A stretch of DNA of 64,000 bases from assembly GCA_039944855.1 (NCBI GenBank), contig JBDUXZ010000020.1:124001-188000 (forward strand), written 5' to 3'. Below, piece after piece: positions 1-64,000 of the stretch. Below the pieces are notes generated by a model. It saw only the letters and a list, made by a program, of their open reading frames with translations, searched no databases and was not told the DNA's origin. Position 1 is the stretch's first letter; each line of letters begins with the position of its first letter. The position numbers and the translations under genes were made by a program. Source of the stretch: Rhodothermales bacterium. Lineage in GTDB: Bacteria; Bacteroidota; Rhodothermia; Rhodothermales; JANQRZ01.

Positions 1-98
1 GTGTCACCGTCGAGCCCGACGTCATGGACGACTATTACGGGTTCACGCTTGACGGCAACCATCTCTTCCTGCTCGAAGATGGGACCGTCACGCACAAC
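1..98 (+). other. C-terminal end of an intein inside DnaB (partial)
   Basis: The first 98 bases, read in the frame that starts at base 3, encode the last block of a self-splicing intein. It contains a YGFTLDGNHLFLL-like segment and ends in the canonical VTHN, followed by Thr (codon 99-101) as the first downstream extein residue. The terminal Asn and the preceding His are the residues that catalyse Asn cyclisation in this family. The host sequence resumes as TAFSLATAMN, so the insertion is at the Walker A position GK|T of DnaB. The intein N-terminus and any homing endonuclease lie outside the window. Confidence 0.93.
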
Positions 99-935
99 AC
101 GGCCTTCAGCCTCGCGACGGCGATGAACGCGGCGACGCACCCGCAGTACGGCGTCGGCGTCGCCATCTTCTCGCTCGAGATGAGCGCGAACCAGCTCGCC
201 CAGCGGATGCTCACGTCCGAGGCGCGGATTGACGCGCAGAAGGCGCGGACGGGGCGGCTGACCGACGAGGACTGGCCGCTCCTCGCCCGCGCCGCCGGCC
301 GGCTCGAAGCGGCGAAGATCTTCGTCGACGACACGCCGGGGCTGGGCATCCTCGAACTCCGGGCGAAGTGCCGGCGGCTCAAGGCCGAGCACGACATCGG
401 CCTCGTGATCGTGGACTACCTCCAGCTCATGCACGGCACGAAGGACTCGCGCAACGCCAACCGCGAGCAGGAGATCGCGCAGATCTCGCGCTCGCTCAAG
501 GCGCTCGCGAAGGAGATCGACGTGCCGGTCATTGCCCTCGCCCAGCTCTCGCGCGCCGTGGAGACGCGCGGCGGCGACAAACGCCCCCAGCTCTCCGACC
601 TCCGCGAGTCCGGCTCGATCGAGCAGGACGCCGACGTGGTCGCGTTCATCTACCGCGCCGAGCGCTACGGCATCACCCAAGATGAGAACGGCAACTCCAC
701 CGCGGGCCTCGGCGAGATCATCATCGGCAAGCAGCGCAACGGGCCGATCGGGAACGTCCGCCTCGCCTTCGTGAACCAGTACGCCCGCTTCGAGAACCTC
801 ACGACGTACTACGGCAACGACCCGGGCTACGCGTTCAACGCCTCGCCGCCACCGCTCCCCGGCAACCCCGGCGGCTACGGCGCGGGCTACGACGACTACG
901 AGGAACTGCCGCCCCCCGGCGACGCGCCCTTCTGA
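3..935 (+). CDS. dnaB: Replicative DNA helicase DnaB, C-terminal part (interrupted by intein, 5' end outside window)
   Basis: Hexameric replicative helicase that unwinds the fork ahead of DNA polymerase III. After splicing, the visible extein part (from base 99, 278 residues) is the RecA-like ATPase domain. It shows SLEMSANQLAQRM, the Walker B-type VIVDYLQLM, the QLSRAVE / KRPQLSDLRESGSIEQDAD block and the KQRNGPIG arginine-finger loop. The second site where DnaB inteins often sit (RESG|SIEQD) is uninterrupted here. The C-terminal tail is Gly/Pro/Tyr rich with acidic residues. The reading frame is open from base 3, so an ATG at base 24 is internal to the intein and not a start. Confidence 0.95.
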   Translation, partial: VTVEPDVMDDYYGFTLDGNHLFLLEDGTVTHNTAFSLATAMNAATHPQYGVGVAIFSLEMSANQLAQRMLTSEARIDAQKARTGRLTDEDWPLLARAAGRLEAAKIFVDDTPGLGILELRAKCRRLKAEHDIGLVIVDYLQLMHGTKDSRNANREQEIAQISRSLKALAKEIDVPVIALAQLSRAVETRGGDKRPQLSDLRESGSIEQDADVVAFIYRAERYGITQDENGNSTAGLGEIIIGKQRNGPIGNVRLAFVNQYARFENLTTYYGNDPGYAFNASPPPLPGNPGGYGAGYDDYEELPPPGDAPF

Positions 936-1032
936 CCTCCCGCGTCCGGCGCGCTCAGCCGCCCGACGACGATACGCGAGAGCCGGTGCTGCCCCCGGAC
1001 AGCGCCGGCTCTCGTGGTATCAAACCCGTAGC

Positions 1033-1641
1033 TCAGTCGTCGATGGAGACGGGGAACACGACGTCCACATCCGTATCGACCACGCCCGGCACGTCGGGCG
1101 CTGCCGCCGTATCGTTCTGCTTATCGGCGGGGAGGTTGGCGTCCTCCTCGTAGTGCCGGAGTTTGACGCGGAACGTCCCGCTCTCGCCCTCGCTCCCCGC
1201 GCTCACGGCAAGACTGAACGTGAGCCCGAGCGGGTCGCCGTTGGGGTCAGTGTCGAGGCCCGAGACCGCGAGGGCGTTGGCCACGTCGCCCTCCGGCACG
1301 TAGAAGAAGCGGTGCGCCTCCGGCTCCTCATCGCGGATCTCGGCGGTGATGCTCTCCGGCGGGGTCACGGTCGTGTTCTGGAGGTCGATCGCCACGTCGT
1401 AGGTCGTGCCGGCCTGGAGGTTGAGCATCTCGGCATTCTGGAGCACGCCGGCCTCGTCGAACGTCGCGTCGGCGGTAAAGGCCGCGCCCCCGCCCTGCGG
1501 GGTGAGGCTGAGGCGGACGAGCGTGATGACTTCGGCCTCGCCGCCGCCGTCGATGGGATCGGGCTCGTTGGAGTCACAGGCGGAGAAGGTCAGGAGCAGG
1601 GCGGCCGCGAAGGCCGGGAGGAAGCGGGGGAAACGGTTCAT
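1033..1641 (-). CDS. Secreted lipoprotein partner of the TonB receptor (type 1 periplasmic binding fold-like family)
   Basis: A 202-residue protein starting at MNRFPRFLPAF. A hydrophobic signal ends in the lipobox LTFSAC, followed by an acidic/Gly linker, so it should be lipid-anchored. The mature part (VITLVRLSLTPQGGG..., TTYDVAIDLQN, EEPEAHRFFYVPEGD) resembles a Bacteroidota lipoprotein family annotated as 'type 1 periplasmic binding fold superfamily', which is typically encoded just downstream of a TonB-dependent metal receptor. It lies directly downstream of such a receptor, with about 90 bp and a palindromic repeat between. An upstream in-frame ATG at 1737 would put 32 non-signal-like residues in front, so 1641 was chosen. 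Its ligand is unknown; a metal-uptake role is inferred from context. Confidence 0.75.
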   Translation of the reverse strand: MNRFPRFLPAFAAALLLTFSACDSNEPDPIDGGGEAEVITLVRLSLTPQGGGAAFTADATFDEAGVLQNAEMLNLQAGTTYDVAIDLQNTTVTPPESITAEIRDEEPEAHRFFYVPEGDVANALAVSGLDTDPNGDPLGLTFSLAVSAGSEGESGTFRVKLRHYEEDANLPADKQNDTAAAPDVPGVVDTDVDVVFPVSIDD

Positions 1642-1682
1642 GGCGATGAGGGTTTGGGTGGTTGGTGATGCAGAAGGAGTCA

Positions 1683-1709
1683 TAGGGGCGCAGCGTGCTG
1701 CGCTCGTAC
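1683..1709. repeat. Dispersed ~28-bp palindromic repeat, copy 1
   Basis: Imperfect inverted repeat around the core GCAGCGTGCTGC with TAGGGGC- and GCTCGTAC-like flanks. It is related to six other copies in this window and lies in the gap between the TonB receptor gene and its downstream lipoprotein gene. Confidence 0.75.
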
Positions 1710-1733
1710 ACGGCGCGATGGACATAGGGCGCG

Positions 1734-4082
1734 TCACGATCCGCCGAGCGGGACCTGCAGGCGCAGGACCACGTTGCGGCCGGGGTCGTGGGCGAAGTAG
1801 CGATACCGGCTGAGGTAGTCGCGGTACGCCGTGTCGAGGAGGTTCTCAACGGTGAGGGAGAAGCGGACGGGCGTGCCCGCGAGCGCGAGCGCGCCCTCGA
1901 CGCCCACGCGGAAGAGCGCGTAGCCGTCGGGCGGCGGGCGGTAGTCGACAGGCACGACCTCGCCCTCGGCGCTCGTCTGCGTCGGGTAGCGGTCCTGCCG
2001 CCGCACTAGCGTCGCGCCAAACTCGACCTCCGCGCCGCGCACCGCGCCGAATGCAGGCAGCCGATACGCCGCCGAAAGCCCGAGCCGGTCGGCGGGCATC
2101 TGAAGCAGCGGCTGATCGGCGTCGGTGTCGGTGCCGTGAACGACGGCGGCCGTCGCACCGAATCGGAACCGGCCGAGCGCGTGGCTCGCCGCGCCGTCGA
2201 AGCCGAGGAGGCGCGCGTCGGTCTGCGCGTGGCGGAACTCGGGGAAGACGCCGCGCACGGTGACGACGATCTCGCCGGTCGGGTCGAGGTAGAGGTAGTC
2301 GACGATCCGCGTTGCGTAGGCGCTGAGCTCGAAGGACGTACGATTCGTCGCGTGGCGCAGCGTCGCATCGAGGCCGAGGCTCGTCTCGGGGCCGAGACCG
2401 GGCGTGCCGATCTCGAACTGCGCCGTGCCGTGGTGGATGCCGTAGCTGTAGAGCTCGTTCACGCTCGGCGGGCGCCACGCCGCCGACCCGTTCGCGGCGA
2501 GCGACCACGTCGGCGCGAACGCCCAGATCGCCCCGACCGCGCCGGAGGCGCCCGTCCACGTCCGCGTCGTCTCGACGAAGTCGCCGCGGTCGCCGGCAGC
2601 GCGGGGATACGCCCGCTGCCAGTGCCCGTCGAGCCGGCCGCCGGTTTCGAGCGTGAGCGGGCCGCGGGCCCACGTCCCGCGCGCCCACGCCCCGCCGGTG
2701 TACGAGCGGAAGTTGGGGATGAGGTAGCCGATCGCGGACCGGTTGCCCTGCGTCATCCCGCTCAACCCGACGACGCCGAACGCATCGCCGCCGAACGCAC
2801 GCCCCGTCCGCGTCTGCACCTTCGTGTCGAGCGTGTGGGTGAGGAGTTCGAGGTCGAATGCGGGCCGGGCCAGCGGGTCGCGCCCGCCGATGCGGTCGGC
2901 GTCGAACTCCTTGCGGCGGTTCTGCTGGAAGCCGTACTGCACCTCGGCGCGCGCGCCTTCGCCGAGATCGACCCGGCCGCGGAGCGCGACGATGTCGTGC
3001 GCGATCTCCTGCTTCGGCGCGTCGATGGCGTAATCGAACGCGTACTCCACCGGCGGCCGGCCGGCCTCGAACACGGCGTCGAGCGCCTCGAACGTGTTGA
3101 AGTGCGCGCCGCGGTACACCCCGAGGTCGGTCCCGAAGTGGCTCGCGTGGGCTTCGAGCTCGACGGCCCCGCGCGTGTAGCCGACGGCGACCTCGGCGCT
3201 GCGCTCGAAGAACGCCGTGTTGCCGAGGACGTAGTCCGGCGTCCGGGTGTCGCCCGCGCGGCGGAGGCTGCCCTGCACGCGGACGCCGAGCCCCGGCACG
3301 GCCGTCGGGCTGCCTTCGAGTTCGAGCGAACCCGCCGCCTGCGCGCTGCTCGAGAACGCGTTGACGGTCGCCTGCCCGCCCCACCCCGGCTCGACCGGCA
3401 GCGCCTCGTCCTCGATCCGCACGACGCCGCCGATCGCGCCCGCGCCGTACTCGACGCCCGCCGCCCCGCGCACGACCTCGATCCGCGCGCCTGAGAACGG
3501 GTCGATCTCGGGAGCGTGCTCGGCGCCCCACTGCTGCCCCTCCTGCGGGATCCCATCGTTGACGACGATTACGCGGTCGGAGTGGAGTCCGCGAATCACG
3601 GGTTTTTGGATGCTTGGGCCGGTCGAAAGCGTCGTAACGCCCGGCAGCCGTTTGAGCGTCTGCCCGAGCGTTTGCCCGCGCAGGGCGTCTAGCTCCTCGG
3701 CTTCGAGCACGGCGACGGACTGCGGTGCCCGGGCGAGGGCTTCGCGCGCCCGGTCCTCCCGCACCGTCACGGCCTCCAGCGCCTCGATGGTCTCGCGCAG
3801 CACGACGTCGAGCGCAGCGTCGCCCGCCGTCAGGTCGACCACCCGCTCCGCCCGCTCGTAGCCGACGAAGCTGAACAGGACCGTGAGCGTATCGGCTGGC
3901 AAAGCGGGGAGCGCGAACTGTCCGCTCGCGTCCGTGATCGTCCCCCGGTCGAGCGCCGGGACGGCGACGTTGACGCCGGGCAGCGGTGCGCCGCCGGGGT
4001 CCGCGACGCGGCCGGTGAGCGTTTGGGCGTGCGCCGCGGGGAGCGCGGCGAGAACGAGAACAAAAAGCAGGGTACTCCGCAT
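1734..4082 (-). CDS. TonB-dependent outer-membrane receptor (probable metal/zinc-type, ZnuD-like)
   Basis: A 782-residue receptor for energy-dependent uptake across the outer membrane. The start at MRSTLLFVLVLAALPAAHAQ gives a clean signal peptide. Next comes a carboxypeptidase-regulatory-like beta-sandwich of about 85 residues (LTGRVADPGGAPLPGVNV). A plug domain follows (QTLGQTLKRLPGVTTLS, RVIVVNDGIPQEGQQWG, GAGAIGGVVRIED). The rest is a 22-strand type barrel ending in NLLDTAYRDYLSRYR and a final strand. Neighbours on the same strand are a His/Cys-rich small protein upstream and a lipoprotein downstream, a pattern seen around ZnuD-like receptors. The substrate is not proven; siderophore or vitamin transport is less likely with these partners. 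Confidence 0.88.
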   Translation of the reverse strand: MRSTLLFVLVLAALPAAHAQTLTGRVADPGGAPLPGVNVAVPALDRGTITDASGQFALPALPADTLTVLFSFVGYERAERVVDLTAGDAALDVVLRETIEALEAVTVREDRAREALARAPQSVAVLEAEELDALRGQTLGQTLKRLPGVTTLSTGPSIQKPVIRGLHSDRVIVVNDGIPQEGQQWGAEHAPEIDPFSGARIEVVRGAAGVEYGAGAIGGVVRIEDEALPVEPGWGGQATVNAFSSSAQAAGSLELEGSPTAVPGLGVRVQGSLRRAGDTRTPDYVLGNTAFFERSAEVAVGYTRGAVELEAHASHFGTDLGVYRGAHFNTFEALDAVFEAGRPPVEYAFDYAIDAPKQEIAHDIVALRGRVDLGEGARAEVQYGFQQNRRKEFDADRIGGRDPLARPAFDLELLTHTLDTKVQTRTGRAFGGDAFGVVGLSGMTQGNRSAIGYLIPNFRSYTGGAWARGTWARGPLTLETGGRLDGHWQRAYPRAAGDRGDFVETTRTWTGASGAVGAIWAFAPTWSLAANGSAAWRPPSVNELYSYGIHHGTAQFEIGTPGLGPETSLGLDATLRHATNRTSFELSAYATRIVDYLYLDPTGEIVVTVRGVFPEFRHAQTDARLLGFDGAASHALGRFRFGATAAVVHGTDTDADQPLLQMPADRLGLSAAYRLPAFGAVRGAEVEFGATLVRRQDRYPTQTSAEGEVVPVDYRPPPDGYALFRVGVEGALALAGTPVRFSLTVENLLDTAYRDYLSRYRYFAHDPGRNVVLRLQVPLGGS

Positions 4083-4222
4083 GGGGAATGTCCGGGGGTC
4101 CGGCACCGCGACCGCGCACTACGGCGCTGCGGAATGCCGGACGTGACCGCACGCGGACGCGCGTGCGAGATCCAGTGACCGTCGGGGCGAGCGCGGCGGC
4201 TCGCTGAGGAACGAGGGCGTTC

Positions 4223-4591
4223 CTACGCGACGGCCGGGGGACCCCGGATGGGGAGTAGCGCGAGGACGACCGTCGCCGGGGCGACGGGGCGCTGCGGCGC
4301 GAACGACCGATCGTTTATGAGCCCCGGCAGCGCGTTCGGCACCGGCGCGCGCCAGTGCTTCGTCGGCAGGCACAGCGCACAGGGCACGTGCTCGCCGCCG
4401 AGCCCTTCGAGCGAGACGGAGAAGACGGCGACGCCCTCGACGTGGACGTGGTCGGTCTGCGCAGCGATGTGCCGGCGGGTCTCCTCGTGCTCGAGCCCGT
4501 GCTCCGCGCGGTGCACCGCAGGGCCGACGAGCCCGCCCGCCGCGAAGGCGAGGAGCGCGAAGACGGCGCTGATGCGGTGGAAACGGCCCAT
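4223..4591 (-). CDS. Small His/Cys-rich exported protein, first gene of the receptor unit
   Basis: A 122-residue protein with an N-terminal hydrophobic segment (VFALLAFAAGGLVG) acting as signal or anchor. After it come HRAEHGLEHEE, DHVHVEG and a CALC motif. The spacing of His clusters plus a C-x-x-C is like small DUF2946-type proteins found with metal-related TonB receptors, and suggests metal binding in the periplasm. It precedes the receptor gene by about 140 bp on the same strand. No enzymatic motif is visible. Function in metal handling is inferred from the ligands and context only. Confidence 0.6.
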   Translation of the reverse strand: MGRFHRISAVFALLAFAAGGLVGPAVHRAEHGLEHEETRRHIAAQTDHVHVEGVAVFSVSLEGLGGEHVPCALCLPTKHWRAPVPNALPGLINDRSFAPQRPVAPATVVLALLPIRGPPAVA

Positions 4592-4623
4592 GACGCGGAG
4601 CGTGAGGTTCGGGGCTACAACTC

Positions 4624-4638
4624 TGAAGATACGATCGT
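4624..4638 (-). promoter_or_regulatory. Candidate promoter and overlapping palindrome for the metal-uptake unit
   Basis: On the minus strand a TATCTTC box lies about 35-40 bases before the His/Cys protein start, resembling the Bacteroidota -7 box (TAnnTTTG). The palindrome ACGATCGT (4631-4638) abuts it and could be part of an operator for a metal-responsive repressor. The promoter match is shared with other genes here; the operator idea is a guess. Confidence 0.4.
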
Positions 4639-4688
4639 GTTGCGCGGCCCTCCGAAGGGCGTCGCGTTTTTGCCACTCGCCGCGGTCG

Positions 4689-5498
4689 TCACGCTTGGCA
4701 ACGTGGGCAGAGGTACGTCGCCCGATCGTACGGCGGCAGGCGGACGAGCTCGACTGGGGTAGCGCACGTGACGCACGGCTTCCCCTTCCGCTGGTACACC
4801 CACCGCGGGATGCCGCGCTCGCGGAGCTCCAGCGGCGTCGTTTTCGTCCGCCCCCACGTCTCCGTCCCCTCCCACATCAGCGGGATCACGGCGTCCCAGA
4901 ACCGGTCGAGTTCTTCGCGCGACACGGACGAAGCCGGCCGGCGCGGGTCGATCCCGGCGAGGAAGAGGCCCTCCGATTTGTAGATGTTGCCGACGCCCGC
5001 CATCACCCGCTGATCGAGCACGACCGGCCCGATCGGCTTCTCGCCCTCGGCGGCGACGCGGCGCGCGGCCTCGTCGCGGTCGAACGTGGAGTGCTCCGGC
5101 GTACCAGCCATCACGTCGGGGCCGAGGCTGTTGAGCCGCTCGTGCATCGCCCGTTCCTCCGGCGTCAGCAGCTCGACGGTCGGGCCGTGGAAGAACACGG
5201 CTTCGTGCGCGTCGCTGGCGAGGCGGAGGCGGACGTGCTTCTCCTCTTTCCGCAGGTCGAGCGGGCGCTCGCCGACCTGCCACGAGCCGTATTGCGCGCC
5301 GTGGCAGTGCAGCGTCTCCCCCGTCGAGAGGTTGATCAGCAGGTGTTTCCCGTGCGTTTCGATGTCGGCGATCCGCTCGCCGAGGAGCGACTGCGGCCGC
5401 TCGCCCCACCGCTTCGGCATTTTGATGTCACGGAGCGGCTCGTCGACGATGGGGTCGAGGCGGCGCTTCCACCGGATCACGGCGTGGCCTTCAGCCAT
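4689..5498 (-). CDS. Fpg/Nei-family DNA glycosylase (first copy, Ala at the usual catalytic Pro)
   Basis: A 269-residue protein of the formamidopyrimidine-DNA glycosylase / endonuclease VIII family, which excises oxidised bases and nicks the abasic site. It begins MAEGHAVIRW, has the conserved HGKHLLI segment, the helix-two-turn-helix VLDQRVMAGVGNIYKSEGL, and a C-terminal zinc finger with CVTC ... CPRC. The family nucleophile is the N-terminal Pro exposed after Met removal (MPEG); here it is Ala, with the next Glu kept. The start is set by this N-terminal block. It overlaps the upstream DHH gene by 8 bp, so the two are probably co-transcribed. It belongs to the family with confidence; activity may be altered. 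Confidence 0.88.
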   Translation of the reverse strand: MAEGHAVIRWKRRLDPIVDEPLRDIKMPKRWGERPQSLLGERIADIETHGKHLLINLSTGETLHCHGAQYGSWQVGERPLDLRKEEKHVRLRLASDAHEAVFFHGPTVELLTPEERAMHERLNSLGPDVMAGTPEHSTFDRDEAARRVAAEGEKPIGPVVLDQRVMAGVGNIYKSEGLFLAGIDPRRPASSVSREELDRFWDAVIPLMWEGTETWGRTKTTPLELRERGIPRWVYQRKGKPCVTCATPVELVRLPPYDRATYLCPRCQA

Positions 5499-6600
5499 CG
5501 GACTCGGGGACGTGCGCCACGGCGGGAAAGCCAAGCGCGTCGAGGAGGTCGTTGAAGACGGGCGGTGGGAGGTGGCCGCCCGAGGCCGCGTCGTGGCCGT
5601 GCCCGAAGTCATCGGCGTAGGCGTCGCCCACGTCCACCGACTGGAAGATCTCGGGGAGGATGAGGTCGGCCCGCGCCGTCCGTGTCGAGAACGCCACGAG
5701 GCCCGGCCGGTAGCCGGTGTTCGCGGCGATCACGGCGTACTTCGGGAGCCGGCCGCGCCACTGCTGCGCGATGAGCGGGTGGACCTGACAGGCGGAATCG
5801 AGCCGGACGAGCGCGAACGGCTCGGTCTCGGAGAAGACCGGCGCGGCCTTCCGCGCCTCAGCCATTTCCGCGTTGACTTCTTTGCGATACACCGCGAGCC
5901 GCTCGCTGCCCGGCCCTTCGCTGAGCGCTTTCGGTCCGTCGCCCGTCATCAGCAGGTGCAGCGGCGTCTCGGGGTCGAACGTCGAGGCGCGGCGGGCGGC
6001 ATTCGTGAGCACGACGGCCTCCTTCAGCCACTTCGCCGTGTAGCGCTTTTTGGCCTCGGCGAGGCGCGGCCACGGGGCGTTGTCGCCGAGGTCGGAGAGC
6101 ACGCCGATGGCGGCGATCCACAGCAGGTCGTCCACCCCGCCGGAGCGGGGCAGGCTGTCCGTCTCGGCGTCAAGCAGGTCGAAGGCGAGCCACGCCGAGC
6201 ACGGGATCGGGTCCCACGCGTAGCCGGTGATGACGGCGCCCGCCGGTTCGCCCTCGGGCCGGTGGTGATCGACGTACAGCGTCGGCGCCTCGGGGAGCAC
6301 GCCGGCGGCGTTCACGCCGAGGTCGGTGACGACGAGCGCGGCGGCGTCGAGCGCCCGCAGTCGGTCCTTCGCCGAATCGGAGAAGAACGCATTCTCGAAC
6401 CGGCCGGACGGGACGACGTGCACGTCCTCGAACCCGAGTCGCGCGAGCCCGCGCCCGAAGAGCGCACCGGCAGCGAGCCCGTCGGCGTCGAAGTGGCAGA
6501 ACACGACGAGTCGGGCGGTGCGATCGCGAGCGCTGAGCCATGCGCGAAACGTCGCGCGGGCGGCGGCGAGATGGTCGGCGAAGGTCACGGCGTCCTCCAT
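5491..6600 (-). CDS. DHH-family phosphoesterase
   Basis: A 369-residue protein with the DHH superfamily metal-binding motifs: HFDADG at about 36-41, VTDLG near 91-95, DHH at 111-113, and a DHHA1-like C-terminal motif GHDAASGG near residue 345. The family includes RecJ exonuclease, NrnA nanoRNase and cyclic-dinucleotide phosphodiesterases; all hydrolyse phosphodiesters with Mn2+. No membrane segment or OB domain typical of full RecJ is evident. It is encoded between a ligase/glycosylase pair and a second glycosylase, overlapping the latter by 8 bp, which favours a DNA-end processing role. The exact substrate cannot be read from sequence. Confidence 0.85.
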   Translation of the reverse strand: MEDAVTFADHLAAARATFRAWLSARDRTARLVVFCHFDADGLAAGALFGRGLARLGFEDVHVVPSGRFENAFFSDSAKDRLRALDAAALVVTDLGVNAAGVLPEAPTLYVDHHRPEGEPAGAVITGYAWDPIPCSAWLAFDLLDAETDSLPRSGGVDDLLWIAAIGVLSDLGDNAPWPRLAEAKKRYTAKWLKEAVVLTNAARRASTFDPETPLHLLMTGDGPKALSEGPGSERLAVYRKEVNAEMAEARKAAPVFSETEPFALVRLDSACQVHPLIAQQWRGRLPKYAVIAANTGYRPGLVAFSTRTARADLILPEIFQSVDVGDAYADDFGHGHDAASGGHLPPPVFNDLLDALGFPAVAHVPESDG

Positions 6601-6647
6601 TCTGCTGTCATTGCGAGAAGCCCGTAGTACTCCGACCGTTCCACTCC

Positions 6648-6790
6648 GTCATCCTGAGCGGAACGGAGTGGAGTCGAAGAACCCCAAAGGGCTCGGTGAA
6701 GCCCATCTGGTCGGGCATGGCTTCGACAGACTGCGGGGCTTCCCCGTAAAGATCCTTCGACTGCGGCCTGTGGCCTTCGCTCAGGATGAC
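6648..6790. repeat. Dispersed element with terminal inverted repeats, copy A
   Basis: A 143-bp element whose ends are a perfect 13-bp inverted repeat (GTCATCCTGAGCG / CGCTCAGGATGAC). The interior shares long blocks with a second copy at 19406-19526, including GGAACGGAGTGGAG and AAGATCCTTCG next to GGCCTGTGGCC. It has no coding capacity. It separates the DHH gene from the ligase gene and may be a MITE-like or structured intergenic repeat. Confidence 0.8.
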
Positions 6791-6816
6791 AGGGTGTGAT
6801 GGGCAGCGCATCGTCA

Positions 6817-8511
6817 TCATGCGTCGGCGAGGTGGCGGACGGCGTCGAGCGTGTCGATCTCGTCCACGGGCTTGTCTTCGCGGAGGCGGACGATGCGCGG
6901 GAAGCGGAGCGCGTAGCCGCTCTTGTGCCGCTTCGAGACCTGCACCCGGTCGAAGGCCACCTCGATCACGACGCGGGGCTCGACGAGGCGGACGCGGCCG
7001 TGCGCGAAGGTTTGCAACGTGTGTTCGCGGAACCACTCGGTGAGGGCGGCGAGTTCGGCGTCGGTCAGTCCGGAGTACGCCTTGCCGACGTTGAGGAGCG
7101 TGTCGTCGTCCTCAGCCGCGCGGACGGCAAACGTGAAGTCGGAAAGCAGCTTGTTGCGCCGCCCACTCCCGACCTCGACGGACGTGACGACGCAGTCGAG
7201 CGTGCCGAGCGCGCGCTTCACCTTCAGCCAGTCGCGTCCGCGCCGGCCGGGTTTGTACGTCGAGCCGAGCGCCTTCACCATCAGCCCCTCGTTGCCCCGC
7301 GCGCGTGCCGCGTCGAAGGCGTCGTCGAGTTGCTCGATGCCATCGAAAATCTGGACGCGGGAGCGGCGGAGCGGGCCGTCGTCCCCGAGCCCGAGGGCGT
7401 CGAGCCGGCGCTGCCGCTCTTCGTACGACACGTCGAGGAGGACGTCGCCATCGAAGAAGAGCGCGTCGTAGACGACGTAGGCGACGGGCACCTCGGCCTG
7501 CATCGCGGGGCTGACAGTCTTCCGCCCGAGCCGTTTTTGGAGCGCCTGAAACGGCCGGATCGCCGCGCCCTCCGCGTCCACGGGGACGATCTCGCCGTCG
7601 AGGATCACCCCGCCGGGCACGGCGTCGGCGAGCGGGCCGACGAGGTCGGGGAACGACGGGGTGACGGCGTCGAGCGTGCGCGAGAAGAGGGCGACGCGCG
7701 CAGCACCGTGCGCGACGCCGTGCAGCGAGGCATCGCCCCCTTCGGGCGCGACGTGGGCCTGCGCGCGGATGCCGTCGAACTTGTCCTCGACGGCGAAGCG
7801 TTCGGGGAGTTGCCGCGCCACGTCCTCGTTCGTCTCGGCCGCCGTGGCGAGCATGAACCCGAGCGGGTGAAAGAGCCGCATCGCGGCCGTGCCGAGCCGG
7901 TCGTGCCGGGCGAGGAGCGCGGTCTCGCCGAGGTCGCCGGTGAGCATGTTCGCCCGCTGCACCGCGCCGACGGTGTGGCCGTAGGCCCGGCCGAGCGCCG
8001 ATTCGACGCCGCCCTCTTTCAGCCCGATCCGCAGCTCGCCCGCGAGGAGCTTGACGAGGTACTGCGCCTCGGCTGCATCGGCGCGGCGGAGGACGGCTTC
8101 GACTTTCGTCGTCTTCGCTTTCGTTCCCCGCGTGCCCGCGAGGTCGGCGAGAAACACCGCCACGTCGTCGAGCGAGAGCCGGGGCTGTGCGGGAGCGCGT
8201 TCGGCGAACGCCTCGGCGGCGACATCGCCGGGGTCGCCGAGGCGGACGAGGCGGGGCCGGAGTTCATCGCGCGTCGTGCCCGCGACGGCCGCGACGGCAT
8301 TTAGCAGCGCCGCGTGGCCGACGTTGACCGTCCGTTGATCGCTGAGCGGGAACGGGCGGGCCGCGATCCACCGGGCCGCGCGGCCGAGGTCGGCGTCGTC
8401 GAGCGCGCCGAGGTACGCGCCGAGCCGGTCGGCTTTGTCGTTGCGGCCGGCGAGGGCAGCGATCGCGGCGGCGGTCGCGGCGAAGTCGTGGAACGGGGCG
8501 GACTCAGGCAT
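6817..8511 (-). CDS. ATP-dependent DNA ligase
   Basis: A 564-residue ligase that seals nicks via a lysyl-AMP intermediate. The nucleotidyltransferase motif I KFDGIR has its Lys at about 244. Before it is a roughly 230-residue N-terminal DNA-binding domain (VLRRADAAEAQYLVKLLAGELRIG-type block), and after it an OB-fold ending near the C-terminal PRVVIEVAFDRVQ segment. The length fits archaeal/bacterial LigB-like enzymes, not the short periplasmic type. The start MPESAPFHD overlaps the upstream glycosylase stop by 8 bp, which supports both the start choice and translational coupling. A repair ligase role alongside the main NAD-dependent enzyme is inferred. Confidence 0.92.
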   Translation of the reverse strand: MPESAPFHDFAATAAAIAALAGRNDKADRLGAYLGALDDADLGRAARWIAARPFPLSDQRTVNVGHAALLNAVAAVAGTTRDELRPRLVRLGDPGDVAAEAFAERAPAQPRLSLDDVAVFLADLAGTRGTKAKTTKVEAVLRRADAAEAQYLVKLLAGELRIGLKEGGVESALGRAYGHTVGAVQRANMLTGDLGETALLARHDRLGTAAMRLFHPLGFMLATAAETNEDVARQLPERFAVEDKFDGIRAQAHVAPEGGDASLHGVAHGAARVALFSRTLDAVTPSFPDLVGPLADAVPGGVILDGEIVPVDAEGAAIRPFQALQKRLGRKTVSPAMQAEVPVAYVVYDALFFDGDVLLDVSYEERQRRLDALGLGDDGPLRRSRVQIFDGIEQLDDAFDAARARGNEGLMVKALGSTYKPGRRGRDWLKVKRALGTLDCVVTSVEVGSGRRNKLLSDFTFAVRAAEDDDTLLNVGKAYSGLTDAELAALTEWFREHTLQTFAHGRVRLVEPRVVIEVAFDRVQVSKRHKSGYALRFPRIVRLREDKPVDEIDTLDAVRHLADA

Positions 8512-9496
8512 CGGCGTCCTCGGGCTCGGGCTCCTCGGTCCACTCGCTGTCAGGCGGGCGGCGGTCGCGGTGCGGGTTCGGCGGGCGCAGGTCGATCGAC
8601 GTGCCCTGGCAAGTCGGGCAGAAATAGATGATCCGCTTCTTCTCGACGGTCTCGCCCGTCTCGTCGTCGGTCCACTCGCGCGTGAGCTGGTGCTGCTGAC
8701 GGACGTAGTCGTCGCAGCGGAGGCACGGGAGGTTCGTACGGCGGAAGACGGCGTGGCGCGTGTTGAAGTCCTTCGCGAACGGGGAGTAGCGGAGGTCGCG
8801 GTCCGCCTGCATCTCGGCCTGCTCGGCTTCGGACACCGTCCGCCCGCCCGCTTCGTAGGCGAGGCGGCAGACGCGCGGGACCTCCTCGGCGAGGCACGCG
8901 CGCTCGTCCCCGTCGAGTTCGCCGACGAGCCGCCACGGATCGATGCGGCAGGCCCACAGGATCTCGGCGCGGAGGTAGTTCCCGATCCCGGCGGCGACGC
9001 TCTGATCGAGGAGCACAGCGCCGAGCGTCCGCTCCAAGTCGGCGTCGAGGCGGAGGAGGAAGTCGGCCGCGTCGAACGGCTCGTCGAGCACGTCGGGCCC
9101 GAGGCGGCGGAGGTGCGGGAGCGCATCGTACGGATCGCCCGGTCCGATGTCGAACTTCGGCGCGGAGTAGAGCAGCGCGGCGGCATCAGCGACGACGATC
9201 CGCGCTCGCTCGCGCCGGTCGCGGGTCGCGACAGCCTCGTCGCCGGGGTCGACGACGAGCCACCTCCCCCACATCAGGAAGTGCGAGTGGAAGAAGTAGC
9301 CACCCTCGATCTCGCCGAGGAGGTGCTTCCCGTGGGCCGTCACGCGCTCGACGCGGCGGCCGACGATCTCGGCCTCGTGCGTTTTCAACCACGCCTTCGC
9401 CGCCTTCGTCCGCGCGCCGACGGCTTCGATGGGCTTACCGGCGAGGGCGGCGTGGAGGCGGTCCGCCGCGCGGCGGACTTCGGGACCTTCGGGCAT
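8504..9496 (-). CDS. Fpg/Nei-family DNA glycosylase (second copy, canonical N-terminus)
   Basis: A 330-residue base-excision glycosylase/AP lyase. It begins MPEGPEVRRAAD with the catalytic Pro and Glu intact, carries HGKHLLGEI, the helix-two-turn-helix LLDQSVAAGIGNYLRAEIL, and a zinc finger with CLRC ... CPTC separated by an unusually long insertion (about 35 residues, charged). A hydrophilic tail (PPDSEWTEEPEPEDADA) follows the finger. It overlaps the ligase gene by 8 bp and appears to head the repair operon. Its length exceeds standard Fpg or Nei (about 265-275 residues) owing to the finger insertion and tail. Confidence 0.93.
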   Translation of the reverse strand: MPEGPEVRRAADRLHAALAGKPIEAVGARTKAAKAWLKTHEAEIVGRRVERVTAHGKHLLGEIEGGYFFHSHFLMWGRWLVVDPGDEAVATRDRRERARIVVADAAALLYSAPKFDIGPGDPYDALPHLRRLGPDVLDEPFDAADFLLRLDADLERTLGAVLLDQSVAAGIGNYLRAEILWACRIDPWRLVGELDGDERACLAEEVPRVCRLAYEAGGRTVSEAEQAEMQADRDLRYSPFAKDFNTRHAVFRRTNLPCLRCDDYVRQQHQLTREWTDDETGETVEKKRIIYFCPTCQGTSIDLRPPNPHRDRRPPDSEWTEEPEPEDADA

Positions 9497-9578
9497 GACG
9501 GGAGAGGGGCAGACCGGGAGAGGGGACGGATCGAACCGCCGAACTCGTTGCCGGTTCGGCTAACCGCCGGTGTCCAGC

Positions 9579-10223
9579 TTATGCTGCCCTCCGCTGCGGA
9601 CGCTCTGCGAGATCGAGCAGGTGGTCAAGGGCGGCGTCGGTGATCTCGGGCGGCGTCCGCGTATTCGGGACCGAGCCGAAGATGGCGAGGAGGTCGTCCT
9701 GCGTGACGACGGCGGGGTCGTGGAGGTCGAGCAGGCGCGGCGTGCAGGCGAGGAGGGTCCCGACGGCCGCGGCACGTTCGATGCAGACGGCGTCCCATGC
9801 GTCGTCGTGGAGCCGCCCGTGGTGGAGCGTGAGCGGAACGGGCAGCGGCGGATTCCCATCGACGACGCAGTTGCTCGGCAGGCGGAGCCCCTGCGCCCGG
9901 TACCAGGCCGCCGCGTCGGCGTGCGTCTCGAACCGCTCAGCGATTTCGAGCACGGCGACGAGCCGCCAGTGCGGGAACCGGACCTCGCCCCACCGCCCCT
10001 TCGTCGTCGTGTAGACGACGGTGTCGCCGGGCCGGAGACGGGGCGCGAAGTTGCGGCCCCGACTGCTCGCCGTGATCGCGGGGACGGGGTGCTCGAAGTC
10101 GGGCTCGCGGCGACTGAGGCCGTTGACGAACGGCGGCAGGCTGTATTTCAGCACGGCTTTGCGCCCGCCGGAGGTTTTGCACAGCGGCCAGTACGAGCAG
10201 AGGTAGATACGGGCGTCGGACAT
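9579..10223 (-). CDS. Conserved-looking protein of unknown function, possibly PUA/EVE-like
   Basis: A 214-residue soluble protein beginning MSDARIYLCSYWPLCKTSGG. The segment LRPGDTVVYTTTKGRWG followed by HWRLVAVLEIAERF looks like the 'channel what goes in, then report' beta-barrel of PUA/ASCH/EVE-type domains, some of which recognise modified bases. I do not recognise the family with certainty. There are several Cys (CSYWPLC, CVVDG, CIER, CTPR) but no obvious metal cluster. It lies between the repair island and a DEAD-box helicase on the same strand; whether it belongs to either unit is unclear. Confidence 0.6.
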   Translation of the reverse strand: MSDARIYLCSYWPLCKTSGGRKAVLKYSLPPFVNGLSRREPDFEHPVPAITASSRGRNFAPRLRPGDTVVYTTTKGRWGEVRFPHWRLVAVLEIAERFETHADAAAWYRAQGLRLPSNCVVDGNPPLPVPLTLHHGRLHDDAWDAVCIERAAAVGTLLACTPRLLDLHDPAVVTQDDLLAIFGSVPNTRTPPEITDAALDHLLDLAERPQRRAA

Positions 10224-10279
10224 GCCCGTAAGCTCGCGCCCCGCGCTGCCACCGCTGCGTCAGCGCCGCCGCGACGCGA

Positions 10280-10314
10280 CAGCGCCCACCCCGCGCGCGG
10301 CGGAGTGGGCGCTG
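10280..10314 (-). terminator. Hairpin downstream of the DeaD-type helicase gene
   Basis: A 10-bp perfect stem (CAGCGCCCAC / GTGGGCGCTG) around a GC-rich 15-base centre, starting 18 bases after the helicase stop codon. There is no clear U-run, so it may act as an RNA-stabilising end or a weak terminator. Confidence 0.5.
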
Positions 10315-10332
10315 GACTTAATGACCTTCCGA

Positions 10333-11985
10333 TCAGGCGAGCTCGACGGCGACGACGTGCTTGCCGAAGCGGTAGCCCTCGGTCTGCGCGAGCACTTGCG
10401 AGACGAACTGCTCGGGCACGTCGACGAACGTCTGCTTGTGCTGCACGCTGATCTTGCCGATGGCCTTGCCGGGGACGTTCGCCGTGCGCGCGAGCGCGCT
10501 CACGACCTGCGAGGGCCGCACGTTCCGGCTCAGCCCGGCGTCGATGGAGAGCCGCACCATTCCGTCCTCGTGCGAGGTCGGCTCGACGGGGCGCGGAGCG
10601 CGGTCGGGCCGCTCCTTCCATTCCTTCCGCTTGCCCTTCGGCGCGGCGTTGCGGTGCGATTGGAAATCGGCGGCGGCGATGGTTTCGGGCACGGGCGCTT
10701 TCTCGTCGGCGCGGACGAGGGCGAGGGCGGCGGCGGCCACGTCCATCGGGTCCCGGCCCTCGGCGATGAGTGCCGTCACGAGCTTCCGCTCGCGCTCGGT
10801 CGCCCCGCTGTCGAGCTGCGCGGTCACGCGCTCGACGAATTGCGCTTCACGCTGCTCGGCGATCTGCTCGGCCGTCGGGAGCGTGCTCGCCGTCATCCGC
10901 TGCTTCGTGTACGCCTCGATCTTCTGCAGCTCGCGCCGCTGGCCCGGCGTCACGAGCGAGATCGCCACGCCCGACTTGCCGGCGCGGCCCGTCCGCCCGA
11001 CGCGGTGGACGTAGACCTCGGGATCGCGCGGGAGGTCGTAGTTGAATACGTGCGAGATGTGGTCGATGTCGAGCCCGCGCGCCGCCACGTCGGTGCCGAC
11101 GAGGATCGAGAGGCGGCCCTGCCGGAACTTGTCGAGCACGGCCTCACGAGCCGGCTGCGACATCTCGCCGTTGATGGCTTCGGCGGCGTAGCCACGCGCC
11201 GCGAGCTGGTTGGCGAGGGTGACCGTCCCGGCCCGCGTCCGGGCGAAGACGAGCGCGCTCTCCACCGTTTCGGCTTCGAGCAGCCGCGCGAGCCCGGCCG
11301 TCTTGTCGCCGCCGTGCATCGTGTAGTAGCGCTCCTCGATCTGCGCCGCCGTCTTCTGCTTCGTGCCGACCTCGCACGTCTGCGGGTCGCGCATGTACTG
11401 CTTGGCGAGCTTGCGGACGCCGTGGGGCAGCGTGGCCGACATGCACACTGTCTGCCGGTCGGCGGGCGTGGCTTCGAGGATCGCCGCGAGGTCTTCGCTG
11501 AAGCCCATCGAGAGCATCTCGTCGGCCTCGTCGAGCACGACCACTTGGACGCCGCTGAGGTCGAGCGCGCCCTGATTGATGAGGTCGAGCAGCCGGCCCG
11601 GCGTGCCAACGACGACGTCGACGCCCTTGCGGAGCCGGTTGATCTGGCGGGTGTACGACTGGCCGCCGAAGATGGGCAGCACCTGCACGCCGAGCGTGCG
11701 GCCGTAGGTGAACACGGCGCTGGCCACCTGGGTGGCGAGCTCACGCGTCGGAACGAGCACGAGCGCCTGCACGCGACCCGTGCCGACGTCGATGCCGCTG
11801 AGGGTGGGGAGGGCGAAGGCGGCGGTTTTGCCGGTGCCCGTCTGGGCCTGCCCGATCACGTCCTGCCCACTGCGCATCACGGGGATGAGCGCGGACTGGA
11901 TCGGGGTGGGTTGGGTGTAGCCGAGGTCGGCCACGGTCTGCACCACGTTGGGGTGCAGATCGAACTGCGAAAACGAAGAAGTCAA
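10333..11985 (-). CDS. deaD: DEAD-box ATP-dependent RNA helicase with DbpA-type RNA-binding domain (DeaD/CsdA-like)
   Basis: A 550-residue helicase that remodels RNA, probably in ribosome assembly and cold response. It has the Q motif (YTQPTPIQ), motif I AQTGTGKT, PTRELA, VLDEADEML, motif III SAT, and motif VI HRVGRTGRAG. A basic linker leads to a C-terminal domain from about residue 475 (MVRLSIDAGLSRNVRPSQVVSAL), typical of the DbpA/CsdA RNA-recognition fold. A hairpin with a T-run lies in the leader about 110 bases upstream, suggesting transcript-level control. It appears monocistronic. Confidence 0.93.
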   Translation of the reverse strand: MTSSFSQFDLHPNVVQTVADLGYTQPTPIQSALIPVMRSGQDVIGQAQTGTGKTAAFALPTLSGIDVGTGRVQALVLVPTRELATQVASAVFTYGRTLGVQVLPIFGGQSYTRQINRLRKGVDVVVGTPGRLLDLINQGALDLSGVQVVVLDEADEMLSMGFSEDLAAILEATPADRQTVCMSATLPHGVRKLAKQYMRDPQTCEVGTKQKTAAQIEERYYTMHGGDKTAGLARLLEAETVESALVFARTRAGTVTLANQLAARGYAAEAINGEMSQPAREAVLDKFRQGRLSILVGTDVAARGLDIDHISHVFNYDLPRDPEVYVHRVGRTGRAGKSGVAISLVTPGQRRELQKIEAYTKQRMTASTLPTAEQIAEQREAQFVERVTAQLDSGATERERKLVTALIAEGRDPMDVAAAALALVRADEKAPVPETIAAADFQSHRNAAPKGKRKEWKERPDRAPRPVEPTSHEDGMVRLSIDAGLSRNVRPSQVVSALARTANVPGKAIGKISVQHKQTFVDVPEQFVSQVLAQTEGYRFGKHVVAVELA

Positions 11986-12351
11986 GGGGATACTCGTGGG
12001 TACGTGAGGAAACCGGGGCGCGCTCTTCCGAGCGCCGCAATGGCGTAGTCAACAGCCGACCCGTGTTCGCACGCGTGAGTCTCCCTGTTGGAACCAAAAC
12101 GCCCGACTCATGCGAGCCGGGCGGCCCTGTAATAAGGTGGAGCAGCCTCATCATACCCGCCACGGCCCCCTCGGATGCAGGGCCCATATGACGACTCGTA
12201 GAAGAAACGGAGCGCTGACAGTCCCCCGCATCTGTAGCGCCTTCGTGCCAATATGCCGCAGTAGTGGCGCTTTTCCTATCCACACCTTACAGCCTGATTT
12301 TACAGGCCGATACGAACGCTACCCCACCCCACTCCCCCAACCGTTCGTCTC
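11986..12351. other. Divergent intergenic region between deaD and a lipoprotein gene
   Basis: A 366-bp stretch with no convincing gene. The left part is the leader of the minus-strand helicase gene and holds the terminator-like hairpin listed separately. The right part is the presumed 5' region of the plus-strand lipoprotein gene. It is clearly less GC-rich than the flanking genes. Confidence 0.6.
12096..12123 (-). promoter_or_regulatory. Terminator-like hairpin in the deaD leader (possible attenuator)
   Basis: On the minus strand the stem CGCCCGGCTC / GAGTCGGGCG (one mismatch, 4-base loop) is followed at once by TTTTGG. This is the form of an intrinsic terminator, but it sits about 110 bases upstream of the deaD start and no minus-strand gene ends nearby. 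It may end a short leader transcript or attenuate deaD. Confidence 0.5.
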
Positions 12352-12858
12352 ATGCACCCCCCCGTGATCTTCCCCAACCGCTTCCCGGTGGTCGCCACGA
12401 TCGCCCTCCTCGCCTCGATCCTCACGCTTACGGCGTGCGACACGGCGGACCCCGGCCCGAACTACACCCGCGCGCTCCTGACGGAGTACGTGCAGGAGGC
12501 CATGCCCTTCGCCGACGACGCCGGCCGCGCCTGGGACGAGACCTCCGGCCCCGACGCCGTCTTTGTTCTCATGGACGCTAACGATCAGGAGGTACGACGG
12601 AGCGAGACCTTCGCCGACCTCTCGCGGGCCGACCTACCTCTCCGCTGGAGCTTCCTCCCGCGCCCCGAAGTCACCGACTTCGACGCCTCGTACTACATCG
12701 CGCTCTACGACGAGGACGAAAGCGGCCTCACGCCCGTCGCGACGACGTCGCGTTTTACCCTGCGGGAGTTCGCTGCCGCCGGGTTCGCCACGACGTACAC
12801 GTTCGAGAACATGACCGACACGCTATCCTCGCGCGTCGAGATCCGCTGGGAAGAGTAG
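12352..12858 (+). CDS. Lipoprotein of unknown function
   Basis: A 168-residue protein. The hydrophobic stretch VVATIALLASILTLTAC ends in a lipobox (LTAC), so the mature protein is probably lipid-anchored. The remainder is acidic and looks like a single beta-sandwich (AVFVLMDANDQEV, SYYIALYDEDESG, TYTFENMTDTLSSRVEIRWEE). I recognise no family. A strong hairpin terminator follows 20 bases after the stop, so it is likely a single-gene transcript. The start MHPPVIFPNRF gives an n-region of normal length. Confidence 0.7.
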   Translation: MHPPVIFPNRFPVVATIALLASILTLTACDTADPGPNYTRALLTEYVQEAMPFADDAGRAWDETSGPDAVFVLMDANDQEVRRSETFADLSRADLPLRWSFLPRPEVTDFDASYYIALYDEDESGLTPVATTSRFTLREFAAAGFATTYTFENMTDTLSSRVEIRWEE

Positions 12859-12877
12859 AAGCGGTGTCTAGGCTCAC

Positions 12878-12917
12878 AAAGAGAGCCCCGGTGCTAAGCG
12901 GCACCGGGGCTCTCTTT
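12878..12917. terminator. Bidirectional intrinsic terminator
   Basis: Perfect 17-bp stem (AAAGAGAGCCCCGGTGC and its complement) with a 6-base loop. The A/T-tracts at both feet let it serve the plus-strand lipoprotein gene and the minus-strand tRNA-Cys. Confidence 0.92.
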
Positions 12918-12921
12918 ATAC

Positions 12922-12995
12922 TGGAGGTGACGGGCGGACTCGAACCGCCGTACGAGGCTTTGCAGGCCTCTGCCTAGCCACTCGGCCACGTCACC
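12922..12995 (-). tRNA. tRNA-Cys (anticodon GCA)
   Basis: Full cloverleaf on the minus strand: acceptor GGTGACG pairs with CGTCACC, discriminator T, CCA encoded. Anticodon loop CTGCAAA reads GCA, decoding UGC/UGU. The T-arm holds GGTTCGAGTCC. Confidence 0.97.
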
Positions 12996-13002
12996 AGCGC
13001 CT

Positions 13003-13010
13003 CAAAGATA
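13003..13010 (-). promoter_or_regulatory. -7 promoter box of tRNA-Cys
   Basis: Minus-strand TATCTTTG is an exact match to the Bacteroidota TAnnTTTG box, ending 8 bases before the tRNA 5' end, which is the right distance for a start site just ahead of the mature tRNA. Confidence 0.65.
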
Positions 13011-13045
13011 CATCCCCTCTCCGCGAAGGTTCTGCGGAGACTCAG

Positions 13046-13119
13046 CGCGCCCGGCAGGACTCGAACCTGCGACCGGCGGTTTAGAAGACCGCTGCTCTAT
13101 CCAGCTGAGCTACGGGCGC
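13046..13119 (-). tRNA. tRNA-Arg (anticodon TCT)
   Basis: Minus-strand cloverleaf with 7-bp acceptor GCGCCCG / CGGGCGC. The anticodon loop within GGTCTTCTAAACC reads TCT, decoding AGA/AGG. The T-arm contains GGTTCGAGTCC. CCA is not encoded. Confidence 0.96.
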
Positions 13120-13154
13120 CGATGCGTACGCAGGTACGGGCCATGGCCGGAGGG

Positions 13155-13228
13155 TCGGGGCGGCCGGATTCGAACCGACGACTTCTGCCTCCCAAAGGCA
13201 GCGCTCTACCGGGCTGAGCTACGCCCCG
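13155..13228 (-). tRNA. tRNA-Pro (anticodon TGG)
   Basis: Minus-strand cloverleaf, acceptor CGGGGCG / CGCCCCG, anticodon stem CTGCC/GGCAG with loop TTTGGGA giving TGG. CCA is not encoded. It is the third of three tandem minus-strand tRNA genes. Confidence 0.96.
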
Positions 13229-13333
13229 AATTCCACCCGTCACACGCGACCGGCGGGCGCGCAATATACACTGCCCCCTCGCCCGGCCCCAACACGCCTC
13301 CTTCGCATTTCCGCCCGCACCCTATCTTCCGCC

Positions 13334-13804
13334 ATGGACGCCTCGCCCCCTCCCGACCCGAAGCAATACGCGGCCGACCTCCGCCTCAACCAGATCATCT
13401 GGATCGCGCTCGTGACAGGCGTGGCGCTCATGACGGCCGTCATGGGCGGGCTCACCGTCTCCGGCTCCGTCCCGACGGTCACCGACAATGCCGCCGTCTA
13501 TTTCTACCTCGCGGCTGGCTTCAGCATCGTGGCCCTCATCGTCGCGTTCTCGGTGCAGCGTCGGATGATAGACCGCCTCCCGACGAAAGGGACCTCTCAG
13601 GAGGTCGCCGGCGCCGTCCGCACAGCGGGTATCATCTCACTCGCCGTTCTCGAAGCCGCCGCCTTCGTCGCGTGCATCGCAACGTTGCTGACGGGCGAGC
13701 TGATCAACCTCCTCTTCGTGGTACCGTTCTTCGGCTTCGCCCTTGTGTTCTTTCCGACAGCAGCCCGGTTCGAAAGCCTGCTGCACATGGCGCGACGGCG
13801 GTAG
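13334..13804 (+). CDS. Small four-helix membrane protein of unknown function
   Basis: A 156-residue protein with four predicted transmembrane helices in two hairpins: about 22-45 (IIWIALVTGVALMTAVMGGL), 54-76, 106-126 and 130-147. A soluble loop of some 30 residues with basic residues (QRRMIDRLPTKGTSQE) separates the pairs. No catalytic motif is visible and no family is recognised. A TATCTT box (13323-13328) lies only 6 bases before the ATG, so the transcript may be nearly leaderless or start elsewhere. It ends before a hairpin shared with the ribosomal-protein genes on the other strand. Confidence 0.72.
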   Translation: MDASPPPDPKQYAADLRLNQIIWIALVTGVALMTAVMGGLTVSGSVPTVTDNAAVYFYLAAGFSIVALIVAFSVQRRMIDRLPTKGTSQEVAGAVRTAGIISLAVLEAAAFVACIATLLTGELINLLFVVPFFGFALVFFPTAARFESLLHMARRR

Positions 13805-13825
13805 CGGCGGCCGGGCATAACACAA

Positions 13826-13854
13826 AGGGCCAGCCCCCGACGGAGGCTGACCCT
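13826..13854. terminator. Hairpin between convergent genes
   Basis: Stem AGGGCCAGCC / GGCTGACCCT with one mismatch and an A-rich left foot, placed between the plus-strand membrane protein and the minus-strand rpmB-rpmG-DUF4295 genes. It could terminate both. Confidence 0.6.
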
Positions 13855-13878
13855 GTAGCGTGGGAGGCGCGGGTACGC

Positions 13879-14052
13879 TTAGGAGCGAGCGGCCTTCAGC
13901 TCGTCCTGGACCTGCGAGGCCTCGACCATCTTCTGGCGGAACTCGTAGTGACCGTTCTGCTTCTTGGACGCCAGGATCACCTTCGCCATGTTGCGGTGGC
14001 CGATATCGGCCCCGCGGTTCGTGCGCTGGTTCTTCGATACTTTTTTCGCCAT
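13879..14052 (-). CDS. DUF4295-type small basic protein
   Basis: A 57-residue basic protein, MAKKVSKNQRTNRGADIGHR..., with the C-terminal pattern MAKVILASKKQNGHYEFRQKMV. It matches the layout of the DUF4295 family, short lysine-rich proteins that Bacteroidota encode just after rpmB-rpmG. It sits 41 bp downstream of rpmG on the same strand, which supports the call. A ribosome-associated role is inferred from synteny only. Confidence 0.82.
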   Translation of the reverse strand: MAKKVSKNQRTNRGADIGHRNMAKVILASKKQNGHYEFRQKMVEASQVQDELKAARS

Positions 14053-14093
14053 CGGAGGAGTGCGTTAGTAGAGCGCGGAGAGCGCGCTCGGGG

Positions 14094-14264
14094 TTACTTG
14101 ATCTCGCGGTGGAGCGTGTGCTTGCGGAGAACCGGGTTGTACTTCTTCAGTTCCATCCGGCCCGTGGTGTTCCGGCGGTTCTTCGTCGTGGAGTAGCGCG
14201 AAGTCCCGGGGGCCTCCGTGCACTCGAGCGTGATCTGGTGGCGGACGTCTTTGCCCTTAGCCAT
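14094..14264 (-). CDS. rpmG: 50S ribosomal protein L33
   Basis: A 56-residue protein, [18 protein letters not shown]...[22 protein letters not shown], with the L33 signature [19 protein letters not shown]. Only one Cys is present, so this is the zinc-independent form lacking the two CxxC pairs. It is 50 bp downstream of rpmB, giving the usual rpmB-rpmG order. Confidence 0.96.
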
Positions 14265-14314
14265 GGTTGCTTCTAGTTAAGCGGTGAGCGGGGGCGTTCC
14301 CGAGGGACGCGTTC

Positions 14315-14551
14315 TCAAACGAGCATGCCCTGCTGACGGGCTTCCTTGAGAACGGCCGAGATGCCCTTCTTGTTGATCGTCTTGATCGTCTGCGCCGACA
14401 CGCGCAGCGTCACCCACCGATCTTCTTCGGGGATGTAGAAGCGCTTCTTCTGGAGGTTCACGTTGAAGCGCCGCCGCACCTTGTTGTTGGAGTGCGAGAC
14501 GTGGTTGCCCGACATCGGGCCCTTGCCGGTAATCTGATCTTTGCGAGCCAT
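14315..14551 (-). CDS. rpmB: 50S ribosomal protein L28
   Basis: A 78-residue protein beginning MARKDQITGKGPMSGNHVSH with the L28 block SNNKVRRRFNVNLQKKRFY and the C-terminal TIKTINKKGI. An in-frame ATG 54 bases upstream would add non-homologous residues, so MARKDQ was chosen. It heads the rpmB-rpmG-DUF4295 unit and has a good -7 box about 43 bases upstream. Confidence 0.97.
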   Translation of the reverse strand: MARKDQITGKGPMSGNHVSHSNNKVRRRFNVNLQKKRFYIPEEDRWVTLRVSAQTIKTINKKGISAVLKEARQQGMLV

Positions 14552-14593
14552 CGTGGAGGTCCCGACGTAGAGTGGTTGTGCGATTGCAGAACA

Positions 14594-14601
14594 GAAAGGT
14601 A
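14594..14601 (-). promoter_or_regulatory. -7 promoter box for rpmB
   Basis: Minus-strand TACCTTTC (7 of 8 to TAnnTTTG) lies between the terminator of the upstream gene and the rpmB start, about 43 bases before the ATG. Confidence 0.5.
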
Positions 14602-14606
14602 GCACA

Positions 14607-14638
14607 TGGCCCGCGGCGTACGCAAACGCCGCGGGCCA
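14607..14638 (-). terminator. Terminator of the outer-membrane protein gene
   Basis: Perfect 13-bp stem TGGCCCGCGGCGT / ACGCCGCGGGCCA with a 6-base loop, 53 bases after the stop codon of the minus-strand outer-membrane gene. It is GC-rich with no long U-run. Confidence 0.75.
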
Positions 14639-14690
14639 CGAAAAGCACAGGATCGTGCAGATTTCAGGTTAAGGCGACACGCCTCCGCCG

Positions 14691-15929
14691 CTAGAACAGC
14701 CCGAAGCGGACCTGCACCAGGTGGTTGTAGCGCTCGAGTTGTCCCGGTAGCCGGCCGTCTTCGACGCCGTAGAACACGTAGTCGAGCCGGAAGAACGGCG
14801 TCTCGATCCCCGTTCCGAACGTCGGATAGCCCTGGCTGATGCCCGCCCGCAGCGCGACTACGTTCGCGACGACGGCCTGCCCACCGAGGCGGAACTTCGA
14901 GAGGAACGGCTGGCTCGATTCCGAGGTGTTGGCGCTCACGTAGTCCAGCGCCGCACCGAGATCGGTGAGGATGGGGAACGTCGCGATCGTCGGCACCCAG
15001 TACGACGTGCCGACGCGGAACGTCGGCGTCCCGTCGCGGTCCTCGAAGTCAGCCAGGATCTGCTCGACTTCTTGCATGTCGTCCTCGCCCTCGCCCGTCA
15101 ACTCGATGGACTCGTAGAGGTCGTAGTCGAAGCTACCGCCGACGACGTCGTAGACGGCGAGGCCGAAGTCGAGCGAGCCGGGCAGCGTGCGCACGGCGTC
15201 GGTGTACTGGAGGCCGAGGTCGAAGCTGACCGTGGAGCCGTTGATGATGTAGACCTTCTCGTTGTCGGGGTCGATAGCAAGGAAGTCTTCGTTCTTGTAC
15301 CCGATGTACCGCCGCGCGTACTTCCCGGCGAGGCCAACGGATAGGTTCGTGTTCGGGATCGTCCCGCCGCCTGCAACCACGGCCATCGCGTCGAGCTGGC
15401 TGAAGACGTCGAAGATGGGGATGCCGCTCCCGTTGTCCTCGTATCGGTACTGCGAGGTATTGCTCCCGAAGAGGCCCGCGCCGACGCCGTACGGCCCGAG
15501 CGCCACCATCACCGAAGGCAGCAGTACGGCCGCGCCCCCTGCCGTCGGCTGCCGCCCACGTTCGAAGGCGTCTTGGAAGAGGTCACGGTTCTCCGGCGTT
15601 AGCGGCAGCTCCACGCCCTCGTCGAAGGCGGGCTCCACGCGGTCGCGGAAGAAGTCGAGGTCGTCGAAGAACTTCGTGCTCAGCTCGCCCCGCACGCCGA
15701 GGATCTCGATGCGTGGCCGGATGATGCCGAGTTGGGCGAAGTGCGCCGGGTTGTAGAAGAAAGCCGTTTCTGGCCCGGCAAACGCGACCCCAGCCCCGCC
15801 CATCGCGAGCACCTGGGACGACGGGACGATCGTGCGGGCGTATTGCTCGTATCGCTGCGCCTGTGCAGGCGCCCCGAGCATCGCGGCGAGGGTGAGGAGG
15901 AGGGCGAGGCGGAGCGCGGCGTTCTTCAT
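14691..15929 (-). CDS. Outer-membrane beta-barrel protein (FadL/PorV-like signature)
   Basis: A 412-residue protein. The signal peptide MKNAALRLALLLTLAAMLGA ends at AQAQ. The mature start has the pattern VLAMGGAGVAFAGPETAFFYNPA, shared by FadL-type and PorV-type barrels in which a Gly-rich hatch is followed by a strand. Alternating aromatic strands continue to a terminal strand LVQVRFGLF ending in Phe, the usual outer-membrane insertion signal. The upstream ATG (15983) adds 18 residues without signal character, so 15929 was used. Substrate unknown; it is flanked by its own terminator and a TPR lipoprotein gene upstream. Confidence 0.75.
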   Translation of the reverse strand: MKNAALRLALLLTLAAMLGAPAQAQRYEQYARTIVPSSQVLAMGGAGVAFAGPETAFFYNPAHFAQLGIIRPRIEILGVRGELSTKFFDDLDFFRDRVEPAFDEGVELPLTPENRDLFQDAFERGRQPTAGGAAVLLPSVMVALGPYGVGAGLFGSNTSQYRYEDNGSGIPIFDVFSQLDAMAVVAGGGTIPNTNLSVGLAGKYARRYIGYKNEDFLAIDPDNEKVYIINGSTVSFDLGLQYTDAVRTLPGSLDFGLAVYDVVGGSFDYDLYESIELTGEGEDDMQEVEQILADFEDRDGTPTFRVGTSYWVPTIATFPILTDLGAALDYVSANTSESSQPFLSKFRLGGQAVVANVVALRAGISQGYPTFGTGIETPFFRLDYVFYGVEDGRLPGQLERYNHLVQVRFGLF

Positions 15930-16022
15930 GAGGCTGGTCGATTGGGACGGCCGGAGGCGCGGCGGGGTAGAGCGAGAGTCCATCGCGGCCCTGCTACGTG
16001 GCTTGTTTATAACAATAAAGTA

Positions 16023-16056
16023 GGGGCGGCGCCGTCAAATTGCGACACGCCGCCCC
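16023..16056 (-). terminator. Terminator of the TPR lipoprotein gene
   Basis: Stem GGGGCGGCG / CGCCGCCCC with a 16-base loop, followed on the minus strand by TACTTTATTGTTAT, giving a U-rich tail. It lies 34 bases after the stop. Confidence 0.75.
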
Positions 16057-16090
16057 CGAATTATCAGCACCCGGAGGTGCAGCCTTTAGC

Positions 16091-17023
16091 TCAGCCCCCG
16101 CAGAAACCGTCGAAGCTGCCCTCGAACGTCGAGTAGAGATCCAGCGCTTCGTCCAGATACACCTGCATCTCGGCATTGCCACCGTTGTAAATGAGCAGGT
16201 CGAGCGAGAAGAACGCCTCGGCGATCGCGTCGAGGTTGGTGTGGATGTTCTCCTCGAACGAGACGATGTTCTCGCTGCCCGTGCAGAAGCCGACGCGGGC
16301 ATCGCCCGACTCCCCGACGAGGAACCAGTCGACGGGGACCTCTGGAGACTCAAAGATGCCGAGATACGCCCCGAGTGTGAGCGCCACGGCGTTCATCGTG
16401 AGCGCCGCGTTGACACGGCGGGCGTTACCGCCGAAGTGGTCGTGGAGGTCGGCGAGCAGGGCGTCGCGGTCGTGCGCGAGCGCTCCGCCTTGCACGACCG
16501 TGCACGGGTCGAGCTCGCTGAGCCCGGCGGGGAGCACCGGCCGCGACGTCGGCGAGGCCGGGCTGTTGAGGAGGCGGACGACTTCGGCGAGGACCGGCGC
16601 GGCGCCAGCGAACTCGTCGTACCCCTCGGCGGCGCGGGGGTTGAAGGGCCGCGTCGGCTCGTCCGAATCCCACGTGCACGTGTCGGCCTGCGCACCGCGC
16701 GCCTGCCCGCCCTCGGCCTCGATCGCGTCGAGGAGGTAGCTCGTCACGGCTTCGAGATCGAGCAGGTTGAGCGCCTCGCCCTGCATGAGCGTCGAGGCGA
16801 GGTCGAGCCGGACGACGGGGTTCTCCGGCGCCTGCTCGAACGCTTGCCGGAGCAGGGTCTCGGCCCGCTCGAAATCTTGGTTGGTGCGGGCGTGGGCGGC
16901 GTCTTCGATCAGGTTCTCGACGCTGCCGCCCTCTTCGTAGGCCGCGTCGAGCACGTTGCAGCCGGCCATGACGAGCGCGGCGGCGAGGCCGGCGACGCCC
17001 AGAGCGTGGGGGATTCGTAGCAT
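16091..17023 (-). CDS. TPR-containing lipoprotein of unknown function
   Basis: A 310-residue protein starting MLRIPHALGVAGLAAALVM with lipobox MAGC. After the lipid anchor comes a helical segment with a TPR-like repeat (ARTNQDFERAETLLRQAFEQAPENPVVRLDLA). A less repetitive helical region with four or five Cys follows (ADTCTW, LDPCTV, GFCTG, GFCGG), which may form disulphides. It ends GFCGG. An earlier ATG at 17161 would bury the signal behind 46 residues. No ligand or partner is evident; neighbours are other envelope genes on the same strand. Confidence 0.7.
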   Translation of the reverse strand: MLRIPHALGVAGLAAALVMAGCNVLDAAYEEGGSVENLIEDAAHARTNQDFERAETLLRQAFEQAPENPVVRLDLASTLMQGEALNLLDLEAVTSYLLDAIEAEGGQARGAQADTCTWDSDEPTRPFNPRAAEGYDEFAGAAPVLAEVVRLLNSPASPTSRPVLPAGLSELDPCTVVQGGALAHDRDALLADLHDHFGGNARRVNAALTMNAVALTLGAYLGIFESPEVPVDWFLVGESGDARVGFCTGSENIVSFEENIHTNLDAIAEAFFSLDLLIYNGGNAEMQVYLDEALDLYSTFEGSFDGFCGG

Positions 17024-17170
17024 GATTCTCGGGTAAGGACGGGGGTTCGGTGACCGGAGAGCGGTCCCTCCAGGTATCGAACCCGGAGGCGGGATCCGTA
17101 GCCGCTCCCGCTCAGCCTGCCGATTTGTAACGCACTCGTGTCCCGAGCCTACGGCCGGCACCGCCCGCGC

Positions 17171-18442
17171 TCAGCCGCCGCGCACGGCCTGCGCCGGCTC
17201 CACGGCCGAGGCCCGTGCCGCGGGGTAGAGCGCCGCCGCCGCGCACAGCCCGACGGCCACCGCTACGATCAGCACTACGTCCCACGGGCGCACCGCGACG
17301 GGGTACGCGTCGATGATGAACGACTCGGCGCCGGCGAGTGGGACGAGGCCAAAGTGCTGCTGCGCAAGGGCGAGCCCGAGCCCGAGCACGAGCCCGAGCC
17401 CGCTACCGACGACGCCGACGAGGAGGCCTTCGAGCAAGAAGATCCGCCGGATGTCACCGCGCGACGCGCCCATCGCCTGCAACGCGCCGAGGTCGCGCCG
17501 CTTCTCGATCACGATCATCGTCAGGCTCCCGACAATGTTGAACGCAGCGACGACGATGATGAGCGCGAGCACGAACGACGCGCCCCACTTCTCCAATCGC
17601 ATCACGTCGTAGAGCGAGCGCTGGAGGTCGTACCACGTCTGCACGCGGAGCCGCTCGGGATCGAGTTGCCGTTCGAGCGCGGCTTTGACCGCCTCGGCGT
17701 TTTCAAGATCGTCGAGCCGGAGTTCGATGCCGCTGACCTGGCCGGGCATGCGGAAGAGCCGCTGCGCTTCGCCGAGTTCGATGAAGACGTGGCTGGCGTC
17801 GTAGACCGGCTCCAGCTCGTAGAGCCCGCGCACGGCGAAGGGCTGGAGCGGCGGCAGCCCGAGCGGCTGCGTCAGCATGCGCTCGATGCCGGGGGCGGAG
17901 AGGAGCGCGACGCGGCTGCCCGTCGCGTCGTCGAGGCCGGGGTAGAGCCCGAGCCGCAGCCCGAGGCTCGCGCCGAGCACGATGCCCGCCTGCTCGTCCC
18001 GCCGCGCAAGGTCGAACTGGCCTGACGTGGTCGAGGCCGCCGCCCCGCTCTGCCCGAGGCTGTCGGCGAATGCGCTCGCTTCGACGCCCCGCACGACGAC
18101 GACCTGCGTCTCGTCCGGTGCGCCGGCATACGTCAGGAGGGCCTTCCCCTCGACGTACGCCGCCGCCGACTCGACGTGCTCGAACCCCGCGACGACGCGC
18201 AGCAGCGAGTCCGCCTCCGTCAGCCCGCGGCCTTCCACCGACTCGATGCGGACGTGCGGGTCGAACGAGACGAGGAGGTCGCGGACGATGTCGTAAAACC
18301 CGTTCATCACGCTCAGCACGACGATCAGCGCCGTCACGCCGAGCGCGACGCCCGCCACCGAGAGCCCGCTGATGACGGAGACGAGCGTGACGCGGCGCGA
18401 GGTGGCGAGGTAGCGCCGGGCGATGAGGAAGCGGTAGTCCAA
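17171..18442 (-). CDS. ABC transporter permease of the LolC/LolE (FtsX/MacB) family
   Basis: A 423-residue inner-membrane permease. It has one N-terminal helix (VTLVSVISGLSVAGVALGV), a large periplasmic domain of about 230 residues, and three C-terminal helices within an FtsX domain (ASFVLALIIVVAAFNIVGSL, LEGLLVGVVGSGLGLVLGLG, VVLIVAVAVGLCAAAALYPA). The N-terminal YRFLIARRYLATSRR and the ALQAMGAS motif that contacts the ATPase are typical of LolC/E, which release lipoproteins from the inner membrane. No LolD ATPase gene is adjacent. Other FtsX-type exporters cannot be excluded. Confidence 0.88.
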   Translation of the reverse strand: MDYRFLIARRYLATSRRVTLVSVISGLSVAGVALGVTALIVVLSVMNGFYDIVRDLLVSFDPHVRIESVEGRGLTEADSLLRVVAGFEHVESAAAYVEGKALLTYAGAPDETQVVVVRGVEASAFADSLGQSGAAASTTSGQFDLARRDEQAGIVLGASLGLRLGLYPGLDDATGSRVALLSAPGIERMLTQPLGLPPLQPFAVRGLYELEPVYDASHVFIELGEAQRLFRMPGQVSGIELRLDDLENAEAVKAALERQLDPERLRVQTWYDLQRSLYDVMRLEKWGASFVLALIIVVAAFNIVGSLTMIVIEKRRDLGALQAMGASRGDIRRIFLLEGLLVGVVGSGLGLVLGLGLALAQQHFGLVPLAGAESFIIDAYPVAVRPWDVVLIVAVAVGLCAAAALYPAARASAVEPAQAVRGG

Positions 18443-18463
18443 CGAGATGGGGGATCGTCAACG

Positions 18464-18491
18464 GTAGAGACGCGACATGTCGCGTCTGCAC
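18464..18491. repeat. Dispersed palindromic repeat, copy 2
   Basis: Contains a perfect 20-bp palindrome with half-site AGACGCGACA and flanking GTAG / GCAC. It sits between the divergent LolC/E-type gene and the next outer-membrane gene. Confidence 0.75.
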
Positions 18492-18640
18492 GGCACGGCG
18501 CGTCCGTACGAAGGCCGAAGCTACGCCAAAGGCTTCCGCGCAACCGTTCTGGCCACCGCCGCGCCGGGGGCGAAACGCCGTGCCGCTCGAACAAAACGCC
18601 GTGCCGTCGGGTAGGCCCGGCACCGCTCTCCGCCCTCGGC

Positions 18641-19357
18641 ATGCGCTGCCTCGCCTCGCTCCTTCTTTCCCTCCTCGCCCTCGCGCTGTGTGGCGGGATC
18701 GCGCAGGCACAGCCTGTGCTCGACCCTCCGGAACCCGAGGGCCCCGCCCACTACGGCACCGGCGTCGGCGCGACGATCCTGCTCACGAACTACGGGTTCG
18801 GGCTCGGCGGCGTCTACCGGCAGGCCCTCGGCGAAACCACGTCGTTCGTCGTCGAGGCCAGCATCGGGTCGGGCAAAGACGAGCGCGAGCAGGAGTTCTT
18901 CGTCGGCTTCTTCGGCGACACCGTCGTGCCGTTCAAGCGGAGCAACTTCCTCATGGCCCCGGTCTACGCCGGGCTGGAGCGGCGGCTGTTCCGCGACGCC
19001 GTCGAGGACGGCTTCCGCCCGTTCGCGCAACTCCTCGGCGGGCCGGCCCTCGGGTTCCAGTGGCCGTACTTCGACGACGAGAACGGCAACGGCCTCCGCG
19101 ACACCGACGAGCGGAAGCTCGGCGTGCTCAGCGGGCTCGGCGACGGGAGCTTCCGCGTCGGCGTCGGTGGGACGCTCGCGTTCGGGGCCTACTTCGGCGA
19201 GAGCCGCCGCGCCACGCAGGGCGTCCGGATCGGCTACATGGCGGCCTATTTCTTCGAAGCCGTCGAACTGCTGGAGCCGCGGCCCGAAGTCGAGAGCCCG
19301 ACGCAGCACTTCTTCGGGACGCCCGTCGTCAGCCTCCACCTCGTCCGCCTCTTCTGA
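18641..19357 (+). CDS. Secreted or outer-membrane protein, probable small beta-barrel
   Basis: A 238-residue protein. The signal peptide MRCLASLLLSLLALALCGG ends at AQAQ. The mature chain alternates Gly/aromatic strands (GTGVGATILLTNYGFGLGGV, TTSFVVEASIGSG, SFRVGVGGTLAFGAYFGE) and ends in VVSLHLVRLF with a terminal Phe, the layout of an 8- to 10-strand barrel. An Asp-rich DENGNGLRDTDERK loop resembles a calcium-binding or thrombospondin-3-like turn. The frame is open far upstream, but only this ATG gives a signal peptide. No family recognised. Confidence 0.7.
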   Translation: MRCLASLLLSLLALALCGGIAQAQPVLDPPEPEGPAHYGTGVGATILLTNYGFGLGGVYRQALGETTSFVVEASIGSGKDEREQEFFVGFFGDTVVPFKRSNFLMAPVYAGLERRLFRDAVEDGFRPFAQLLGGPALGFQWPYFDDENGNGLRDTDERKLGVLSGLGDGSFRVGVGGTLAFGAYFGESRRATQGVRIGYMAAYFFEAVELLEPRPEVESPTQHFFGTPVVSLHLVRLF

Positions 19358-19384
19358 GCGGGGCCATCGGACGTTGCCTTGCAT

Positions 19385-19547
19385 TGTTGAGAAGCTCTCC
19401 ACTTTGTCATCCCGAGCGGAACGGAGTGGAGCCGAGGGATCTCTGCGGACACAGTTGCGACAGTCTGCCGCGGTCTCCCCCGGAAAGATCCTTCGGCTGC
19501 GGCCTGTGGCCTCCGCTCAGGATGACACCCATTCGAGCTTCTCAACA
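19385..19547. repeat. Dispersed element with nested inverted repeats, copy B
   Basis: The core (19406-19526) matches the element at 6648-6790, with ends GTCATCCCGAGCGG / CCGCTCAGGATGAC. Outside it lies a second perfect 13-bp inverted repeat, TGTTGAGAAGCTC (19385-19397) and GAGCTTCTCAACA (19535-19547). It fills most of the 304-bp gap before the GMC oxidoreductase gene and has no coding potential. Confidence 0.8.
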
Positions 19548-19623
19548 GAGCAACGTTACCTCACCTGCTCGATGGGCGCCCGCTCACGGCACCCGTGTGA
19601 AGATGTCGTATACTGCCGACGTG

Positions 19624-19638
19624 GTTAACGGCGTTAAC
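19624..19638. promoter_or_regulatory. Tandem GTTAAC sites upstream of the GMC oxidoreductase gene
   Basis: Two copies of the palindrome GTTAAC separated by GGC, 24 bases before the ATG, in a short stretch less GC-rich than its surroundings. The arrangement is what a small dimeric repressor might bind; no regulator gene is adjacent. Confidence 0.3.
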
Positions 19639-19661
19639 ACTCCCCACGACTTCCCTTTGCC

Positions 19662-21695
19662 ATGCCTTTCACCGACGCCCACCTGGAAGCGCTTCGCGCC
19701 GCCTGCGACGCCCTCTTCCCCTCGATCCGCCGCGCCGACGACGCCGACGGATTCTGGGCCCGCCGCGCCAGCGACCTCGACGTGGCCGAATCGTTCGCCG
19801 CGCTCATCGAGTCGCTCGGTGACGCCGAACGGAAGGAGTTCCGCCAGCTCCTCGACCTGCTGGGCTCGCGGCTCCTCGGCGCCACGTGGCTCGGCCCGCT
19901 CAAGCCGATCACCGACCTCACGCCCGAGCAGCGCGAAACGCTCCTGCAGCGGTGGGCGCTCTCGCCGCTGCCGCAGCTCCGCAAGGGCTTCGCCACGCTC
20001 AAAGGCGTCGCCGCGATGTTCTTCTACGGCGACTCGGAGCCCGGCATTCCCAATCCGAACTGGGCGGCTATCGGCTATCCCGGCCCGGTCTCGGAGCCGC
20101 CCGCGTACGTCCGGCCGATCGAGCCGCTGACGCTGGACCGCGACGTGACGCTGCGGTGCGATACCGTCGTCGTCGGCAGCGGGGCGGGCGGGGGCGTCGT
20201 TGCGGGCGAGCTGGCCGAGGCGGGGCACGACGTGATCGTGATCGAGAAGGGGCCGTACGTGGACCGCGACGAGTTCACGCACCGCGAGGCCGAGACGATG
20301 GGCCGGCTCTACGAGCAGCAGGGCGCGCTCGCGACGAAGAGCGGCTCCGTCAGCGTGCTCGCCGGGAGCTGCCTCGGCGGTGGCACGACGATCAACTGGG
20401 CCGGCTCGTTTCGCACCCCGGAATACATCCTCCGCCAGTGGGCTGACCAGCACGACGCGCCGCACTTCCGCAGCCCGGCGTTCCAGCAGAGCATCGAAAC
20501 GCTGGAGCAGGCGATGCACGTCGGGGCGGACCGGGGAACGCGACACAACCCGCAGAACCAGGCGCTGTGGGACGGCTGCACGAAGCTCGGCTACCACGTC
20601 GGCGAGATTCCGCGCAACCAGCGCCCGCCCGAGAGCGAGGCCGAGTGGAAGCGGATCGGCTTCAGCCCCTTCGGCGACCGCGACGGGCTGAAGCAGGGCA
20701 TGCTACCGACGTACCTCCAGCGCGCCGTCGCCCACGGCGCCCGTATCCTCGCCGACACCACCGTCGAGCGCGTGACGATAGCGAACGGCCGCGCGACGGG
20801 CGTTGTGGGGACGTACGAAGGCGTAGACGGACGGCGCGTGCGCGTGACGGTGCAGGCCGAGCGCGTCGTCGTCGCGGCGGGCTCGATCCACACGCCGGCG
20901 CTCCTGCTGCGCAGCGGCATCGAGCACCCCCACCTCGGCCGCCACCTCTTCTTCCACCCCACGGTGGCCGTCGCCGCTCGCTACCCCGACCGGATGGAGC
21001 CCTGGTACGGCCCTATGATGTCGGCCGTCTCGAATGAGTTCGCCAAGCTCGACGGCCTCTACGGCCCGAAGCTGGAGACGCCGCCGACGCACGCCGGCCT
21101 CCTCGGCCTCGCCCTGCCGTGGCGCTCCGGCGAGCAGCACAAGACGGTGATGCGGCACGCCGCCCACATCGGCTCGTTCATCGTGCTCACGCGCGACCGC
21201 GACGGCGGCCGGGTGACGACGAACAAGCAGGGCGGACCGGTGCTCCACTACAGCCTCAGCACGTTCGACCGCGACCACCTGCTGCGGGGCATCGCCGAGG
21301 CGTGCCGCATCCACCTCGCTGCCGGTGCCGAGGAGGTCTACTTCCCGCACAACACGGCGCCGACGTACCAGCGTGTCCACGGCGAGGCCGAATTGGAGCG
21401 TTTCCTCGCGGACATCCCGAACTGGGGCTGGAAGGCGAACCGCTTCCCGCTCTTCACCGCGCATCAGATGGGGACGTGCCGGATGGGCGGGGACGCGAAG
21501 CGCCACCCGATCACGCCCGAGGGCGAGGTCCGCGGCACGAAGAACCTCTACGTCGCCGACGCGAGCTGCTTCCCCGAGTCCAGCGGCGTCAACCCGATGC
21601 TCTCGGTGCAGGCGATTGCGCACTACACGGCGCAGGGGCTCAAGGCGCAGACTGCGAGCCCCGCGCCGCGCCGAAAGGCGAGCGCCGCCGTTTAA
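19662..21695 (+). CDS. GMC-family FAD-dependent oxidoreductase (long-chain alcohol oxidase-like)
   Basis: A 677-residue flavoprotein. Residues 1-150 form a helical region like gluconate 2-dehydrogenase subunit 3 fused to the front (MPFTDAHLEALRAACDALFP). The FAD-binding motif VVVGSGAGGGVVAGELAEAG follows near 168-188, then the GMC signature around GSCLGGGTTINWAG. The C-terminal domain has HQMGTCRMG and ASCFPESSGVNPMLSVQAIA. This order matches fatty-alcohol oxidase/cholesterol oxidase-like proteins, which oxidise alcohols to aldehydes or ketones. Substrate is not predictable. It is flanked by a repeat upstream and the DUF559 cassette downstream. Confidence 0.9.
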   Translation: MPFTDAHLEALRAACDALFPSIRRADDADGFWARRASDLDVAESFAALIESLGDAERKEFRQLLDLLGSRLLGATWLGPLKPITDLTPEQRETLLQRWALSPLPQLRKGFATLKGVAAMFFYGDSEPGIPNPNWAAIGYPGPVSEPPAYVRPIEPLTLDRDVTLRCDTVVVGSGAGGGVVAGELAEAGHDVIVIEKGPYVDRDEFTHREAETMGRLYEQQGALATKSGSVSVLAGSCLGGGTTINWAGSFRTPEYILRQWADQHDAPHFRSPAFQQSIETLEQAMHVGADRGTRHNPQNQALWDGCTKLGYHVGEIPRNQRPPESEAEWKRIGFSPFGDRDGLKQGMLPTYLQRAVAHGARILADTTVERVTIANGRATGVVGTYEGVDGRRVRVTVQAERVVVAAGSIHTPALLLRSGIEHPHLGRHLFFHPTVAVAARYPDRMEPWYGPMMSAVSNEFAKLDGLYGPKLETPPTHAGLLGLALPWRSGEQHKTVMRHAAHIGSFIVLTRDRDGGRVTTNKQGGPVLHYSLSTFDRDHLLRGIAEACRIHLAAGAEEVYFPHNTAPTYQRVHGEAELERFLADIPNWGWKANRFPLFTAHQMGTCRMGGDAKRHPITPEGEVRGTKNLYVADASCFPESSGVNPMLSVQAIAHYTAQGLKAQTASPAPRRKASAAV

Positions 21696-21744
21696 ACTTG
21701 CGGCCAACGACGCCCTCCGCCCTCCCGGCACAGCGATGAAGCAA

Positions 21745-21782
21745 AGTCCCCCTCCTGGACAGGAGGGGACAGGGGTGGTCGA
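21745..21782 (+). repeat. Left inverted repeat of the DUF559 cassette
   Basis: 38 bases containing the hairpin CCCCTCCT-GGAC-AGGAGGGG. It differs from the complement of the right end at one base. Confidence 0.9.
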
Positions 21783-21802
21783 CGAAATGAGGCGACACGA
21801 GC

Positions 21803-22177
21803 ATGAATCCCGACGAGCGCCACACAAACCGTCCGGACTTGAAGCCGATACGGCGCGATCTCCGCAACAACCCGACGTCGGCCGAGCGTGCGCTGTGGCA
21901 GATGCTGAAGGGCCGACGACTCCACGACCGCAAGTTCCGGCGTCAGCACAGCGTCAGTCGATACGTGCTCGACTTCTACTGTCCCGCCGAGAAACTGGCG
22001 GTGGAACTGGATGGCGCGGTACACGACGACCCACTTCGACACGAGTACGACACGAAGAGACAGGCTGAGCTGGAAGCACTTGGCATCGCAGTGCTGCGAT
22101 TCCGAAACCGCGACGTGCTGAAAACGCCGGACACCGTGCTCGCGACTATCTCCGCTCGCTTTAGAGAAGGCAGGTAA
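21803..22177 (+). CDS. DUF559 / Vsr-like endonuclease-domain protein
   Basis: A 124-residue protein of the DUF559 family, whose fold belongs to the PD-(D/E)xK/Vsr nuclease group. It shows the family N-terminus (RRDLRNNPTSAERALWQML), RKFRRQHSVSRYVLDFYC with the acidic metal ligand, LAVELDGAVH with the second acidic residue, and the C-terminal LEALGIAVLRFRNRDVL. Substrate and role of DUF559 proteins are not established; they often occur singly. Here the gene fills an inverted-repeat-bounded cassette, suggesting that it acts on or spreads with those repeats. The ATG at 21803 gives a full-length family member. Confidence 0.9.
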   Translation: MNPDERHTNRPDLKPIRRDLRNNPTSAERALWQMLKGRRLHDRKFRRQHSVSRYVLDFYCPAEKLAVELDGAVHDDPLRHEYDTKRQAELEALGIAVLRFRNRDVLKTPDTVLATISARFREGR

Positions 22178-22183
22178 TCCTCT

Positions 22184-22221
22184 TCGACCACCCCTGGCCC
22201 CTCCTGTCCAGGAGGGGGACT
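22184..22221 (-). repeat. Right inverted repeat of the DUF559 cassette
   Basis: 38 bases, inverted copy of the left end, containing CCCCTCCT-GTCC-AGGAGGGG. It starts 6 bases after the nuclease stop and ends 35 bases before the convergent acyl-CoA dehydrogenase stop. Confidence 0.9.
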
Positions 22222-22256
22222 CGGGCTGCGTTCGTCGTGCTAACACCATTGGGCTG

Positions 22257-23921
22257 CTACACCTGTGGGCGGGAGCGCTCGATGATGGCGCGGAAGTCGG
22301 TGTCGGCGGGAAGCGTGCCGAAGGCGAGGCCGCCCCCGGCGAAGCCGTCGCCGAGCCGGGCGGCGCAGAAGGCGTCGGAGACGGCGGCGGGCGCGTGGCG
22401 GACGAGGAGCGACGCTTGGAGCGCGAGCGCGAGCCCTTCGACGAGCCGCCGGGCGCGGGCTTCGAGCGCGTGTGAATCGGCGAACGCGGCGTCGAGCCGG
22501 TCGATGTGCGCGTCGAGGGCTGGGTTGCTGCCGGAGGCGAGGCGGATCTCGGCGAGCCCCGCGGCGAGCGTTTCGGGGTCGCGCTGCACGGCGCGCAGCA
22601 CGTCGAGGCACTGCACATTGCCTGAGCCTTCCCAGATCGCGTTGACCGGCACGTCGCGGTAGAGCCTCGGCATACCCGACTCTTCGACGTAGCCATTCCC
22701 GCCGAGGCATTCCATCGCCTCGGCTACGCCCGCGACGGCCCGCTTCGTCACCCAGTACTTGCCGACGGCGGTCCCGAGGCGCGTGAACTTCGCCTGCTGC
22801 TCGTCTCCAGCCTCGTCGAAGCCGCGGGCGAGGCGGAGGGCGAGGGCCGTCGCCGCTTCGGATTCGAGGCAGAGGTCGGCGAGCACGTTCTGCATGAGCG
22901 GCTGATCGATCAGCCGCTTCCCGAAGACGTGGCGGTGCGCGCAGTGGTGCGTCGCCTCGGCAACGGCCCGGCGCAGCGTCGCAGCCGAGCCGAGCGCGCA
23001 GTCGAGCCGGGTGTGGCGGACCATCTCGATGATCGTCGCCACGCCGCGCCCCTCTTCGCCGACGAGCCGCGCCCACGCCCCGTCAAATTCGACTTCGGCC
23101 GAGGCGTTCGAACGGTTGCCGAGCTTGTCTTTGAGCCGCTGGAAATGAAGCGCATTGACTTCGCCGTCCGGCGTCCAGCGCGGGAGGAGGAAGCACGAGA
23201 GCCCGCCCTCGGCCTGCGCGAGGACGAGGAACGCATCGCTCATCGGGGCCGAGCAGAACCACTTGTGGCCGGTGATTGCATATTCCTTTCCCGGCCCGCG
23301 CGCACCGATCGGCTCGGCGGCGGTGACGTTCGCGCGGACGTCGGTGCCGCCCTGCCGCTCGGTCATCGCCATGCCGAAGGTGCAGCTGCGCTTCGCGTCC
23401 GGCGGGAGGAAGCGCGGGTCGTAGTCGGTGGCGAGCACGCGCGGCTCCCACTCGGCGGCGAGGTCGGGCTGGAGCCGGAGCGAGGGGACGACGGCACACG
23501 TCATCGTGATCGGGCAGCTCGTGCCCTCGTCCGCCTGGTGACGGATCATCATGAGCGCACCGCGCGCAACGTGCGCGCCGGCCCGCTCCTCGGTCCACGG
23601 CAGACTGTGAAGCCCGTGCTCCACCCCGAGCCGCATCAGGTCGTGGTAGGCCGGGTGATACTCGACGGTGTCGAGCCGATGCCCGTAGCGGTCGTGCGTG
23701 CGGAGGACGGGCGGGTGCTCGTTCGCGAGCCGACCCCATTCCAGCACCTCGGCCGAGCCGCAACGCACGCCGAACGCATGCGCGGTTTCGTCGATCCATT
23801 CGCCCCCCTCGCGCGTGACCGCCTCGCGGAGCGGCGTGTCGTGCGCGTAGAGGTCGTAGTCTGCGAGCGGCGGCGGCTGATTGAGGACGGCGTGCTTCGG
23901 GTCGGGCGTGACGATCTGCAT
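22257..23921 (-). CDS. aidB: AidB-like acyl-CoA dehydrogenase family protein
   Basis: A 554-residue flavoprotein, matching the roughly 540-residue AidB branch and longer than catabolic acyl-CoA dehydrogenases. Visible are the N-terminal NQPPPLADYDLYAHD, TFGMAMTERQGGTDVRANVT, ITGHKWFCSAPMSDAFLVLA, HTRLDCALGSAATLRRAVAE and ECLGGNGYVEESGMPRLYRD. AidB is an FAD protein of the adaptive response to alkylating agents that binds DNA and may protect or repair it. This copy stands alone, with no ada or alkB nearby, but in a region with several other repair genes. Confidence 0.9.
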   Translation of the reverse strand: MQIVTPDPKHAVLNQPPPLADYDLYAHDTPLREAVTREGGEWIDETAHAFGVRCGSAEVLEWGRLANEHPPVLRTHDRYGHRLDTVEYHPAYHDLMRLGVEHGLHSLPWTEERAGAHVARGALMMIRHQADEGTSCPITMTCAVVPSLRLQPDLAAEWEPRVLATDYDPRFLPPDAKRSCTFGMAMTERQGGTDVRANVTAAEPIGARGPGKEYAITGHKWFCSAPMSDAFLVLAQAEGGLSCFLLPRWTPDGEVNALHFQRLKDKLGNRSNASAEVEFDGAWARLVGEEGRGVATIIEMVRHTRLDCALGSAATLRRAVAEATHHCAHRHVFGKRLIDQPLMQNVLADLCLESEAATALALRLARGFDEAGDEQQAKFTRLGTAVGKYWVTKRAVAGVAEAMECLGGNGYVEESGMPRLYRDVPVNAIWEGSGNVQCLDVLRAVQRDPETLAAGLAEIRLASGSNPALDAHIDRLDAAFADSHALEARARRLVEGLALALQASLLVRHAPAAVSDAFCAARLGDGFAGGGLAFGTLPADTDFRAIIERSRPQV

Positions 23922-23981
23922 CGGGGCGGCGGCGAGGTCAACGGTGTGCCACCGCTACGATAGCGCGCCGCGCTCCCGCCG

Positions 23982-24551
23982 TCAAGCCGTGGGGAAGTCG
24001 GCGCGCTCGGTCAGCCGCTGCGCCTGTCCGAGGTGCCGCTGCTCGTGACGGACGAGCAGCGTCAGCCCCTCGCCCACGGAGAACCGCACAATGCTCGCGA
24101 TGGGGGAAGCGAACTTCTCCCCGTTGAGGTCGCGTCCGTCAGCCCGGCGAATCAGGTCGAGGACGGCTGTCTGCTGGTCGAGGAATTGCTCGATCGCGTC
24201 GGCATCGGCGGAGGCGGCAGCCGTGGTGGGGCGGACTCCCTTCGGTGCTTTCAGCTTGACGCGCGACGCGGGCGAGGTGAAGTGGATAAAGCTCCGTCCG
24301 AAGAGGGAAGGTTTGTAGTCGGCCACGCCCGATCCGGCCCGCTCGATGGCTTCGTCCAACTTGCGCGCGTAGGACTTATCCACTTTCCTCAGGTGCTCGA
24401 AGCATTCGGCGACGCTCCAAACGCCGGGTTCAGGCTTCCACGTGCGCTGTGCGTCGGAGAGCGTATCGCGGAGCCGTTCGGCCTCGGCGCGAATGGCCTC
24501 AGCGTCGGCGAGCAGGAGGCGGAGGTGGGGATGCTGAAGCGCGGTGGGCAT
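23982..24551 (-). CDS. DinB-like (DfrB/YfiT-fold) four-helix protein
   Basis: A 189-residue protein with the DinB-type metal triad: His in AECFEHLRK, then LVRHEQRHLGQ near the C-terminus. Other family hallmarks are an N-terminal helix (LRLLLADAEAIRAEAERL) and WKPEPGVWSVAECFEHL. Members are metal-dependent transferases or of unknown function, often using bacillithiol or similar thiols. The chosen ATG (24551) begins just before the first helix; a longer frame upstream has no homology. It is followed by the AidB gene on the same strand. Confidence 0.82.
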   Translation of the reverse strand: MPTALQHPHLRLLLADAEAIRAEAERLRDTLSDAQRTWKPEPGVWSVAECFEHLRKVDKSYARKLDEAIERAGSGVADYKPSLFGRSFIHFTSPASRVKLKAPKGVRPTTAAASADADAIEQFLDQQTAVLDLIRRADGRDLNGEKFASPIASIVRFSVGEGLTLLVRHEQRHLGQAQRLTERADFPTA

Positions 24552-24640
24552 GGGGAGCGGGGTTGGGCGGAGGACGAAACGAGGACGGGGCGAGCCGTTG
24601 CCGGGTTGCACCGTCCGAGCGGTTCCGCCGAACAGATCGC

Positions 24641-25345
24641 TCAGCGCGCGGTGTCCGCCAACGCGTCGAGCGCGACCGGCAGCACGCGCTCGGCCCACCC
24701 GATGTACATCGCTCCCGAGGGGTGAAGCCCGTCGCCTGCTACCAGCGACGGGTCGGTGGCGGCGGTGCGCGAGTAGGGCGTAATGTCGACGAAATGCGCG
24801 CCCGTCAGCGCCGTTTCCTCGCGCGCTACCTCGTTGAAGGCGTCGATCCGCTCGCCGATTTCCTGCGGACTCCGTACGTCGTCCGCCGCAAACGGCGTCA
24901 CGCTCCAGTCTGGAATCGACACGACGATGACGTGCCCGGCTTTGCCACCCGCGAAGACGGTGGCGCGACGCAACAGCGCCCGGAACTCCGTGCGGTACAC
25001 GTCGAGGTTGCCGCCCCGATACTGATTGTTTACGCCGATGAGGAGCGTCACGAGGTCGTAGGGGCCCTGCGGGTCGGCCTTGTCGATGGCGGCGCTGAGT
25101 TCGTCCGTCGTCCAGCCCGTCTGCGCAATGATCTCAGGATCGCCGACGGCCGACCCGCGCGCGCGCAGCGAGTCCGCGAGCAGCACCGGCCAGCGCATCT
25201 CCGGCGGCACGGCCTCGCCGATCGTGTAGGAGTCGCCGAGGGCGAGGTAGCGGAGGGACCCGTCGGTAGGCGGTGTGAGAGCAGATTGGGTCATGCAACC
25301 GGAGCAAGCGAAGACGAAAGCCGCGAGGCAGAGGAGGCGCGTCAT
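24641..25345 (-). CDS. SGNH/GDSL-family lipoprotein hydrolase
   Basis: A 234-residue hydrolase. The signal MTRLLCLAAFVFACSGC ends in a lipobox with Cys17. Block I is ALGDSYTIGE with nucleophile Ser39; block II Gly is in TGWTT; block III is LIGVNNQ with its Asn; and block V is DGLHPSG with Asp and His, completing the SGNH set. Such enzymes deacylate lipids or sugars. It overlaps the stop of coaBC by 4 bp (ATGA), indicating coupling to that upstream gene although the functions look unrelated. Confidence 0.9.
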   Translation of the reverse strand: MTRLLCLAAFVFACSGCMTQSALTPPTDGSLRYLALGDSYTIGEAVPPEMRWPVLLADSLRARGSAVGDPEIIAQTGWTTDELSAAIDKADPQGPYDLVTLLIGVNNQYRGGNLDVYRTEFRALLRRATVFAGGKAGHVIVVSIPDWSVTPFAADDVRSPQEIGERIDAFNEVAREETALTGAHFVDITPYSRTAATDPSLVAGDGLHPSGAMYIGWAERVLPVALDALADTAR

Positions 25346-26646
25346 ACGGTGCGCAGCGTCGGGACGTCCGCGAGCACGCAGTCGAGAATGGCTTCCGCAA
25401 CGGCCGCCTTCGGCATCTGCGCCAGCTCCGCCGCCGAGCCGTCGCGCCCGAGCACCGTGACGCGGTTCGTGCCGGGGCCGAAGCCGGCGCCTGCCTCGTT
25501 CGCGTGGTTGAGCACGATCCAGTCGAGGTTCTTCCGTTCGAGCTTGCCGCGCGCGTGCTCGACGCCGTCATGCGTTTCGAGCGCGAAGCCGACGAGCGTC
25601 TGCCCGTCCCGCTTCTGCTCGCCGAGGGCCGCGAGGATATCCGGTGTCCGACGGAGGCGGAGCGTGAGGTCGCCGTCACCTTTCTTGACCTTCCGCTCGC
25701 TCGGCTCGACGGGCGTGTAATCGGCAACGGCGGCGGCCATCACCACGAGGTCGGCGTCGGCGTGGCGCTGCACGGCGCCGTGCATCTCGTCGGCGCTCGT
25801 CACGTTGATGCGCCGGACGCCGTCGGGCGTCGGGAGGGCCGTCGGACCGCTGATGAGCGTCACGTCGGCGCCCCGCCCCGCGGCGGCGGCGGCGAGAGCA
25901 TAGCCCATCGTGCCGGTCGAGCCGTTCGTCAGGAAGCGGACGGGGTCGACGGCTTCGTGCGTCGGCCCGGCGGTGACGAGGACGCGCCACCCGGCAAGCG
26001 CGCCGGAGGCCCGGACCTCAGCGCGTTCGTCCATTGCCGTCAGCTTTGCTACGACGCGCTCGACGAGCGTAGCGGGCTCCGGCAGTCGCCCGGTCCCGAC
26101 GAGCCCGCTCGCGAGTTCGCCGTGCTCGGGCTCAATCACCTCGACGCCGTCGGCACGGAGCGTCGCGAGGTTGCGCTGCGTCGCCGGGTGCAGCATCATG
26201 TCGTGGTCCATCGCCGGGGCCACGACGAGGGGGCAGCGGGCCGAGAGGGCCACGGCCGTGAGCATCGAGTCGCAGACGCCGGCGGCGAGCTTCGAGAGCG
26301 TCGTCGCCGTGGCCGGAGCGACGAGGAAGAGGTCGGCCCAGAGGCCGAGGTGGACGTGCTTCGTCCAGCTTCCGGCTTCGTTCTCGGGGAAGATCTCCGT
26401 CAGCACCTCGCGCTCGGAGAGCGTGCCAAGCGTGAGCGGCGGGATGAAGCGGGCAGCGTCCCGCGTCATCAGCACCTGCACCTCGGCGCCGGCCTTTTTC
26501 AGCAGGCGGACGAGCTCGGCCGCTTTGTACGCCGCGATCGATCCCGTGACGCCGAGGAGGATGTTCTTGCCGGACAGCGCGGAAGACGGAACGGCCGGCC
26601 GAGAAGCCTCGCCATCAATCGTCGGGTGCGCGCGCTCCTCCATCAC
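25342..26646 (-). CDS. coaBC: Bifunctional phosphopantothenoylcysteine decarboxylase / phosphopantothenate-cysteine ligase
   Basis: A 434-residue fusion for two coenzyme A steps. The N-terminal CoaC flavoprotein domain shows LLGVTGSIAAYKAAELVR, SWTKHVHLGLWADLFLVAPAT (active-site His) and PAMDHDMMLHPATQRNL. The C-terminal CoaB domain from about residue 215 has VLVTAGPTHEAVDPVRFLTN and SGPTALP. An N-terminal extension of some 25 residues (MMEERAHPTIDGEASRP) precedes the fold; a later start is possible. It follows rpoZ on the same strand with 21 bp spacing. Confidence 0.95.
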   Translation of the reverse strand: MMEERAHPTIDGEASRPAVPSSALSGKNILLGVTGSIAAYKAAELVRLLKKAGAEVQVLMTRDAARFIPPLTLGTLSEREVLTEIFPENEAGSWTKHVHLGLWADLFLVAPATATTLSKLAAGVCDSMLTAVALSARCPLVVAPAMDHDMMLHPATQRNLATLRADGVEVIEPEHGELASGLVGTGRLPEPATLVERVVAKLTAMDERAEVRASGALAGWRVLVTAGPTHEAVDPVRFLTNGSTGTMGYALAAAAAGRGADVTLISGPTALPTPDGVRRINVTSADEMHGAVQRHADADLVVMAAAVADYTPVEPSERKVKKGDGDLTLRLRRTPDILAALGEQKRDGQTLVGFALETHDGVEHARGKLERKNLDWIVLNHANEAGAGFGPGTNRVTVLGRDGSAAELAQMPKAAVAEAILDCVLADVPTLRTV

Positions 26647-26667
26647 CGCTCCTCTGATGCCCGCCCC

Positions 26668-26970
26668 TTACCCCTCTTCCGAGGCGGGGTTACGGTAGTA
26701 GATCTCGTCGTTGAGCATCTCTTTGATCGCCGTCTCGGTCGGCTTGGCGCGGCGCTCGTACTCGAGCGATACGCGGAGCTGATCGTCGTTCGGGCGGAGC
26801 TCGTCGGTCGGCTCCAGGCCGAAATCCTCGAAGTAGGAGAGCTTCGTGTCGAGCTCGGCCTTCGTGTGCGTCGAGACCTGGCGGGCCCGCTTCGAGAGGA
26901 TCACCGTGGCCTCGTAGAGGTTGCCGATTTTATGGGCTAGCTCGGCGGTGTTGATGGTTTTGATAGCCAT
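26668..26970 (-). CDS. rpoZ: DNA-directed RNA polymerase omega subunit (RpoZ-like)
   Basis: A 100-residue protein, MAIKTINTAELAHKIGNLYEATVILSKRARQ..., with the omega-type helix pattern in which ALITSKRARQ is replaced by VILSKRARQV. It continues into an acidic C-terminal region (EIYYRNPASEEG) as in Bacteroidota. It helps assemble the polymerase. Position between gmk and coaBC is the standard arrangement in many bacteria. A -7 box about 32 bases upstream of its ATG suggests its own promoter. Confidence 0.9.
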   Translation of the reverse strand: MAIKTINTAELAHKIGNLYEATVILSKRARQVSTHTKAELDTKLSYFEDFGLEPTDELRPNDDQLRVSLEYERRAKPTETAIKEMLNDEIYYRNPASEEG

Positions 26971-27001
26971 GCGGGGCAGGGTTAATGCGTGGTTCGGAAA
27001 C

Positions 27002-27009
27002 GAAAGATA
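27002..27009 (-). promoter_or_regulatory. -7 promoter box for rpoZ
   Basis: Minus-strand TATCTTTC (7 of 8 to TAnnTTTG) in the 47-bp gap between gmk and rpoZ, about 32 bases before the rpoZ ATG. Confidence 0.5.
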
Positions 27010-27017
27010 GCAAGACC

Positions 27018-27572
27018 TCAGCCGCCGAGAAACGTGCGGACTCGGTCCACGGTTTCGACGACGGCCGTTTCGAGGTCATCATTCACGACAATAGCGTCGA
27101 AGTCGGCCGCGTACATCATCTCTTGCTCGGCGCGCTCTAGCCGCATCCGCAGCGTGATCTCGCTCTCCGTCTTGCGGTTTTTCAGTCGTTCGGCGAGAGC
27201 GGCGAGCGACGGGGGCTGGATGAAGAGCGTGAGCGCGTCGGCGTCGTAGAGACGCTTGACGTTGAGCGCACCGCGCACGTCGATGTCGAGCAGGGCGACG
27301 CCTTCGGCGGCGACGCGTTCGAGCTCGCTGCGGAGCGTGCCGTAGAGGTGCCCGGCGTAGGTCTCGAACTCGATGAAGTCCCCCGCCTCGACGCGGCGTC
27401 GGAACTCGTCCTCGGTGAGGAAGAAGTAGTCCACACCATCACGCTCGCGCTCGCGCGGGGCGCGCGTTGTGGCCGAGACGGAGAACCGCGTCTGCGGCAC
27501 GGCCTCGGTGAGGCGGCGCGCGATCGTGGTTTTTCCGGCTCCGCTCGGAGCGGTGAGAGCGACGATTTTCAT
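27018..27572 (-). CDS. gmk: Guanylate kinase
   Basis: A 184-residue enzyme that phosphorylates GMP to GDP with ATP. The P-loop APSGAGKTTI is at residues 8-17. The GMP-binding region shows SVSATTRAPRERERDGVDYFF, with FIEFETYAGHLYGT and LLDIDVRGA following. The start MKIVALTAPSGAGK is the one adjacent to the P-loop; a longer open frame upstream has no homology. It lies between yicC and rpoZ on the same strand, a common order. Confidence 0.96.
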   Translation of the reverse strand: MKIVALTAPSGAGKTTIARRLTEAVPQTRFSVSATTRAPRERERDGVDYFFLTEDEFRRRVEAGDFIEFETYAGHLYGTLRSELERVAAEGVALLDIDVRGALNVKRLYDADALTLFIQPPSLAALAERLKNRKTESEITLRMRLERAEQEMMYAADFDAIVVNDDLETAVVETVDRVRTFLGG

Positions 27573-27605
27573 GGGGCGGGAGTGGAGGGGACTCAGCCGG
27601 CGGGG

Positions 27606-27629
27606 AGGCGCAGCATGCTGCGTCGCTAC
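27606..27629. repeat. Dispersed palindromic repeat, copy 3 (overlaps yicC stop)
   Basis: Core GCAGCATGCTGC with flanking AGGC / GTCGCTAC. Its right edge overlaps the TAG stop codon of yicC (27626-27628), so the repeat supplies the end of that reading frame. Confidence 0.75.
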
Positions 27630-28501
27630 ACGACGTTCTGGACTTGCTCGCGGATTTTCTCCAGCTCCTCCTTCATCGTCACGGCGCGGTGCGCGATGCC
27701 GGGGTCGTTGGCTTTCGACGCGATCGTGTTGATCTCGCGGTTGAACTCCTGCGCGAGGAAGTTGAGGCGGCGGCCGACGGGCTCGGCGGCGGCGAGCGCG
27801 TCGCGGAAGAGGGCGAGGTGGGAGCGGAGGCGGACGCACTCCTCGTTCACGTCGAGCTTGTCGGCGAGGAGCGCGATCTCCAACTCCAGCCGGTCGCGGT
27901 CCAGGCGTTCGTCGCCGAGGAGGTCGGCGATGCGCTCGTGGAGCGCGGCGCGGGCCGCTTCGATGCGGGCGGGGGCGTTGGCCTCAACGGCGTCGAGTTC
28001 GGCCTCGATCGCGTCGAGCCGGGCGCGGAGGTCGGCGGCGAGCGCCTCGCCCTCCTGCCGCCGCATCGCCTGCATCGCGTCGAGCGCGTCGGTGAGCGCA
28101 GCCTGCGTCGCTTCCCAGACGCCTTCGGTCTCATCGCCTTCTCCCGTCGCCACGAGGACGTCGGGGTACTTGAGAATGTGTTCGATCCCGACCGGCTCCG
28201 TGATGCCCGCTGCCGTGCGGACTTCGTCGAGCAGACGGCGGTAGGCCGCCGCAGCGGCGACATCGACACGGAGCGGGGCGGTCCCAGCGGCGCGCTGCAC
28301 CTGCACGCTCACGTTCACCTTCCCCCGGTCGAGCACGTCCTTCGCCCGATTCTGGATCTCGGCCTCATGCTCGGCGAGGCTGCGCGGAGCGCGGATCGTG
28401 ACCTCGCAGTACCGGCTGTTGACGGAGCGAAGCTCGACGGTCACGTCGGCGCCTTCGGCACTCGCCGCGCCGCGTCCGAAGCCGGTCATCGAGTAGATCA
28501 T
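27626..28501 (-). CDS. yicC: YicC family endoribonuclease
   Basis: A 291-residue protein starting MIYSMTGFGRGAAS, the hallmark N-terminus of YicC. The conserved ELRSVNSRYCEVTIRAPRSL follows, and the C-terminal DUF1732 part carries LNFLAQEFNREINTIASKAND. YicC proteins are RNases that act on small or structured RNAs. It is 53 bp upstream of gmk, the usual pairing. Its last codons fall in a dispersed palindromic repeat. Confidence 0.94.
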   Translation of the reverse strand: MIYSMTGFGRGAASAEGADVTVELRSVNSRYCEVTIRAPRSLAEHEAEIQNRAKDVLDRGKVNVSVQVQRAAGTAPLRVDVAAAAAYRRLLDEVRTAAGITEPVGIEHILKYPDVLVATGEGDETEGVWEATQAALTDALDAMQAMRRQEGEALAADLRARLDAIEAELDAVEANAPARIEAARAALHERIADLLGDERLDRDRLELEIALLADKLDVNEECVRLRSHLALFRDALAAAEPVGRRLNFLAQEFNREINTIASKANDPGIAHRAVTMKEELEKIREQVQNVV

Positions 28502-28594
28502 AGAGCAGGACGGCAGAGGGATGGGGGAACGCGCGAGCCGGTCCGCGCGGAGCAGACCGGCTCGGGACAGCGAGGCAGAGCCTCGGCTGCTCAG

Positions 28595-28682
28595 CGGAGA
28601 GGGAGGGATTCGAACCCTCGGTACCGGAAACCGGCACACGCGCTTTCCAGGCGCGCCCCTTCAGCCACTCGGGCACCTCTCC
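28595..28682 (-). tRNA. tRNA-Ser (anticodon GGA)
   Basis: Class II tRNA with a long variable arm. Acceptor GGAGAGG / CCTCTCC; anticodon stem-loop around CTGGAAA reads GGA, decoding UCC/UCU; T-arm GGTTCGAATCC. CCA is not encoded. It lies between frr and yicC on the same strand. Confidence 0.96.
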
Positions 28683-28774
28683 GGGGAATGCAGGGACGAA
28701 TATCGGGGCAGATCGCTCGGAAAACCAGCGGCATCACTGGCGCTCGGCATTCGTCACCCGTTATTCGTCGTTCG

Positions 28775-29344
28775 CTACACCGCCATGATGTCGGTTTCCT
28801 TCTTGGCCAGCATCTCGTCCACCTTGCCGACGTACTCGTCGGTGAGCGTCTGCAGGCGCTCCTCGCTCTCGTAGCGCATGTCCTCGCTGAGGCTCTCGGC
28901 GTCGGCGGCCTTTTTGATCTCGTCCTTCGAGGCGCGGCGGACGTTGCGGATCGCGATCTTCGCGTCCTCGCCCTGCGCACGGGCCGCCTTCGCGAGCTCC
29001 TTCCGGCGTTCCTCGGTGAGCGGCGGGATCGAGATGCGGATGAGGGAGCCGTCGTTCGTCGGGTTCAGTCCGAGGTTGGCGGCCATGATGGCCCGCTCGA
29101 TCTGCGGGAGCGTGCTCTTGTCCCACGGCTGGATCACGAGGAGGTCGCTCTGCGGCGCGCTCACGCTCGCGACCTGGTTCAGCGGCATCTGCTGGCCGTA
29201 GGCGTCCACGCGGACCTCGTCCACCATGCTCGCATTCGCGCGCCCGGTGCGAATGTGGTTGAACTCGTGGGCGAGGTGCTCCAGCGACTTGTGCATGTGC
29301 TGGCGCGCGTCGGCGAGGATCTGCTTGAGGGTAGCGTCGATCAT
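28775..29344 (-). CDS. frr: Ribosome recycling factor
   Basis: A 189-residue protein that splits post-termination ribosomes with EF-G. It begins [20 protein letters not shown] and contains [53 protein letters not shown] and [13 protein letters not shown], all RRF hallmarks. The start overlaps the pyrH stop by 4 bp (ATGA), giving translational coupling in the pyrH-frr pair. Confidence 0.97.
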
Positions 29345-30138
29345 GACGTAGCGATAGGGTTCGAGGCGGGGGTGCGGAGTTCGTCGGCGTAGGTGCTCTC
29401 GTTCTCGTTCCACTGCACGAGCGTGCCCGCCGGCTCGCCGTGGATGATGCGCAGCAGCGTCCCCGGCTTGTCCATGTTGAAGATGAGAATAGGCAGGCCG
29501 GATTCTTGGCAGAGCGTGACCGCCGTGAGGTCCATCACCTTGAGGTTGCGGCGGACGACCTCCATCCCGCTGATCGTGGCGAAGCGCCGGGCATCGGGGT
29601 CCTTCTCGGGGTCAGCGGTGAACACACCGTCCACGCGCGTCCCCTTCAGCACGATCTCGGCGTCGACCTCGGCGGCGCGGAGGCTCGCGGCGGTGTCGGT
29701 CGTGAAGTATGGGTTGCCCGTGCCCGCCCCGAAGATGACCACGCGGCCCTTTTCGAGGTGGCGGATCGCGCGGCGGCGGATGAACGGCTCGGCGATCTCG
29801 TCCATCTCGATGGCGGACATCAGCCGGGTGAACACGCCCTTCTGTTCGAGCGCGTCCTGCAACGCCATCGCGTTGATCATCGTCGCGAGCATGCCCATGT
29901 AGTCGGCGTGAGCGCGCGACGAGACGGCGGAGCCTTCGGGCGAGACGCCGCGAAAGATGTTGCCGCCGCCGATGACGAGGGCGATCTCGGCCCCGGCCTC
30001 GTGCGCCTCCTTCAGCTCCTCGGCGTAGCGGTCGAGCACGGCGGGGTCGATGCCAAACTCCTTCTCACCGAGGAGCGACTCGCCGCTGAGCTTGATGAGG
30101 ACGCGGCGGTAGCGGAGAGAGGACGGGGACGCAGCCAT
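29341..30138 (-). CDS. pyrH: UMP kinase
   Basis: A 265-residue hexameric kinase of the amino-acid kinase fold, making UDP from UMP. It has [73 protein letters not shown] and the C-terminal [13 protein letters not shown]. The Asn/Thr-rich loop and GNPYFTTD are diagnostic for PyrH. A TACTTTTC box about 34 bases upstream may start the pyrH-frr transcript. Confidence 0.97.
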
Positions 30139-30171
30139 AGCCGACGGAGGGACAGGGGAAGAAGGGCGGCC

Positions 30172-30179
30172 GAAAAGTA
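30172..30179 (-). promoter_or_regulatory. -7 promoter box for pyrH
   Basis: Minus-strand TACTTTTC, 7 of 8 to TAnnTTTG, about 34 bases before the pyrH ATG and downstream of the repeat that follows tsf. Confidence 0.45.
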
Positions 30180-30227
30180 CGGCGCAAGCGGGGCTCGGCG
30201 CAATCGAGCGTTTCGTGCAGATACGAC

Positions 30228-30255
30228 GTAGGGGCGACCGGCCGGTCGCCCCTAC
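30228..30255. repeat. Dispersed palindromic repeat, copy 4 (perfect 28-bp palindrome)
   Basis: Half-site GTAGGGGCGACCGG is followed directly by its exact complement. It lies 25 bases after the tsf stop codon and could also act as its transcript end. This is the most symmetrical copy, with a different core (ACCGGCCGGT) from the GCAGCATGCTGC type. Confidence 0.9.
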
Positions 30256-30280
30256 GGATGGTCGTGCTGAGTCGACAGGC

Positions 30281-31117
30281 TTAGCTGCCGAGGGCGTAGC
30301 GGACGTAGCGGACGATCTCGAACCCGCTCTTCTTCAGCATCTCCTCGACGGTCATCGAGGAGTCCTTGACGAAGGGCTGGTCGACGAGCACGTTGTCTTT
30401 GTAGTACCGCTCCAGCTTGCCTTGCGCGATCCGGTCGAGGATGTGGTCGGGCTTGCCCTCGTTGCGGGCGGCCTCGCGGCCGATCTCGAGCTCCTTCTGC
30501 TTGACCTCTTCGGGCACCTCGTCGCGGTTCGCAGCGACCGGGTTCATCGCGGCCACCTGCATCGCCACGTCGCGGCCGGCCTCGGCGGCATCGCCCTCGC
30601 CCTTCATCTCGACGAGCACGCCGAGTTTGGCACCGGGGTGGATGTAGGTCACGATCTGGTTGCCGTCGCCGGCTTCGAGGATGGCGAACCGGCTGACTTC
30701 GATCTTCTCGCCGATCTTGCCCGTCATGTCGGTGATGGACTCACCGATGGTACGGCCGCCTTCGAAGTCGAGCGCGCGGAGGGCGTCGAGGTCGGCGGGG
30801 CGCTCGCGGAGGATGAGCGCGGTGATGCGGTCGGCGTAGCTGGTGAACTCCTCGTTGCGGGCGACGAAGTCGGTCTCGGAGTTGACCTCGGCGATCACGC
30901 TGACGGCATGGTCATCGGTGGCGGCCGTCGTGATGACGCCTTCGGAAGCCTCGCGCTCGGCGCGGTTGTCGGCCACCTTCTGGCCCTTCTTGCGGAGGAG
31001 TTCGATGGCGGCCTCGAAGTCGCCGTTGGCTTCCTGAAGGGCCTTCTTGCAGTCCATCATCCCGACGCCGGTGGTGTCGCGGAGGCGCTTGACGTCTTTG
31101 GCGGAAATCGTGCTCAT
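30281..31117 (-). CDS. tsf: Elongation factor Ts
   Basis: A 278-residue nucleotide exchange factor for EF-Tu. It starts [20 protein letters not shown] with the N-terminal UBA-like domain, then [20 protein letters not shown] and the signature [12 protein letters not shown]. The core region shows [14 protein letters not shown] and [11 protein letters not shown]. The C-terminus has [19 protein letters not shown]. It follows rpsB in the usual rpsB-tsf order but with 178 bp between, where a palindromic repeat sits. Confidence 0.97.
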
Positions 31118-31143
31118 CGTAGATCGGGTGTTTTGATTCGAAA

Positions 31144-31171
31144 GTAGAGACGCAGCATGCTGCGTCTGTAC
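31144..31171. repeat. Dispersed palindromic repeat, copy 5
   Basis: GTAGAGACGCAGCA next to TGCTGCGTCTGTAC, palindromic except one base near an end. A partial second arm (CGTCTGTACGGGGTAG) follows at 31181-31196. It lies between rpsB and tsf. Confidence 0.85.
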
Positions 31172-31295
31172 GAGGTGCCACGTCTGTACGGGGTAGCGTG
31201 GTCGGGGGGCGATTACGCAGCGGCGGCGCAGCCGGGCCGGGGACGAGGTCCGCGATCCCATGCTGCGCCGCGAGTACGGCGAAGCGCGCGCGGGC

Positions 31296-32072
31296 TCAGC
31301 CCTCGGCGGCTTCGGCTTCGGCCTTCTGCGTTTCGGCTTCCTGCTGGCGCTTGTCCTGCTCGGCCTTCTGCGCCTCGCGCTCCATCTCGCCGGCGCGCGA
31401 GCCCTCGGCAATCGCGTCGGCGATCGCGCGGGTCACGACCTGGATGGACTTCATCGCGTCGTCGTTGGCAGGGATGCCGTAGTCGACGAGGTCGGGGTCG
31501 CAGTTGGTGTCGAGGAGGGCGAAGACGGGGATGTCGAGCTTGCGCGCTTCCTGGACCGCGATGTGCTCGCGGTTGGTGTCGACGACGAAGAGGGCGTTCG
31601 GGAGGCGGCCCATGTCGGCGATGCCGCCGAGCGTCTTCTCGAGCTTCTCGCGCTCGCGGGACCGCGTCAGACGCTCCTTCTTCTTAAGCTGGGAGAACGT
31701 GCCGTCCTGCTCTTCGCGGGCGAGCTGCTCCATGCGGCGGATCGAGCGGCGGATCGTCTGGAAGTTGGTGAGCATGCCGCCGAGCCACCGCTCGGTGACG
31801 TAGGGCATCCCGGCGCGCTCGGCCTCGGTCTTCACGATCTCCTGCGCCTGCTTCTTCGTGCCGACGAAGAGGATCTTCCGGCCCTTCCCGGCGATGCGCC
31901 CGGCGGCCTCGGCGGCCTCGTCGAGCATCGCCTTCGACTGCTTGAGGTCGATGATGTGGATGCCGTTGCGCTCCATGAAGATGTAGGGGGCCATCTTCGG
32001 GTTCCAACGGCTGGTGAGGTGCCCGAAGTGGGACCCCGCGCGCAACATGTCTTCGATTGACGCTTGTGCCAT
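31296..32072 (-). CDS. rpsB: 30S ribosomal protein S2
   Basis: A 258-residue protein: [91 protein letters not shown] and [21 protein letters not shown] are all S2 signatures. The C-terminal tail after about residue 225 is Glu/Ala/Gln rich and probably disordered. It follows rpsI on the same strand after 134 bp. Confidence 0.97.
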
Positions 32073-32206
32073 GTAATAAGGTTGGGTTTAAACCGCCACC
32101 GCCGTCGTCTGCGGACGGCGACCCCTGGGGCTGAGCCCCGGGAGCACCCGCCGCCGCATCGGGCAGTGTGTGTGATAGAAAAGCGAGAGGCGTCCGCGGG
32201 AGCGGC

Positions 32207-32599
32207 TTACCGCTTCGAGAACTGGAAGCGTTTGCGCGCCTTGGGCTGCCCGTACTTCTTGCGCTCGACCATGCGCGGGTCGCGCGTCAGAAGGCCGGCG
32301 TCGCGGAGCGGCTTGCGGAGCTCCTCGTTGTACTCGAGGAGGGCGCGGGCGATGCCGAGCTGCGTGGCCTCGGCCTGGCCGGTGAGGCCGCCGCCCTTCG
32401 CGTTCACGAGCACGTCGAACTGGCCGTCCGTGCCCGTCACCGTGAACGGCGCGCGGAGGGCGCGCTGCCGCGCCTCGGTCGGGAGGTAGGTCGCGAGCGG
32501 CTTCTTGTTGATGACGATCTCGCCGCTGCCGGGGCGGAGGTAGACGCGCGCCGTGGCGGTCTTACGCCGGCCGATCGCCTGATACTGGGTCAATGCCAT
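32207..32599 (-). CDS. rpsI: 30S ribosomal protein S9
   Basis: A 130-residue protein, [20 protein letters not shown], with [31 protein letters not shown] and the basic C-terminus [16 protein letters not shown] that reaches the P-site tRNA. It is 34 bp downstream of rplM, the universal L13-S9 pair. Confidence 0.97.
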
Positions 32600-32633
32600 G
32601 GGACTGGATTAAACGTGGTGAAGGCGGGGCGTT

Positions 32634-33077
32634 TTAGAGTTCGAGCGGCTGGGGGCTCTGGGCCTCGTGCGGGTGCTCGGACCCGGCGTAGACCTTGAGC
32701 TTCTTCGCCATCGCGCGGCCGAGACGGTTGTGGGGCAGCATGCCCTTCACCGCGTTCTCGATGATGAACGTCGGCTTCTTCGCGCGCATCTCGCGCGGCG
32801 TGGCCGTGGAGACGCCGCCGGGGTAGCCGCTGTGGCTGAAGTACTCCTTGTCCGTCTCCTTCTTCCCGGTGAACCGCGCCTTCTCCGCGTTCACGACGAC
32901 GACGAAGTCGCCCGTGTCGAGGTGCGGCGTGTACGACGGCTTGTGCTTGCCGCGCAGAATCGCGGCCACGCGCGCGGCGAGCCGCCCGACGACTTGGTTC
33001 TGGGCGTCGACGACGTGCCACTGCTGGTCGATCTCGTTGACCTTGGCGGGGACGGTCTTGAAGCTGTTGTGGTCCAT
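32634..33077 (-). CDS. rplM: 50S ribosomal protein L13
   Basis: A 147-residue protein starting [20 protein letters not shown], with [50 protein letters not shown] and [20 protein letters not shown]. Upstream in-frame Met codons add residues unlike L13, so 33077 was used. A perfect TAAATTTG box lies about 95 bases upstream, and the gene heads the rplM-rpsI pair. Confidence 0.97.
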
Positions 33078-33171
33078 AACTGAAAGCGTAGAAACGAGGG
33101 GCCGCACGATCGCGTGCGCGACGGCGCGGCGGGAGCAGGGCAAGGTAGGGAGAGGAGCGCGTGCGGGAAAG

Positions 33172-33179
33172 CAAATTTA
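33172..33179 (-). promoter_or_regulatory. -7 promoter box for rplM-rpsI
   Basis: Minus-strand TAAATTTG matches TAnnTTTG exactly. It is about 95 bases upstream of rplM, leaving a leader long enough for autoregulation. Confidence 0.6.
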
Positions 33180-33282
33180 GAAAGAAGCCGCGCGCCACAA
33201 TCTCCCCGCGTCCGCGCGCTTCGCCACGCGCCGCAGACCAACGGCACCCTCCCGACGCGGTTCCTGCTTAATCCTTGCTTCG

Positions 33283-33288
33283 TATCTT
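33283..33288 (+). promoter_or_regulatory. -7-like box for the ECF sigma gene
   Basis: TATCTT 47 bases before the chosen sigma-factor ATG, in a short AT-richer run. It is the same motif found ahead of several other genes in the window. Confidence 0.4.
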
Positions 33289-33334
33289 CGACCGCGCGCT
33301 TGCTCTCCCCTCTTCTTCCCTCCAGTCGCTGCCC

Positions 33335-33976
33335 ATGCCGCTCAAGGCCACCATGCGCTCGCTGGACGAGGTCGCCGCCCACCTCCCCTTCCACGTCGAT
33401 GACCTGGACGCAGCGAACGCGGCCTTCCAGCGCTGGCAGGAGACCGGGCGCGCCGAAGACCTCGAACTCGTCGAGCTCTGGACGTACTGCTACACCCGGC
33501 GTTACTTCATCGCAAAGTTCCTGCGGGATAGCGTCCACGGCCCCACAGCCCTCGACCAGCTCGTCGGCAAGGCGTTCACGAAGGCGCGGAATAATCTGGA
33601 GAACGTGCGGCAGCCCGAGCGTTTCGCGAACTGGGTCAGCGTGATCTGTCGCCACACGTTCCTCAACTTCCTCCGCCGCTACCGCGGCGAGCACGCCGTC
33701 CTCGACGAAGCGCGCCTCCCCGCTCCCCCGAGGCCCGAGCACTTCGAGCACGACCGCCGCACCACCCGCCGCGCCGTCGAGCACGCCATCGGACGCCTCC
33801 CGCCATCGCTGCAGGAGGTGGCTCGTCTGAAGTTTCTGGAGGACCGCCCGTACGAGTACATCGTCGAGGCGACGGGCCGGCCCGCAGCGTCGGTGCGGTC
33901 GTACGTCAACAAAGCCGTCGTCCGGCTCCGCGAAGACCCGGAGTTGCTCGCGCTGCTTCACGAGTTCCAGACGTAA
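33335..33976 (+). CDS. ECF-type RNA polymerase sigma factor
   Basis: A 213-residue group 4 sigma factor. Region 2 covers roughly residues 25-105 (TYCYTRRYFIAKFLRDSVHG, FANWVSVICRHTFLNFLRRY). Region 4 covers about 145-205 and shows AIGRLPPSLQEVARLKFLED, YEYIVEATGRPAASVRSYVNKAVVRLRED with its helix-turn-helix. It would direct polymerase to a stress or envelope regulon. The next gene, 120 bp downstream on the same strand, encodes a single-helix membrane protein with a cytosolic N-terminus and is the likely anti-sigma. MPLKATMRS was taken as start; an upstream in-frame ATG is possible. Confidence 0.88.
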   Translation: MPLKATMRSLDEVAAHLPFHVDDLDAANAAFQRWQETGRAEDLELVELWTYCYTRRYFIAKFLRDSVHGPTALDQLVGKAFTKARNNLENVRQPERFANWVSVICRHTFLNFLRRYRGEHAVLDEARLPAPPRPEHFEHDRRTTRRAVEHAIGRLPPSLQEVARLKFLEDRPYEYIVEATGRPAASVRSYVNKAVVRLREDPELLALLHEFQT

Positions 33977-34096
33977 CAGAGGTTACGGGCGCCGGGCCCT
34001 CGGTGTCTATTCGTTCAATCTCCACCCTGACTCCGACTCCCCGCTCGACGGACACGCCGCTCTGCTACTCGATCGGCCCTTTGGTATCGCCTTCTC

Positions 34097-35113
34097 ATGG
34101 AAGATCTCGAACACCTCCTCCTGAATTACGACGACTTGCCGGCGGCCGAGCGAGCGCAGGCGGACGCCTACCTCGACGCGCACCCCGGCGCAGCGTCCGT
34201 GCTCGCCGAGGGCCGTGCGCTACGTGGCCTGCTCGAACAGGCGGCTCGCGCTGGCGCGGATCTACCCGACGCCGAGTCCATCGCGCACTACGTCGCTGCA
34301 CGGCACATGGCGCACCACCCCCTGCCCTCCGACCTCGCTGCCCTCGAGCAACGGATCGAAGCCGCCCTCGCTGCGCATCCCGATGTGGAGCGCCAGTTCA
34401 GCATGATGCAGGACCGGCTCAGGACGCTCACGGCGGAGGCCGAGTCGCCGCGGGCGCAGTTCGAGCGGCTCACCGGGCGGCGGCTGGGAGGGGCGCAACC
34501 GAAGGAGACCGCCAGCCCACTGCCCTTCGCCCCACTCCCGGAGCCTCCTGTAGAGCACCGCAACCCCTCCGAACGCCGCGCCCGTTCGGGCGGGTGGCGG
34601 ACCTCCGTCGCGGACTACGCCGCGATCCCGTTTTTACAGCGCGTATCGCTGCCTCGACTCGCCTTCGCAGCCTCGTTCGTGCTCGTGTTGGTTTACGGTA
34701 GCCTCTTCGTCGCCAGCCGCGCGGGGCAACCGCGTACGGTCCGCCTCGCCGACCTCGGCGCCGTAGAGTCCGAGTTCGCTGGCCTCCGTCTTCGTGGCGC
34801 CGACGGCGTGATGGACCCGGCCGCCGACCGCTACGCCGCCGCGCTCGAAACGCTCCACGACGCCCGGACCTCCGTGCTCGGCCTGTTTCCGAGCTACGAC
34901 GCCGAAGGGCTCGGCGACACGGTGCACCTGCTCGAAGAGACCATCACGCTGGGCGGGGAAGACTCCGCGCTCGGGCTCGAAGCGTGGTTCCTCATCGGCA
35001 AGATCCTGCTCTACGAAGGGGAGACCGACGCAGCCCGCGATGCCTTCCGGATCGTCGTTGATCGGCAGGGGCCGAGCGCGCCGGACGCGCAACGCTTCCT
35101 CGACCAACTCTGA
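34097..35113 (+). CDS. Probable anti-sigma factor with periplasmic TPR-like domain
   Basis: A 338-residue protein. The N-terminal part (MEDLEHLLLNYDDLPAAERAQADAYL) looks like an anti-sigma zinc-finger-type helical domain without the Cys/His ligands. One transmembrane helix lies at about 187-208 (LAFAASFVLVLVYGSLFVAS). The C-terminal part has two helical repeats (LEAWFLIGKILLYEGETDAARDAFRIV) like TPRs. Placement directly after an ECF sigma gene supports sequestration of that sigma at the membrane, with the outer domain sensing. Function is inferred. Confidence 0.65.
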   Translation: MEDLEHLLLNYDDLPAAERAQADAYLDAHPGAASVLAEGRALRGLLEQAARAGADLPDAESIAHYVAARHMAHHPLPSDLAALEQRIEAALAAHPDVERQFSMMQDRLRTLTAEAESPRAQFERLTGRRLGGAQPKETASPLPFAPLPEPPVEHRNPSERRARSGGWRTSVADYAAIPFLQRVSLPRLAFAASFVLVLVYGSLFVASRAGQPRTVRLADLGAVESEFAGLRLRGADGVMDPAADRYAAALETLHDARTSVLGLFPSYDAEGLGDTVHLLEETITLGGEDSALGLEAWFLIGKILLYEGETDAARDAFRIVVDRQGPSAPDAQRFLDQL

Positions 35114-35137
35114 CGCGCACGCGCTTGAACAGGCGAC

Positions 35138-35177
35138 GGGCTGCCAGCCGAGTGCTGGCAGCCCGCCGTCATTTTTT
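35138..35177 (+). terminator. Intrinsic terminator after the sigma/anti-sigma pair
   Basis: Perfect 11-bp stem GGGCTGCCAGC / GCTGGCAGCCC, 5-base loop, followed by GCCGTCATTTTTT. It lies 25 bases past the stop and just before the convergent dnaN gene. Confidence 0.9.
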
Positions 35178-35194
35178 CGCAGCGGGGCACGCCG

Positions 35195-36331
35195 TTACGC
35201 GTACGTGTTGAGCATCACCGGCATGATGAGCATCAGCATGTCCTCGCCGTCGGCCTGCTCGGCGGGCGTCACGACGCCGGCGCGGTTCGGCGACGAGAAC
35301 TCGAACACGACGTCTTCGCCGCCGACGTTCGAGAGGACTTCAGTGAGGTAGACCGAGTTGAAGCCGATCTCCATCGCCGGCCCCTCGTACTCGCAGAGCA
35401 CGCGCTCCTTCGCCTCGCTCGCCCGCTCGATGTCCTCGGCCGAGATCGTGAGCTGGTTCGGCTCCATCTTCAGCCGGATCTGGTGCGTCATCGACGACGA
35501 GTAGAGCGCGACACGGCGGACGGCGTTGAGGAGCGCGTCGCGGCTCACGCTCAGCCGCTTGTCGTTCTCGACCGGGATGACGGCTTCGTAGTTCGGGTAC
35601 TGCTCGTCGATCATCCGCCCCATCACTTGCACGTCGCCGAAGTCGAAGCCGACGTAGCCGCCGCCGACGCGGATCGTGCACGCCTCGTCGCCGGCCACGC
35701 GGGCGGTCAGGCTCAGCGCCTTCTCCGGCACCACGAAGTCGAGCGGCTCTTCGGCCGACATCGCATCGAGCACGAGCTTCACGAGCCGGTGGCCGTCGGT
35801 GGCGACGACGCGGCTGTGCTCGGGGCGGATCTGGAAGTAGATCCCCATCATCGCCGGGCGGAGGGCGTCTTTCGAGACGGCGAAGCCGGTCTTGCTGATG
35901 GCGCGCTTGACGAGCCCTCCAGCCGTTTCGATCTCGCGCTCGCCTTCGAGCGACGGGAGCGCCGGGTAGTCCGCGCCGTCGAAGCCGACCATCTTGTAGC
36001 GGCCCTGATCTGTCGTCAGCTCCACCTGGAAATCGCCGTCGGAGGAGAAGGTGATGGGGAGCGCCGGGAGGGCGCGCAGCGTGTCGAGCAGTCGTTTCGC
36101 GGGGACAGCCACGCGCTCGGTCGGGCCGTCGGACGCGCCGTTCGACTCGAACTGCACGTGGAGGCGCTGGACGATCGAGATCTCGAGGTCGGTCGCGGCG
36201 AGGCGGAGCGTGTCGCCCTCCTTCTCGAAGAGGACGCATTCGAGGATGGGGAGCGTGCTCTTGCTCGGGACGGCTCCGTTGACGGCGGTGAGCGCCTTCT
36301 GCAGATCGGCGCTGGAGACGGTGAACTTCAT
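35195..36331 (-). CDS. dnaN: DNA polymerase III beta subunit (sliding clamp)
   Basis: A 378-residue clamp in three repeated domains. The N-terminus MKFTVSSADLQKALTAVNGAVPSKSTLPIL is typical. Others are FVVPEKALSLTARV, YPNYEAVIPVENDKRLSVSRDALLNAVRRVALYSS (cut here for brevity across domains 2-3) and the C-terminal LMLIMPVMLN, equivalent to the MPMR end that binds partner peptides. It follows dnaA in the same direction with a 125-bp gap, the usual order at an origin. Confidence 0.97.
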   Translation of the reverse strand: MKFTVSSADLQKALTAVNGAVPSKSTLPILECVLFEKEGDTLRLAATDLEISIVQRLHVQFESNGASDGPTERVAVPAKRLLDTLRALPALPITFSSDGDFQVELTTDQGRYKMVGFDGADYPALPSLEGEREIETAGGLVKRAISKTGFAVSKDALRPAMMGIYFQIRPEHSRVVATDGHRLVKLVLDAMSAEEPLDFVVPEKALSLTARVAGDEACTIRVGGGYVGFDFGDVQVMGRMIDEQYPNYEAVIPVENDKRLSVSRDALLNAVRRVALYSSSMTHQIRLKMEPNQLTISAEDIERASEAKERVLCEYEGPAMEIGFNSVYLTEVLSNVGGEDVVFEFSSPNRAGVVTPAEQADGEDMLMLIMPVMLNTYA

Positions 36332-36456
36332 GGCGGGACTCGGAGGTGTCGGAGGACGCTAAAGATCGGGTGCGTACGGATGGGGATCTACGATTGCGGC
36401 TTGCGGATTGGTCCCGTTCAGCTCCCGGTCCAACATCCGCACCGCGCGATCCCCAA

Positions 36457-38031
36457 TCAGCGGGTGTGGAGTTCGAGCTTGCGGCGGATCTCGTCGATGA
36501 TCTCGCGGAACTTGTGGTCCGTGTCGATCTGGTTCTCGACGCTCTGGTTCGCATGGATCACCGTCGAGTGGTCGCGCCCGCCGAAGTGGAGGCCGATGGT
36601 TTTGAGCGAGTGCTTCGTGAACTGCTTCGCGAAGTACATCGCCACCTGCCGCGCCTGCACGACCTCACGCTTGCGGGTCCGGGCGCGGACGAGGTCCTCG
36701 GGGATTTTGAAGTACTCGCAGACGATCTGCTGGATCTGCTCGACGCCGAGCGAGACGCGCGTTTCTTTGATGAGGTCGCGGAGGACTTCGCGGGCGAGTT
36801 CAAGGTCGATGTCGCGGCCGTGGAGCGTGGAGTGCGCGAGGAGCCGGATCAGCGAGCCTTCGAGCTCGCGGATGTTGCTCTTCACGTTGTGCGCGACGAA
36901 CTCGATCACCTCGGGGTCGACTTCAATCCCGTCATCCTCCGCCTTCCGCTGGAGGATCGCGATGCGCGTTTCGAGTTCGGGCTGCTGGACGTCGGCCGAG
37001 AGGCCCCACTGGAAGCGGGAGAGCAAGCGCTCCTCGATGCCCTCGATGTCTTTCGGCGGCCGGTCGGCGGAGAGGATGATCTGCTTGCCGGCTTGGTGGA
37101 GCGCGTTGAAGATGTGGAAGAACTCCTCCTGCGTCTTCTCCTTCCCCCCGAAGAACTGCACGTCGTCGACGATGAGCAGGTCGATCTGCCGGTAGAACAG
37201 GCTGAAGTCGGAGGCGCGGTTGTTCTGGATCGCCTGGACGAACTGCGTCGTGAACCGCTCCGACGAGACGTAGAGGACGGAGTCGCTCTTGTGGTGCTCG
37301 CGGACGTAGTTGCCGACGGCCTGGATGAGGTGGGTCTTGCCGAGCCCGACGCCGCCGTAGATCAGGAACGGGTTGAACGCGGTTGAGCCGGGCTGCTGCG
37401 CGATGGCCCACGAGGCGCTGCGCGCGAGCCGGTTGCAGTCGCCTTCGATGAAGCTGTCGAAGACGTACGAGGCGTTGAGCTGGCTGTCGACTTTGACTTT
37501 CTGAACGCCGGGGATCGCGAAGGGGTTGGCGATGGGCGGCGGTGCGGGCTGGGCGTGCGAGGGCTCGGGAGGGCGACGCGTGGTCCGGGGCCGCTGGCTC
37601 TCGGCCGAGCGCGGTGGCGGCGTCTCGCCGCCCGTAGACCGGCCGGGCTGCGCCGGGGGGGCGCCGGGGGCCGTCGGGGGTCGCGCGGGGAGTTGCATCG
37701 AGGAACCGCTGTGCTCCCCCTGCTCCTCCTTCTCGATGACGATATCGTAGTAGAGCCGCCCGCCCGGCCCGAGCACCTTCGTCACGGTCTTCCGCAGCAG
37801 GCCGAAGTAGTGCTCCTCCAACCACTCGTAGTAGAAGCGGCTGGGGAGTTGGATCGTCAGCTTCGTGATCCCGTCCTCCTGTTCCAGCCCTACGGCTTTC
37901 AGCGGCTCAAACCACGTCTTAAAGCTCTGCCGGTTGATGTTGTCCCCGATGATGGCCAGGCAAGCGCTCCACACCGCGTCCGGAGAGGCATCCGTATCGA
38001 CAGGGCGGGAGGGCTCGGAGGCGTCTTTCAT
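36457..38031 (-). CDS. dnaA: Chromosomal replication initiator protein DnaA
   Basis: A 524-residue AAA+ initiator that binds DnaA boxes and melts oriC. Domain I (1-105) has CLAIIGDNINRQSFKTWFEP. Domain II is a Pro-rich linker at about 113-172. Domain III carries Walker A GGVGLGKTH near 226-234 and Walker B LLIVDDVQFF near 285-294. Domain IV holds the DNA-binding helix-turn-helix with GRDHSTVIHA near the C-terminus. It is transcribed away from the putative origin, with dnaN following. Confidence 0.98.
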   Translation of the reverse strand: MKDASEPSRPVDTDASPDAVWSACLAIIGDNINRQSFKTWFEPLKAVGLEQEDGITKLTIQLPSRFYYEWLEEHYFGLLRKTVTKVLGPGGRLYYDIVIEKEEQGEHSGSSMQLPARPPTAPGAPPAQPGRSTGGETPPPRSAESQRPRTTRRPPEPSHAQPAPPPIANPFAIPGVQKVKVDSQLNASYVFDSFIEGDCNRLARSASWAIAQQPGSTAFNPFLIYGGVGLGKTHLIQAVGNYVREHHKSDSVLYVSSERFTTQFVQAIQNNRASDFSLFYRQIDLLIVDDVQFFGGKEKTQEEFFHIFNALHQAGKQIILSADRPPKDIEGIEERLLSRFQWGLSADVQQPELETRIAILQRKAEDDGIEVDPEVIEFVAHNVKSNIRELEGSLIRLLAHSTLHGRDIDLELAREVLRDLIKETRVSLGVEQIQQIVCEYFKIPEDLVRARTRKREVVQARQVAMYFAKQFTKHSLKTIGLHFGGRDHSTVIHANQSVENQIDTDHKFREIIDEIRRKLELHTR

Positions 38032-38198
38032 TCGGGGAGCAGCGCGCGGCGTGGGGAGGGGTTAGGAAACTACGTTACAGAACCTTCACAATCGGGAGAG
38101 GAGCGGAGACGCGAGCGCGTGACGGCGGAAGCAACCCGGCGCCCAAAATAGTCGGAGAGTTGGAAGCCGTGCAAGGTGGGAGACGGGCCTGCGTCGAG

Positions 38199-38207
38199 TT
38201 ATTCACA
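38199..38207 (+). promoter_or_regulatory. DnaA box TTATTCACA
   Basis: One mismatch from the TTATCCACA consensus; nearest box to dnaA. Confidence 0.6.
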
Positions 38208-38283
38208 ACCGCCACCCACGGTGCAGGAGTGTGGGACGGGAGGGGGGCCCTCATGCAAGCGGCCTGATCCATTTACCAACATC

Positions 38284-38292
38284 TTATCCACA
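38284..38292 (+). promoter_or_regulatory. DnaA box TTATCCACA (perfect)
   Basis: Exact consensus match just left of the AT-rich run, so a strong candidate for the core initiator site. Confidence 0.8.
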
Positions 38293-38436
38293 CTACAAAC
38301 AACATGCTCAAGGTGATAAATTTCAAATACTTGTATTGCTCGTGTGTATTTCAGGCGCAGGAGACCCGCCCTCCTCCTCAGAAACCCCGGGCTCGCAGCG
38401 GCGGGAGCAGCAGCGAGCGTACTGCTTGTCAACAAG

Positions 38437-38445
38437 TTGTTCACA
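38437..38445 (+). promoter_or_regulatory. DnaA box-like TTGTTCACA
   Basis: Two mismatches from consensus. It overlaps an inverted CTTGT/ACAAG arrangement. Confidence 0.5.
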
Positions 38446-38654
38446 AGTGCGCCCGCCCGCCCGTACGCCCCCGCCGAACAAAGAGCAAGCCCGGTTCCGA
38501 TCTTCTCGCGGAGTTTGAGAACGCTACTCTCGCAGACATCCGCCCCCCTCTCTACGGTAGCCCACAAGGCCATTTGCTGTCAAGTCTCTGTTGATGTGGT
38601 TTGGTTACAGCTTTGCGCGCGGTCTCGGGCTTGCGGTCGGCAGGGGCGAAAGTG

Positions 38655-38662
38655 TACCTTTT
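38655..38662 (+). promoter_or_regulatory. -7 promoter box for the DUF177-rpmF unit
   Basis: TACCTTTT (7 of 8 to TAnnTTTG), 35 bases before the DUF177 start, at the right edge of the origin region. Confidence 0.5.
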
Positions 38663-38696
38663 CGATTCTGCCCTTTTTCCAGACGCACCGCCCCCG

Positions 38697-39200
38697 ATGC
38701 TCGGCATCGAAACCGCTCCCCTGCCCCCCGGCCTCCACGAGATGACCCTGACGCCTTCGGCGGAAGAGGTCAACCTCGACCCCGAGATGTTCGACAGCAT
38801 CACGGTAGAGATCCGGCTGGACCACGAGCAGGAGCGGGATCTCATCGCTTTCACGGCGCGGGCGACGGCGACGCTGGAGTGCGACCGGACCCTCGTGCCG
38901 TTCCAGCAGCGGGTCAAAGGTACGTACGCCGTGCTGTTCGTGCTCCCGGAACACCTCGACCGCTACACGACGGCGGAGGGGAGCGACGAGGACGTCCGCC
39001 CGCTCCCCGAACCGGGCAACGAACTCGACCTCACCGACCCCGTCCGCGACACGCTCCTCCTCGCCCTCCCGACCCGCCGCGTCGCGCCAGGCGCCGAGGA
39101 CGAAGACCTGCCCGTGACGTTCGGCGCGCTCACCGACGCGGACGGCAACACGATCGACCCTCGCTGGGACGCCCTCAAGAAGCTCCGCGACTCTCAATAA
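38697..39200 (+). CDS. DUF177 (YceD-like) protein
   Basis: A 167-residue acidic protein, MLGIETAPLPPGLHEMTLTP..., with the DUF177 core ATATLECDRTLVPFQQRVKGTYAVLF and DLTDPVRDTLLLALPTR. The C-terminus has the partial DPRWDALKKLRD. YceD/DUF177 proteins are encoded before rpmF almost universally and take part in 23S rRNA/ribosome biogenesis in several lineages. The usual CxxC pair is reduced to a single Cys here. The start was set just after the -7 box; an earlier ATG at 38601 would precede that promoter. Confidence 0.9.
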   Translation: MLGIETAPLPPGLHEMTLTPSAEEVNLDPEMFDSITVEIRLDHEQERDLIAFTARATATLECDRTLVPFQQRVKGTYAVLFVLPEHLDRYTTAEGSDEDVRPLPEPGNELDLTDPVRDTLLLALPTRRVAPGAEDEDLPVTFGALTDADGNTIDPRWDALKKLRDSQ

Positions 39201-39245
39201 CGCACCCCCTGGCCGATGCCGGCCTTTGAACCATCGACCTGACCC

Positions 39246-39434
39246 ATGGCTAATCCGAAGCGCAAGAACTCGAAGGCCCGCACCGCCAAGCGGCGCTCGC
39301 AGTACAAGATCACCTCGACGCCCGAAGTGCACGAGTGCCCCAACTGCGGCAACGCCAAGATGTACCACCGCGCCTGCCCGACCTGCGGCAGCTACCGCGG
39401 GCGCACCGTCGTCGAGCGCCCGGATTACGCGTAA
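39246..39434 (+). CDS. rpmF: 50S ribosomal protein L32
   Basis: A 62-residue protein, MANPKRKNSKARTAKRRSQ, with the zinc ribbon CPNC ... CPTC and YRGRTVV. It is 45 bp after DUF177. A strong terminator follows 44 bases after its stop, ending this transcript before plsX. Confidence 0.97.
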   Translation: MANPKRKNSKARTAKRRSQYKITSTPEVHECPNCGNAKMYHRACPTCGSYRGRTVVERPDYA

Positions 39435-39478
39435 GCGCCTGGCGTCTCGGCCCGGAACGGCCTGCGGTATCTCCTCCT

Positions 39479-39534
39479 AAACGCACGCCCCGCGCGTCGC
39501 CGACTCGTCGGACGCTCGCGCGGGGCGTGCGTTT
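39479..39534 (+). terminator. Strong hairpin terminator after rpmF
   Basis: Perfect 18-bp inverted repeat (AAACGCACGCCCCGCGCG and complement) with a 20-base loop and a T-tract (GTTTG) at the right foot. Confidence 0.88.
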
Positions 39535-39550
39535 GTCTGGGCGCGCTCCG

Positions 39551-39558
39551 TATCTTTA
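39551..39558 (+). promoter_or_regulatory. -7 promoter box for plsX
   Basis: TATCTTTA (7 of 8 to TAnnTTTG), 82 bases before plsX and just past the rpmF terminator. A TTTG lies 15 bases upstream of it. Confidence 0.5.
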
Positions 39559-39640
39559 CGCCCTCCCCGGCCTCGCGCCGCTCCTCCTCTCTCATCGCAA
39601 CGCAGCCCTCGGGCTGTCAAGCACCCAACGTCGAGATCCA

Positions 39641-40639
39641 ATGGCTGTTCGTGTGGCGGTTGATGCCGTGGGCGGCGATCACGCGCCCGGAGTCGTAGTC
39701 GAGGGCGCCGTTCAGGCCCTCCGAGACTCCGATGGGGACCTGCACGTCGTGCTCGTCGGCCCCGAGGAGACGATCCGTGCCGCCCTCGCCGAGCACGACG
39801 CCGACGACCTACCGCTCGACGTCCTCGACGCGCCCGAGGTGATCGGGATGGCCGAGTCGCCGGCGACGGCGGTGAAGACCAAGACCCGCTCGTCGATCCA
39901 CGTCGGGCTCGGCGCGCACAAGCAGGGCGCCGTCGACGCATTCGCCTCGGCGGGCAACACGGGTGCGGTGATGGCCGCGTCGCTCTTCATCCTCGGCCGG
40001 CTACCGGGCGTGGCGCGGCCCGCGCTCCCCGGCTACTTCCCGACCACGAAGAGCTACTCGATCGTGATCGACGTGGGCGCGAACGTGGATTCGAAACCCG
40101 AGCACCTCGCGCAGTTCGCGCAGATGGGGCAGGTCTACGCCGAAGGCGTGATGCAGCGCGAGAACGCGACGGTCGGCCTGCTGAACGTGGGCGAGGAGCG
40201 CGGGAAGGGCAACGAGGCGGCGAAGGCCGCGCACGAGTTGATCGCCGCGCTCGACGGGGTGAACTTCGTCGGCAACATGGAAGGCCGCGACATCATGCAC
40301 CACGCCGCCGACGTCATCGTGTGCGACGGGTTCGTTGGCAACATCGTGCTCAAGCTCGGCGAGAGCCTCACGACCGTGCTCCCCCAACTGATCGGGGCCG
40401 AGATCAAACGGCAGGGCCTCAGCGCCGAGGAGACGGACCTCATCAAGCGCGTCTTCGGGAACGTCACGAAGCCGTTCAACTACGAGGAGTACGGCGGCGT
40501 CCCGCTTCTCGGCGTGGACGGGGCGGTGCTGATCGGGCACGGTGGCTCGTCGGCCCGCGCGATCGCCGAGATGATCCGCCGCGCCGCCGCCGGGGCCCGC
40601 CACGACGTGCGCGGCGCGATCGCCGCCGCCCTCGCCTGA
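39641..40639 (+). CDS. plsX: Phosphate acyltransferase PlsX
   Basis: A 332-residue enzyme that converts acyl-ACP to acyl-phosphate for phospholipid synthesis. Signatures: RVAVDAVGGDHAPGVVVEGA, SSIHVGLGAHKQGAVDAFASAGNTGAVMAAS, VDVGANVDSKPEHLAQFAQMG, VGLLNVGEERGKGNE and VVCDGFVGNIVLKLGE-like text. The ATG at 39641 begins at this conserved N-terminus, while the open frame runs further upstream through the terminator. It starts the plsX-fabH-fabD-fabG series. Confidence 0.96.
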   Translation: MAVRVAVDAVGGDHAPGVVVEGAVQALRDSDGDLHVVLVGPEETIRAALAEHDADDLPLDVLDAPEVIGMAESPATAVKTKTRSSIHVGLGAHKQGAVDAFASAGNTGAVMAASLFILGRLPGVARPALPGYFPTTKSYSIVIDVGANVDSKPEHLAQFAQMGQVYAEGVMQRENATVGLLNVGEERGKGNEAAKAAHELIAALDGVNFVGNMEGRDIMHHAADVIVCDGFVGNIVLKLGESLTTVLPQLIGAEIKRQGLSAEETDLIKRVFGNVTKPFNYEEYGGVPLLGVDGAVLIGHGGSSARAIAEMIRRAAAGARHDVRGAIAAALA

Positions 40640-40661
40640 CCCCTCCCCGCTTTACCATCCC

Positions 40662-40689
40662 GTAGAGGCGCAGCAGGCTGCGCCCCTAC
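40662..40689. repeat. Dispersed palindromic repeat, copy 6
   Basis: GTAGAGGCGCAGCA / GGCTGCGCCCCTAC, near-palindromic, in the 69-bp gap between plsX and fabH. Confidence 0.85.
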
Positions 40690-40708
40690 GCACGACCTCC
40701 CCACCTCT

Positions 40709-41728
40709 ATGCCTCGCGCCGCCATCACCGCCGTCGGTCACTTCCTCCCGGAGGAGCGGATGACGAACGCCGACCTCGAGAAGCTCGTCGACACGAACGA
40801 CGAGTGGATCCGGTCGCGCACCGGGATCCGTGAGCGGCGCATCCTCCGCGACCCGGAGAAAGCGACCTCGTACATGGCGACGAAGGCGGCGCAGGAGGTC
40901 CTCGACCGCCGCGGCATCAGCGCCGACGAGATCGACCTGATCCTCGTAGCGACGGTGACGCCGGACATGATCTACCCGGCGACGGCATGCCTCGTGCAGG
41001 AGCAGCTCGGCGCCTCGAAGGCGTGGGGCTTCGACCTCTCGGCGGCGTGCAGCGGCTTCCTCTTCGCCCTCAACGTCGGCGCGCGGTTCATCGAGTCCGG
41101 CAAGCACACGAAGGTGCTCGTCATCGGCGCGGACAAGATGAGCGCGATCGTCGACTACACCGACCGCACGACGTGCATCATCTTCGGCGACGGCGCGGGC
41201 GCGGTCCTCCTCGAACCGACCGAGGACGGCAACGGCATCGTCGACTCCATCGAGCACGTCGACGGCTCGGGCGGCGACTACCTCCGGCAGAAGGCGGGCG
41301 GCAGCCTCCACCCGACCACGCACGAGACGGTGGAGAACCGCGAGCACTTCCTCCACCAAGAGGGGCGGCAGGTGTTCAAGTTCGCCGTCCGCGGCATGGC
41401 CGACGTGGCGGCCGAGGTGATGGAGCGCAACGGCCTCGAAGGCGACGACATCCGCTACCTCGTCCCGCACCAAGCCAACCTCCGCATCATCGACGCGACG
41501 GCGAACCGGATGGGCGTCGACCGCGATAAGGTGATGATTAACATCGAGCGCTACGGCAACACGACGGCGGCCACGCTCCCGCTCTGCCTCTACGACTGGG
41601 AGCACGAACTCCGCCCCGGCGACAACCTCATCCTCGCGGCCTTCGGCGGCGGCTTCACGTGGGGCGCGACCTATCTCCGCTGGGCCTACGACGGCTCCGA
41701 GCACGGCGTCCCCCCGACCGACGCGTAA
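40709..41728 (+). CDS. fabH: 3-oxoacyl-ACP synthase III
   Basis: A 339-residue ketosynthase that starts fatty-acid synthesis by condensing acetyl-CoA (or a branched acyl-CoA) with malonyl-ACP. The catalytic triad is Cys114 in [11 protein letters not shown], His254 in VPHQANLRI and Asn284 in [11 protein letters not shown]. The N-terminal [20 protein letters not shown] and ILVATVTPD-type blocks are typical. It lies between plsX and fabD. Confidence 0.97.
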
Positions 41729-41740
41729 CCCCCTCTCCCG

Positions 41741-42682
41741 ATGGCTACTGCCTTTCTCTTCCCCGGCCAGGGCTCCCAATTCGTCGGCATGGGCGCCGAT
41801 CTGTACGAGCAGTTCCCCGAGGCCCGCGCCGTGATCGACGAGGCCGACCGCCACCTCGACTTCCCGTTGAAGGAGCGGATGTTCGGGAGCGGCGGTGACG
41901 GCGACGCCGAGCAGGCCGCGCTGACGCAGACCGACGTGACGCAGCCCGCGCTCTACGTCCACAGCCTCGCCGCCTTCGCCGTGCTGGAAAAGCAGGGACA
42001 CGTGCCCGATATGACGGCGGGCCACAGCCTCGGCGAGTACAGCGCGCTCGCCGCGGCCGGCGCGCTCGACGTGATCGATGGGCTCCGGCTCGTCCGCCTG
42101 CGCGGGCAGCTGATGGCGCAAGCGGGCGACGAGCGGCCCGGCACCATGAGCGCCGTGCTCGGCATCGACCCCGACGCGCTCGAACGGGTCTGCAAAGAGG
42201 TGACCGACACGGGCGAAGGCGTCGTGCAGTGCGCCAACTTCAACGCGCCGGGGCAGATCGTCATCTCCGGCGACAACGACGCCGTCGAGCGGGCCGGCGA
42301 GGCGGCGAAAGCGGCCGGGGCGAAACGCGTCATCCCCCTCACCGTCGGCGGCGCGTTCCACTCGCCGCTGATGGGCTACGCCCGCGACGGACTGGGCGAG
42401 GCGCTCGAACGCGCCGAGATCCGCGCGCCGCGCTGCCCCGTCTACCTCAACGTCACCGCGCAGCCGACGACCGACCCCGACGAGATCCGCCGGCAGTTGC
42501 TGGCCCAACTCACCGCCCCCGTCCGCTGGGCACAGACGCTCGAAGCGATGCGCGCCGACGGTGCCGACCGCTTCGTCGAAGTCGGCGCGGGGAACGTGCT
42601 CGCCGGCCTCGTCAAGCGCACCCTCGGCCGCGATGTCGAGACGGTCACGGCCGGGAAAGCCGACGAGCTACAGAACCCGTAA
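41741..42682 (+). CDS. fabD: Malonyl-CoA:ACP transacylase
   Basis: A 313-residue acyltransferase. FLFPGQGSQFVGMG opens the protein. The nucleophile Ser96 is in GHSLGEYSALAAAG, and His207 is in GGAFHSPLM; NFNAPGQIVISGD is also conserved. It supplies malonyl-ACP to FabH and FabF. It starts 12 bp after fabH, so the two are co-transcribed. Confidence 0.97.
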   Translation: MATAFLFPGQGSQFVGMGADLYEQFPEARAVIDEADRHLDFPLKERMFGSGGDGDAEQAALTQTDVTQPALYVHSLAAFAVLEKQGHVPDMTAGHSLGEYSALAAAGALDVIDGLRLVRLRGQLMAQAGDERPGTMSAVLGIDPDALERVCKEVTDTGEGVVQCANFNAPGQIVISGDNDAVERAGEAAKAAGAKRVIPLTVGGAFHSPLMGYARDGLGEALERAEIRAPRCPVYLNVTAQPTTDPDEIRRQLLAQLTAPVRWAQTLEAMRADGADRFVEVGAGNVLAGLVKRTLGRDVETVTAGKADELQNP

Positions 42683-42691
42683 ACCGTCACC

Positions 42692-42720
42692 GTAGGGAGC
42701 GCAGCGCGCTGCGCCCCTAC
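42692..42720. repeat. Dispersed palindromic repeat, copy 7
   Basis: GTAGGGAGCGCAGC next to GCGCTGCGCCCCTAC, near-palindromic, in the 53-bp gap between fabD and fabG. Confidence 0.85.
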
Positions 42721-42735
42721 CTGTACCCCCTCCCC

Positions 42736-43485
42736 ATGCAACTCGATCTCTCTGGCAAAACAGCCCTCGTCACCGGCGGCACGCGTGGCATCGGCCGCGC
42801 GATTGTCGAAGCCTTCGCCGACGCGGGCGCGAAGGTAGCCTTCACGTACCGCTCCTCGTCCGACACCGCCGACGCGCTGAAGGCCGAGTTGGAAAGCCGA
42901 GGCGTCGAAGCGCTCGCCATCCAGAGCGACGCGGCGGATTTCGACGCGGCACAGGCCGCCGTGCAGTCCGTGCTCGATGCGTGGGGCTCGCTCGACGTGC
43001 TCGTCAACAACGCGGGCGTCACGCGCGACAACCTTCTGATTCGGATGAGCGAGGAGGACTGGGACGCCGTGATCGGGACGAACCTGAAGAGCGTGTTCAA
43101 CCTCTGCAAAGCCGCGTACCGGCCGATGATGAAGCAGCGCGCCGGGCGGATCGTCAACGTGTCGTCGGTCGTTGGGGTGATGGGGAACGCGGGGCAGGCG
43201 AACTACGCGGCGAGCAAGGCCGGCATCATCGGGTTCACCAAAAGCCTCGCCCGCGAGCTTGGCGCGCGCGGCGTGACGGCGAACGTCGTCGCCCCCGGCT
43301 ACGTCGACACCGACATGACGGACGCGCTCAGCGACGCAGCGAAAGAGGCGATGACGAACGGCATCCCGCTTAAGCGGACGGCCACGCCCGAGGACATCGC
43401 CCACGCCGTCCTCTTCCTCGCCTCCGACGCGGCGAGCTACATCACCGGCCACACCCTCCACGTCGACGGCGGCCTCGCGATGTGA
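42736..43485 (+). CDS. fabG: 3-oxoacyl-ACP reductase
   Basis: A 249-residue NADPH-dependent SDR. TGGTRGIGRAI is the cofactor loop, NNAG is near residue 92, Ser is in VNVSSVVGVMG, and Tyr157/Lys161 are in NYAASKAG. The C-terminus HTLHVDGGLAM is that of FabG. It reduces 3-ketoacyl-ACP in each elongation round. No acpP or fabF follows directly: the next gene begins within its stop codon and encodes an unrelated exported protein. Confidence 0.96.
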   Translation: MQLDLSGKTALVTGGTRGIGRAIVEAFADAGAKVAFTYRSSSDTADALKAELESRGVEALAIQSDAADFDAAQAAVQSVLDAWGSLDVLVNNAGVTRDNLLIRMSEEDWDAVIGTNLKSVFNLCKAAYRPMMKQRAGRIVNVSSVVGVMGNAGQANYAASKAGIIGFTKSLARELGARGVTANVVAPGYVDTDMTDALSDAAKEAMTNGIPLKRTATPEDIAHAVLFLASDAASYITGHTLHVDGGLAM

Positions 43486-44060
43486 TGTGCCGCCCGCTCC
43501 TCATCTGCCTCGTCCTCGCAACGCTCGCTCCTGTAGCGTGGGCGCAGACGCCCCACCAACGCGCTACACCATCCCCCTCTGAACAGGCCCTCATGGGATT
43601 GGGAGGGCATTTCGGCGGTGGCTTGCTCGCAACCGGAGGGGTCGGACTCGCCGCGGCGTTCGATGATTCGTTCTCCTCCACCACGGGTATCATCATGGTG
43701 CTGACCTTGTATCCGCTTGGGGCAGCCGCAGCGAGCTACGGGGTTGGACAGGTGTCCGGGACGGAGGGGACGTTCGGCGGGACCGTGCGCGGCGCGTACA
43801 TCGGGGCGGGACTTGGGCTCGTGGTCGGGGTGCCAATCAGCGCTCTTCTGCTCCGCGCAGCGTCCCCGGAAGAAACGCCGAGTTCGATCAATGAAGGAAT
43901 TGGGACCACGTTCTTGGCCCTCAGCGTCGGCGCAATGATCTACATCGGCGGCACGCTCATCGGGTCGGTTCGCGGTTACAATGCGAGCGTGCAACCGACT
44001 GTAGTCCGCAACGTGGATGGCCAGATGGTGCCGGCTGCGCGGTTGACGATCGCGTTCTAG
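43485..44060 (+). CDS. Exported Gly/Ala-rich membrane protein of unknown function
   Basis: A 191-residue protein. The ATG overlaps the last base of the fabG stop (TGATG); a GTG one codon earlier is also possible. The signal peptide MCRPLLICLVLATLAPVAWA is followed by a mature part with several hydrophobic Gly-rich stretches (GGHFGGGLLATGGVGLAAAF, TVRGAYIGAGLGLVVGVPIS, LSVGAMIYIGGTLIG) that could be membrane helices or barrel strands. It ends MVPAARLTIAF. No family recognised. Coupling to fabG may be incidental. Base composition is a little less GC-rich than its neighbours. Confidence 0.65.
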   Translation: MCRPLLICLVLATLAPVAWAQTPHQRATPSPSEQALMGLGGHFGGGLLATGGVGLAAAFDDSFSSTTGIIMVLTLYPLGAAAASYGVGQVSGTEGTFGGTVRGAYIGAGLGLVVGVPISALLLRAASPEETPSSINEGIGTTFLALSVGAMIYIGGTLIGSVRGYNASVQPTVVRNVDGQMVPAARLTIAF

Positions 44061-44122
44061 CGCCGCCTTTTCGGTGAAGCAAGCAGCGGTGCGGCGATCT
44101 CCCCGGAACCTCCGGCGTGGCG

Positions 44123-44130
44123 TACTTTTA
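44123..44130 (+). promoter_or_regulatory. -7 promoter box for the second DEAD helicase
   Basis: TACTTTTA (7 of 8 to TAnnTTTG) 30 bases before the helicase ATG. Confidence 0.5.
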
Positions 44131-44160
44131 GAGCACCGACCCAACCCCGGAGAACCCCGC

Positions 44161-45645
44161 ATGGCCTACAAGGCAGTCATCGACCTGACGCAGAAGGCGC
44201 AGGACGACAAACGCAAGCAGCAAGCGAAGGAACGATTTCAGGAGCCGGAGCCCGCGCTCCCTCCGATGGACGTGAAGGACCTGCCGCCCGCCCTCCAGGA
44301 CGGCGTCGAAGGCGTCGGCTGGCCGAGCCTGATGCCGGTGCAGCAGCGCGCGGTCCCGTACATGCTCGCCGGGCAGGACCTCATCGTGCAGGCCCGCACC
44401 GGCACCGGCAAGACCGGCGCGTTCCTCCTCCCCCTCCTCGAACTCCTCGACCCGCACAAGAAAGAGATGCAGGCCCTCGTGCTCGGGCCGACGCGCGAGC
44501 TCGCGCGGCAGATCCTCAGCGAGTTTGAGCGGATGAACGGCGGCCGGCCCGAAGAGGAGCGGCTCCACGCCGTGGCCGTCTACGGCGGCGTCGGCTACGG
44601 GCCCCAGGTGAGCGCGTTCAAAGAGGGCGCCCAGCTCGTCGTCGGCACGCCGGGCCGCGTGCTCGACCACCTCGACAAGGGGACGCTCCGGCTCGACGGG
44701 CTCCGCATCCTCATCCTCGACGAGGCCGACGAGATGCTCTCGATGGGGTTCTACCCCGCGATGAAGAAGCTCCAGCGCTTCCTCCCGCGCAACCGCCAGA
44801 GCTACATGTTCTCGGCGACGATGCCGTTCAAAGTGCAGCGGATGGGCGAGGAGTTCCTGCAAAAGCCCGGCTTCCTCACGCTCTCCTCCGGCCGCGTCCA
44901 CGTCGACTCGATGGACCACCGCGCCTACCGCGTGAGCGCGATGGATAAGGACCGCACGCTCGTGCGCCTCATCGAGTTGGAGAACCCCGACGCGGCGATC
45001 ATCTTCGCCAACACCCGGCGCGAGGTCGAGTACCTCGCCGCGTTCCTCCGCAACTTCGGCCACGACGCCGCCGAGATCTCCAGCGACCTCACGCAGAGCG
45101 CCCGCGAAGAGGTCATGGGCCGCCTCCGCAAAGGCGAACTCCGCTTCCTCGTCGCCACCGACGTGGCCGCGCGCGGGATCGACATCTCGGACCTCTCGCA
45201 CGTGTTCATGTACGACGTGCCGCAGGACCGCGAGTACTACATCCACCGCGCCGGGCGGACGGCCCGCGCCGGCAAGACCGGCGTCGCCATCAGCATCGTC
45301 ACCGCCGAGACCGAGCGCGTGCTCGACGAGATCGGGCGGAAGTACGACATCGAGTTTGACAAGCCGCCCGTGCCGACGGACGAACAAGTGGCCCAGCGCG
45401 TGAGCCAGCGGCTCGTCGTCTTGCTCGAAGAGGAGCTTCGCAACAAGACGCGGATGGAGCGCGAGCGGATGCAGCGGTTCGTCCCGCTCGCCCAGCGCCT
45501 CATCGCCGAAGAGGAGCCCGAACTCCTCGCGATGCTGCTCGACGAGTATTACCACGAGAGCCTCCACGCGACCGACGGGGAGGCGGAAGAGCAGGAGCGG
45601 CAGGAACGCCGCCCGAGCGACCGCGACCGCGGCTCCAGGAGATAA
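44161..45645 (+). CDS. DEAD-box RNA helicase (second, short form)
   Basis: A 494-residue helicase. Motif I ARTGTGKTGAF, GPTRELARQIL, GTPGRVLDHL, LDEADEMLSMGF, FSATMP, and motif VI YYIHRAGRTARAG (HRxGRTxR with Ala at the second variable position). A Lys-rich N-terminal segment (QKAQDDKRKQQAKERFQEPE) precedes the core. The C-terminal 90 residues are charged, helical and rich in Glu/Arg, with no DbpA-type RNA-binding fold, unlike the other helicase in this window. RNA metabolism is inferred. It starts after its own promoter and is 17 bp from the ChaN gene. Confidence 0.92.
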   Translation: MAYKAVIDLTQKAQDDKRKQQAKERFQEPEPALPPMDVKDLPPALQDGVEGVGWPSLMPVQQRAVPYMLAGQDLIVQARTGTGKTGAFLLPLLELLDPHKKEMQALVLGPTRELARQILSEFERMNGGRPEEERLHAVAVYGGVGYGPQVSAFKEGAQLVVGTPGRVLDHLDKGTLRLDGLRILILDEADEMLSMGFYPAMKKLQRFLPRNRQSYMFSATMPFKVQRMGEEFLQKPGFLTLSSGRVHVDSMDHRAYRVSAMDKDRTLVRLIELENPDAAIIFANTRREVEYLAAFLRNFGHDAAEISSDLTQSAREEVMGRLRKGELRFLVATDVAARGIDISDLSHVFMYDVPQDREYYIHRAGRTARAGKTGVAISIVTAETERVLDEIGRKYDIEFDKPPVPTDEQVAQRVSQRLVVLLEEELRNKTRMERERMQRFVPLAQRLIAEEEPELLAMLLDEYYHESLHATDGEAEEQERQERRPSDRDRGSRR

Positions 45646-45662
45646 CCCAACCGGACACCCCG

Positions 45663-46676
45663 ATGCGCCCCCTCGGTCTGCTCGCCCTTTCGTTCGCGCT
45701 CGCCACCGCGGGCTGCGTCACGGCCCAAACCGCCGGCCCACCGCCGATGGAGTCGATGACAGCGGAATCGATGGAGGCGAAGCCGATGGATGCGGGGATG
45801 ACCGACGAGATGAGCGCGGACGCGTACCGGCTCTACACCGCCGCCGGCGCTCCGTCCACGTTCGACGACCTCGTCGCCGCGATGCGCGACGCCGATGTCG
45901 TGATCCTCGGCGAGACGCACGACGACGCGACGACGCACGCCCTCCAACTCCGGCTGTTTCAGGCCGCGGCTACGCTCGACCGGCCCGTCGCCCTCTCGCT
46001 CGAGATGTTCGAACGCGACGTGCAGGGCGTGCTCGACGAGTACCTCGCCGGGACGATCCGCGAGCGCGACTTCCTCGACGCCGCCAGGCCGTGGGGCAAC
46101 TACGTCACCGACTACCGTCCGCTCGTCGAGTTTGCGCGCGAGCGCGGGCTCCCGGTCGTCGCCGCGAACGCGCCGCAGCGCTACGTCAGCCGCGTCTCCC
46201 GACTCGGCCCCGACGCGCTCGACACGCTCCCGAGCGCGGTGCGCACCGTGCTGCCGCCGAATGTCGCCCCCGCTTCCGTAGCGCTCGAAGCGGAGTTCAC
46301 CGCGCTCATGCAGGGGATGATGGGCCACGGCCATGGCGCCGCCCCCGACTCGACGACCTCGGACGCTGCCGCCGTCCACGGCAGCGCGCCCGACCTCACG
46401 AACCTGCTCCACGCGCAGAACCTCCGCGATGCCTCGATGGGCCACACGATCGCGACCTACCTCGACTGGCACCCGGGCCACCGCGTCGTCCACCTCAACG
46501 GGACGTTCCACAGCGAGGGCGGGCTCGGCGTGCCGGAGCACCTCCTGCGGTACCGGCCGGAGACCCGCACGCTCGTCGTCACCATGCGGCCCGACGACGC
46601 GTTCCCGGCGCTCGACCTCGCCGCGTTCCGGGGCGCCGACGGCTTCTTCGTCGTCGTCGATCCGGCCAGTCGGTAG
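45663..46676 (+). CDS. ChaN-family (haem-binding-type) lipoprotein
   Basis: A 337-residue protein. The signal MRPLGLLALSFALATAGC carries a lipobox, then comes a Met-rich linker (MESMTAESMEAKPMDAG). The ChaN/EreA-like domain shows DVVILGETHDDATTHALQL, SLEMFERDVQGVLDEYLAG and VVAANAPQRYVSRVS, with a late HLNGTFHSEGGLGVPE. ChaN of Campylobacter binds haem in the periplasm. A HGHG cluster sits in a variable loop (near residue 220). A role in iron/haem handling is inferred from family only; no uptake genes adjoin. Confidence 0.87.
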   Translation: MRPLGLLALSFALATAGCVTAQTAGPPPMESMTAESMEAKPMDAGMTDEMSADAYRLYTAAGAPSTFDDLVAAMRDADVVILGETHDDATTHALQLRLFQAAATLDRPVALSLEMFERDVQGVLDEYLAGTIRERDFLDAARPWGNYVTDYRPLVEFARERGLPVVAANAPQRYVSRVSRLGPDALDTLPSAVRTVLPPNVAPASVALEAEFTALMQGMMGHGHGAAPDSTTSDAAAVHGSAPDLTNLLHAQNLRDASMGHTIATYLDWHPGHRVVHLNGTFHSEGGLGVPEHLLRYRPETRTLVVTMRPDDAFPALDLAAFRGADGFFVVVDPASR

Positions 46677-46743
46677 CGAGCGGTCGGTAGCGAGCGGGCC
46701 GCGCGAGGTTGCAGCCTGCGGGGAGGGAATCGGCAGCGCGCCG

Positions 46744-46749
46744 TATGTT
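46744..46749 (+). promoter_or_regulatory. -7-like box for the M49-like peptidase gene
   Basis: TATGTT followed by GTG, 25 bases before the start region; weaker than the other boxes. Confidence 0.3.
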
Positions 46750-46773
46750 GTGCGCCTTCCTTTACCCACCCCG

Positions 46774-48450
46774 ATGACCATGCGTTTTCTCCTGAGCCTC
46801 ACCCTGCTCGCCCTCGCCCTCGGCGGCTGCGAGCTCGAAGACACCCGCCGCCCCGACGCCTCAGCGCAGCCCGCGCCCGCCGACTCGGCCGCCTCGACGG
46901 CGATGACGATGCAGCAGCGCCTCGACCAGTACACTCCCGTCCGCCTCGGGACGGACATCGAACTGACCGACGCGCAGCAGCAAATGATCCCCCTCCTCAT
47001 CGACGCAGCCGAGGCGATGGACGAGGTGTTCTGGCTCGAAGCCTACGGCGACCGCGACGCGCTCCTCGCCGGCCTCGACCCGGCGGCCCGGCGCTACGCC
47101 GAGATCAACTACGGTCCGTGGGACCGGCTCGACGGCAACGAGCCGTTCCTCCCCGGTGTCGGCCCGAAACCGGCCGGGGCGAACTTCTACCCCGCCGACG
47201 TCACGAAGGACGAGCTCGAAGCCGCCGCCGCCGAGGACCCCGCCCTCCTCGACCTCTACACCCTCGTCCGCCGCGACTCCACCGGCGGACTCACCGCGAT
47301 CCCGTACCACGAGGCCTTCCGCGAGCAGCACGAGCGCGCCGCCGCCAAGCTCCGCGAGGCCGCCGCCCTCGCCGACGAGCCCGGCCTCAAGCGCTACCTC
47401 ACGCTCCGCGCCGACGCCCTGCTGTCCGGCGAGTACCAGCCCAGCGACCTCGCGTGGATGGACATGAAGGGCAACACGGTGGACTTCGTCGTCGGCCCGA
47501 TCGAGACGTACGAGGACCAGCTCATGGGCGCGAAGGCGGCGCACTCGGCCTACGTCCTCGTCAAAGACCGCGAGTGGAGCGACCGGCTCGCCCGCTACGC
47601 CACGCTCCTGCCCCAGCTCCAGCGCGGCCTCCCCGTCCCCGACGAGTACAAGCAGGAAGAGCCCGGCACCGACGCCGACCTCGGCGCCTACGACGTGATC
47701 TACTACGCTGGCGACTCGAACGCCGGCTCCAAAACGATCGCCATCAACCTCCCCAACGACGAGGAGGTCCAGCTCCAAAAGGGCTCGCGCCGGCTCCAAC
47801 TCAAGAACGCGATGCGCGCCAAGTTCGACCAGATCCTCGAGCCCATCGCCGACGCGCTCATCGTCCCCGCGCAACGCGACAACGTGACCTTCGACGCCTT
47901 CTTTGCCAACACGATGTTCCACGAGGTCGCCCACGGCCTCGGCATCAAGACCCTCATTGATGGCAGCGGGACGACGGTCCGCGAGGCGCTGAAGGAGAAC
48001 GCGAGCGCGCTCGAAGAGGGCAAGGCCGACGTGCTCGGACTCTACATGGTGCAGGCGCTCCACGAGGACGGCGAGATCGGCGGCGAGCTGCTCGACAACT
48101 ACACCACCTTCCTCTCGTCCATCTTCCGCTCGATCCGCTTCGGCGCCTCGTCCGCGCACGGCCGCGCGAACCTCATCCGGTTCAACTACTTCATGGAGCA
48201 CGGCGCGTTCACGCGGACCGAGGACGGCCGCTACCGCGTCAACCCCGAGCGAATGGGAGAGGTCGTGGACATGCTCAGCCAGCAGATCCTCCGCTTCCAG
48301 GGCGACGGCGACTACGAAGGCGTTCAGCGGTTTGTCGCCGAGTACGCTCAGATCGGCCCCGACCTCCGCGCCGACCTCGACCGGCTCCAGGCCGCGATGA
48401 TCCCCGTCGATGTGACGTTCGAGCAGGGCACGGGTGTGCTTGGACTTTAG
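46774..48450 (+). CDS. M49-like zinc peptidase lipoprotein (dipeptidyl-peptidase III family, HExxH form)
   Basis: A 558-residue lipoprotein. The signal MTMRFLLSLTLLALALGGC ends in a lipobox. The zinc motifs are HEVAH at 383-387 and, 27 residues on, ENASALEEGKAD with Glu414/415, equivalent to the M49 EECRAD motif. Classical DPP III has HEXXGH; here the motif is a plain five-residue HExxH. The N-terminal half shows family features such as YGPWDRLDGNEPFLPGVGPKP and NLPNDEEVQLQKGSRRLQLKN. It should release peptides or dipeptides in the periplasm or at the surface. Start could be the Met two codons later. Confidence 0.88.
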   Translation: MTMRFLLSLTLLALALGGCELEDTRRPDASAQPAPADSAASTAMTMQQRLDQYTPVRLGTDIELTDAQQQMIPLLIDAAEAMDEVFWLEAYGDRDALLAGLDPAARRYAEINYGPWDRLDGNEPFLPGVGPKPAGANFYPADVTKDELEAAAAEDPALLDLYTLVRRDSTGGLTAIPYHEAFREQHERAAAKLREAAALADEPGLKRYLTLRADALLSGEYQPSDLAWMDMKGNTVDFVVGPIETYEDQLMGAKAAHSAYVLVKDREWSDRLARYATLLPQLQRGLPVPDEYKQEEPGTDADLGAYDVIYYAGDSNAGSKTIAINLPNDEEVQLQKGSRRLQLKNAMRAKFDQILEPIADALIVPAQRDNVTFDAFFANTMFHEVAHGLGIKTLIDGSGTTVREALKENASALEEGKADVLGLYMVQALHEDGEIGGELLDNYTTFLSSIFRSIRFGASSAHGRANLIRFNYFMEHGAFTRTEDGRYRVNPERMGEVVDMLSQQILRFQGDGDYEGVQRFVAEYAQIGPDLRADLDRLQAAMIPVDVTFEQGTGVLGL

Positions 48451-48510
48451 GTCTCCCTTTCCTAACCGATATTGGCGACACTAAATCCAAACACCAACAC
48501 TCATACCTCC

Positions 48511-49071
48511 ATGTCTCGCAGTCCTGCCCACATGCGTTCCTACCCCGTTACGGGCCTCCTAGTACTGATCCTGTTTATGAGCGGGTGCGTCACCACCAAA
48601 ATCCAGTCCCAGCGTGACGCCTCCTTCTCTGAAGAGATTCAGCGCGTCTATGTGTACTCCAGCGTACGCATGGATGAGGAGGAGTTGGCGGAGGCCTTTT
48701 CTCAAGCCATTGAATCAAAATTTGGCATGCGAGGTGTCGCTGTCATGGGACGGGTGAAGGACCCCTTGGCATTGGAAACCGATGACATGATCACGGAGGA
48801 CGTCATTGCCTTCGCTCCCACAGTCGTCCTCGTGCTCACCCAGACCGAAGCCTCCACGGTCCGCACGACTCAAGGGGCTGGTATGGGGTTCACGCAATCC
48901 GAAGCGGCGGTGTACGATGCGAGCCTTTACCACCCGGAGACGAAGAAGCGGGTGTGGCGAGCAATGATCTCGACCAGCCGGGATTCTTTCATGACATCGC
49001 AGGATGCAGCAGCCGAGAAGATTGCCGAGAAGATCGTCAACAAGCTTATCGAAGATGGGCTGCTTGGCTAA
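48511..49071 (+). CDS. Lipoprotein of unknown function with atypical composition
   Basis: A 186-residue protein from MSRSPAHMRSYPVTG, or 179 residues if the Met at 48532 is used. A signal (VTGLLVLILFMSGC) leads to a lipobox. The mature part has SEEIQRVYVYSSVRMDEEELAEAFSQ, TVVLVLTQTEASTV and a C-terminal amphipathic helix AAAEKIAEKIVNKLIEDG. This looks like the DUF4136-like or LPS-assembly-type lipoprotein group, but I cannot assign it. It is visibly less GC-rich than all neighbours, suggesting recent acquisition. Confidence 0.65.
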   Translation: MSRSPAHMRSYPVTGLLVLILFMSGCVTTKIQSQRDASFSEEIQRVYVYSSVRMDEEELAEAFSQAIESKFGMRGVAVMGRVKDPLALETDDMITEDVIAFAPTVVLVLTQTEASTVRTTQGAGMGFTQSEAAVYDASLYHPETKKRVWRAMISTSRDSFMTSQDAAAEKIAEKIVNKLIEDGLLG

Positions 49072-49262
49072 CCACGATGCCGAGAACGGAGACGTAGTGG
49101 CACCGTCCTAACAGATCGCCCCAAATAAGGACGGTTCGCCGAAATCGATTAGCGGCGGTCCTTCTTCGGAGTGGCCGCCGCTTCTCGTGGTGGGGCGAAA
49201 CCGCGCCCCCCCCCTTTACTTGTTGTAACGAACATTTGTCCCGGCCCCCTACCCCCTCCCCG

Positions 49263-50330
49263 ATGGAACTCGGTCTCTATACCTTCGCTGAAGCGACGCC
49301 CGATGCCAGCGGCCACACCATCAGCCCGGCCCAGCGCCTCCGCAACCTCCTCGAAGAGATCGAACTCGCCGACGAGGTCGGCCTCGACGTGTTCGGCGTC
49401 GGCGAGCATCACCGGCCGGAGTACGTGGCCTCGGCGCCCGCCGTTGTGCTCGCCGCGGCGGCAGCGCGGACGAAACGGATCCGCCTCACGAGCGCGGTCT
49501 CCGTCCTCTCCTCCGCCGATCCCGTCCGCGTCTTCCAGGATTTCGCCACGCTCGACCTCCTCTCCGGCGGCCGCGCCGAGATCATGGCCGGCCGCGGCTC
49601 GTTCATCGAGTCGTTCCCCCTCTTCGGCTTCGACCTCGACGACTACGACACGCTCTTCGCCGAGAACCTCGACCTCCTCCTCGCGCTCCGCGACCGTGAG
49701 CGGGTGACGTGGTCGGGCACCCACCGCGCACCGATCCGTGACCGCGGCGTCTACCCTCGCCCCGTGCAGGACCCGTTGCCGGTATGGGTCGCCGTCGGCG
49801 GGACGCCGCAGTCGGTGGCGCGGGCGGCCGGGCTCGGCCTGCCGATGGCGCTCGCCTTTATCGGTGGCGACGCGGAGCGGTTCGCGCCGCTCTTCGCGTT
49901 CTACCGCGAAGCGGCGGAGCGGGCCGGGCACGACCCCGCGCAGTTGCCCGTGAGCATCAACTCCCACGGCTTCATCGCGGACACGTCGCAGCGCGCTGCC
50001 GACCTCGCGTTTCCCGCTTTCAAAGGGACGATGGACCGGCTCGGCCGCGAGCGCGGCTGGGCTCCGATGAGCCGCCCGCAGTTCGAGGCGTCGCGGTCGA
50101 TGCGCGGCGCGAACGCGGTGGGGAGCCCGCAGGAGATCGTCGACAAGGTCCTCGCCCAGCACGAGATTTTCGAGCACGACCGCTACCTCCTGCAGATGAC
50201 CGTCGGCTCGCTGCCGCACCGCGACGTGCTGCGCTCGATCGAGCTCTTCGGGACCGAGGTGGCGCCGGCCGTGCGGCGGGCGCTCCGCTCGGAGCCCGCG
50301 GCGAAGCCATCCACCGAGCCCGCCCGCTGA
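49263..50330 (+). CDS. Luciferase-like monooxygenase (bacterial luciferase superfamily, F420/FMN)
   Basis: A 355-residue TIM-barrel flavin-dependent enzyme. [67 protein letters not shown] (split blocks) and [24 protein letters not shown] are typical of the LLM family. The C-terminus carries [11 protein letters not shown]. Substrate is not predictable; some members use F420, others FMN. The Met at 49263 begins at the conserved beta-1; the upstream Met at 49236 is non-homologous. A hairpin terminator follows. Confidence 0.88.
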
Positions 50331-50393
50331 GCCTCGGCTGACGAGCGGTCGTGCGTTCCCGACGCCTAGCCCATCGCTCGGGGTCCAACGAAA

Positions 50394-50425
50394 AGCGGCG
50401 GCCCCGTTGGCGAGGGGCCGCCGCT
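50394..50425. terminator. Hairpin between the luciferase-like gene and a convergent small gene
   Basis: Perfect 12-bp stem AGCGGCGGCCCC / GGGGCCGCCGCT with an 8-base loop; A-tract on the left foot (AAAAGC), so it would give a U-run for the minus-strand gene. Confidence 0.8.
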
Positions 50426-50436
50426 GCTGCAAGGGA

Positions 50437-50598
50437 TCACCCCCCGTCGCCGTCGCCGATGTTGAGTTCGACGTCCGGCCCGTCGGGCACGGCGGTGTCA
50501 CCGCCTCGGAACGCGAAGAAATAGAGCGCGATCGCCGCGATGATGACGAGGACGACGATTGCTACCGTCGCGACGTTGCTGCTGCTGTTGTCTGCCAT
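50437..50598 (-). CDS. 53-residue single-pass membrane protein
   Basis: A small protein, MADNSSSNVATVAIVVLVII and onwards, with one strongly hydrophobic helix at about 9-29 and an acidic, Gly/Asp-rich tail (DVELNIGDGDGG). The N-terminus is Ser/Asn rich. It is the only minus-strand gene in the right half until the tRNAs near 62 kb. The convergent hairpin ends 12 bases past its stop, with U-run polarity for this gene. Similar tiny acidic-tailed membrane proteins exist widely without known function. Confidence 0.62.
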   Translation of the reverse strand: MADNSSSNVATVAIVVLVIIAAIALYFFAFRGGDTAVPDGPDVELNIGDGDGG

Positions 50599-50751
50599 GA
50601 GCGTGCCTGTGTAGAGAGGGGAAGAGAAGGCCTTTGCGATGCCGTGCTACCGTGGCGTTGGCCGCGCAATCCCCGCATAACCACGGATGCAGCCTTTGGT
50701 TCTGTCCCGCTTCTATAGCGCCCAGCGCGGAGGGCTCCGCAGTCGTGGGTT

Positions 50752-50778
50752 AGCCGTCGCCAAACGGTTTGGACGGCT
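50752..50778. other. Strong hairpin of unknown role upstream of the sensor gene
   Basis: Two stacked stems, AGCCGT/ACGGCT and CCAAAC/GTTTGG, around a single-base loop with a 2-base bulge, about 190 bases before the sensor ATG. Confidence 0.45.
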
Positions 50779-50943
50779 TCGCCTGCGGGACTCTCACACC
50801 AGCGAAGGGGCCTAGCCGAAGCTCCGGCGCAGATCGCGCCGCCCGCCGTGAGGCCCCGCATTGGGCGTTTTACCGGAGGAAGGAGGGGCATGGCCAAGGC
50901 GTCGGGTGCGAGGCATCATCTGATCCCAATGGGTGTCCGCCTG

Positions 50944-50951
50944 TATCTTCT
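50944..50951 (+). promoter_or_regulatory. -7-like box for the hybrid two-component gene
   Basis: TATCTTCT, 25 bases before the ATG at 50969; this favours that ATG over an upstream GTG at 50933. Confidence 0.45.
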
Positions 50952-50968
50952 TGTTTATCTTCCTGCTA

Positions 50969-53900
50969 ATGACACGGATCGCCCGACACCGCTACCTGAT
51001 CGGACTGGCTGCGCTCCTTGCCGTTGCGAGCGCTCACGCCCAATCGCCACAGCCGGCGCCGCCCACGGCCGAAGCTGCGAGTGCTCCTGCCCAGCCGTTG
51101 GAAACGGGGCTACTCGGAGCGGCTGTGTCGCCCCGTTTCGAGCGGCTGACGATTGAAGACGGCCTCTCGCAAGGCCTGATCGCCGACATTTTTCAGGACC
51201 GGCGTGGATTCCTGTGGTTCGCTACCGGCGAGGGGCTCAACCGATACGACGGCCACACCGTGAAGGTGTACGAGCCCGTCCCCTTCGACACCACCTCGCT
51301 GGCCGACGGCAACCTCAGCAGCGTCCACGAGGACCGCGCCGGGGCGCTCTGGGTGGCGACGCAGTATGGCGGCCTGGCTCGCCTCGACGCGGACGAGACG
51401 TTCACGCACTTCCGCCACGACCCGGCCGACCCCCACAGCCTCAGCCACGACCACACGACGGCGGTCTTCGTAGATCGTCGCGGCATACTCTGGGTGGGGA
51501 CGGAAGCGGGGCTGAACCGGATGGAGCCCGACCGGCCGGGCCGCTTCACGCAGTTCCGCCACGACCCGACCGACCCGACGAGCCTGAGCCACGACGCCGT
51601 CCGCTCGCTCTCCGAGGACGCAACAGGCGCGCTCTGGGTGGCGACGGCCGACGGCCTGAACCGGCTCGACTCCGCCACCGATCGCTTCGCCCGCTACCTC
51701 CACGACCCCGATCGCCCCGGCGAGCCCGGCCGTGCCCTCCACCGTCAGTTCGTCGACGCCCGCGCACCGACGGTCCGCTGGATCGGCTCCGACAGCGGCC
51801 TCGTCCGCTTCGACGCCGCCGACGGGAGCGCGCGCCGCTACCTCCCGAACCCCCGTGGCGGGGCCGGTCAGAACGTCGTCGTCGATGTCAGCGCTGACCC
51901 GTGGGACCCGGGCGTACTCTGGGTACCGGTCCGCGACGTGGGCCTCGCCCGCTTCGACACGACCACGGAGACGTTCACGCTCTACCCCATCGACGCCAAC
52001 AACCCCCACGGCCTCGTCGAGCACGCCGGCTCCACGGTCTACACCGACCGCTCGGGGACCGTCTGGGTCGGCTCGTCCGGAGGCGGGCTGAACCGGTTCG
52101 ATCCGGCCGCTATCGGCGTAACTCACATCGGTGCGGCGACGGCCGAGGCGCCGGGGCTGGTAAACCCGAACGTGTGGGGGCTCGGTGTCACCCGCGACGA
52201 CACCGTCTGGGCCGGCACGAGCGGCGGCGCCCTCCACCGGTTCGACCCGGCCGCCGGGACGGTCCGCGTGTGGGCGTCAGCCAACGGGAGGCTGGACCCA
52301 GACCGCCCTTCCGACGAGGCCAACGCCTTCGCCGAAGAGCCCGACGGCACGCTGTGGATTGGGACGATCCGCGGCCTCGACCGCTACGACCCCGCCACGG
52401 GCCGGTTCGCGCGTTACCGCCACGATCCCGCCGACTCCACCAGCCTCAGCGACGACAACGTGCTGGCCCTCCACCACGACCGCGACGGCACGCTCTGGGT
52501 CGGGACGATCCGCGGCCTCAACCGGTTCGACCGCGGCACCGGCACCTTCACGCGCTACCTCCCCGACCCCGGCGACGGCACTACCCTCGGCGACGACTGG
52601 GCGGCGGCCATCTTCGAAGACCGCGCCGGCATGTTGTGGGTGGGGACGCGGAGCACGGTGAGCCGCCTCGACCGCGCCACCGGGCGGTTCACGAACTTCC
52701 GCCACGACCGCGCCGATGCCACGACGCCGACGCACGGGCCGTTCGTGTGGCTGCACGAGCGGGAACGAGAGCCGGGCGTGCTCTGGGCCGCGAGCGCCGA
52801 CGGCGGCGGCCTCGACCGGATCGACACCCGCACCGGCACCGTCGCCCACTTCACGACGACATCGAGCGAGATCCCCGACAACACCGTCTACGCCGTGCTC
52901 GAAGATGCCGAGGGACGGCTGTGGCTGAGCACGAACCGCGGCCTCGCCCGCTTCGACCCGGACGAGCCGAAGCCCGGCCACACCTTCCGCCGCTTCGGGC
53001 CCGAGAGCGGGCTACCGGGTCTGGAGTTCAACCAGCACGCCGCCGCACGCGGCCCCGACGGCCGCCTCTATTTCGGCGGCGTCGATGGCCTCGTCGCCTT
53101 CCACCCGGACGACCTCGTGGGGAATCCCATCCCGCCGCCCGTGGTCCTCACCGGTCTCCGCGTGGGGAACGAGCGCGTCCGCCCCGGCCCCGGCTCGGTT
53201 CTGTCGCGCCCTCTCTCCGAGACCCAGACCGTCACGCTCGCTCACGACCAGCGCAACGTCGCGTTCGAGTTCGCCGCGCTCCACTTCAAGGCCCCCGAGC
53301 GTAACCGTTACCGCTACCGCCTCGACGGTTTCGACAGCGGCTGGGTGGAGGCCGGGACGCGCCCTGCCGCAACGTACACGAACCTCCCGCCGGGCCGATA
53401 CACCTTCCACGTCATCGCCTCGAACAGCGACGGCGTCTGGAACGAGGAGGGGGCCGCCCTCGCCCTCACCGTCGTCCCGCCGCCGTGGCAGACGTGGTGG
53501 GCGTACCTCGGCTACGGGCTCCTCGCGGTCGGGCTGCTGACGGGGGCGTATCGCGCGCGCCGCCGCCGCCACGAGCTGCGGCACCGGCTGGAGATCGAGC
53601 AGATCGAGGCCGAACAGCTCCGCGAACTCGACCGCGCCCGCAGCCGCTTCTTCGCGAACGTCAGCCACGAGTTCAGGACGCCGCTCACGCTCACCCTCGG
53701 CCCGCTCGACGACATCAAAGCCGGGCTCTACGGCCCGCTTGACGCGCCGCTCGCCCAGCAGGTCGACCTCGCCCGCCGCAACGCGGGCCGCGTGCTCGAC
53801 CTCATCAACCAGATCCTCGACGTCGCCCGCCTCGAATCCGGTCGTACGCCGCTCCGCGCGCGTCCGCTCGACCTCGGTGCGTTCGTCGTGGCCGTTGCGC

Positions 53901-55288
53901 AACCGTTTCAGGCGCTGGCTGCGCGCAAAGCGATAACCTTCGAGGTGGATCGCCCAGCCACGCCGATTGAGGTCTTCGCCGACCCGCTGCAGCTCGAGAA
54001 GGCCGTGGCTAACCTGCTCTCGAATGCGCTCAAGTTCACGCCCGAAGGCGGGACCGTCCGCGTGACGGTCGCGGCCGAGGGCGGCATGGTGCACGTGGCC
54101 GTCCGCGACAGCGGTCCCGGCATCCCGGCGGCCGACGTGGCCCACGTCCTCGACCGGTTCTACCAGGTCAACGAGTCGAGGCAGACGCAGCTCGGCACGG
54201 GCATCGGGCTGGCCCTCGCGAAGGAGGTGGTGGACCTGCACGGCGGCACGCTCGCCGTGGAGAGCGAGGAGGGCTTCGGGAGCACCTTCACCATCACGCT
54301 CCCGATTGGACACGCCCACCTCGACCCCGAGCAACTCGTAGCGGACGAGCCGTGGTCGCCGGCGGAGACGCTCCAGGAAGGATCGGCGTTCTTGGCCGTC
54401 CCTGGGGGCGATGGGCTCGCGGGCGAGGACACGCCGGCCGCAGAGCCCCCGATCGATGACGACGTGACGACGGTGCTCGTGATCGAGGACCACGCGGAGG
54501 TGCGGGCCTACGTCCGTCGCCATCTCGCATCCGCCGCGGAGGGGAGCCCCGCCTACCGCGTCCTCGAAGCGGCCGACGGTGAGGCCGGGCTGGCCCTCGC
54601 GAAAGAGTGCCTGCCGGACCTCATCGTCTCCGACGTGATGATGCCGAAGCTCGACGGGCTCGCGCTCTGCCGCGCGCTCAAAGCCGACCCCGAGACGGAT
54701 TTCATCCCCGTCATCCTCCTCACGGCAAAGGCGGCACCGGAGGACAAGCTCGAAGCGCTCGGCGAGCACTGCGACGACTACCTCACGAAGCCCTTCGACC
54801 CGGCCGAACTACGGGCACGGATCGCCAACCTGATCGCCGTACGGACGCGGCTTCGCGAGCGGTTCCGGCTGGAGGGAATCACGGGGGGCGACGACGCGCC
54901 TGTCCCGCTACGCCTTCCGGCCCCCCAAGAGATGACCTCGGCCGATGACGCCTTCTTGGAGCGCGTGCGCGAGGCCGTTGAGGCCCGCCTCGGCGACGAG
55001 GCGTTCTCCGTGTCGAGTCTCGCCGAGGAGGTGGGGGTGAGCCGGGGGCACCTCCACCGGCAGCTCAAAGCCCTCGCGGGCCAGACACCCACCGACCTGA
55101 TCCGCACGGCGCGGCTGGAACGGGCGGCGCATCTGCTGGACGGCCGGGCGGGGTCCGTTAGCGAGATCGCGTACGCCGTTGGGTTCAAGAGCGTCGCCTA
55201 CTTCTCGGACAGCTTCGTGCGCGCCTACGGCTGCCGACCGTCGAGCTACGCCGCTCGCGAGGGGATGACCGAGGACACGACGGGGTAG
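50969..55288 (+). CDS. Hybrid two-component system protein (propeller sensor, kinase, receiver, AraC domain)
   Basis: A 1439-residue one-protein signalling system. Order: signal peptide (1-25); about 14 two-component-regulator propeller repeats up to about residue 700 (pattern FEDRAGMLWVGT...LNRFD); a Y_Y_Y domain; one transmembrane helix at about 842-862; HisKA with SHEFRTP, phospho-acceptor His900; HATPase (NLLSNALKFTPEGG, DSGPGIP); receiver with phospho-acceptor Asp1222 (SDVMMPKLDG); and an AraC-type helix-turn-helix at about 1335-1435 (SVSSLAEEVGVSRGHLHRQL). Such proteins in Bacteroidota sense a glycan or other ligand in the periplasm and regulate nearby genes. The ligand is unknown; no SusC/D genes adjoin. 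The following genes are the likeliest targets. Confidence 0.93.
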   Translation: MTRIARHRYLIGLAALLAVASAHAQSPQPAPPTAEAASAPAQPLETGLLGAAVSPRFERLTIEDGLSQGLIADIFQDRRGFLWFATGEGLNRYDGHTVKVYEPVPFDTTSLADGNLSSVHEDRAGALWVATQYGGLARLDADETFTHFRHDPADPHSLSHDHTTAVFVDRRGILWVGTEAGLNRMEPDRPGRFTQFRHDPTDPTSLSHDAVRSLSEDATGALWVATADGLNRLDSATDRFARYLHDPDRPGEPGRALHRQFVDARAPTVRWIGSDSGLVRFDAADGSARRYLPNPRGGAGQNVVVDVSADPWDPGVLWVPVRDVGLARFDTTTETFTLYPIDANNPHGLVEHAGSTVYTDRSGTVWVGSSGGGLNRFDPAAIGVTHIGAATAEAPGLVNPNVWGLGVTRDDTVWAGTSGGALHRFDPAAGTVRVWASANGRLDPDRPSDEANAFAEEPDGTLWIGTIRGLDRYDPATGRFARYRHDPADSTSLSDDNVLALHHDRDGTLWVGTIRGLNRFDRGTGTFTRYLPDPGDGTTLGDDWAAAIFEDRAGMLWVGTRSTVSRLDRATGRFTNFRHDRADATTPTHGPFVWLHEREREPGVLWAASADGGGLDRIDTRTGTVAHFTTTSSEIPDNTVYAVLEDAEGRLWLSTNRGLARFDPDEPKPGHTFRRFGPESGLPGLEFNQHAAARGPDGRLYFGGVDGLVAFHPDDLVGNPIPPPVVLTGLRVGNERVRPGPGSVLSRPLSETQTVTLAHDQRNVAFEFAALHFKAPERNRYRYRLDGFDSGWVEAGTRPAATYTNLPPGRYTFHVIASNSDGVWNEEGAALALTVVPPPWQTWWAYLGYGLLAVGLLTGAYRARRRRHELRHRLEIEQIEAEQLRELDRARSRFFANVSHEFRTPLTLTLGPLDDIKAGLYGPLDAPLAQQVDLARRNAGRVLDLINQILDVARLESGRTPLRARPLDLGAFVVAVAQPFQALAARKAITFEVDRPATPIEVFADPLQLEKAVANLLSNALKFTPEGGTVRVTVAAEGGMVHVAVRDSGPGIPAADVAHVLDRFYQVNESRQTQLGTGIGLALAKEVVDLHGGTLAVESEEGFGSTFTITLPIGHAHLDPEQLVADEPWSPAETLQEGSAFLAVPGGDGLAGEDTPAAEPPIDDDVTTVLVIEDHAEVRAYVRRHLASAAEGSPAYRVLEAADGEAGLALAKECLPDLIVSDVMMPKLDGLALCRALKADPETDFIPVILLTAKAAPEDKLEALGEHCDDYLTKPFDPAELRARIANLIAVRTRLRERFRLEGITGGDDAPVPLRLPAPQEMTSADDAFLERVREAVEARLGDEAFSVSSLAEEVGVSRGHLHRQLKALAGQTPTDLIRTARLERAAHLLDGRAGSVSEIAYAVGFKSVAYFSDSFVRAYGCRPSSYAAREGMTEDTTG

Positions 55289-55664
55289 CGAGGTCGTCGG
55301 GAATGTGGGGGGGCTGCTCGTCATCGGGCAGGCGCACCGGCGGTGCGCATACGCTGAGGTCACCATCTCTTCCACTCACGTCGCATGTGACGAGAATAGA
55401 AGGGGAGGCGACGCGAGTGGAACGGTGATGTGAGCGCGGCGGGCTATTTAGTGAGCGCCGCCTCGGCTTTTCTGTCGGCGGCTTACGGACCCGGGTGCAA
55501 CAGCCCCGGAGCTAAGACGGATCGCACGAGCACGGTAGCTGACGAGGGTCCCCCAGCTGCCGGCTGCAGGAGGCGAGGCGCGCTGTGGTGGTCGCGCCCC
55601 GCCCCTTGCAGCGATCCCTCTTGCACTCACGACCCTGCTCTCCCCACTCACGGAGACCGCCGCC
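55289..55664. other. Intergenic region between the hybrid sensor and the lone receiver
   Basis: 376 bp, no supported gene. It contains several short GC-rich inverted repeats (for example GCGCACCGGCGGTGCGC near 55336) that may end the sensor transcript, but no clear U-run terminator and no recognised riboswitch. Confidence 0.5.
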
Positions 55665-56042
55665 ATGGCCGCTTCGCCACCGCCCATCGCCCTGCAGATC
55701 CTCGTCGTTGACGACGACGCGGACATGCGGCTCTACCTCTCGGGCTGCCTCCACAACTGCGGGCTGGCGGCCCTCACCATCACGGAGGCCAGCAGCGGGC
55801 GGGAAGCGCTGCTCCTCGCCCACACAGCCGCCTTCGACCTCATCGTCAGTGACCTGGTGATGCCGGGGCTCGACGGGCTCGCACTCTGCCGCGCCCTCAA
55901 AGCCGACGCCGCGACCGCCGCCGTCCCGTTCCTCCTCGTCAGCGGTGAGACGCGCGCGCCACCGCCCTGCGCCGACGGCTTCCTCGTGAAGCCCTTCAAC
56001 GCCGCCGGGCTCCGTGCCCACGTCGAGCGCCTGCTTGCCTAG
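55665..56042 (+). CDS. Single-domain response regulator (receiver only)
   Basis: A 125-residue REC domain. The acidic pair is in LVVDDDADMRLYL, the phosphorylation site Asp63 is in IVSDLVMPGLDG, the Ser/Thr switch is LVSGE, and the Lys is in FLVKPFNAAG. There is no output domain. Its receiver is most like that of the preceding sensor (shared LALCRALKAD), so it may have arisen from it or serve as a phosphate sink for it. Located 376 bp downstream on the same strand. Confidence 0.9.
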   Translation: MAASPPPIALQILVVDDDADMRLYLSGCLHNCGLAALTITEASSGREALLLAHTAAFDLIVSDLVMPGLDGLALCRALKADAATAAVPFLLVSGETRAPPPCADGFLVKPFNAAGLRAHVERLLA

Positions 56043-56084
56043 CCCGCTCGTTCAGTCCTCCCACGTACACCAACCGCTACGATC

Positions 56085-57155
56085 ATGAACCGCTTCTTCC
56101 TCCTCGCCGCGGCGCTCCTGCTCTTCGGCGCGCCTTTCGCGCAGGCCCAACGGGTCCCCGCGACTACGACCTCCGACGACGCCCGCGTTCACTACGTCCA
56201 GGGCCTCGACGCGCTCGCGAACGCCGACTTCGCCCGCGCTCGCACCCACCTCGACGCTGCCCTCGTGGCCGACCCGGCATTCGCTATCGCCCACATGTAC
56301 CGCGCCGTCGCCGGGGCGGAGGGCCGTGAGGAGCACATGCGCCAGGCGACGACCCACGGCGCGCGTGCCTCGGAGGCCGAGCGCCAGATGATCGAGTCCT
56401 ATGCCGCCCATCTCGACGGCGACCACGAGCGGGAGATCGCCCTCGTCAACACGCTCGCCGAGTCCTACCCGGCCGACCCGTACCCGCCCTTCCAGGTCGG
56501 CTTCGAGCTCTACGGGATGGAGCGCTACGACGAGGCGGTCGCGGCCTTCCAGCGAGCCATTGCCGCCGACCCGAACTTCGGCGGGGCCTTTAACGGGCTC
56601 GGCTACGCCGCGATGGAGGCCGGGGACGACGCCACCGCCGAGCAAGCCTTCCGCGACTACGTCCGCGTGGCACCCAACGAGGCGAACCCGTACGACTCCT
56701 ACGGCGAGTTCCTGATGAACGCCGGCCGGCTCGACGAGGCCGAGGCGCAGTTCGAGATGGCGCTCACGAAAAACCCGGCGTTCGAGGTCAGCCGCACCAA
56801 CCTCATGCGCACCGGCATCATGCGGGGGAACCGGGCCTTCGAGGCGGCGGTCGCCCGCGGCGATGCGAAGGGGGTGGCGAGCCTTTACACGGAAGGAGGC
56901 ATCGCCTATCCGCCCGGCGCGCCGCCCGCCCAGGGGCGCGAGGCCATCGCCGAGCTGTTCGCCGGCTACGTCGCCAACGGCGTCGACGGCGTGACGCTTG
57001 AGACGAGTGAGGTGCGCGCGATGGGCGACTACGCCCACGAAATGGGCATCGGGCGGATCAGTGTCGGCGGCGAGAAAGGGGACCCGTTCAACTACAGCGT
57101 GCTCTGGATGAAGGACGGGGACGAGTGGCGGCTCCACCGTGACATCTGGAACTAG
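56085..57155 (+). CDS. Secreted TPR protein with C-terminal NTF2/SnoaL-like domain (paralogue 1)
   Basis: A 356-residue protein. Signal MNRFFLLAAALLLFGAPFAQ. Then TPR-type helices (DFARARTHLDAALVADPAFA, YDEAVAAFQRAIAADPNFGG, DDATAEQAFRDYVRVAPNEA, RLDEAEAQFEMALTKNP) at about 40-240. Residues about 250-356 form a DUF4440/SnoaL-like fold (EAAVARGDAKGVASLYTEGG, REAIAELFAGYVANG). It is clearly paralogous to the next gene, sharing the block ASEAERQMIESYAA. Function unknown; probably periplasmic binding or ketosteroid-isomerase-like. Confidence 0.75.
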   Translation: MNRFFLLAAALLLFGAPFAQAQRVPATTTSDDARVHYVQGLDALANADFARARTHLDAALVADPAFAIAHMYRAVAGAEGREEHMRQATTHGARASEAERQMIESYAAHLDGDHEREIALVNTLAESYPADPYPPFQVGFELYGMERYDEAVAAFQRAIAADPNFGGAFNGLGYAAMEAGDDATAEQAFRDYVRVAPNEANPYDSYGEFLMNAGRLDEAEAQFEMALTKNPAFEVSRTNLMRTGIMRGNRAFEAAVARGDAKGVASLYTEGGIAYPPGAPPAQGREAIAELFAGYVANGVDGVTLETSEVRAMGDYAHEMGIGRISVGGEKGDPFNYSVLWMKDGDEWRLHRDIWN

Positions 57156-57240
57156 GAACGCCGAGCAGGAGGCCGGGGCAGCCCGACCTCCGCTCGCAAT
57201 GCGATCTCATCCTCTGCTTCTCATACCAACCCATACCCTC

Positions 57241-58344
57241 ATGAAACGCCTCCTCCTGCTTTCCCTCACGCTGCTTCTCACCACGGCGACCTTCGCACAG
57301 GCGCAGCGGATGCCGATCACCACGACCTCCGACGCCGCCCGCGTCCACTACGTCCAGGGCGAGCACGCCACGGGCAACGTCGACTTCGAGCGCGCCCGCG
57401 CGCACTTCGACGCCGCCCTCGCTGCCGACCCCGGCTTCGCGATGGCGCACGTCTACCGCGCCATCCTCTCCGGCGGCGACGAGCGCGACGAGCACGTGCG
57501 CCACGCGACGGCCCACGCCGCGCAGGCTTCGGAGGCCGAGCGCCAGATGATCGAGTCCTACGCGGCCAACCTCCGCGAGGACCACGACCGCGAAGCCACG
57601 CTCCTCACGACCATTGCGGAGCGCTTCCCGAGCGACCCGATGCCGATGTTCTGGTGGGCCAACACCGAGTCCAACCGGGGCAACCACGCCGAGGCCGTCG
57701 CCGCCGCCCGGCGCGCGCTCGCCGCCGATCCGTCATTCGCCCCGGCCTACAACCTCATCGGCTATGCCGAGGTCGCACGCGGCGACCTGGCCGCCGCCGA
57801 GCAAGCCTTCCGCGACTACATCCGCCTCGCGCCCGACGAGGCGAACCCCTACGACTCGTTCGGCGAGTTCTACCTCAACCAGGGCAAGCTCGACGAGGCG
57901 GAGAAGCAGTACGAGATGGCCCTCACGAAGGACCCGGAGTTCACGAATGCCCGCGCCATGCTCGTCCGCATCGCCGTCATGCAGGCGAGCGAGGACCACA
58001 TCGCGGCCCTCAACCGCCAAGACACCGACGCCTTCGTGGACTTCTTCACCGCCAGCGCCGTGGAGTCGCCGTCCGACGGCTCGCAGGCGGTCGGGCGCGA
58101 GGCGATCCGTGAGAACGTCGCCAACTTCCTCGCCGCCGGCGAGGCGTCCGTTGAGCTCGTGCCTCAGGAAATCCAGCCGATGGGCGACGGCTACGCCTAC
58201 CAACGCGCCGGTGTCACGATGCGCCTCGACGGAGCCGTCGTGCAGCAGGGCATCATCAGCCGCGTCTGGGTCGAGACGGACGACGGATGGAAGATCGCCC
58301 GTGACACGTGGACTTCGGCCCCGGTATCTGCCGGCACTCGCTGA
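57241..58344 (+). CDS. Secreted TPR protein with C-terminal NTF2/SnoaL-like domain (paralogue 2)
   Basis: A 367-residue protein with the same plan as the preceding gene: signal MKRLLLLSLTLLLTTATFAQ, TPR helices (DFERARAHFDAALAADPGFA, AEQAFRDYIRLAPDEANPYD, KLDEAEKQYEMALTKDPEFT), and a C-terminal DUF4440-like fold (AALNRQDTDAFVDFFTASAV, GREAIRENVANFLAAG, VETDDGWKIARDTW). The start was moved to the ATG that begins the signal peptide. Tandem duplication with the previous gene is evident. The terminal domain retains the W/K pattern of NTF2-like proteins (DGWKI). Confidence 0.75.
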   Translation: MKRLLLLSLTLLLTTATFAQAQRMPITTTSDAARVHYVQGEHATGNVDFERARAHFDAALAADPGFAMAHVYRAILSGGDERDEHVRHATAHAAQASEAERQMIESYAANLREDHDREATLLTTIAERFPSDPMPMFWWANTESNRGNHAEAVAAARRALAADPSFAPAYNLIGYAEVARGDLAAAEQAFRDYIRLAPDEANPYDSFGEFYLNQGKLDEAEKQYEMALTKDPEFTNARAMLVRIAVMQASEDHIAALNRQDTDAFVDFFTASAVESPSDGSQAVGREAIRENVANFLAAGEASVELVPQEIQPMGDGYAYQRAGVTMRLDGAVVQQGIISRVWVETDDGWKIARDTWTSAPVSAGTR

Positions 58345-58414
58345 CCCAACCTGATCGTGGAGGCCGGGCCCCCTCGCCCCCCTCTCTTCTCACGCCAAGT
58401 AAACCCGAAACCCC

Positions 58415-58903
58415 ATGAACCGCTTCCTCCTGTTCCTCTTCGTCCTCACTCTGGGTGCGTGTCAGACACCCGAGACGGAGACCGTCGAGCCGACGGCCGC
58501 ACCCGTCACGAACGCCTCCGACCCTGCCGACGACCGCGCGGCACTCCAGGCGATGACCGCGACCTACCAGACCGCCATCCGTGCCGGGGACCACGCCGCG
58601 ATTGCAGCGCTCCACGCCGACGACGCGGTGATCCAGCCCGCGAACAGCCCTGCCGAACGAGGCCGCGCGGCGCTCGACGCCTACTTCGAGGCCACCGACA
58701 GCGAGCCCGAAGACCTCACGTTCACGACCGACGACCTCGTGATCGCGGAGTCGGGTGACTTGGCCTACGAGGTCGGCACGACGACCGGGCCGGGCGTGGC
58801 AGGCAAGTACCTCACCGTCTTCCGCCGCACGCCCGCCGGCTGGCGCATCGTGGCCGACTCGTGGAGCGACGACACCCCGCCGGCCGGCGGCTCAGACGGC
58901 TAA
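58415..58903 (+). CDS. DUF4440/SnoaL-like lipoprotein
   Basis: A 162-residue lipoprotein, MNRFLLFLFVLTLGAC, with a stand-alone NTF2-like fold: LQAMTATYQTAIRAGDHAAI, HADDAVIQPANSPAERGRAALDAY, and KYLTVFRRTPAGWRIVADSW. It looks like the C-terminal domain of the two preceding TPR proteins without the TPR part. Members often bind small hydrophobic molecules. It ends 62 bp before the dioxygenase gene. Confidence 0.82.
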   Translation: MNRFLLFLFVLTLGACQTPETETVEPTAAPVTNASDPADDRAALQAMTATYQTAIRAGDHAAIAALHADDAVIQPANSPAERGRAALDAYFEATDSEPEDLTFTTDDLVIAESGDLAYEVGTTTGPGVAGKYLTVFRRTPAGWRIVADSWSDDTPPAGGSDG

Positions 58904-58964
58904 ACCCGGTAGGGCCAAGACACATCGCGTCCCTACGCATCGTCCCGACCAAACGAGGTTCCTC

Positions 58965-59636
58965 ATGGCTACGTCCAAGAAAATGAACCGCCGCGCGATG
59001 CTCCACGCCAGCCTCGGCGTCGGTGTCGGCGTGCTCGGCGCGGGCTTCATGCCCGGCGCGCGACCCGCGGAAGGCTGCGAGACGCCTGCCCAGACCGAAG
59101 GCCCGTTCTTCCCCACGCGCCCACCCATCGACAACGACATCGACCTCACGACGATCCGGGGCCGGGCGGACCGCGCCGAGGGCGTCGTCATCGGCATCAG
59201 CGGGCAGGTCCTCGATGAGGGCCTCCAGCCCGTCCCCGGCGCGCTCGTGGACATCTGGCAGGCTAACCGTCACGGCCGCTACGCCCACGAGGCCGACCCC
59301 AACCCGGCCCCGCTCGACCCCGCCTTCCAGGGCTCGGCCCAGCTCCGCACCGACGCCGAGGGCCGCTACCGCTTTACGACCATCATCCCCGGCGCGTACC
59401 CCGCCGCCGAGGGCTGGATGCGCCCGCCGCACATCCACTTCAAGGTGGCGCGGCGTGGCTTCCACGAACTCATCACGCAGATGTACTTCGCGGGCGAGGC
59501 GCTCAACGACGCTGACCGGCTGCTCCAGGCCGTCCCCGAGCGCGAGCGGCTCGTCGTGACACTCATGGATGGAGAACCGCACGACGTGCCGGCCAAGACG
59601 GGCGTCTTCAACATCGTGCTCCAACGTGTCGCCTGA
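58965..59636 (+). CDS. Intradiol ring-cleavage dioxygenase family protein, exported
   Basis: A 223-residue protein of the protocatechuate/catechol dioxygenase fold. The four iron ligands are all present: Tyr106 (GRYAHEAD), Tyr145 (PGAYPAAEG), His156 and His158 (RPPHIHFKV). The 39-residue Tyr-Tyr spacing is as in protocatechuate 3,4-dioxygenase. The N-terminus MNRRAMLHASLGVGVGVLGA has a twin-arginine-like signal, so the cofactor may be inserted before export. TEGPFFP is also typical. The aromatic substrate is unknown and no ring-degradation operon adjoins. Confidence 0.88.
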   Translation: MATSKKMNRRAMLHASLGVGVGVLGAGFMPGARPAEGCETPAQTEGPFFPTRPPIDNDIDLTTIRGRADRAEGVVIGISGQVLDEGLQPVPGALVDIWQANRHGRYAHEADPNPAPLDPAFQGSAQLRTDAEGRYRFTTIIPGAYPAAEGWMRPPHIHFKVARRGFHELITQMYFAGEALNDADRLLQAVPERERLVVTLMDGEPHDVPAKTGVFNIVLQRVA

Positions 59637-59701
59637 GCGCGGTACCGACAGTGCTCAGGCAGAGCGCCACCTTTCACTGACCATGTAAAGAGGTAAATCG
59701 A

Positions 59702-59983
59702 ATGGCAACACTCATCGCCTTTCACGAAGTCGAGGACGGAGATCACTGGGTCAACGCCTGGCACGGTGGGGCCGGTAGCCGGCAGGAGATGTTCGGCCAG
59801 ATCGGCGCGACGGCCCGCATCTTTCGGGACCCGGAGCACCCCCATGTGACGGGGGTCCTCCTCGAGGTGCCGGACATGGACCGGTTCCAAGCCTTCATGG
59901 CCACCGACGAGGTCGCGCAGGCCATGAAAGAAGACCGACTGAAGGTCGAGACCGTGCGGGTGCTGGCGGAGGTCGCGCCGTAG
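59702..59983 (+). CDS. Small protein, possibly dimeric alpha-beta barrel
   Basis: A 93-residue soluble protein, MATLIAFHEVEDGDHWVNAW, with a beta-alpha-beta pattern (TGVLLEVPDMDRFQAFMATDEVAQAMKEDRL) like EthD or antibiotic-biosynthesis-monooxygenase folds. No catalytic residue stands out. It lies between the dioxygenase and the RidA-like gene, all on the same strand. I do not recognise a specific family. Confidence 0.6.
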   Translation: MATLIAFHEVEDGDHWVNAWHGGAGSRQEMFGQIGATARIFRDPEHPHVTGVLLEVPDMDRFQAFMATDEVAQAMKEDRLKVETVRVLAEVAP

Positions 59984-60133
59984 CGGACCGGAAATGCGGC
60001 TCGCGCTTCTCCCTGCACCGGCAATGCCACGCGCGAGCCGCTCGTGGCTTTCCAGGAGCCGGCCTGATTCGGCGAACCACCGGCGGAGCTCGGTCAGAGT
60101 ATCGCCGCCCACCCATTTATCAGACGAAATACC

Positions 60134-60529
60134 ATGAGCAAACCGGACTACTTCCACCTGCGACCGGACGTCGAAAAGGCCTACGGCTACGCGCACGCCG
60201 TGCGGATCGGCGATGATATCAAGGTCTCCGGCGCGGTCAGCATGGACGACGAGGGGAATCCGACCGCCGTCGGCGACCTGGAGCAGCAGATGCGGAACGT
60301 CTACGCCGATCTGCGCAAGGTTCTGGAGCACTACGGCTGCACGTTCGCCGACGTCGTCGTCGAGAACGTCTTCACGACGGACATGGCTCGGTTTCTCGAA
60401 GCAGCCTCGTACCGAGGCACGGTCTACACCGAGCAGTTCCCGACCGGAAGCTGGCTCGAGGTGAAAGGGCTCGCCCTGCCCGAATTCCTGATCGAGATCG
60501 AGATCGAGGCACACAAGTCCGGAGCGTGA
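60134..60529 (+). CDS. RidA/YjgF/UK114-family protein
   Basis: A 131-residue member of the RidA superfamily: YGYAHAVRIGDDIKVSGAVS, LEQQMRNVYADLRKVLEHYG, VVENVFTTDMARF and the C-terminal LIEIEIEAH. RidA enzymes hydrolyse reactive imine/enamine intermediates. The catalytic Arg of the classical site is not obvious in the expected position (EQFPTGSWLEVKGLA replaces the usual P-A-R-S-x-V), so this is probably an atypical subgroup. Confidence 0.85.
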   Translation: MSKPDYFHLRPDVEKAYGYAHAVRIGDDIKVSGAVSMDDEGNPTAVGDLEQQMRNVYADLRKVLEHYGCTFADVVVENVFTTDMARFLEAASYRGTVYTEQFPTGSWLEVKGLALPEFLIEIEIEAHKSGA

Positions 60530-60603
60530 GGCGCACGTGCGCCGCTACCACTCGCCTTCTCCCTTCCACCCACCCTCCCTTTCGCACACACCCCCCCAGA
60601 ACC

Positions 60604-61905
60604 ATGAACCAGACCATCGTCATCACCGGCTGCAGCTCCGGCTTCGGCTACGACCTCGCCCTAAAGCTCGCCCGCGGCGGCGACCGCGTCTATGCTACGA
60701 TGCGGGCGCCCGACGGCAAGAACGCCGAGGCCGCCCACTCCCTCAGCGACCTCGCGGGCGCCGAGAACCTCGACCTCCGCATCCTCGACCTCGACGTGAC
60801 CTCCGACGCCTCCGTGGACGCCGCCGCGGCGACCGTACACGACGAATCCGGCGCGGCCGACGTCGTCGTCAACAACGCCGGGCAGATGTTTGGCGGCTTC
60901 ACCGAAGCGTTCACCTCCAGCGAACTCGCGCACCAGCTCGACGTCAACGTCGTCGGCGTGCACCGCGTCCACCGGGCCTTCCTGCCCGCGATGCGGAAGG
61001 CGGGGTCGGGCCTCGTCGTCAACATCAGCTCGACGGCCGGGCGCGCGGCAATTCCGTTCTTCGGGATCTACCACGCCTCGAAGTGGGGGCTCGAGGGCTA
61101 CACGCAGGCCCTCCGTGGCGAGCTCGCTTCGTCGGGCGTAGACGTCGTGATCGTGGAGCCGGGGCCGTTCGAAACGGAGTTGTTCCCGAACCTCGTAGCG
61201 CCCGAGGACGCGGACGACCGCACGGCGACCTACCCGGCCGTCGTCCACGAGACGTTCGCGGGGATGGGCGAAGCCTTCCAGGGTTTCTTCACCGACCCCG
61301 ACGTCCCGACCGACCCCGCAATCGTTGTGGACGCGATTGCCGATCTCATTGCGATGGCGCCGGGTACGCGCCCGCTCCGCACGTGCCTCGGCATGGACCT
61401 CGGCGTCCGCGAACGGAACGCCGTCCTTGACCCGCTCGACGCCGGATTGCTCGAATCGATGGGCATGGCCGAGTTCGCGACGCTGGCCGTCTCGGCACCC
61501 GGCACGAACGGTCAGGACGACGGCCGCGTCACGTTCGTCTTCGAGCAGTCTGCCACGGGGCCGCGCACCTTCGCCGGGACGTTCGAAGCGTCCGGTGCGA
61601 TCTCGGACACGGGCCGCACGGAGGACACCCTAGACGTGTCCAGTGCAGAGGGGGCCAATCCGATGGTGGCGACGTTCCGCCGGACGGTCACGGGCGAGAA
61701 GGGAACCCTCGTCCTCATCGGCGACGCGACGGTAAACCTCGCCAACCCGGCCACCGCCGAGGTGACGGGGTCGTGGCGCGTCGAGAGCGGGACGGGCGCC
61801 TATGCCGGCCGGGCGGGCTCGGGTGAGGTCTCCGGCACGGCCGACTTCACGCTCGACCGGCCCCACGGGACCCTCCGCTACCTCGGCGACCTGGAGCCAG
61901 CCTGA
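60604..61905 (+). CDS. Short-chain dehydrogenase fused to a C-terminal beta domain
   Basis: A 433-residue protein. Residues 1-290 are a classical SDR: TGCSSGFGYDLALKLARGG, NNAG near 90, NISSTAGRAA, Tyr156/Lys160 in YHASK, and VEPGPFETELF. From about 300 to 433 there is a separate beta-rich, Gly/Thr-rich domain (TFAGTFEASGAISDTGRTED, GTGAYAGRAGSGEVSGTADF), like DUF3224/allene-oxide-cyclase-type barrels. The domains are linked in one frame with no break. The start was set at the cofactor-binding N-terminus. Substrate unknown. Confidence 0.85.
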   Translation: MNQTIVITGCSSGFGYDLALKLARGGDRVYATMRAPDGKNAEAAHSLSDLAGAENLDLRILDLDVTSDASVDAAAATVHDESGAADVVVNNAGQMFGGFTEAFTSSELAHQLDVNVVGVHRVHRAFLPAMRKAGSGLVVNISSTAGRAAIPFFGIYHASKWGLEGYTQALRGELASSGVDVVIVEPGPFETELFPNLVAPEDADDRTATYPAVVHETFAGMGEAFQGFFTDPDVPTDPAIVVDAIADLIAMAPGTRPLRTCLGMDLGVRERNAVLDPLDAGLLESMGMAEFATLAVSAPGTNGQDDGRVTFVFEQSATGPRTFAGTFEASGAISDTGRTEDTLDVSSAEGANPMVATFRRTVTGEKGTLVLIGDATVNLANPATAEVTGSWRVESGTGAYAGRAGSGEVSGTADFTLDRPHGTLRYLGDLEPA

Positions 61906-61914
61906 ATGAGATAG

Positions 61915-62025
61915 GATCTCTGGGAACCCGGTCCGGGATTCATCACCGGCGTGATCCTTTCGCCCGATGACGGCCCGGCGTATCTGACCGGTCTCGGCAA
62001 CGCGTTGGTCCGACTGCCCCGCTGA
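61915..62025 (+). pseudogene. Gene remnant: C-terminal fragment of a propeller-like protein
   Basis: A short open stretch without start codon, preceded by an in-frame TAG, encodes LWEPGPGFITGVILSPDDGP and ends in AYLTGLGNALVRLPR-stop. The GVxLSPDDGPAYLTG pattern is typical of the last blades of an NHL/WD40-type propeller. No upstream part remains, since the SDR fusion gene ends 10 bases before. Likely a relic of gene loss. Confidence 0.5.
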
Positions 62026-62090
62026 GTCAGGGCGATGTGCTTCCTTTCACACACATCTGGCTGCGAGAGCCCCCGCAACCCGCGCGCCTG

Positions 62091-62165
62091 TGGGCAGTGA
62101 GGGACTCGAACCCCCGACCCCCTCGGTGTAAACGAGGTGCTCTAAACCAACTGAGCTAACCGCCC
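62091..62165 (-). tRNA. tRNA-Val (anticodon TAC)
   Basis: Acceptor GGGCGGT pairs with ACTGCCC (one G-T pair). Anticodon stem CCTCG/CGAGG with loop TTTACAC reads TAC. T-arm GGTTCGAGTCC-like sequence is present. CCA is not encoded. Confidence 0.95.
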
Positions 62166-62206
62166 GGAAACGGGAGTGGCGAGCGACGCGATGGTCGCTC
62201 GCCACC

Positions 62207-62282
62207 TGGAGCGGGAAACGGGATTCGAACCCGCGACCCTCAGCTTGGGAAGCTGATGCTCTACCAACTGAGCTATTCCCGC
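62207..62282 (-). tRNA. tRNA-Gly (anticodon CCC)
   Basis: Acceptor GCGGGAA / TTCCCGC, discriminator T, CCA encoded. Anticodon stem TCAGC/GCTGA with loop TTCCCAA reads CCC, decoding GGG. It precedes tRNA-Val on the same strand. Confidence 0.95.
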
Positions 62283-62381
62283 CTGCGAAACGGGGGCAGC
62301 ACCCCCGCGAAAGGACGACCAACTTAATCGCATTCTCTGCGAAAGTCAACCCGAGCGGCCCCCTCAGCTAGCACCTTGACC

Positions 62382-62389
62382 TATATTTC
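62382..62389 (+). promoter_or_regulatory. -7 promoter box for rpmH-rnpA
   Basis: TATATTTC (7 of 8 to TAnnTTTG) about 98 bases before rpmH, in the gap after the tRNA-Gly 5' end. Confidence 0.5.
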
Positions 62390-62486
62390 TACGCTCTGCC
62401 CGCCCCACTGCTACGGCTCTACGCCCGGCTCGTGCGGCGGCGTGTCCAACTTAGTCTTCTGCCTCGCCCAACGCTCGAAAGTTGTC

Positions 62487-62642
62487 ATGAAAAGAACGTA
62501 TCAGCCGAGCCGCCGCAAGCGCGCCAACAAGCACGGATACCGCGCACGGATGGCCACCAAGAACGGCCGCAAGCTCCTGGCCCGACGCCGCGCCAAAGGC
62601 CGCAAGCGCCTCACCATCAGCGACGCGAAGCCGGGCAAGTAG
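62487..62642 (+). CDS. rpmH: 50S ribosomal protein L34
   Basis: A 51-residue highly basic protein, [20 protein letters not shown], with [21 protein letters not shown]. It is the universal L34, followed 20 bp later by rnpA. In many bacteria rpmH adjoins dnaA; here it lies about 24 kb to the right of it. Confidence 0.97.
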
Positions 62643-62662
62643 GCCCCGGCCCGCGCGCCCCG

Positions 62663-63103
62663 ATGCCCGCCGACGACCACGCCCGCCGGAACACCCTCCC
62701 CCGCTCCCTCCGCCTCAAGCGGCAGCGCCTCATCCGCGCGCTCTTCGACCGCGACCAGAGCGAGGTTCGGTCGGTCCGTTCGGGCGGCCTCGTCGTACGC
62801 TACCGTCTCGCACCACACGACGATGTCGGGCAGCGCGTCCCGCTCCAAGCCGGTTTCACGACCGGCCGGCAGATCGGCTCGAAGCCGGTGCGCAACCGGA
62901 TCAAGCGGGTGATGCGCGAGCATTTCCGCGTCCACCGGCACGCGCTGTCCGACCTCTTCGCGTCCCGGCCCAACACGCTGACGCTGATGTTTCTCTACCG
63001 CGGGAAACCGGACGGCGCGGCGGGCGCTATCGCGCGGGACCTCCCTGCGGCGCTCCGCAAAATCGAGGGTGCCTTCGCGCACGCCGATGCACCAGCGGAG
63101 TGA
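62663..63103 (+). CDS. rnpA: Ribonuclease P protein component
   Basis: A 146-residue basic protein of RNase P, which trims tRNA 5' leaders with its RNA partner. LRLKRQRLIRALFDRDQSEV, AGFTTGRQIGSKPVRNRIKR (the RNR box) and VMREHFRVHRHAL are diagnostic. N-terminal MPADDHARRN is an extension of about ten residues. It follows rpmH with 20 bp between. Confidence 0.93.
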   Translation: MPADDHARRNTLPRSLRLKRQRLIRALFDRDQSEVRSVRSGGLVVRYRLAPHDDVGQRVPLQAGFTTGRQIGSKPVRNRIKRVMREHFRVHRHALSDLFASRPNTLTLMFLYRGKPDGAAGAIARDLPAALRKIEGAFAHADAPAE

Positions 63104-63214
63104 GGGCGCGTGAACTTTCCGGGCGAGCGGAACAGCCATTTTGAGGGGCCGTATCGCGCCCGATTCTCCAGAGGTTTTTCGATGCGCACCACGCGCACTT
63201 GTTAGCGAGGGATT

Positions 63215-64000
63215 TTGAATCAGGAACCAGGGCTCGACCGCAGCACCGTCATCGGGATCGTGCTTATCACGATGATCATGGGGGTGTGGCTCGTCTATTT
63301 CAGCCCCCAGCCTCCGGCCGAACCGCCGCAAGACGCTCCGGTCGCGACTGAATCACTGGAAGCGGAGGAGCCTGCAGTCATCGGCCCGCAACAGGCGCAG
63401 CGCTTCCCGCTCGATTCCTCGTTCGCCGCGGCGTCGCAGGGGAGCGAGGAACTGGTCACGGTCTCGAACGGGCTCTATCGCGCGCAGTTTTCGACGAAGG
63501 GCGCGACGCTGCAGTCGTACAAACTCGTCGACTACGACGTCGCCGGGGAGCAGAACGAGCCCGTCGAGATGGTGTCGTCGGAGAACGGCGCGCTCGCGCT
63601 CGCCTTCACCCCGCCGCAGGGGCAGTACGTCGATACCCGCTCGCTCTACTACGAGACGCCAGGCTTCGAGGGCGACTCGCTCGTTGTCAGCGAGGAACCG
63701 CGTGAGCTTGTGTTCGAAGTGGCCGTGCCCGGCGGCACGCTCCGGCAGGTCTACACGTTTACGCCCGATTCGTACGAGGTCGGGATGCGCGTCGAAGAGG
63801 TGGGCACCGACATCCTGACCAGTTCGGGCGGGTACGAAGTGGTATGGGACGGCGGCATCCCCTTCGCCGAGGCCGGCGGAAGCCAAGAAGCGGCAGCGTC
63901 CGGAGCCTACGCCCGGAGCGGCGGCGAAGTCGAGGCCATCGACCTGATGAAGGACGCGAGCGGCTCGCAGCGGCTCAACGGGAACGTGGACTGGGTCGCC
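63215..64000 (+). CDS. yidC: Membrane protein insertase YidC, N-terminal part (TTG start, cut by window end)
   Basis: An open frame of 262 codons to the window edge. It starts with TTG (63215), giving MNQEPGLDRSTVIGIVLITM: a short cytosolic N-terminus and first membrane helix (about 11-29). A periplasmic P1 beta-sandwich domain follows, with VSNGLYRAQFSTKGATLQSY and the LVFEVAVPGGTLRQVYTFTP strand. An in-frame TAG at 63203-63205 limits upstream choices; the next ATG falls inside the helix. Position after rpmH-rnpA supports YidC. No yidD lies between rnpA and yidC. Confidence 0.93.
   Translation, partial: MNQEPGLDRSTVIGIVLITMIMGVWLVYFSPQPPAEPPQDAPVATESLEAEEPAVIGPQQAQRFPLDSSFAAASQGSEELVTVSNGLYRAQFSTKGATLQSYKLVDYDVAGEQNEPVEMVSSENGALALAFTPPQGQYVDTRSLYYETPGFEGDSLVVSEEPRELVFEVAVPGGTLRQVYTFTPDSYEVGMRVEEVGTDILTSSGGYEVVWDGGIPFAEAGGSQEAAASGAYARSGGEVEAIDLMKDASGSQRLNGNVDWVA

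Follow-up and report, generated by a model that had tools for sequence, protein, structure and literature searches.

Structure of the cassette and its nuclease

The window (the whole stretch of 64,000 nucleotides of Rhodothermales DNA that was analysed) contains a cassette of 477 bp at positions 21745–22221. It consists of one DUF559 gene between two inverted arms, and the gene sits between convergent neighbours. The spacing between gene and arm is only 20 bp on the left and 6 bp on the right. The arms are identical at 37 of 38 positions, and the identity reaches out to 41 nt at 95%. The features are as follows.

21745–21782, plus strand: left end, triplex motif, 38 bp (inverted repeat; matches the right end at 37 of 38 positions)
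21749–21768, plus strand: left hairpin CCCCTCCT-GGAC-AGGAGGGG (from sequence; two places in the window; DNA fold of −8.5 kcal/mol)
21769–21771, plus strand: left linker ACA (from sequence)
21772–21779, plus strand: left third-strand tail GGGGTGGT (from sequence; mirror rule checked against 156 hairpins of DUF559 loci)
21803–22177, plus strand: DUF559 (PF04480) PD-(D/E)XK nuclease gene, 124 aa (Pfam E 7e-34; fold match to 3hrl and 3r3p)
22184–22221, minus strand: right end, triplex motif, inverted, 38 bp (inverted repeat)
22187–22194, minus strand: right third-strand tail GGGGTGGT (from sequence)
22195–22197, minus strand: right linker CCA (from sequence)
22198–22217, minus strand: right hairpin CCCCTCCT-GGAC-AGGAGGGG, minus-strand reading (from sequence; two places in the window; folded)

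In each arm, 8 bp pair perfectly to form a stem that closes a 4-nt loop. From outside to inside, the arm runs AGTC, hairpin, 3-nt linker, tail, CGA, and the single mismatch between the arms is located in the linker. The hairpin palindrome occurs at only these 2 places in the window even when up to 3 mismatches are allowed, versus 0.02 in shuffles. In both arms the tail GGGGTGGT corresponds at 8 of 8 positions to AGGAGGGG in reverse order with T in place of A. In an antiparallel purine third strand, G is placed on G-C and T on A-T. Because the tail mirrors the purine stem with A changed to T, each arm is an intrastrand-triplex motif (TM). A TM was defined as a pyrimidine arm, a purine arm and a mirror third strand, with a stem of 6–15 and loops of 1–6. 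Both arms fall within this definition (stem 8, loop 4, linker 3, tail 8/8).

The stem sequence of such ends varies by lineage (CCCCTCCT, CCCTCTCCC, CCCCTCTCC, CCCCCTAA), and the tail changes along with the stem. The linker of many ends is a hairpin in its own right. Among 30 distinct Hymenobacter ends, each of the 8 base pairs of this second hairpin shows changes on its two sides, pairing is kept in 97.9% of cells, and the covariation score is 0.857, versus 0.24 after shuffling and at most 0.14 after sliding. G-T occurs in 2 cells only, which is below the expectation for an RNA helix and may reflect selection on DNA shape or templated correction. No match to a known RNA family was found. Judged from these sequences, the end appears to be a fold rather than a fixed sequence.

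An earlier note on this DNA had described 38-bp inverted repeats around one tightly packed gene of the DUF559 family, with an 8-bp hairpin in each repeat. Alignment, gene coordinates and the Pfam match agree with this description, and the stems are present. The hairpin alone is an incomplete account of the end, since the third-strand tail belongs to it, as does, in many lineages, a second hairpin in the linker.

Two other repeats were seen in the window. Positions 6640–6791 and 19398–19527 hold two copies, about 90% identical, of another dispersed repeat (GTCATCCTGAGCGGAACGGAGTGGA ... GATCCTTCG), which looks like a further small repeat family. Positions 51401–52738, within a likely coding region, hold repeats with a period of 141–144 nt whose copies are 64–86% alike.

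The protein matches Pfam DUF559 with 116 bits (gathering cut-off 20.6). The sole other domain match is a sub-threshold one to the MTES_1575 nuclease. The AlphaFold model is confident (pLDDT 88, pTM 0.81). By sequence, the best matches among solved structures are NGO0050 (3hrl, E 2e-32) and I-Bth0305I (3r3p, E 1e-5), and the same two match best by fold (for I-Bth0305I, Foldseek E 2e-4, TM-score 0.59). The residues invariant among 35 sequences include E28, D57, E68, H74 and D83, an order which we take to be compatible with an EDxHD active site. Neither an HUH/tyrosine domain nor a transposase domain, including DDE, was found by Pfam in the one gene of the cassette, which has the PD-(D/E)XK fold.

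Triplex motifs at DUF559 loci across bacteria

When 84,980 genomes were scanned with the DUF559 profile, 80 loci were obtained from Bacteroidota, Cyanobacteria, Acidobacteria, Verrucomicrobia, Elusimicrobia, Chloroflexi, Proteobacteria and other phyla. A matched inverted pair was present in the 300-bp flanks of 38 of the 78 usable loci; of 1934 positions drawn at random from the same DNA, 0.4% had one. By a direct definition of the motif, a TM lay within 300 bp at 62/68 DUF559 loci, versus 39 of 1339 control windows (2.9%) from the same loci, and TMs lay on both sides at 42/68 loci versus 0/1339 control windows. Of the G-rich hairpins at DUF559 loci, 156 in all, 91 have the mirror tail on the inner side and 67 on the outer side (the motif turned round), whereas the same-strand control gave 11.

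Further copies were sampled in twelve genomes, each picked for one armed DUF559 locus, and matched arms were found in all except one of about 18. Of the DUF559 hits on plasmids, the three examined (two from Azospirillum and one from Synechocystis) showed no matched arms. In genomes with several cassettes, the left and right arms of the same cassette matched better than swapped arms in 26 of 28 cassettes (median match score 29 within a cassette versus 9 between cassettes). The own-arm match and the TM association together indicate that ends and gene belong together and are not a chance genome-wide repeat. The supposed bond between ends and gene is supported, and the finding named beforehand as speaking against it, relatives that carry the gene but lack the repeats, was not obtained, as 62 of the 68 loci have the motif. 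In Laspinema palackyanum, a DUF559 domain lies within a helicase gene with several tandem triplex motifs, all translated in frame. A further hairpin motif lies inside an apparent xseA gene in the right flank of another cassette locus.

TM repeats were described by Holder et al. in 2015 from over 260 genomes, with 23 copies in E. coli K-12 and 443 in M. aeruginosa (PMC4666352). The E. coli sequence formed a triplex in vitro, the repeats were tied to genome instability, and no transposase or integrase was reported near the copies (PMC4666352). The ends described here share with these TM/PIT repeats the hairpin with a mirror third strand, the dispersal and the frequent inverted pairs of A/B type. 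The difference is that no mobility gene was found near the motifs in that study, whereas here a DUF559 gene adjoins the TMs or lies between them in the majority of cases examined. Copy no. 9 of Holder et al., in E. coli, lies between fabI and ycjD (PMC4666352), and ycjD is a DUF559 gene. No literature linking DUF559 to TM repeats was found in open-access papers (preprints and most subscription papers were outside this scope).

In E. coli K-12 (1350000–1353500), ycjD has a TM on its 3′ side and a partial TM at its 3′ end. Most of the ycjD stretch is missing in about 38% of E. coli genomes, and eefRABCD has been reported at its place instead (PMC12817139). For this reason the fabI–sapF interval was rejected as a clean empty site, and alx–sstT was rejected because a deletion has removed one arm in phylogroup B2. 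At the N. gonorrhoeae DUF559 locus examined, two long direct repeats, each holding a TM, flank the gene.

Insertion, exchange and gene-less copies

The metH gene of Stagnimonas aquatica carries an in-frame cassette that separates the B12-binding domain from the activation domain. The metH-DUF559 frame is open across both arms and the nuclease (1451 aa), and the metH linker is uninterrupted in 7/7 aligned relatives. About 471 bp, a multiple of three, have been inserted; 449 bp of these span the two repeats from outer edge to outer edge, and the remaining ~22 bp beyond the repeats count against the explanation preferred below. Other in-frame cassettes were found in mazG, hsdR, an MmeI-type enzyme (methyltransferase domain) and an Eco57I-type gene, and fusions of a cassette with recQ, with purL and with a GNAT gene were also seen. 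The in-frame arms translate to linkers rich in Gly, Pro and Ser, and these enzyme copies suggest that such ends can serve as protein linkers.

Upstream of the transketolase gene of Hymenobacter, the cassette is present in 22 of 30 species and absent in 8, with two main end types. On the DUF559 protein tree the end type changes once (support 100/99). On the tree of transketolase, whose gene is about 30 bp away, the same end types require six changes, forced by well-supported branches. One change versus six indicates that ends and gene were exchanged together at this site while the neighbour stayed put. The proposal of a minimal mobile unit gains from the metH cassette, missing in seven relatives, and from the swapping of the unit in Hymenobacter. 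No consistent target-site duplication was seen in the flanks read, and no target motif was found; both results count against the explanation preferred below.

In two genomes of the same family as the Rhodothermales bacterium, the left neighbour gene is followed by other genes, and the stretch read contains neither DUF559 nor such a hairpin. The window carries a gene for an AidB-type acyl-CoA dehydrogenase (22257–23921) to the right of the cassette; the two same-family genomes have a TPR gene instead, and gene content varies between same-family genomes at the cassette position. A Prevotella locus was rejected as an empty site because its intergenic sequence is too divergent.

Eight further copies without the gene were found in the bacterium's own genome. 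Those read through are mostly two TMs facing each other, 100–150 bp in total, one TM being nearly identical to the cassette arm and the other having a longer linker. Contig C3 of this genome carries another DUF559 cassette with different arms, which match each other (score 37) and have one solo copy. In 120 Hymenobacter genomes, up to 117 motifs per genome were counted, about equally on both strands and mostly as inverted pairs, and a reversed-pattern control gave zero matches in these genomes. With kinship ignored, motif number correlated with DUF559 number (Spearman 0.37, p 3e-5), and the median was 0 motifs without DUF559 and 10 with it. Solo copies outlive the gene in some genomes (27 in one with no DUF559 detected), and 22 Hymenobacter genomes with DUF559 gave zero matches to the single motif pattern used; these two observations also speak against the preferred explanation. 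Gene-less paired ends in both settings agree with the parallel to REPtrons that had been proposed. A Hymenobacter solo element between lnt and suhB was rejected as an insertion site, because relatives hold other hairpins there and the exact ends are undefined.

Proposed mode of spread and alternative explanations

The REPtron (RAYT, REP ends and REPINs) is likewise a small gene between inverted palindromic ends with dispersed non-autonomous pairs. It differs in that RAYT is an HUH tyrosine transposase, whereas the enzyme here is a PD-(D/E)XK nuclease, and in that REPs have a GTAG tag, whereas these ends have a third-strand tail and no GTAG rule. A DDE insertion sequence or MITE is not indicated, as neither a DDE transposase in the one gene nor a consistent target-site duplication in the flanks read was found. 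The nuclease is related to known homing enzymes and shares a related catalytic domain with the EDxHD homing endonuclease I-Bth0305I (PDB 3r3p). I-Bth0305I serves a mobile intron; the cassette has structured inverted ends and gene-less derivatives, and no intron or intein. No Hint domain surrounds the nuclease, and the MetH-DUF559 fusion contains only the MetH domains, DUF559 and the overlapping MTES_1575 match. The closest solved structure is NGO0050 of N. gonorrhoeae (3hrl). The gonococcal DUF559 locus examined is also flanked by TMs on both sides, but these are direct there and inverted here. Vsr and Caulobacter VsrA share the superfamily fold, and VsrA carries DUF559, but the window gene has no linked methyltransferase.

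We conclude that the cassette is a self-mobile, REPtron-like element in which a PD-(D/E)XK nuclease, presumably cutting the ends, replaces the transposase. The data show the anatomy, the association of gene and ends in many phyla, the insertion of the unit, its exchange at one site and the solo pairs, whereas binding and cutting of the ends and copying by repair are inferred. Probably, the cassette of 477 bp is by itself a whole mobile element and belongs to a widespread family; its nuclease would act on the ends, and homing-like repair would copy the cassette. The ends are inverted TMs, in which a hairpin is followed by a linker, either 3 nt long or itself a hairpin, and by a G-rich tail that can lie on the stem as third strand. 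The sole gene would encode a nuclease fitted to these ends. The nuclease may read the fold of the end and cut either the folded end or a target carrying such an end. The break would then be repaired by copying from the donor, so that the element spreads in a homing-like manner rather than by transposase cut-and-paste. The same activity in trans could spread gene-less end pairs, as RAYT does for REPINs. The nuclease fold and the exchange at a fixed site fit homing-like copying, which does not cover entry into new sites such as metH. Of the earlier view of a REPtron-like, self-propagating element without a known transposase, the mobile unit, the gene-bound ends and the REPtron parallel, which extends to solo pairs, are supported; recognition of the ends by the nuclease is presumed, and a hairpin alone describes the end incompletely.

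The main rival is that DUF559 is cargo, that the ends are spread by replication slippage or repeat recombination of the host, and that the nuclease has an unrelated job, perhaps Vsr-like mismatch repair. Such a role has been proposed for Caulobacter VsrA, whose presence leads to an SOS response when the methyltransferase ScmA is missing (PMC12907096). Solo motifs also persist without DUF559, and in E. coli the motifs appear to be old and to evolve through deletion (PMC4666352). But a single family in 62 of 68 cases would be unexpected of cargo, as would a protein clade that tracks the end type, and we regard this explanation as unlikely. Less likely still is single-strand transposition of the RAYT/IS200 kind, in which the protein would nick folded single-stranded ends and join them during replication. 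The folded, structured ends, the REPIN-like inverted solo pairs and the strong compensatory change in the linker hairpin would suit it. Against it, DUF559 is found alone with no HUH/tyrosine domain, no target motif was found, and known PD-(D/E)XK enzymes hydrolyse DNA with no covalently held end.

The idea that the hairpins are ordinary transcription terminators flanking a small gene draws on the convergent neighbours and on one weak terminator-like match in the left arm. It is opposed by the missing T-run on most arms, by the mirror tail, which is foreign to terminator structure, and by the translation of arms within metH, mazG and hsdR. An earlier study cited by Holder et al. found no promoter or terminator activity of TMs (PMC4666352). 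The generic terminator, named beforehand as a finding that would speak against the element, was looked for and rejected on the in-frame coding copies and the single weak match; it is very improbable.

For the homing-like element, it is an evenly balanced question whether it represents a new class, with a lone PD-(D/E)XK nuclease, triplex ends recognised by shape and no transposase, that is the source of the TM repeats dispersed over hundreds of bacterial genomes, E. coli among them, where YcjD or a relative since lost would be responsible. It is called a new kind of element because it would work like a REPtron without the HUH enzyme, with a homing-type nuclease outside its usual home. TM repeats are common and linked to instability and have no known engine, and the link to DUF559 names a candidate that is directly testable, also in E. 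coli K-12. The cassette may provide the missing partner of an E. coli repeat family without known means of spreading. If true, DUF559, a very common family with no known function, would gain a role, and the cassette would exemplify an element whose DNA ends are recognised by how they fold.
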